In this document: positions 1 to 21,350 of the stretch, piece by piece | Position numbering within the stretch: the stretch's first letter is position 1 | How the letters are laid out: every line of letters begins with the position of its first letter | Source of the DNA: a virus | Virus record (IMG/VR): IMGVR_UViG_3300009436_000133 | Coordinates: 1-21,350 of that record | DNA: 21,350 nt | Direction: 5' to 3' (one strand) | Program-made: the position numbers and the translations under genes | Notes under the pieces: model-generated | Told to the model about the DNA's origin: nothing | What the model saw: only the letters and a program-made list of their open reading frames with translations | The model's database searches: none

Positions 1-479
1 GAGTTGGTTTCTTTGGTATGGACGACTCAACAGGTAAGTTTGTAGCTTTATCAAGTGCAACAGATTCTTCAAGTACCTTTACTGGTACTGCAATGAATGG
101 TGTGTTTGGAAACTTAGAATTAGCAAATGCGTCCTTAAGTGGAAGTATTAACAACTATGCTGGTTCAGCTCCAACAGACGGACAAGTTTTAATCGGAGAT
201 ACTTCTTCGGGATTATTTGACGCAGCTACACTAACTGCTGGTGAAGGTATTGATATCACTAATGGTGCTGGTGCAATCACAATTCTAGCAGAAGATGCAA
301 CAACCTCTAATAAAGGTATTGCAAGTTTTGATTCAAACCAAGTAACCATTTCAAGTGGTGCGGTAACAATAGTCGATGCAAGTGTAACTGTTAAAGGTTT
401 AGCTTCATTTAATACAAATGAATTTACAGTATCCAGTGGCGCAGTTTCAATAACTGCAATAAATGGCGGAACTTTTTAA
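1..479 (+). CDS. Tail-fibre-like structural protein, C-terminal part (5' truncated)
   Basis: The reading frame is open from the window's left edge (from base 3), so the ATG at 18 is probably internal and the gene starts outside the window. The visible part, about 159 residues, is rich in Ser, Thr, Gly, Ala and Asn with almost no Cys, His or Trp, as in beta-structured fibre shafts. Its opening FFGMDDSTGKF resembles FIGFDESADKF near residue 620 of the fibre encoded at 2149-4560. A second internal repeat is visible: KGIASFDSNQVTISSGAVTI is echoed by KGLASFNTNEFTVSSGAVSI about 35 residues later. Such short tandem units are typical of long-tail-fibre proteins of marine T4-like phages. The function (receptor-binding fibre or a fibre segment) is inferred from composition and neighbours only. 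Confidence 0.7.
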   Translation, partial: VGFFGMDDSTGKFVALSSATDSSSTFTGTAMNGVFGNLELANASLSGSINNYAGSAPTDGQVLIGDTSSGLFDAATLTAGEGIDITNGAGAITILAEDATTSNKGIASFDSNQVTISSGAVTIVDASVTVKGLASFNTNEFTVSSGAVSITAINGGTF

Positions 480-499
480 TTATTAAAATAGGGTAATAC

Positions 500-1645
500 A
501 TGGCAACAGTCATAACGTTCAAGAAGTCATCGACTCAGAACGCTGTTCCATCTCTCTCAGACTTAAGTCTAGGTGAGTTGGCAGTTAACACCTACCACGG
601 TAGGTTTTATACAGAGAAGAATGACGGTTCGGCTGCCATTGTAGAAGTTGGTTCTAATCCAGCATCATTCACTATTAATGACGCAATAACGTTCCCAACT
701 TCCGATGGTACTTCCGACCAAACTTTAGTCACTGATGGCAGTGGGGTTATCACGTGGGCAGACCAAAGTGGCGGTGGAAGTTATGGTACAGGAAACACTT
801 TTACTTATACTCTTACAGGCACAACAACTGTAATTTCGGGTAATGACGATGATGGGCAAGCATTGTTATACGATATTGGAAAGGAAGCGGTCTATTTAAA
901 TGGTGTATTACTCCAAGACGGTGGTGTTGATTACGCAACAAGTTCATCATCAGTAATAACCCTTCAAGCAAATGGTGAGAGTGGTGACGTTGTTTGTATC
1001 AAAACACCTAAACAGCCAGGAGCATTAGTTGAGACTTCATCTTCAGCATTAACAAGTACCAGTTCAAACCAAACTATTCTTTCGATTGCTTCTGCTGGTG
1101 CAAAGGCAACCAAAGTATCATTAACTGCAGTACACTCAAGTGGTTCACATTCATGTGAAATAGTAATGGGTAATGACGGAACCAATGGTTTCTTTTCACA
1201 GTTTGGTGATGTAACAACTACGGGTGGATTCTTGTATGATTTATCCACAACAGTATCAAGTGGTAATCAATTACTTAGAGCAACGCCTGCTAATACTAAT
1301 ACTACATTTTTTATAACATACACTAGACTTCCTGCTTCTAAAGACGGGGAATTAACTACAACAGCTACAACTGCAGACCAAACTCTTGACTCACAATCAA
1401 CTGCATACGAAGGATTAAAATATTCACTTGTAGCTACACACGCAACCGAAGGTACTCATGCATGTGAAGTTGTTGTGGGTACAGACGGAACCAATGCTTT
1501 TTACTCACAATATGGTGATGTTTTAACTGATGATGTTATGTTCTCACTAAATACATCGGTCAGTGCAGGCAATACCAATCTATTAGTAACTCCTGTAAAT
1601 ACAAATACTACGTTCTATTGGGACGTATCGAAAAGGGGTGAATAA
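500..1645 (+). CDS. Modular virion/tail-fibre protein with two tandem beta modules
   Basis: Not recognised as a named T4 gene. The 381-residue product starts with a segment (residues 18-50, with SLGELAVNTYHGRFY) of the kind found at the N-terminus of many phage fibre and tropism proteins, probably an attachment domain. Residues 120-170 contain AVYLNGVLLQDGGVDY, a beta motif common in phage structural proteins. The C-terminal half is a tandem duplication: residues about 189-275 and 289-377 align over their length, sharing H-x(4)-CE[IV]V, DGTN, [FY]SQ[FY]GDV and TP-x-NTNTTF. A third, more diverged copy forms the next gene. The start follows AGGGTAATAC and lies 20 bases after the upstream stop. 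The stop codon overlaps the next ATG by one base (TAATG), so the two are probably translationally coupled. Likely a tail or baseplate-associated decoration or fibre protein. Confidence 0.7.
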   Translation: MATVITFKKSSTQNAVPSLSDLSLGELAVNTYHGRFYTEKNDGSAAIVEVGSNPASFTINDAITFPTSDGTSDQTLVTDGSGVITWADQSGGGSYGTGNTFTYTLTGTTTVISGNDDDGQALLYDIGKEAVYLNGVLLQDGGVDYATSSSSVITLQANGESGDVVCIKTPKQPGALVETSSSALTSTSSNQTILSIASAGAKATKVSLTAVHSSGSHSCEIVMGNDGTNGFFSQFGDVTTTGGFLYDLSTTVSSGNQLLRATPANTNTTFFITYTRLPASKDGELTTTATTADQTLDSQSTAYEGLKYSLVATHATEGTHACEVVVGTDGTNAFYSQYGDVLTDDVMFSLNTSVSAGNTNLLVTPVNTNTTFYWDVSKRGE

Positions 1646-2058
1646 TGCCTAAGTCATTAGCATTCAAACTTGCAGAAATTTCAAGACATATCTATTATGA
1701 TACTGCTAATGATGATATCGTAGTAAGTAAAGAATTAGTTTCCTCAAGAAGAAAGTCGGGTTCAGTAACAACTACAGCAACCACACTAACTACATTAGAT
1801 TCATATGCAATTGCATCATATACAACTGCAAGATATATTGTTTCTATAGTTCAAGGTAGTAATTATCATTCTACAGAGATTGTTATATCTCACAATGGAA
1901 CAACTGCAGACATTCTTGAATATGGTACTTTAACATCTGGCTCTGAATTAGCAACATTCACTGCAGATATTAACAACAATAATGCAAGATTACTCATAAC
2001 TCCTGCTTCCTCAACATCAACAGTGTTTAAATTTGATAGACAATTGGTTGAAGCTTAA
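1645..2058 (+). CDS. Small structural protein carrying one copy of the shared beta module
   Basis: A 137-residue product. After a short unique N-terminus (residues 1-35, with AEISRHIYYDTANDD) the rest is a single copy of the module found twice in the preceding gene. It shows the run TTTATTLTTLD, then H-S-TEIVISHNGTT, EYGTL, an N-rich turn and LLITPASSTSTVFKF. This arrangement, with an HNGTT...EYGT...LLITP skeleton, is familiar from small structural proteins near tail-fibre genes of marine T4-like phages, but I cannot name the family. The start overlaps the previous stop by one base. The frame change between the two genes is therefore a normal TAATG junction and not a frameshift within one gene. 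A late promoter follows directly downstream. Confidence 0.7.
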   Translation: MPKSLAFKLAEISRHIYYDTANDDIVVSKELVSSRRKSGSVTTTATTLTTLDSYAIASYTTARYIVSIVQGSNYHSTEIVISHNGTTADILEYGTLTSGSELATFTADINNNNARLLITPASSTSTVFKFDRQLVEA

Positions 2059-2077
2059 TCTTACACCGCCTAATTTT

Positions 2078-2085
2078 TATAAATA
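2078..2085 (+). promoter_or_regulatory. T4-type late promoter box TATAAATA
   Basis: Exact TATAAATA in the 90-base gap before the fibre gene at 2149. In T4 this octamer is the whole recognition element of gp55-directed late transcription. The start point would lie a few bases downstream, near 2091, giving a leader of roughly 60 bases. The same octamer recurs before gp13, gp18, gp20 and gp22. Confidence 0.75.
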
Positions 2086-2135
2086 ACAGTAGACATTTTA
2101 AATAATGCTGTGAACTGGGATAGTGAACAGTAAAC

Positions 2136-2140
2136 GGAGG
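2136..2140 (+). promoter_or_regulatory. Shine-Dalgarno GGAGG that decides a GTG start
   Basis: GGAGG lies 8 bases before the GTG at 2149. It is the strongest ribosome-binding site in this part of the window and supports initiation at GTG. No ATG in the same frame lies nearby. Confidence 0.75.
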
Positions 2141-2148
2141 CGAACAGC

Positions 2149-4560
2149 GTGGCTGCAAAGAATTTTCATGTAAAAAACGGACTGAGTATCGGGGTTACTG
2201 AGGTAATCGACAGCTCGGGTCTAATAAAAACAGCTGCACTAGGAAGTGAATTTAACGAAAAGGTTGATGACAGAGTCAATGCACTATTAGTTGCTGGGAC
2301 TGGAATCACAACCACATATGATGATAGTGCGGGCACATTAACAATCAACGGACAAACTGGAGACGTAACTGGCGTAACTGCTGGCAATGGTCTTTCGGGT
2401 GGCGGTACATCGGGTGATGTATCTCTTGCTATAGATTTAAACGAACTTACTGAAACTACAGTAGATGTTACAACAGATAGCATTGCAATTGTAGACGCAA
2501 CAGATAACTCAAGTAAGAGAGAAACAATCGCAGATTTAGTATCTGCTATGGCGGGTACAAATTTAACCGCAACAAATGGAGTACTATCTTCAACCGCAGA
2601 CCTTACAGCAGTAACTGCTGGAGACGGTTTATCGGGTGGTGGTACAACAGGTAACGTTAACCTTGCGGTAGACTTAAATGAACTAACAGCAGCTGCTGTA
2701 GATGTTGCGAATGATAGTTTCCCAATTATTGATGCTGGGGACAATTCCTCTAAAAAAGAATCAATTGCAGACTTAGTAACTGCAATGGCAGGAACAGGTG
2801 TTTCTGCTACAAATGGTGTTCTTGCTACAGACTCACTTGCACACTTTGACACGAGTAACTTATCAGAAAGCGGAAACCTCTATTACACAGATACAAGAGC
2901 GAGAGGTGCTATTTCAGTATCGGGTGACCTTGCATACAACAGTGGAACAGGTGTTATCTCATTTACAAATGACGCTGGTGATATAGAATCAGTTGTTGCT
3001 GGAGACGGTTTAACAGGTGGTGGAACTAGTGGTGACGTTACTTTAAACCTAGACGCATCAGTTGCTGGTGACGGTCTTGCACATTCAAGTGGTGTTCTAT
3101 CAGTCGGAGTAGACGATAGTTCAATCGAAACAAATTCAGACGCACTAAGAATCAAAGCAGGTGGTGTTACTAATGCCATGTTAGCAGGTTCTATTGCAAA
3201 CTCAAATTTAGCAAACAGTGCAATCACAGTAAATTCTAATGCAGTATCACTAGGTGGTTCTGTAACTTTAGATACTGGTGACCTTGCAGAAAATGGAAAC
3301 TTATTCCATACAACAGAAAGAGTTCAAGACGTAGTTGGCGCATTCGTAAGTGGAACTGGTTCAACATCAGTAACATATGATGACGCAGCTGGAACTATGG
3401 TAATTTCTTCAACTGGTAAAACTACAGAAGAGATTCAAGATATCGTTGGTGCAATGGTATCCTCAAATACCGAAAGTGGTATTACAGTCGCATACGAAGA
3501 CGGTGATGGGACAATAGACTTTACAGTCGGAACACTTAACCAAAATACAACAGGTTCTGCCGCTACTTTAACAACTGCAAGAACAATCGGTGGAGTATCT
3601 TTTGACGGTTCCGCAAATATTGACTTGCCAGGTGTTAACACTGCTGGTACGGTTGATACTTCGGGAAATGCCGATACAGCAACTGCATTAGAAACCGCAA
3701 GAACAATCAATGGAGTTTCTTTTGACGGTAGTGCAAACATAACAACCTTAACAGCGGGAACAGGTGTTGGAGTTTCGGGAACAGCAGTTTCAATCGGACA
3801 GGCAGTTTCAACTTCAAGTAATGTTCAATTTGGAAACTTAGTTCTTTCAGGCGACTTAACAGTTAATGGTTCAACAGTAACCAACTCTTCAACAAATACA
3901 ACAATCGAAGATGGATTGATTGAATTAGGAACAGGAACAACTGGAACCCCAGCAAACGATACAGGTTTTGTTATCGAAAGGGGTGACCTTGCAAATGCAT
4001 TTATAGGTTTTGACGAAAGTGCAGATAAATTTACAATGGGTACTGGTACATTTACTGGTGCATCAACAGGTAACTTATCAGTCACTACAGGAACTTTAGT
4101 TGCGAATCTTGAAGGAAACGTAACAGGTAACGTAACAGGAAATACTTCGGGTACTTCGGGTTCTACAACAGGAAATGCCGCTACAGCGACTGCATTACAA
4201 AATGCTAGAACGATTGGTGGAACTTCCTTTGACGGAACATCTAATATTGCTATCGCATTAGCAAATACAGCAACCACGTTAGCTACATCAAGAACAATCA
4301 ATGGAGTTTCTTTTGACGGTAGTGCAAACATTACTACCCTTACAGCAGGAACAGGTGTATCCGTATCGGGAACAGCAGTATCTATAGGTCAGGCAGTTTC
4401 AACTTCAAGTAACGTAACTTTTGGAACTCTGGCAAGTGGTGCACACACAATTACAAACGCAACTAACTCTGGCGGAACTGCAAGGAATGTATATCAATCA
4501 ACTTCTGCCCCTACGGGTGGAGCTGGTGCGGTTGGTGACTTATGGATTTTATACTCTTAA
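2149..4560 (+). CDS. Long modular tail-fibre protein
   Basis: An 803-residue protein, GTG start with a GGAGG site. The N-terminus (MAAKNFHVKNGLSIG) is the form typical of marine T4-like tail fibres, probably the attachment end. The body is made of repeated beta modules: AGxGLSGGGT(S/T)G(D/N)V three times in the first 300 residues; [AS]RTI(G/N)G(V/T)SFDG(S/T) four times between residues about 478 and 730; and TAGTGVxVSGTAVSIGQAVS twice. A block near residues 610-680 (FIGFDESADKF, then GNVTGNVTGNTSG) is also common in these fibres. The C-terminus ends GAVGDLWILYS, a usual ending for such proteins. It probably forms a trimeric fibre that contacts the host. I cannot assign it to T4 gp34, gp36 or gp37 because fibre sequences diverge too fast. 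The internal repeats include a perfect 43-base direct repeat. Confidence 0.85.
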   Translation: MAAKNFHVKNGLSIGVTEVIDSSGLIKTAALGSEFNEKVDDRVNALLVAGTGITTTYDDSAGTLTINGQTGDVTGVTAGNGLSGGGTSGDVSLAIDLNELTETTVDVTTDSIAIVDATDNSSKRETIADLVSAMAGTNLTATNGVLSSTADLTAVTAGDGLSGGGTTGNVNLAVDLNELTAAAVDVANDSFPIIDAGDNSSKKESIADLVTAMAGTGVSATNGVLATDSLAHFDTSNLSESGNLYYTDTRARGAISVSGDLAYNSGTGVISFTNDAGDIESVVAGDGLTGGGTSGDVTLNLDASVAGDGLAHSSGVLSVGVDDSSIETNSDALRIKAGGVTNAMLAGSIANSNLANSAITVNSNAVSLGGSVTLDTGDLAENGNLFHTTERVQDVVGAFVSGTGSTSVTYDDAAGTMVISSTGKTTEEIQDIVGAMVSSNTESGITVAYEDGDGTIDFTVGTLNQNTTGSAATLTTARTIGGVSFDGSANIDLPGVNTAGTVDTSGNADTATALETARTINGVSFDGSANITTLTAGTGVGVSGTAVSIGQAVSTSSNVQFGNLVLSGDLTVNGSTVTNSSTNTTIEDGLIELGTGTTGTPANDTGFVIERGDLANAFIGFDESADKFTMGTGTFTGASTGNLSVTTGTLVANLEGNVTGNVTGNTSGTSGSTTGNAATATALQNARTIGGTSFDGTSNIAIALANTATTLATSRTINGVSFDGSANITTLTAGTGVSVSGTAVSIGQAVSTSSNVTFGTLASGAHTITNATNSGGTARNVYQSTSAPTGGAGAVGDLWILYS
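3698..4331 (+). repeat. Perfect 43-base direct repeats inside the fibre gene
   Basis: Bases 3698-3740 and 4289-4331 are identical over 43 bases, including synonymous positions. They encode the module ARTINGVSFDGSANI or its equivalent. The surrounding TAGTGV...VSTSSNV module is also duplicated, with several synonymous changes. The copies are 591 bases apart, a multiple of three, so recombination between them would delete or duplicate 197 residues in frame. Confidence 0.9.
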
Positions 4561-4584
4561 TTGAGTAAAACGGGATAATATAAT

Positions 4585-6270
4585 ATGGCTTCAGGCTCAC
4601 AGAAGGTTAAGACACCTACAGGCTGGAACGCAACACAAGGTGCGTGGGTAAAAACGCCTGACGGGTGGAGAGCAGTAGAACAAATCTATGTTAAAACGCC
4701 TGACGGGTGGAATAACGCTAGTGGACAGGAGTCTGTAAGACAACCCGCTAGAAGACCAACAACAGGTCAACTTCAAGCACAGAGACCCGCTACTGGGACT
4801 CAACCAGCACAAAGACCCGCTACTGGACAATTACAAGCACAAAGACCAGCGACAGGTAGACTGCAAGCACAAAGACCCGCTACTGGACAAACACCTTATC
4901 CTGCTAGCGCACAAACTGCCTATCCTGCTAACGCACGTGGAAGATATCCCGCTAACGCACAATCACCTTTTACATATCAGGCAAGTGCACGTGGAAGATA
5001 TCCTGCTAACGCTCAGAGTCCATTTACTTATCAGGCAAGTGCACGTGGAAGATATCCTGCTAACGCTCAATCACCGTTTACTTATCAAGCGCCCACAACT
5101 TATCAAGCGCCCACAACTTATCAAGCAAGATATCCGTTTACGTATCAAGCCTCATATAGATTCCCGTTTACGTATCAAGCAAGATATCCGTTTACGTATC
5201 AAGCGCCTACAACTTATCAAGCGCCTACAACTTATCAAGCAAGATATCCGTTTACGTATCAAGCAAGATATCCGTTTACGTATCAAGCTAATACAACGTA
5301 TCCTGCTAACGCACGTGGAAACACAACGTATCCAGCTAATACAACGTATCCTGCTAATACAACGTATCCTGCTAATACAACGTATCCTGCTAACGCAAGA
5401 CAACCGAATTCATCGAATTCACAGAATCCGTTTACGTATCCTGCTAACAGTCAGTATCAGTTTCAAGATATTAAACAGGGAGCTCCATCTCAGTTACCGC
5501 TTGTTTATCAGGCACCAGCAAGACAACCTTCCAGTTCCAGTAGCAGAGCTCCATTTACGTATCAAGCGCCTACAACTTATCAAGCGCCTACAACTTATCA
5601 AGCGCCTACAACTTATCAAGCGCCTACAAGATTTCCGTTTACGTATCAAGCGCCTACAACATATCCTGCTAACGCACGTGGAAGATATCCTGCTAACGCA
5701 CGTGGAAGATATCCTGCTAATACAACGTACCCAGCTAATACAACGTATCCTGCTAACGCACGTGGAAGATATCCTGCTAACGCAAGAGGCCCAGGCACGT
5801 ATCCTGCTAACGCACGTGGAACATATCCTGCTAATACAACGTACCCTGCTAATACAACGTATCCTGCTCAGGCAAGACAACCTAGTACATATCAGGCAAG
5901 ATATCCGTTTACTTATCCTGCTGATGCAAGACAACCTAGTACATATCAAGCGAGATATCCGTTTACTTATCCTGCTGATGCAAGACAACCTAGTACATAT
6001 CAGGCAAGGTATCCGTTCACATATCAAGCAAGACAACCTAGTACGTATCAGGCACAACAACCTTATCCGTATCAGCAGAACTATCAGAACCCGTACCCGT
6101 TCCAGCAGAACTATCAGAACCCGTACCCGTTCCAACAGAACTACCAGTTCCCGTATCCGTTCCAACAGAACTATCAGAACCCTTATCCGTATCAGCAGAA
6201 CTATCAAACTGCCGTGGATAGATGGGACGGTGTACTACAACAACAGTGGCCAGCAACACCTATTTCTTAG
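4585..6270 (+). CDS. Proline/tyrosine-rich tandem-repeat protein, probable virion fibre or adhesin
   Basis: No named family recognised for the whole 561-residue product. Residues 1-48 hold three copies of VKTP(D/T)GW, a short motif seen at the ends of some phage fibre proteins. Residues 52-104 are RPATGQLQAQ units. Residues 105-163 are YPANAQSPFTYQASARGR units. Residues 164-272 mix TYQAPT, RYPFTYQA and NTTYPA hexamers and octamers. Residues about 273-320 form a less regular linker with poly-Ser. Residues 321-430 repeat TYQAPT, NTTYPA and ARGRYPAN. Residues 431-490 are ARQPSTYQARYPFTYPAD units, and residues 491-541 are (F/Y)QQNYQNPYP decamers. A unique tail (residues 542-561) closes it. After residue 48 there is no Cys or His, only one Lys, and many Arg. 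GGGA at 4572-4575 serves as the ribosome-binding site. There is no signal peptide or membrane segment. Probably a long repetitive fibre or surface component; the role is inferred from neighbours. Confidence 0.75.
   Translation: MASGSQKVKTPTGWNATQGAWVKTPDGWRAVEQIYVKTPDGWNNASGQESVRQPARRPTTGQLQAQRPATGTQPAQRPATGQLQAQRPATGRLQAQRPATGQTPYPASAQTAYPANARGRYPANAQSPFTYQASARGRYPANAQSPFTYQASARGRYPANAQSPFTYQAPTTYQAPTTYQARYPFTYQASYRFPFTYQARYPFTYQAPTTYQAPTTYQARYPFTYQARYPFTYQANTTYPANARGNTTYPANTTYPANTTYPANTTYPANARQPNSSNSQNPFTYPANSQYQFQDIKQGAPSQLPLVYQAPARQPSSSSSRAPFTYQAPTTYQAPTTYQAPTTYQAPTRFPFTYQAPTTYPANARGRYPANARGRYPANTTYPANTTYPANARGRYPANARGPGTYPANARGTYPANTTYPANTTYPAQARQPSTYQARYPFTYPADARQPSTYQARYPFTYPADARQPSTYQARYPFTYQARQPSTYQAQQPYPYQQNYQNPYPFQQNYQNPYPFQQNYQFPYPFQQNYQNPYPYQQNYQTAVDRWDGVLQQQWPATPIS
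4735..6207 (+). repeat. Coding tandem-repeat tract of several interleaved unit types
   Basis: The tract is built from units whose lengths are multiples of six bases. Examples are an 18-base unit for TYQAPT (around 5090-5240 and 5560-5640), an 18-base unit for NTTYPA (around 5330-5395), a 54-base unit for QPSTYQARYPFTYPADAR (copies beginning at 5878, 5932, 5986, then 6034 after a shortened 48-base unit) and a 30-base unit for NYQNPYPFQQ (about 6070-6207). Neighbouring copies are nearly identical in DNA, which indicates recent duplication or ongoing homogenisation. Confidence 0.9.
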
Positions 6271-6279
6271 TCACTAAAT

Positions 6280-6298
6280 ACTAGAACAAACTTCTAGT
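6280..6298 (+). other. Hairpin in the gap before the glycosyltransferase gene
   Basis: ACTAGAA (6280-6286), loop CAAAC, TTCTAGT (6292-6298): a perfect 7-base-pair stem. An alternative pairing, TCACTA (6271-6276) with TAGTGA (6295-6300), would exclude it. No T-run follows, so it is not a classical terminator. It ends 9 bases before the ATG at 6308, which has no clear Shine-Dalgarno, so a role in translation or mRNA stability is possible. Confidence 0.5.
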
Positions 6299-6307
6299 GA
6301 ATACATT

Positions 6308-7810
6308 ATGGAAAATATTGAAAAGAAATTAAACTTTACACCCATGCGTCTTGATTGGACAAGAGAAAACGTGCGTCAACAAGTTTTCTTTAAAGGTGGT
6401 CATCATGTTGGTCATATCAAAGTTAATGCAGACGGTAGCTTTGACAAAGACGGTCATGCCTATAAAACAATCAAATACCTACTTGAAAATCATTACTGTC
6501 CCGATGTAAAATTGGTTACTTGGGCTGATATCAAAGAGTCTAAGTTTATTGAACTAGATAATTTCGGTCTAAATTACCAAGCGTCTTCTTATTTGAAACG
6601 TATTCCCGACTACTATACAGCTGGTGCAAATATGGGATACTGTAACACCAAGACTGATGAGAGTGAAACTAGTTCGGGACATGCTGGTTCAACATTTTAT
6701 CATGGGTGCAAAGGACACTGGTTACTACATGACATTCAAAAGAATGGATTGAATCAACCCATACAATGTGGTCTTCAAAAATTAGGTGATACAGGTAAGT
6801 ATGGAACTCATGTTCACCCAGGCTCAGTAAGACAAGGAGTTTTTGGTGCTACAGATAATGAAGAAATGGAAATCATTGTTTGGGACGCATATAATGCCTT
6901 CGATTGGATTAAACCCATGGAAATTGATGAATGGATTTCTATCTTCTGCCGTCCACAATTCAATGGAGAAATACCTACAGAAATAAGTGTTTGTTATTCA
7001 TATTTAAATATTGAACTACAATGCAGTGGTGCACATAAAGAACTTGCAACACAAGAAAACATAGAGTACAATTGGAGAAATGAAGTTAAATCATTCTCTA
7101 AAAAAGTATCTAAGTTATTTAACGGTAAACCGTTATCAGTGTACATTGGATATGACTCTCGACATGACGGTGTAGAAGAAGTACAAATAAAATCTCACAT
7201 ACAAGCTATGACGAGAAACGTAAAAGAAGAAGACACACGATTCATTCCCGAATTCAAATTACTTGACATAAGTAAAATACCCGAATATACTAGAGAGTAT
7301 GCAAACCAGTCTACTGAATTTACATACAGTAGATTCTTAATTCCATATTTGGAAAACTATGAAGGGTTCAGTATGTTCATAGATAATGACTTTATATGGC
7401 AAAAACCATTTTGGGAAATGTTCTATTTCCTACACCCCGACAATGCTGTTGCATGTGTTCAATATGATTATGAATTAGAAAAAATGTCTAAAACTAAAAT
7501 GGGGGGTGAGGAAAATGTTATGTATCCAAAAAAACTTTGGTCAAGTTTAATGTTCTTTAATAATGCACATGAAGATTGTAAAAAACTAACACCCGAAGTT
7601 ATTAATACAGCGACAGGTCAATACCTACACCAATTTGAGTGGACAGATGCTATTGATAGAATACCCGATAAATATATTCTAACAGAAGGCATGTCTGATG
7701 ATGAAAAAAGATATCATGCGGTTCATTACACTAGAGGTGGCCCATGGGTAAAGGATATGGAAGTTGAAGAAATCAAACATCTAGAAGTGTATAATAAACA
7801 CAATAAATAA
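6308..7810 (+). CDS. GT8-like glycosyltransferase with a ParB/sulfiredoxin-like N-terminal region
   Basis: A 500-residue, two-part protein. The C-terminal part (residues about 275-485) has the features of GT-A-fold, family-8-like glycosyltransferases: VYIGYDSRHDG (278-288) at the nucleotide-sugar site, TEFTYSRFLIPYL (336-348), a metal-binding DxD at D359-N360-D361 within FIDNDFIW, SSLMFFNN (412-419), and a closing HYTRGGPW (473-480) in place of the usual HFxGxxKPW. It should transfer a sugar from a nucleotide sugar; donor and acceptor are unknown. The N-terminal part contains LLHDIQKNGLNQPI (139-152) and HVHPGSVRQGVF (168-179), resembling the D-I-x-x-x-G-x-x-x-P-I and G-x-x-R motifs of the ParB/sulfiredoxin fold; this assignment is tentative. 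It lies directly downstream of the repeat protein and upstream of two 2OG oxygenases, which suggests modification of fibre proteins or of a host or virion glycan. Confidence 0.75.
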   Translation: MENIEKKLNFTPMRLDWTRENVRQQVFFKGGHHVGHIKVNADGSFDKDGHAYKTIKYLLENHYCPDVKLVTWADIKESKFIELDNFGLNYQASSYLKRIPDYYTAGANMGYCNTKTDESETSSGHAGSTFYHGCKGHWLLHDIQKNGLNQPIQCGLQKLGDTGKYGTHVHPGSVRQGVFGATDNEEMEIIVWDAYNAFDWIKPMEIDEWISIFCRPQFNGEIPTEISVCYSYLNIELQCSGAHKELATQENIEYNWRNEVKSFSKKVSKLFNGKPLSVYIGYDSRHDGVEEVQIKSHIQAMTRNVKEEDTRFIPEFKLLDISKIPEYTREYANQSTEFTYSRFLIPYLENYEGFSMFIDNDFIWQKPFWEMFYFLHPDNAVACVQYDYELEKMSKTKMGGEENVMYPKKLWSSLMFFNNAHEDCKKLTPEVINTATGQYLHQFEWTDAIDRIPDKYILTEGMSDDEKRYHAVHYTRGGPWVKDMEVEEIKHLEVYNKHNK

Positions 7811-7827
7811 AAGAGAGGAACTATATT

Positions 7828-8388
7828 ATGATAAAAAACGCACTAGTATTTACCGAAGATAACAATCTTCACATAACCAAACCAAACGGTTTGAGATATC
7901 AATTTGAAAACGTAGACAAACCAAATCTTGGTTTTGACTTTGACGTTGTTGTCTATGACAACGAAGAGTTTAAAATTGTTAAGTATGACGATACCAAACA
8001 TTTTGATGAAAATAAACGTGAACCACTTACTGATACCGATAGAGACGCTATCGAAACATATATTAGTAATTCCGAACCGCCAACAAACGTAAATTTAAAT
8101 AATCAAATTATTGACGAATTGAATGAAAATATTTACAGAAATATCGAAGAGATGGCACAACAGTGGAGATTCCGTGATTTCAATGAAACTATTTACGCTG
8201 GACGTGAGGGGTCTAATCACCCATTTAGGTCTGATGCAAGAACTGTAATGGAATATGCAGACTCAGTAAATGTTATTCTTGTTCAAGTTATGGACGAAAT
8301 AGTTGCAACAAGAGAAGACCATTTACGTGACTTTGATTATTACATTAACCAATTTCCACAACCAACCAATCCGAATCTGGCTCTGTAA
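7828..8388 (+). CDS. DUF4376-like protein, possible tail-fibre accessory
   Basis: A 186-residue soluble, acidic protein. Residues 1-85 form an N-terminal part with no motif I can name. Residues about 105-165 contain QQWRFRDFNETIYAGREG and then HPFRSDARTVMEYADSVN, the pattern (R-x-x-x-x-x-V/I-Y-x-G, then F-x-x-D-x-x-S/T) of the DUF4376 domain, which occurs in phage tail-fibre-associated proteins. The similarity is by eye and the function of that domain is not established. A good ribosome-binding site, GAGAGGA at 7813-7819, precedes the ATG. The stop overlaps the next ATG by one base (TAATG at 8386-8390), so it is coupled to the oxygenase gene downstream. It could be a fibre chaperone or fibre-tip protein. 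Confidence 0.6.
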   Translation: MIKNALVFTEDNNLHITKPNGLRYQFENVDKPNLGFDFDVVVYDNEEFKIVKYDDTKHFDENKREPLTDTDRDAIETYISNSEPPTNVNLNNQIIDELNENIYRNIEEMAQQWRFRDFNETIYAGREGSNHPFRSDARTVMEYADSVNVILVQVMDEIVATREDHLRDFDYYINQFPQPTNPNLAL

Positions 8389-9146
8389 TGAATTTTGTCT
8401 ATCATGATGAACCTTTTAAACTAACAGGGGAAAACTTTCCTTTTGGCATGAAGACTGTTCACGTGGTTGACAATTTTCTTGGGCCAGAACTTCATAAATT
8501 TTGGAATGATTCTCTTGTCAATTCTAATATGTGGTCTAAAACAAATCAAGTTGGTTCAAGAAGTAAAACGGGGTTACCCCACCACAGTTTTTGGGGCGGA
8601 ACATTTTTTAGTGGAATGCATCATAACAACGGTAAGAAAGATATCCCCGCCGAGACCGACAACTCTAATACATATTTTGCTGAATTCTTTAATAGAAAAT
8701 GTGAAACAGACTTTGGGTTTAGGTGGTTAGACTTTGACTACATGGGTTTAAATTCACAGACACAGGGACTTGATGGTACAAATCATGTTGATTGTGAAGA
8801 CAATAAAGACTGGAACTTATCATTTCTTTGGTATATCAATACATTTTGGAACCCTAATTGGGGCGGTGACTTACGGTTTTATGAGTTTAATGAGGGGGGT
8901 GGAGTTGGTGATAGTATGGATAAGTTTGAAGTGGGTAGAGTAGAATTTAAACCAAATCGTCTTTTACTATTTGACGGTAGAATACCGCATGGTGCTGAAG
9001 CACCAAAACCTAGTGCAAGATATATAGACCGTAGGTCTGTGGTATTAAGGGGTTCGGAAATAGAACTTTATAATCACAATAAAAAACGAGAATATCCTAA
9101 TAGGAAAACAGTCTTTAATAGAATGTATGAGTGGGGATTAGGATAA
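8388..9146 (+). CDS. 2-oxoglutarate/Fe(II) oxygenase, prolyl-4-hydroxylase-like
   Basis: A 252-residue product with the facial triad of 2OG-Fe(II) dioxygenases: H133-V-D135 in TNHVDCEDN, the strand LSFLWYINTFWNPNWGGDLRFYE with its GG-(D/E)-L signature, and the distal H201 in LLLFDGRIPHGAEA. Basic residues R211, R215 and R216 follow, one of which should bind the 2OG carboxylate. The N-terminal segment VHVVDNFLGPEL (24-35) matches the start of P4H-type domains. The enzyme is expected to hydroxylate a side chain or small molecule using O2 and 2-oxoglutarate; the substrate is unknown. Such genes are common beside structural genes in marine T4-like phages. Both ends are joined to neighbours by one-base TAATG overlaps, which places it in one translational unit with the genes at 7828 and 9146. 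No signal peptide is present, so it should act in the cytoplasm. Confidence 0.8.
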   Translation: MNFVYHDEPFKLTGENFPFGMKTVHVVDNFLGPELHKFWNDSLVNSNMWSKTNQVGSRSKTGLPHHSFWGGTFFSGMHHNNGKKDIPAETDNSNTYFAEFFNRKCETDFGFRWLDFDYMGLNSQTQGLDGTNHVDCEDNKDWNLSFLWYINTFWNPNWGGDLRFYEFNEGGGVGDSMDKFEVGRVEFKPNRLLLFDGRIPHGAEAPKPSARYIDRRSVVLRGSEIELYNHNKKREYPNRKTVFNRMYEWGLG

Positions 9147-10084
9147 TGCCAACTATAGAGTTTAATACATATTCACCTAACGCTTATGAAAATTGGAGAC
9201 CCACACCAGCAAGTAAAATGTTACCCGAATGGTGGAAGAATTCTAAGATACATAGTATACAAAACGGTCAACCCACAATATCTTTAAGAGCATGTCCAGC
9301 TATGCATGATTGGTTGGCGACAGGATATTATATTGTTGCTAATAGAGATATACATTGTATATTTGACCCTAACTCAAAAAGTGGTGGTCATTGGACATCA
9401 ATGACTCTGCCAAGTGAGGAAGACCCCCAACTTCAAGGTTCACCTACCCATGCGTCTGAACAATTAATGGGTGATAACTTTTCATTTCATAGAAAGGACG
9501 GTGTAGAAAAACCGTTTGATGCATTTAAGTTTAGAGTTCCTTGGTATGTTACAACTCCGCCAGGCTATTCATCTTTGTATCTAGACCCATTTTTACATCA
9601 GAATAAATACGTTAGGACATGGCAAGGACTTATGGATACAGACATGTTTAATACGCAAGCGGATAACGGACAGATAATTATGTACCCACAAGTTGACCAT
9701 AGTTTTGTCATAAAGAAAGATACACCTGTAGTACAAATTGTTCCTTATAGAAGAGAACAGTGGGTCGCATCTTATGGAGTTAAGGACATAAATGTTTTTG
9801 CTACGGAGAGTACTGAAAAGACAAGTGTTTACAAAAAACAAAGTATCGAAGCACATTGCAGAGAAGAAGGTGACGCAGCTGCGCCAGACAATCAAATCCC
9901 AGGCGGGTTTTACAGGAAATATATGTGGACTAATAAAAACAAAGAATTTAAAGACGCACCAACCGAAGAGTGCCCATTTGACCCTAAGACAGGTGAAATG
10001 AAAAAAGACTTTAAAGACAAACAACGAGAATTGACAGATTTGAACTGGGACGGTTCGGAGTCTGAAAAAATTGATAGAGAATAA
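9146..10084 (+). CDS. DUF6065-like conserved phage protein
   Basis: I choose the ATG at 9146 (312 residues, MPTIEFNTYSP). It forms a TAATG junction with the preceding stop and has GGGGA at 9133-9137, 8 bases upstream. An in-frame ATG at 9131 would add five residues inside the upstream gene. The sequence has blocks of a family I recall as DUF6065 of marine phages: LPEWWKNSK near residue 28, RACPAMHDWLATGYYIVANRD, VPWYVTTPPGYSSLYLDP, GLMDTDMFNTQADNGQ and VIKKDTPVVQIVPYRREQW. The second half looks like a beta-barrel of cupin type. The function is unknown. It lies between two 2OG-Fe(II) oxygenase genes, and its His-rich and Trp-rich pattern would fit an enzyme of the same pathway. Family recognition is from memory and not from a search. 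Confidence 0.6.
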   Translation: MPTIEFNTYSPNAYENWRPTPASKMLPEWWKNSKIHSIQNGQPTISLRACPAMHDWLATGYYIVANRDIHCIFDPNSKSGGHWTSMTLPSEEDPQLQGSPTHASEQLMGDNFSFHRKDGVEKPFDAFKFRVPWYVTTPPGYSSLYLDPFLHQNKYVRTWQGLMDTDMFNTQADNGQIIMYPQVDHSFVIKKDTPVVQIVPYRREQWVASYGVKDINVFATESTEKTSVYKKQSIEAHCREEGDAAAPDNQIPGGFYRKYMWTNKNKEFKDAPTEECPFDPKTGEMKKDFKDKQRELTDLNWDGSESEKIDRE

Positions 10085-10086
10085 TT

Positions 10087-10830
10087 ATGAGCGTTAGATT
10101 ATTATTTCCAACTTACATATTCCACAGGAATTTTTTAGACCCAAATCTAAATGAAGACCAAGGATATGATTTGGAATACAACCAAATGTTGATTGAAGAA
10201 ATAGACGCAATGCGTCAACGTGACCCTGTAGGTAGGAGTGTATCTAATGCATCTACGCCTAGTGAAATAGGTCAAGGTAGATGTGGTTGGCAGTCTAAAG
10301 ACGGTTGTGAGTCTAGTCCAGTTTTTCAAAAATGTATGAATCGTATCTCACGTATGTTTGGTGATGAAGTATTACCGTTCTTTGGTATACCACCTACTCA
10401 GTTAAAAATGAAAGCAGGAAACTCTTGGGCAAACATAAATGAAAGGGGTTCTTGGAACAGACCACACTTACATAACGGTTGTTGGTTTTCGGGAGTTCTC
10501 TATATAAAAGCAGACGGAGATGAAGGTAACTTTGAAGCAATAGACTGTATGCCTAAAGTAGTATCAAACTTTCCTGGCCACCAAAGAATGTCACCCAACT
10601 ATTCCGTTGCACCTAGAGTGGGAGATATACACTTATTCCCTAGTGGTCTTATGCATATGGTTGAACCCAACTTCACAGATAAAGAACGATATAGTATATC
10701 TTTTAATATGGATATGCAAGACTTGTTGCTACGGGGTGGGGGAGTATTCGGTCAAGACTTTAGTTCGCCAGATTACAATGCTAATGAATTTACATTTGAT
10801 ATAGATGGGAACGGTAATCCAATAAGATAA
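10087..10830 (+). CDS. Second 2OG-Fe(II) oxygenase (2OG-FeII_Oxy_5-like)
   Basis: A 247-residue protein. The core is NERGSWNRPHLHNGCWFSG (residues 118-136), with candidate iron ligands H127 and H129, then VLYIKADGDEGNFEAIDC. The segment GDIHLFPSGLMHMVEPNF follows with the distal H190, and ERYSISFN with R201 as the expected 2OG-binding arginine. This arrangement (N-x-x-G-x-W-N-x-P-H-x-H ... L-F-P-S-x-x-x-H-x-V-x-P-N ... E-R-x-S-I-x-F-N) is that of the putative 2OG-Fe(II) oxygenases often found in T4-like marine phages. The start MSVRLLFPTYIF is also typical. It begins 2 bases after the previous stop. It is not closely related to the oxygenase at 8388, so the cassette has two distinct members of the superfamily. 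The substrate is unknown. Confidence 0.8.
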   Translation: MSVRLLFPTYIFHRNFLDPNLNEDQGYDLEYNQMLIEEIDAMRQRDPVGRSVSNASTPSEIGQGRCGWQSKDGCESSPVFQKCMNRISRMFGDEVLPFFGIPPTQLKMKAGNSWANINERGSWNRPHLHNGCWFSGVLYIKADGDEGNFEAIDCMPKVVSNFPGHQRMSPNYSVAPRVGDIHLFPSGLMHMVEPNFTDKERYSISFNMDMQDLLLRGGGVFGQDFSSPDYNANEFTFDIDGNGNPIR

Positions 10831-10833
10831 TTT

Positions 10834-10841
10834 CATAAATA
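10834..10841 (+). promoter_or_regulatory. Possible late promoter box CATAAATA (one mismatch)
   Basis: CATAAATA differs from TATAAATA at the first base only and ends 5 bases before the ATG at 10847. The exact box before gp20 has the same 5-base spacing. Transcription from it would begin at or next to the ATG. There is no Shine-Dalgarno sequence before this gene. Confidence 0.4.
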
Positions 10842-10846
10842 AACGT

Positions 10847-11116
10847 ATGGAAAACGAACTATTAGCAATCGATGCACACATCATATGGAACATCATACTT
10901 ACCTTCATACTAGCACCACTTGGTTTTTTGGTACGTTCAGTCTTATCAGAACAAAAACGACTTGATATTCTTATCAATAAGACACGAGAAGAGGTTGCTA
11001 AGGATTATGTAACACGTGAACAACTATCTAAAGAACTAGAGAGACTCATAGATACTTTAGACAGAATCGATAATAAAATAGATAATCTACAAAGTAAGAC
11101 ATACTTCCAGCAATAA
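10847..11116 (+). CDS. Small membrane protein with C-terminal coiled coil
   Basis: An 89-residue protein. Residues about 11-33 (HIIWNIILTFILAPLGFLVR) form one hydrophobic helix, followed by a charged linker with KTREEVAKDYVTREQL. Residues about 55-84 then show heptad spacing of L and I (LERLIDTLDRIDNKIDNL). Short proteins of this build, one N-terminal membrane helix plus a coiled coil, occur in many phages, and some are holin-associated or XhlA-like. A lysis-related or membrane-anchoring role is possible but unproven. It stands alone between the accessory cassette and gp13. A weak late-promoter box lies immediately before the ATG and an exact one lies 5 bases after the stop, so it may be expressed separately from its neighbours. 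Confidence 0.65.
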   Translation: MENELLAIDAHIIWNIILTFILAPLGFLVRSVLSEQKRLDILINKTREEVAKDYVTREQLSKELERLIDTLDRIDNKIDNLQSKTYFQQ

Positions 11117-11120
11117 AAGT

Positions 11121-11128
11121 TATAAATA
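11121..11128 (+). promoter_or_regulatory. T4-type late promoter box TATAAATA (gp13)
   Basis: Exact octamer, 24 bases before the gp13 ATG. The transcript should start around 11133-11135, which falls inside the left arm of the hairpin at 11127-11153. Confidence 0.8.
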
Positions 11129-11153
11129 GTAGTATTAAGGGAAAATACTATTA
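11127..11153 (+). promoter_or_regulatory. Leader hairpin with the gp13 ribosome-binding site in its loop
   Basis: TAGTATT (11130-11136) pairs with AATACTA (11144-11150). The stem can extend outward through a G-U pair and two A-U pairs to 11127/11153, taking in the A of the gp13 ATG. The 7-base loop AAGGGAA holds the Shine-Dalgarno sequence. Read-through RNA from upstream would carry the complete hairpin, whereas RNA started at the late promoter would lack most of the left arm. Confidence 0.5.
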
Positions 11154-11968
11154 TGGCCGCACCAAATTCTAAAGACACATTTAAACAGTATATCAAGAGA
11201 GCGCTTGGAGCTCCAGTCATTGAAATTAATATCGATGACGACCAACTGGACGATAGAGTAGATGAAGCTCTTCAATACTTTCGTGAATATCATTACGAGG
11301 GTTCAATTAAGTGTTATCTAAAACATCAAATAACTCAAGCGGAAATAGACTCATTTAAAACTAATGAAAGTCACAGTGCAGCTACAACTGGAACTCAAGC
11401 AATTGCAGGCCAAACATATGGTGAAGGTAAAAACTACATAACACTACCCGAACATGTGTTAAGTGTTTTACAAATATTCCCGTTCTCAAGTGGAACAACT
11501 TCTAACATGTTTGATATTCAGTATCAGTTAAGACTTAATGACTTGTGGGATTTAACATCAACAAGTGTCTTATATTATTCACAAGTTCAATCACACCTTT
11601 CAATGTTAAATGACATATTAGTAGGTCAGATACCTATAAGATATAATATGCATTCTAATAGATTGTATATTGACTACGATGCTAGCAAATTAGTTGCTGG
11701 AGAATACATTATTATAGAGTGTTATAGAAAAGTAGACCCTAATGATATGACTGATATCTATGATGACATGTGGTTAAAAAGATATGCAACTGCTTTAGTT
11801 AAATATCAATGGGGACAAAACTTATCTAAGTTTGGTGGTATTGCATTGCCTGGCGGAGTTACACTTGAACCCGATAGCATTAAGACAGAAGCACTTGAAG
11901 AAAGAACTAGATTGGAAGAAGAATCAAGATTAAATTACGAAATGCCAGTTTTAGATATGATGGGGTAA
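11153..11968 (+). CDS. gp13: Neck protein gp13 (head completion)
   Basis: A 271-residue homologue of T4 gp13 (309 residues in T4). Together with gp14 this forms the neck complex that seals the packaged head and takes the tail. Recognised from the N-terminal block FKQYIKRALGAPVIEINIDDDQLDDRVDEALQYF split across its conserved helix, from LPEHVLSVLQIFPF, IPIRYNMHSNRLYIDY and CYRKVDPNDMTDIYDDMWLKRY, and from the ending GGVTLEPDSIKTEALEERT. Position confirms it: it opens the T4-order block and is followed by gp14 and gp15. It has its own late promoter 24 bases upstream and AAGGGA as its ribosome-binding site. A Ser/Thr/Gly-rich stretch near residues 65-85 is probably a surface loop. Confidence 0.9.
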   Translation: MAAPNSKDTFKQYIKRALGAPVIEINIDDDQLDDRVDEALQYFREYHYEGSIKCYLKHQITQAEIDSFKTNESHSAATTGTQAIAGQTYGEGKNYITLPEHVLSVLQIFPFSSGTTSNMFDIQYQLRLNDLWDLTSTSVLYYSQVQSHLSMLNDILVGQIPIRYNMHSNRLYIDYDASKLVAGEYIIIECYRKVDPNDMTDIYDDMWLKRYATALVKYQWGQNLSKFGGIALPGGVTLEPDSIKTEALEERTRLEEESRLNYEMPVLDMMG

Positions 11969-11971
11969 TAA

Positions 11972-12826
11972 ATGCCAACTAACGTATTTTTTAACCATGC
12001 AGTAAATTCCGAACAACACCTTTATGAGGATTTGGTTGTTGAGTCTTTGCGTATGTATGGTCAAGAAACACTATACTTACCAAGACAGATAATAGAAGTA
12101 GATTCTGTTCTTGATGAAGACGTGCAGTCAAGATATGGCGATGCGTATTCAGTAGAAATGTATATTGAAAACCCCGAAGGTTTTGAGGGTGAGGGTGACC
12201 TCATGTCAAAATTTGGTGTGGAAATACGTGACCAAGCAACATTTGTTATATCTGTAAGAAGTTGGGATAGATTCGTAGCCGCTGATACCAACCTTGCAAC
12301 CTCATTGAGACCTAATGAAGGCGATTTAATTTACCTACCTCTTAGTGGTTCACTGTTTGAAATCAAATTCGTAGAACATGAAATGCCTTTCTATCAAGTA
12401 GGTAAACTATTTGTATTTAAACTACAGGCAGAACTATTTGAATATGCTGGAGAAGATTTCGATACTGGTTCGTTTGCAGACTTAGTGGAACAAGAAGCTG
12501 CTTATAGAGTTGATTTAAGAATGAATGGTGTTGGTGCATTTGAAATAGGTGAAAGCGTATCTTTAAATGGAACAGTTGTTGGAGAGGTTGTAGGATTCAG
12601 TACAGGAGTCACACCAAATCAATTAGAACTTATACATGTCACAACGCCTTTTAAAGTCAATGATACTCTTGTAGGTGTTACTTCCCTTACCTCAAGAAGC
12701 ATAGCTAGTATAACAGATACCATGACTATGAGTCAAGACGGAAATGCACAGAACTTAGACTTTGAACAGAAGGCAGATAACTATCTAGACTTCTCAGAAA
12801 CAAACCCATTCGGTGAGGTTACATAA
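11972..12826 (+). CDS. gp14: Neck protein gp14
   Basis: A 284-residue homologue of T4 gp14 (256 residues in T4), the partner of gp13 in the neck. Conserved features are MPTNVFFNHAVNSEQHLYED at the N-terminus, SLRMYGQETLYLPRQ, EMYIENPEGFEGEGDLMSKF, FVISVRSWDRF and RPNEGDLIYLPLSGSLFEIKFVEHEMPFYQVG. The C-terminal part (about residues 187-250) holds a small beta-rich segment (FEIGESVSLNGTVVGEVVGF, LELIHVTTPFKVNDTLVG) that looks like an inserted structural module before the conserved end FSETNPFGEV. GGGG at 11962-11965 is the ribosome-binding site. The stop overlaps the gp15 ATG by one base. Confidence 0.9.
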   Translation: MPTNVFFNHAVNSEQHLYEDLVVESLRMYGQETLYLPRQIIEVDSVLDEDVQSRYGDAYSVEMYIENPEGFEGEGDLMSKFGVEIRDQATFVISVRSWDRFVAADTNLATSLRPNEGDLIYLPLSGSLFEIKFVEHEMPFYQVGKLFVFKLQAELFEYAGEDFDTGSFADLVEQEAAYRVDLRMNGVGAFEIGESVSLNGTVVGEVVGFSTGVTPNQLELIHVTTPFKVNDTLVGVTSLTSRSIASITDTMTMSQDGNAQNLDFEQKADNYLDFSETNPFGEVT

Positions 12827-13872
12827 TGTTTGGAACACATTTCTATAATGAAACAATAAAACGAGCGGTATCAATATTCGGAACTCTGTTTAACAACATT
12901 GACGTTAAAGATATCAAAGCAGACGGAACTGTTTTAAATATACGTAAGGTTCCTATCAGTTATGGGCCGAAAGCAAAGTTCTTAGCAAGATTAAATTCAG
13001 AAACTGGTCTTAATGACGGTATGAGAAGTGCTATTACTTTACCTAGGATTGCATTTGAGTTGGCAGGATTTGAATATGATGTTAGCAGACAAAATAATAA
13101 GTTAATCCGAAACACAAAAAACACAACAGAAGTTGACAAAGTAAATAGAAAGTTTCAATACGCTCCTGCCCCATACAATTTATCTTTCAATCTTTCCATA
13201 ATGTCAAAAACTATGAATGACGCATTACAGATTGTAGAACAAATACTACCATATTTCCAACCCGACTATACAGTTACAATGAAAATGATTGACGATATGA
13301 CGGACTATAGAGACGTTCCAGTTATATTGGAGTCTATTGATTTTGAAGATACCTATGAAGGTGGGTATGATGAAAGACGAATAATCACATATAATCTATC
13401 TTTTAAAATGCAATTGTTTTTCTTTGGCCCAGTTTATCAAGGTAAAGTTATTAGAAACGTTATTGAAAGGGATTACATAGGTGACGGTAACGCAGCTTTC
13501 ACAACTTCGGAGATTACTAATGCTGGTCTTATTAAAGAAGTCAAAGCATATGAACCTGCTTTTGGAAACAAAACAAATACCGCAGTAACTGATTCCTCAA
13601 CAATTGTATTTTCTACCGCACTAGATAGTAGTATATCAATTTCGGACGAAGTGTTTGGAACTAACCTTTCAACTAATCCAACAGTTGCTTCTATATCAAG
13701 TGACAGGAAAACTATAACAGTAAGTAATAATGTTACTATAGACGCATTGACAAACCTTAAGTTTGTTGGTTCGGTAAATCCAAATGATACATTTGTGGTA
13801 GCAGAAAACGTGTCTTTCTATGACGATGGAACAAATAAGACATATACAGATAACCTAACAGATGATGCATAA
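12826..13872 (+). CDS. gp15: Tail completion and sheath stabiliser protein gp15
   Basis: A 348-residue homologue of T4 gp15, which caps the tail tube and sheath as a hexameric ring and joins the tail to the head. Recognised from MFGTHFYNETIKRAVSIFGT, VPISYGPKAKFLARL, LPRIAFELAGFEYDVSRQNN, APAPYNLSFNLSIMSKTMND and LPYFQPDYTVTMKMIDD. It is longer than T4 gp15 (272 residues): residues about 250-316 form a Ser/Thr/Asp-rich beta-type extension (VFSTALDSSISISDEVFG to LTNLKFVG), followed by a short acidic tail. The extension resembles modules added to other virion proteins of marine phages. The gene is joined to gp14 by a TAATG overlap and ends 2 bases before gp16. Confidence 0.9.
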   Translation: MFGTHFYNETIKRAVSIFGTLFNNIDVKDIKADGTVLNIRKVPISYGPKAKFLARLNSETGLNDGMRSAITLPRIAFELAGFEYDVSRQNNKLIRNTKNTTEVDKVNRKFQYAPAPYNLSFNLSIMSKTMNDALQIVEQILPYFQPDYTVTMKMIDDMTDYRDVPVILESIDFEDTYEGGYDERRIITYNLSFKMQLFFFGPVYQGKVIRNVIERDYIGDGNAAFTTSEITNAGLIKEVKAYEPAFGNKTNTAVTDSSTIVFSTALDSSISISDEVFGTNLSTNPTVASISSDRKTITVSNNVTIDALTNLKFVGSVNPNDTFVVAENVSFYDDGTNKTYTDNLTDDA

Positions 13873-13874
13873 TT

Positions 13875-14294
13875 ATGAAAGAAACAGTAGACAACAAGTT
13901 AAATGACCTGTTAGATATTAACACGTCCATTAAAAAAGAAACTAAAGCCGTCCCTATGGTCAAACCCGTAAATAATCGGGAGCAGAACATAGAGACAGAC
14001 TACAAGTATGCTAGAGAACACCTCTACGACCTCATAGAGCGGGGCCAAGACGCTATAGACGGTATCCTAGACCTATCTAAGGAAACAGAACACCCACGTG
14101 CCTACGAGGTTGCAGGCCAGTTAATTAAGACCGTTGGTGAGACTGCAGAAAAATTAATAGACCTACAAAGTAAAATGAAAAAATTAGAAGCAGATGATTC
14201 TAAACCGAATACACAACATAATCATCTTTACGTTGGGTCAACAAGTGAACTACAAAAGTTCCTAAAGAAGAGTAATGGTTCAAGCGAGAAATGA
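13875..14294 (+). CDS. gp16: Terminase small subunit gp16
   Basis: A 139-residue protein at the T4 gene-16 position, similar in size to T4 gp16 (164 residues). In T4 this subunit forms a ring that recognises viral DNA and stimulates the gp17 ATPase. The central helices, with NIETDYKYAREHLYDLIERG, then AIDGILDLSKETEHPRAYEV and LIKTVGETAEKLIDLQSKMK, correspond to the oligomerisation region of the family. The N- and C-termini are polar and probably flexible. No Shine-Dalgarno is evident, so translation is probably coupled to gp15. The last 20 bases overlap the start of gp17 in another frame, the usual coupling of the two subunits. Confidence 0.88.
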   Translation: MKETVDNKLNDLLDINTSIKKETKAVPMVKPVNNREQNIETDYKYAREHLYDLIERGQDAIDGILDLSKETEHPRAYEVAGQLIKTVGETAEKLIDLQSKMKKLEADDSKPNTQHNHLYVGSTSELQKFLKKSNGSSEK

Positions 14295-15876
14295 AGGTTA
14301 TCTAGGCAACACGCAGATTAAACGTGTTGGCATAGAAACCAAATATACCGAAGAAGAAATGGCGGAATACTTAAAGTGTTCTAAAGACCCTTGCCATTTT
14401 ATTCAAAGTTATACACAAATTATTTCCCTAGATGAGGGTATGGTTCCGTTTAAACTTCGTGGGTATCAAGACAAGTTAATCAATCACTATGACACGAACA
14501 GATTCAGTGTCGTTCTTGCATCAAGACAAAGTGGTAAATCAATCACTTCTTGTGCATACCTTTTATGGTATCTCTTGTTCACGCCAGAGGTCACAGTAGC
14601 GGTTCTTGCTAACAAAGGTGCAATCGCAAGGGAAATGATTGCACGTATTGTAACCATGTTAGAATCAGTTCCATTCTTCTTACAGCCAGGAGTTAAGATT
14701 TTAAACAAAGGTAATATCGAATTTGGCAATGACAGTAAGGTTGTAGCAGCTGCGACTTCTAGTAGTTCAATTCGTGGACTTTCTATTAACATGCTATACC
14801 TAGATGAGTTTGCATTTGTAGAAGACGCAGAGACATTCTATACTGCAACATATCCCGTAGTAACATCGGGTAAAGATTCAAAAGTTATTATTACTTCTAC
14901 CGCTAATGGTGTGGGTAATATGTTTCATAAAATATACGAGAGTGCTGTACATGGACAATCAGAATACAAAGACTTTACCATTAACTGGTATGACGTGCCA
15001 GGCCGAGACGATGAGTGGAAACAACAAACAATTAACAACACATCAGAGGCCCAATTTGAACAAGAGTACGGAAACTCGTTTTTGGGAACTGGTAACACTC
15101 TCATTAACTCCAATACTTTACTTGGGTTAAAAGCATGGGAACCCGAATGGAGTAAAGAAGATTTTTATATGTATAAGAGACCCGAAGAGGGACATTCTTA
15201 TGTTATGACAGTAGACGTTGCAAAGGGTAGAGGAATAGACTACTCAACGTTTAGTGTCTTTGACGTATCTACCAAACCATTTGAACAGGTAGCAACGTAT
15301 CGAAACTCATTAATATCCCCTTTGTTGTACCCCGACATTATGGCGAAGTACGGAAGGGCATATAATGACGCAACAATTATTATTGAGAACAATAATGAAG
15401 GTTCAATTGTAGCGTCACAATTACATTATGATTTAGAATATCCAAATGTTTTTGTTCAAGGACAATTAAAAGCAGAAGATATTGGTGTAACAATGTCCCG
15501 AAAAATTAAAAGAATAGGGTGTTCTACACTAAAAGAACTATTAGAAGAGGATAGATTAGTATTAAAAGACAGGTGGACTATCACTGAGCTCATGACTTTT
15601 GTAAATAAGGGTAGAAGCTTTGAAGCGGATAGAGGTTATCATGATGATATGGTAATGACTTGTGTTTTATTTTCGTGGTTTGTTACTACAGACTACTTCT
15701 ATCATTTAACAAATTATCAAGTCAAAGAGTTGTTATACTCAGAACAACAGAAACTTATCGAAGAAGATATGTTGCCAGCAGGGATTTTTGGTGGACAATC
15801 GGATATGGAAGAGTCTTTTGTAGATACTCAAGGGGATAGATGGTATGTTGACCCCTTAGAGAATATAAAGTTATAA
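14275..15876 (+). CDS. gp17: Terminase large subunit gp17 (packaging ATPase and nuclease)
   Basis: A 533-residue homologue of T4 gp17 (610 residues), the motor that pumps DNA into the prohead and cuts the concatemer. ATPase domain: adenine-binding Q-motif region FKLRGYQDKLI (59-69), Walker A SRQSGKS (83-89), Walker B LYLDE with D177 and the catalytic E178, coupling motif TSTANG (207-212). Nuclease domain: three acidic positions of the RNase-H-like fold, D314 in VMTVDVAKG, E371 in IIIENNNEG, and D457/D458 in YHDDMVM. All key residues are present. It overlaps gp16 by 20 bases. The stop codon lies inside the TATAAATA box that drives gp18. Confidence 0.96.
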   Translation: MVQARNEGYLGNTQIKRVGIETKYTEEEMAEYLKCSKDPCHFIQSYTQIISLDEGMVPFKLRGYQDKLINHYDTNRFSVVLASRQSGKSITSCAYLLWYLLFTPEVTVAVLANKGAIAREMIARIVTMLESVPFFLQPGVKILNKGNIEFGNDSKVVAAATSSSSIRGLSINMLYLDEFAFVEDAETFYTATYPVVTSGKDSKVIITSTANGVGNMFHKIYESAVHGQSEYKDFTINWYDVPGRDDEWKQQTINNTSEAQFEQEYGNSFLGTGNTLINSNTLLGLKAWEPEWSKEDFYMYKRPEEGHSYVMTVDVAKGRGIDYSTFSVFDVSTKPFEQVATYRNSLISPLLYPDIMAKYGRAYNDATIIIENNNEGSIVASQLHYDLEYPNVFVQGQLKAEDIGVTMSRKIKRIGCSTLKELLEEDRLVLKDRWTITELMTFVNKGRSFEADRGYHDDMVMTCVLFSWFVTTDYFYHLTNYQVKELLYSEQQKLIEEDMLPAGIFGGQSDMEESFVDTQGDRWYVDPLENIKL

Positions 15877-15879
15877 ATA
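15872..15879 (+). promoter_or_regulatory. T4-type late promoter box TATAAATA (gp18)
   Basis: Exact octamer that overlaps the gp17 stop codon (15874-15876). The leader AGTAAAC...AACAGGAGAAAAA before the gp18 ATG closely resembles the leader of gp22, with a strong AGGAG ribosome-binding site. Both products are needed in high copy. Confidence 0.85.
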
Positions 15880-15918
15880 AAACAGTAAACAACTTTTGAC
15901 ATTAACAGGAGAAAAAGT

Positions 15919-17946
15919 ATGGCATTTCAAGTATCACCAGGCGTACAGGTTAAAGAGATTGACCTTACAAATGTTGTGCCTGCAGTATCCAGTACAACTG
16001 GAGCAATAGCGGGAACATTCCAATGGGGCCCTGTTGATGAAGTAGTAACAATTTCAGACCAAAAAGGGTTAGTAGAGACATTTCATGAACCTGCTAACAA
16101 TGACGGTGGTGCAGAAGACTACTATTCAGCTGAAGGATTCCTTAGATATGGGTCTTCACTTAGAGTAGTTCGTATTCCCACAACAGGATTGTTTAGTGCT
16201 AATTCAGCTGGTCAAGGAACAACATTACTTAAAACAGATGACGATTATGTATCAACCTATAGAGACGGTTCTCAAGCGAGTACAGTAGGTAGATGGATAG
16301 CCAGACATGCTGGAGTTTTAGGAAACTCAATCAAAGTATCAGTATGTAGCAGTGCAACCGCATTCTACACTAATGATGCAGAAGGAACATCGGGAAATAA
16401 CTCAATTGGAGCTACTTCTATTACAGGAGTTACCAACGCAACTTCCGCTTTCCTAGTCAGAGATATTATCACATTTGATAATCACTCACAAGAATATAGA
16501 ATTACAGCCGCTTCGGGTACAACACTTACCATTGAAGCAATAAATCAACCCGCTGGTACTGGTCTAGTAGCAGAAGTTGACGGTAGTTCAACAGAAGTAC
16601 AAATTAATAGAAAGTGGGAATTCCACGGATTCTTTGATAAAGCTCCAGGCACATCTGCAAGTGCAGCCGCTGTCGGTGCTTCATTAGACGAATGTCACAT
16701 AGTAGTAAGTGACGAAAACGGTGTTTGGAGTGGAACAAGAAATTCTGTTCTAGAAACATACGCATTCGTATCCCTTGCAAGTGACGCTAAAGATGCTCAA
16801 GGTGCTTCTAACTACTATAGAGACGTTATCGCAAATAAATCCCAATATGTATACTGGGCAGGTCACTCAATAGGAGATGACGCTTCACCAGTAACGGGTT
16901 CACACGATACCGCAAACGAACATAGAACATTAGCTCAGGCAGTTTCAGACGCTTTCGGTGTTACTCCATTACCCGTCAGTGATTCACTGAGTGGTGGTGC
17001 AAATGGACGTATGCCAACAGCTGCACAGAAATACGGTGCATGGCAAGACCATTATGCTGACGCAGAAACTGTAGATATCTCTTTCCTTATCGTAGGTTCT
17101 TCAAGAACTGATAACGGTAGTGGAACAGACCAAGATATCCTTGCAGACTGGACTACAATTTCCAATCAGGCAATCTTACTTACCGAAGCAAGAAAAGACT
17201 GTATGGCAATCATGTCGCCAAGACGTGGTGACGTAGTCAATGTTCAAAGCGAATCAGCACAATCCTCAAATGTGGTTACTACCGCTAATACTGCAACAAG
17301 TTCTTCTTATGCAGTAATTGACAGTGGTTGGTTATACATTTACGACAGATACAACGACAAATACTGCTGGGTTCCTGCTAACGGACACACTGCTGGTATT
17401 ATGGCAAGGTCTGACTTACTACGTGACCCATGGTTCTCACCTGCTGGTTTCTCAAGAGGTCAATACCTAGGTGTAACTAAACTTGCATTTAACCCTTCAC
17501 AATCAAGCAGAGATGACTTGTACAGTGCAAGAGTTAATCCAGTTGTTACATTCCCAGGCCAAGGAACAGTATTATTCGGAGATAAAACAGCATTATCAAC
17601 ACCTTCCGCATTTGATAGAATCAATGTAAGAAGATTGTTCATAGTACTTGAGAAAGCAATTGCAACAGCTGCCAAAGCACAACTCTTTGAATTCAACGAT
17701 GCATTCACAAGAGCACAGTTTAGAGCTGCAGTAGAACCTTTCTTAAGAGACGTGAAGAATAGAAGAGGTCTTATAGACTTTACTGTTTTATGTGACGAAA
17801 CAAACAACACTGATACGGTTATCGATAGAAATGAATTCGTTTGTTCAATATTCGTTAAACCGAACAGGTCTATTAACTTTATTACATTAAACTTTGTTGC
17901 TGCTAGAAGCGGTGTCGAGTTTAGTGAAATATACGGTGCGGTCTAA
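15919..17946 (+). CDS. gp18: Contractile tail sheath protein gp18
   Basis: A 675-residue homologue of T4 gp18 (659 residues), the major sheath protein that contracts to drive the tube through the cell envelope. The N-terminus MAFQVSPGVQVKEIDLTNVV followed by TTGAIAGTFQWGPVDEV is diagnostic. The conserved C-terminal core is also clear: FNPSQSSRDDLYSARVNPVV, FGDKTALSTPSAFDRINVRR, AQFRAAVEPFLRDVKNRRG and the end VAARSGVEFSEIYGAV. Residues about 165-228 form a beta-type segment (ITGVTNATSAFLVRDIITFD to AEVDGSS) in the variable, surface-exposed part of the sheath and may be an added module. The gene has its own late promoter and an AGGAG ribosome-binding site, consistent with high expression. Confidence 0.96.
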   Translation: MAFQVSPGVQVKEIDLTNVVPAVSSTTGAIAGTFQWGPVDEVVTISDQKGLVETFHEPANNDGGAEDYYSAEGFLRYGSSLRVVRIPTTGLFSANSAGQGTTLLKTDDDYVSTYRDGSQASTVGRWIARHAGVLGNSIKVSVCSSATAFYTNDAEGTSGNNSIGATSITGVTNATSAFLVRDIITFDNHSQEYRITAASGTTLTIEAINQPAGTGLVAEVDGSSTEVQINRKWEFHGFFDKAPGTSASAAAVGASLDECHIVVSDENGVWSGTRNSVLETYAFVSLASDAKDAQGASNYYRDVIANKSQYVYWAGHSIGDDASPVTGSHDTANEHRTLAQAVSDAFGVTPLPVSDSLSGGANGRMPTAAQKYGAWQDHYADAETVDISFLIVGSSRTDNGSGTDQDILADWTTISNQAILLTEARKDCMAIMSPRRGDVVNVQSESAQSSNVVTTANTATSSSYAVIDSGWLYIYDRYNDKYCWVPANGHTAGIMARSDLLRDPWFSPAGFSRGQYLGVTKLAFNPSQSSRDDLYSARVNPVVTFPGQGTVLFGDKTALSTPSAFDRINVRRLFIVLEKAIATAAKAQLFEFNDAFTRAQFRAAVEPFLRDVKNRRGLIDFTVLCDETNNTDTVIDRNEFVCSIFVKPNRSINFITLNFVAARSGVEFSEIYGAV

Positions 17947-17957
17947 GGGAGAAATAA

Positions 17958-18455
17958 ATGGCAACAATAGATGAATTTAAAGCGCAATTAATCGCTGGTG
18001 GCCCAAGAGCTAATAGGTTCAGAGTCTTTATACCAAGAACTGGTAATAAGATTGAATTCCTATGTCAAGCTGCACAGATACCTGCTATGACCGTAGGTCA
18101 AGTAACAGTTCCTTTCAGAGGAATGAACTTGAAACTTGCTGGAGACAGAACGTTTGAACCATGGTCAGTCACTGTAATCAATGATGTTGAATTCAGTGTA
18201 AGAAATGCTCTAGAAGCATGGCAGTTAGAAATCAGTCAACTTGATTCAGGCATCGGTGCAACAAATAACGATTACTTGTTATCACGTGCATTCGTTGAAC
18301 AATTAAACAAAGATGACTCCGTCCTAGCGAGATACGAATTCTTCAACATGTTCCCTCAAAATATCGGTGGTATTGAACTGAATATGGGAACTGCTGACGA
18401 GGTTGAGACTTTTGAAGTTTCATTTGACTATTCTCACTGGGAAAGAGTCATTTAA
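17958..18455 (+). CDS. gp19: Tail tube protein gp19
   Basis: A 165-residue homologue of T4 gp19 (163 residues), which stacks as hexameric rings to form the inner tube through which DNA passes. Recognised from the N-terminal FKAQLIAGGPRANRFRVFIP, the segment IEFLCQAAQIPAMTVGQVTV, PFRGMNLKLAGDRTFEPWSV, and the end VETFEVSFDYSHWERVI. Length and order match the family throughout and nothing is missing. The ribosome-binding site AAGGGAGA overlaps the gp18 stop. It is probably co-transcribed with gp18 from the promoter at 15872. Confidence 0.95.
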   Translation: MATIDEFKAQLIAGGPRANRFRVFIPRTGNKIEFLCQAAQIPAMTVGQVTVPFRGMNLKLAGDRTFEPWSVTVINDVEFSVRNALEAWQLEISQLDSGIGATNNDYLLSRAFVEQLNKDDSVLARYEFFNMFPQNIGGIELNMGTADEVETFEVSFDYSHWERVI

Positions 18456-18485
18456 ATAAAGTGAATTACAACCCTTTTAGGGTGG

Positions 18486-18493
18486 TATAAATA
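18486..18493 (+). promoter_or_regulatory. T4-type late promoter box TATAAATA (gp20), very close to the ATG
   Basis: Exact octamer ending 5 bases before the gp20 ATG at 18499. In T4 the start point lies about this far from the box, so the mRNA would begin at or within a base or two of the AUG. The only Shine-Dalgarno-like sequence, AGGGTGG at 18479-18485, lies upstream of the box and would be absent from this transcript. Confidence 0.75.
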
Positions 18494-18498
18494 TTAGT

Positions 18499-20037
18499 AT
18501 GGAAATATTTGGGTTTGAAATTACTCGTAAACAAGACGAGTTACGAAGTTTAGAGGTGTCTAAGGCACCTTCATTCGTGCCACCTGTAGAAGATGACGGT
18601 ACACCCGTTATCCAACAACAGCCTGGTGGGTTTGTATCGGGTGGAGCTTATGGTTCCTATATCGATATGGAAGGCGGTATAAAGAATGAGATTGGTCTCA
18701 TTACAAGATATCGTGAAATATCCTTAATACCCGAATGTGATTCGGCAATTGAAGATATAGTTAATGAGTGTATAACATCTGATTCACAAGATAAGATTGT
18801 TTCACTCGACCTCAGAGATGTTAAACTATCTGAAAGCATTAAGAAAAGAATGCATGAAGAGTTTAATCATATTCTTGCTCTAATGAAGTTCAATCAGAAC
18901 TCTCATGAACTATTCCGAAAATGGTATGTAGACGGTAGAATCTACTTCCACAAAGTTGTTGACTCAAAACGTCCCAAAGCTGGTATCGTTGACCTAAGAA
19001 GCGTTGACCCTCTTAAAATAAAGAAGGTTAGAAATGTTATCAAAGGCAAAGGTAAAGGCAATGTTGACGTAATTAAAAATGTTGAAGAGTTTTATGTCTT
19101 CAACGATAAAGGGTTTGACAAAGCTTCAGCGAATGACGGAACATCAGTGAAGATTGCTCCCGAAGCAGTATCATATACTACATCGGGATTACTAGATTAC
19201 ACGAAGAATGTAGTCATAGGTTATCTTCATAAAGCATTGAAGACTGCAAACCAGTTATCAATGATGGAAGATGCACTTGTTATCTATAGGATATCACGTG
19301 CACCCGAAAGAAGGATTTTCTACATTGACGTAGGTAACCTTCCAAAGGCAAAAGCAGAACAGTATTTGTCTGAGGTAATGAACAAGTATAGAAATAAACT
19401 TGTTTACAATGCAGACACAGGGGAAATCAAAGACGATAGAAAGCATATGAGTATGCTAGAAGATTTTTGGTTACCAAGACGAGAGGGTGGACGAGGAACA
19501 GAGATAACAACTCTTCCAGGCGGACAAAACCTTTCGGAGATAGAAGACATTGAATACTTTAAATCGAAGTTATATAAAAGTTTAAGTATTCCTGCTTCAA
19601 GAATGGAGTCAGATGCTGGGTTCAATTTAGGACGTTCATCTGAAATCCAAAGAGACGAACTTAAATTTAATAAGTTCACTAACAGACTTCAAAAGAAGTT
19701 TGCTAGAGTATTCGTTGATGTTTTAAGAACACAACTCATATTAAAAGAAGTTGTAAGTGGTGAAGAATTCGACAAGTTATGTCGGGACTTTATATCTTTC
19801 GACTTTGCAAGTGATAATCATTTTGCAGAATTAAAGGACGCTGAAATAATGCGTGAAAGAATTGAAACTCTTTCAACGGTAGATGAGTATGTTGGCAAGT
19901 ATTATTCAAACCAATACATACGTACTAACATATTAAGACAAACCGAAGAAGAGATTCAGTTAATGGACAAACAAATCAAAGCCGAAGAGGGTAACTCCGA
20001 AGACGGTGATGAAGAAAGTGACGAATTTGGAGCATAA
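18499..20037 (+). CDS. gp20: Portal vertex protein gp20
   Basis: A 512-residue homologue of T4 gp20 (524 residues), the dodecameric ring at one head vertex through which DNA enters and leaves and which starts prohead assembly. Recognised from MEIFGFEITRKQDE, IKNEIGLITRYREISLIPEC, DALVIYRISRAPERRIFYID, KYRNKLVYNADTGEIKDDRK, MLEDFWLPRREGGRGTEITT, LPGGQNLSEIEDIEYFKSKL and LSIPASRMESDAGFNLGRSS. This region is the one used for gp20 marker PCR in marine phages. The C-terminus is strongly acidic (EDGDEESDE). The start is supported by the conserved FGFEITR block, although the ATG has only a poorly spaced ribosome-binding site. Confidence 0.96.
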   Translation: MEIFGFEITRKQDELRSLEVSKAPSFVPPVEDDGTPVIQQQPGGFVSGGAYGSYIDMEGGIKNEIGLITRYREISLIPECDSAIEDIVNECITSDSQDKIVSLDLRDVKLSESIKKRMHEEFNHILALMKFNQNSHELFRKWYVDGRIYFHKVVDSKRPKAGIVDLRSVDPLKIKKVRNVIKGKGKGNVDVIKNVEEFYVFNDKGFDKASANDGTSVKIAPEAVSYTTSGLLDYTKNVVIGYLHKALKTANQLSMMEDALVIYRISRAPERRIFYIDVGNLPKAKAEQYLSEVMNKYRNKLVYNADTGEIKDDRKHMSMLEDFWLPRREGGRGTEITTLPGGQNLSEIEDIEYFKSKLYKSLSIPASRMESDAGFNLGRSSEIQRDELKFNKFTNRLQKKFARVFVDVLRTQLILKEVVSGEEFDKLCRDFISFDFASDNHFAELKDAEIMRERIETLSTVDEYVGKYYSNQYIRTNILRQTEEEIQLMDKQIKAEEGNSEDGDEESDEFGA

Positions 20038-20042
20038 TAAAT

Positions 20043-20222
20043 ATGTCAGAAATAGCAAAGAAAATCGTTAATGAAATTGAAGCAGGGAAGTTGCAAGACG
20101 CCAAGCAATCAATTGAAGACGGTATTAAACAAGCGTCTGCTCAGGCAGTCGATATGAAAAGAGTGGAAGCGCAAGTTGACTGGATGAATGTAGAATCCGA
20201 ATCAACCACTGAGGAAGCGTAA
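20043..20222 (+). CDS. Small prohead core protein, gp67 position
   Basis: A short gene of 59 codons plus stop. The product MSEIAKKIVNEIEAGKLQDA continues as a charged helical protein with EDGIKQASAQAVDMKRVEAQ and ends in an acidic SESTTEEA. It occupies the place of T4 gene 67 (80 residues), directly after gp20 and before the gp68-position gene. T4 gp67 is a small, abundant prohead-core component cleaved during maturation. Sequence similarity is too slight to see by eye, so the identity rests on position, size and charge. GGAG at 20029-20032 lies 10 bases before the ATG, and the gene starts 5 bases after the gp20 stop. Confidence 0.7.
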   Translation: MSEIAKKIVNEIEAGKLQDAKQSIEDGIKQASAQAVDMKRVEAQVDWMNVESESTTEEA

Positions 20223-20225
20223 GAA

Positions 20226-20522
20226 ATGAAATCTTTTTCAACTGTGTCAAGAGAACTTTATGAGGCAAAATTTAAATTGCCAAGAAGACATAAAGAACTT
20301 AAACTTGACAGTATTAAAGCAGGTGGAAAAAATTATTCTATTACTTACTCTCAGATGGGTAACGAAGTCTATGCATTTGTAAACGCAAATGAGACTGGGC
20401 CTTATAATGATTTAAAGGATGCAGAGAAATCTGTAAAAGAACTATCCAAACTTTTCAAACAAATGAATTTTGAAGGGGTAACAGAAGAGGAAATTTTCAA
20501 TGAAATTAATTTCAGAGTATAA
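20226..20522 (+). CDS. Small prohead core protein, gp68 position
   Basis: A 98-residue protein between the gp67-position gene and gp21, where T4 has gene 68 (141 residues). The N-terminal third is basic (MKSFSTVSRELYEAKFKLPR, KELKLDS) and the C-terminal third acidic (EGVTEEEIFNEI). The middle, with GGKNYSITYSQMGNEVYAFV, looks like a small beta unit. T4 gp68 is a minor core component that affects head shape. Assignment here is by position and size; direct similarity is not evident. Its last 23 bases overlap the gp21 start in another frame, so the two are probably coupled. Confidence 0.7.
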   Translation: MKSFSTVSRELYEAKFKLPRRHKELKLDSIKAGGKNYSITYSQMGNEVYAFVNANETGPYNDLKDAEKSVKELSKLFKQMNFEGVTEEEIFNEINFRV

Positions 20523-21144
20523 CGAAGCAAAACCATTAATCGAAGCAAAAGATAATGGTAAAAAAGATTACTTTATCGAAGGTGTCTTTATGCAAGCGGA
20601 CATTAAAAATCGTAACGGAAGAGTCTACCCCAAAGAGATAATGAAAAAAGAAGTAAACCGTTACATTAAAGAATTTGTAAATGAACAAAGAGCATTCGGT
20701 GAGTTAGGTCACCCCGAAGGCCCGACAATCAACCTAGACAAAGTGTCTCATATGATTACTGAATTATATGAAGACGGTACTAACTGGGTTGGTAAAGCTA
20801 AAATCCTTAGCACACCAAATGGTAATATTGTAAAAAATCTTATCGATGACGGTGCTAAACTTGGTGTATCTAGTAGAGGACTTGGTTCGTTAGAACAAAA
20901 GTCTGATGCACAGTACGTCAAGAGCGACTTTCAATTAGCAACTGCTGGTGACATTGTCGCAGACCCATCTGCTCCCGAAGCCTTCGTAGAAGGAATCATG
21001 GAAGGGGTGGAATGGATTATGGAGAATGGAATCTTCAAAGCAGTCGAAATGGAAAGCATGAGAGACCAATTAAAGCGCTCAAAGAGTGCAAAACTTGAAG
21101 AAACTAAAATAAATCTATGGAAAGAGTTCGTTAAGAACTTATAA
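20500..21144 (+). CDS. gp21: Prohead core protease gp21
   Basis: A 214-residue homologue of T4 gp21 (212 residues), the serine protease that degrades the scaffold and trims the capsid proteins after prohead assembly. The catalytic His is expected at H71 in AFGELGHPEGPTINLDKVSH, and the nucleophile is one of the serines in KLGVSSRGLG (S124/S125). The blocks FMQADIKNRNGRVYPKEIM and LATAGDIVADPSAPEAFVEG are conserved in the family. The N-terminus carries I-S-E at residues 4-6, which fits the (I/L)-x-E cleavage rule of this protease and may be a self-processing site. The start codon lies inside the preceding gene, with GAGGAA as ribosome-binding site. Confidence 0.93.
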   Translation: MKLISEYNEAKPLIEAKDNGKKDYFIEGVFMQADIKNRNGRVYPKEIMKKEVNRYIKEFVNEQRAFGELGHPEGPTINLDKVSHMITELYEDGTNWVGKAKILSTPNGNIVKNLIDDGAKLGVSSRGLGSLEQKSDAQYVKSDFQLATAGDIVADPSAPEAFVEGIMEGVEWIMENGIFKAVEMESMRDQLKRSKSAKLEETKINLWKEFVKNL

Positions 21145-21146
21145 CA

Positions 21147-21154
21147 TATAAATA
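21147..21154 (+). promoter_or_regulatory. T4-type late promoter box TATAAATA (gp22)
   Basis: Exact octamer 2 bases after the gp21 stop and 28 bases before the gp22 ATG. The leader (AGTAAACTC, then AACAGGAGAAAAA) is a near copy of the gp18 leader. Confidence 0.85.
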
Positions 21155-21182
21155 AAAAAGTAAACTCAAACAGGAGAAAAAT

Positions 21183-21350
21183 ATGGCAGAGTTAGATACA
21201 AACCACGATGAGCTATTAGAAGCAGGACAGCCTGACGCTAAAGCTGAGAAAGGTGATAAAAACCCGCCTAAGCAAGGTTCCAGTGATGCCGCTAAAATTG
21301 AAAGCGGAAAAGCTGAAGTCGTTAAACCCGAAGAAAATCCTGTTGACAAA
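21183..21350 (+). CDS. gp22: Prohead core scaffold protein gp22 (3' truncated)
   Basis: The frame is open from the ATG at 21183 to the window edge (56 codons). The product starts MAELDTNHDELLEAGQPDAK and continues as a highly charged, Lys/Glu/Ala/Pro-rich and probably disordered stretch. That fits the N-terminus of a T4-type scaffold, and position (after gp21, with its own late promoter) makes gp22 the best call. Residues 11-13 (L-L-E) followed by Ala-Gly match the (I/L)-x-E cleavage rule of the gp21 protease. The AGGAG ribosome-binding site lies 6-7 bases before the ATG. The major capsid gene gp23 would be expected just beyond the window. Because only the N-terminus is seen, the identity rests mainly on context. 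Confidence 0.8.
   Translation, partial: MAELDTNHDELLEAGQPDAKAEKGDKNPPKQGSSDAAKIESGKAEVVKPEENPVDK

Follow-up and report, generated by a model that had tools for sequence, protein, structure and literature searches.

The window analyzed here is the whole of positions 1 to 21,350 (21,350 nt) of IMG/VR virus record IMGVR_UViG_3300009436_000133. Its genes run from tail-fiber-like genes, so identified by PHROG tail fiber matches, to a gene encoding a repetitive protein, a putative glycosyltransferase gene, genes for 2OG-Fe(II) oxygenases, a gp13-type gene (head-tail adaptor Ad2 in PHROG), and a terminase gene. Judged by sequence matches, this is the gene order of T4-like phages. The annotated terminase closest to that of the window belongs to Phage C48C1, Kyanoviridae (54.6%). 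The repeat gene, its parts, and the genes that follow it are as follows.

4585-6270, + strand: repeat gene, 561 aa
4585..4728, + strand: N-terminal base domain, residues 1-48, KTPTGWN..AWVKT..IYVKT..GWNNASGQ, three W/KT hairpin-like units
4729..5442, + strand: arm 1, residues 49-286, with RPATGQLQAQ, ARGRYPANAQSPFTYQAS, TYQAPT, RYPFTYQA, and NTTYPA in a strict 2-residue register
5443..5508, + strand: central irregular linker, residues 287-308 (..QFQDIKQGAPSQLP..), the sole parity break within the repeat region
5509..6219, + strand: arm 2, residues 309-545, with TYQAPT, NARGRYPA, NTTYPA, ARQPSTYQARYPFTYPAD, and NYQNPYPFQQ, which would return toward the base
6220..6267, + strand: C-terminal base segment RWDGVLQQQWPATPIS, residues 546-561, with R546 facing the start of arm 1
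6308..7810, + strand: putative glycosyltransferase (C-terminal half), 33-37% identical to annotated glycosyltransferases/nucleotide-diphospho-sugar transferases
7828-8388: 185-aa protein of the cassette, between the glycosyltransferase-like gene and the 2OG oxygenase gene
8388..9146, + strand: 2OG-Fe(II) oxygenase of the cassette (PF13640, 35.2 bits versus a cutoff of 27)

From the position of its gene, between the tail-fiber-like genes and the gp13-type and terminase genes, we infer that the repeat protein is a tail or virion fiber. Where a listed type-1 locus has enough flanking sequence, a gene of 500-550 aa lies directly after the arm genes, and the same cassette (glycosyltransferase-like protein, 185-aa protein, and 2OG oxygenase) is found there. 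The glycosyltransferase gene at 6308..7810 is a member of this conserved cassette and no part of the fiber proper; it is possible that the cassette enzymes modify the fiber. PHROG 274 carries the label "DNA endonuclease V," yet the window protein that it matches (8388-9146) is a 2OG-Fe(II) oxygenase by PF13640, and the label looks wrong.

A PHROG profile search with the window repeat protein matched 0 families, and its relatives gave only short, weak matches to families of unknown function, some of which probably reflect repeat composition. The window protein did match Cementoin (PF10511, the trappin transglutaminase-substrate motif) with 50.9 bits against a cutoff of 27, from three short stretches. 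Because its relatives scored below the cutoff (13-17 bits) or did not match, we read this hit as probable convergence of repeat composition. The base domain (residues 1-48) is nearly invariant among relatives; AlphaFold2 places strands in it, with low confidence, at residues 21-24, 27-30, 35-38, and 41-44, and a search for PDB relatives gave as its best match a designed barrel with an E value of only 0.16.

The original prediction for positions 4735-6207 (residues 51-541) was that the spacings between YQA, YPA, LQA, and RPA motifs are even throughout, except for one of 23 residues across an irregular linker (287-309), and that such a register points to an extended conformation in which residues alternate in and out, as opposed to a random disordered tail. 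The spacings are indeed even in 51 of 52 cases, being 4 (3 times), 6 (18), 8 (17), 10 (11), and 18 (2); the single odd value, 23, falls at the linker. Autocorrelation gave identities of 0.10-0.34 at all even lags up to 40 and ≤0.067 at odd lags (even-lag value, 0.199; odd-lag value, 0.047). The distance from one residue to the next of its kind was even versus odd 66 to 1 times for Tyr, 74 to 4 for Pro, and 77 to 5 for Ala. No even-lag excess was seen in eight other proteins scored alike, seven from the window plus T4 gp34.

To follow this register across the family, IMG/VR was scanned with the window protein, giving 72 loci with 54 distinct relatives, in every one of which even-lag exceeded odd-lag autocorrelation. 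Across 55 repeat cores, 2,418 aromatic spacings were even and 77 odd; Pro had the opposite phase to the aromatics in 2,214 of 2,262 cases, and Ala was in phase in 92%. Tandem copies are not independent, and so distinct interaromatic segments were counted instead: 559 were even and 34 odd, or 222 and 29 after similar ones were merged, the odd segments lying mainly at interruptions and ends. Among relatives at least 75% identical, 794 indels were even and 51 odd; the irregular linker is involved in many of the latter. Thus, even spacing persists in homologues, and odd spacings at a similar frequency were not encountered.

The original prediction missed a mirror relation between the two halves of the protein. 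Counted outward from the linker, the unit lengths of the window protein are identical in both arms: 18, 6, 6, 6, 10, 6, 8, 8, 6, 6, 8, 10, 8, 6, 6, 10, 8, 10, 8, 10, 8, and 8. The units that face each other differ, for example, NTTYPA and TYQAPT, NARGRYPA and RYPFTYQA, and NYQNPYPFQQ and RPATGQLQAQ. By unit length, 46 of 49 anchors are symmetric, the runner-up center having 18; when the unit order was shuffled, at most 18 of 23 matched, versus 23 observed. The linker is the center of the mirror (at 297.5), and parity flips within it, at residue 300.

A two-state phase model found one such in-repeat parity break per fused relative, except for L011, which has two close together; the break is near the midpoint over total lengths of 434-561 aa. 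In most of the remaining relatives, this point separates two adjacent genes, one for arm 1 (base domain, repeats, and a tail or Hint domain) and one for arm 2 (repeats and RWD..WPATP); in some split loci the gene order is reversed.

The lengths of the two arms are strongly correlated (r = 0.988 for 35 pairs of 173-432 residues), and close relatives alter both arms alike (r = 0.977 for 43 comparisons; e.g., 48/48, -24/-24, 21/22, 47/46, and -58/-60). In an enlarged set of 78 split pairs, Spearman's coefficient was 0.954; the raw Pearson coefficient was 0.84 because ten arm-1 proteins bear an extra domain of ~150 aa that starts where arm 2 ends. For the 67 pairs differing by ≤40 residues, and thus selected on the difference, r was 0.989. 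In 26 pairs the Hint domain gives an objective end to arm 1, and in these r was 0.999 with a difference of 7.3 ± 3.2 aa; the longest such pair of the first set is 432/429. The nearly identical phages L050 and L055 have opposed arm lengths (301/273 and 265/291), either from collapse of repeats during assembly or from a real mismatch.

The arms are related not only in length but residue by residue. Mutual information computed without training gave, for the window protein, the register i + j = 595, in which residue i of arm 1 is opposite residue 595 - i of arm 2. When taken singly, 39 of 40 pairs picked one and the same register anchored at the base; 595 equals the end of SGQ (48) plus the start of RWD (546) plus 1, and this offset is identical in the 39 pairs. 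The pairing thus begins at the residue right after the base domain. Pooling the pairs gave 1.45 bits of mutual information per residue pair, compared with 1.05 for the next register. The mirror of the unit boundaries, i + j = 597, had been used for the first matrix and was dropped, as it is two residues away from the register given by unsupervised mutual information; apart from the unit-boundary mirror itself, all pairing results are at 595.

In this register, the partners of the 85 Tyr/Phe cells in the window protein are Ala (68), Gly (15), Thr (1), and Gln (1), and never another aromatic, so that Ala or Gly is opposite 83 of the 85; for the 72 Pro cells they are Gln (39), Arg (17), and Thr (16), and never Pro. 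The original prediction had proposed that Arg-rich and Tyr/Pro-rich faces could bind polyanions or glycans. Free faces binding polyanions are not supported: Tyr and Phe lie across from Ala or Gly, and the residue that Arg meets on the paired strand is mostly Pro or Tyr. In 15 nonredundant arm pairs, the favored combinations, observed (expected), were A:Y 372 (91), A:F 272 (42), P:Q 524 (134), P:R 401 (86), and N:T 306 (64), and the avoided ones were Y:Y 0 (44), A:A 0 (47), and P:P 5 (72). Overall, A:Y, A:F, G:Y, P:Q, P:R, N:T, E:S, and D:I are ~4 to 15 times above expectation. The code for directly opposite residues is Tyr/Phe with Ala/Gly (also Val, Asn, or, for Tyr, Arg), Pro with Gln/Arg/Thr, Asn with Thr, Glu with Ser, and Asp with Ile.

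With a scoring matrix trained on fused proteins, 32 of 33 split pairs showed the register; conversely, training on split pairs recovered it in 7 of 7 fused proteins. When whole clusters were left out, true partners scored 0.914 ± 0.143, and swapped partners in the same register scored -0.844 ± 0.389; at L056 and L058, the swapped partner equals or slightly exceeds the true one. Of 53 pairs fetched later, some of which are related to training pairs, 52 had the register. Parallel pairing as a control gave 0.23 bits with no shared shift, and self-pairing gave 0.095 bits. There were a few exceptions: the register of L021 and L221 is off by one 18-residue unit, and L089 fails the register test. These loci, like L050 and L055, may contain errors in the assembly of repeats. 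At the level of sequence, these comparisons establish the register, the complementarity, the equal lengths, and the antiparallel sense of the pairing.

A paralogous family of mirrored-arm fiber genes has other end domains (MADEIYIN.. and KAVYLND..), and the matrix trained on the first family only gave a constant register in 18 of 19 of them. On several contigs that also carry the window-type gene, the paralogue (MADEIYIN..KAVYLNDAGTLRKL) lies some kilobases upstream of it; these include 3300022074_000013 (L082, L007, and L095), L085, L101, and others, with both fused and split forms. The window probably starts right after a gene of this type.

Two explanations that do without paired strands bear on these data. 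One is a beta-solenoid or triple beta-helix with one unit per coil, a form that the original prediction had left open. Many phage fibers are beta-helical, and solenoid strands likewise show alternating faces. However, the coils would vary in length, as units of 6, 8, 10, and 18 residues (anchor spacings of 4, 6, 8, 10, and 18) are intermixed, and stacking fails to predict arms that conserve residue count and have opposite units that differ in sequence, run antiparallel, and match residue for residue; we give this form hardly any credence. The other is that DNA repeat mechanics, by slippage in multiples of 6 nt or by inverted duplication, produced both the even units and the mirror. At the DNA level, the units do repeat in tandem, with periods of 18, 24, 30, 54, 60, and 114 nt. 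Against this, identical peptides have many synonymous encodings (11 for the 22 copies of TYQA), which places selection at the protein level; no DNA inverted repeats were found; and the mirror is one of complementarity, not identity. In split loci it links two separate genes, which already contradicts an origin in DNA mechanics, and we regard that origin as just as implausible as the solenoid.

In beta-strands, residues alternate between faces, and the amides of alternate residues point toward opposite edges. We consider it highly probable (about 0.86) that the repeat region is two extended strands paired antiparallel along their entire length, as a hairpin or, where the gene is split, as a heterodimeric ribbon. 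Arm 1 would run outward from the N-terminal base, the chain would turn at the linker, which we propose as the fiber tip or hairpin turn, and arm 2 would run back, bringing the end of the C-terminal RWDGVLQQQWPATP segment next to the N-terminal base. Each unit of one arm would be complemented by an equally long unit of the other, and a change of length in one arm would be matched in the other. In split relatives, the hairpin would be cut at the tip and the two gene products would pair as a heterodimer. Spacing would be even because an odd insertion would swap the alternating faces of a strand. Tyr and Phe would pack against small residues on one face of the ribbon, and Pro, being of one parity, would place its missing amides at the outward, non-hydrogen-bonded edges. 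Since arms made of different units have equal residue counts, the strands would be extended and without turns, and the ribbon would then be ~80 nm long here (238 residues at 3.3-3.4 Å) and up to ~140 nm in relatives such as the 432/429 pair. The extended chain with alternating faces of the original prediction, as opposed to a random tail, is strongly supported.

The antiparallel pairing need not be within one chain. Fused chains could instead remain straight and form antiparallel homodimers, or exchange arms with one another in a trimer or a larger cable; the linker would then be a two-fold crossing. An intermolecular antiparallel dimer would yield the same signal of constant i + j, and the long-tail-fiber proteins of T4 are trimers (PMC3004832). 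This arrangement seems unlikely, however, given that split genes break at the center with arm 1 capped by a tail, a ~150-aa domain, or a Hint domain, as if this were an exposed end, and that conserved base segments at both termini hold a fixed register.

The ribbon does not appear in structure predictions: AlphaFold2 gave a pLDDT of 33 for the window protein (10-sequence alignment) and <40 for the repeats of one relative, with no ribbon in either model. Very low confidence within the repeats would also suit an elastic, disordered adhesive in which the repeats serve as stickers and spacers. Mussel foot proteins are of this sort; they are Tyr/Pro rich with mixed hexapeptide and decapeptide repeats. 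The repeat protein shares with them its composition and its mixed short repeats, and oxygenase and glycosyltransferase genes adjoin its gene. Disorder, however, predicts neither the 2-residue register nor 1.45 bits of pairing at one fixed register, and we know of no paired arms in mussel foot proteins. The variant in which the oxygenase makes hydroxyproline was set aside, as pelagiphages in which we detected no repeat protein likewise encode 2OG oxygenases close to gp13. A disordered adhesive is thus very improbable. As a side observation, the annotation of a SAR11 phage, Pelagibacter phage HTVC008M, includes CsgF-, CsgG-, and CsgB-like curli genes (L078, 7562-9557).

Among relatives, the tip of arm 1 is a Gly/Pro tail, a ~150-aa domain, or a Hint domain, and the ribbon would carry one of these, or a loop, at its end. 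The fiber tip is likely the contact end. The ~150-aa domain, which is unannotated and starts about where arm 2 ends, was seen in L157, L158, L175, L194, L245, L246, L247, L250, L268, and L290; it is a candidate receptor-binding domain. The Hint domain, which the window protein lacks, is at the C terminus of arm 1, mostly after a run of Gly (L027, 1788-3017; L035; L056; L125; and others). AlphaFold2 predicts it with high confidence, and the fold was recognized by PF01079 (32.0 bits versus 29.7), by the BIL2 6tmm profile (E = 1e-11), and by Foldseek (6y75, E = 3e-10). As in Hint/BIL domains, Cys1 and the terminal His-Asn are present, and both are invariant in 19 aligned relatives. Unlike in splicing inteins, the domain is C-terminal, and no Cys, Ser, or Thr as first C-extein residue and no C-extein were found in Hint-tipped relatives: HN is followed by Gly, Phe, Met, or Leu and then only by a short tail. 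Ordinary splicing is therefore unlikely, and, because the residue after HN is no splicing nucleophile, cleavage or transfer would be the likelier activity.

Repeat members were not found in a "phages" search, in which simple-sequence masking may hide some, or among the long even-register ORFs of Mosig and HTVC008M (first 99 kb). Weak tblastn matches to Vibrio, Ruminococcus, and Corynebacterium phages were rejected; their E values were poor, and the translated Vibrio protein has unrelated SAASNTGDQ repeats. In that phage, Vibrio phage 1.185.O (L074, 2670-3503), these coding tandem repeats lie beneath opposite-strand features annotated as "CRISPR spacer" noncoding RNAs, an annotation that is probably false. 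CDS0201 of Phage C48C1 (L127, 1012-11055) is a 3,348-aa "hypothetical protein" with globular inserts and repeats of TYDGTYARTRTS and GNYSRNFAGEY; despite its even register, no antiparallel partner strand was resolved. Arm genes are also present on two contigs of bacterial metagenome-assembled genomes, L125 (Sphingobacteriales) and L126 (Flavobacteriales), which are probably phage contigs binned with bacteria or else a weak hint of the host.

Several known systems share features with the repeat protein. The needle of T4 gp37 is an elongated beta structure in which the chains run to the tip and back and alternate residues point into the core; it is trimeric and six stranded, with His-bound metal ions. 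The proposed ribbon resembles it in the path of the chain and the alternation of residues. It is no sequence relative, residues 811-1026 of gp37 having hardly any even-lag signal (0.099 even versus 0.084 odd), and the arms here are, at ≥238 residues, different from a needle of ~150 by 25 Å (PMC3004832). The gene for the repeat protein is, like that for T4 fibritin, upstream of the gp13-type/terminase block. Fibritin (wac), the neck whisker, is encoded upstream of the gp13-gp17 block of T4. It differs from the repeat protein in being a segmented coiled coil (PMC3004832).

The proposed arms are also like coiled coils in that two chains are held in register by a position-specific code. In coiled coils and leucine zippers, such a pairing code sets the register, and length scales with residue number. 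The arms differ in having a period of 2 instead of a heptad, in being apparently beta instead of helical, in their richness in Pro, and in the hetero-complementary residues at almost all positions. In silk fibroin and other beta proteins with a 2-residue period, two faces alternate along an extended strand. Whereas every segment of the repeat protein is assigned to a single partner at a defined position, silk fibroin lacks both a unique register and a partner arm.

With confidence nearly as high as for the paired strands themselves, we propose that these proteins are a new class of architecture: very long two-stranded antiparallel ribbons with a residue code of fixed address (~1.4 bits per position), coevolving by compensated indels, with strands often from two genes and one arm largely specifying the other. 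In a light search of the open-access literature, we found no earlier description of such a protein zipper. The code looks like a beta-strand counterpart to the pairing rules of coiled coils, specifying one register among many near-identical repeats over strands that would reach 80-140 nm. It would explain how a fast-changing repeat protein keeps its function, namely, by indels that are even and matched in the partner arm. The pairing rule predicts sequence features of one gene from its neighbor and may offer a template for designed protein fibers. The tip domains, the intein-like one included, are candidate host-contact parts of marine T4-like phages.
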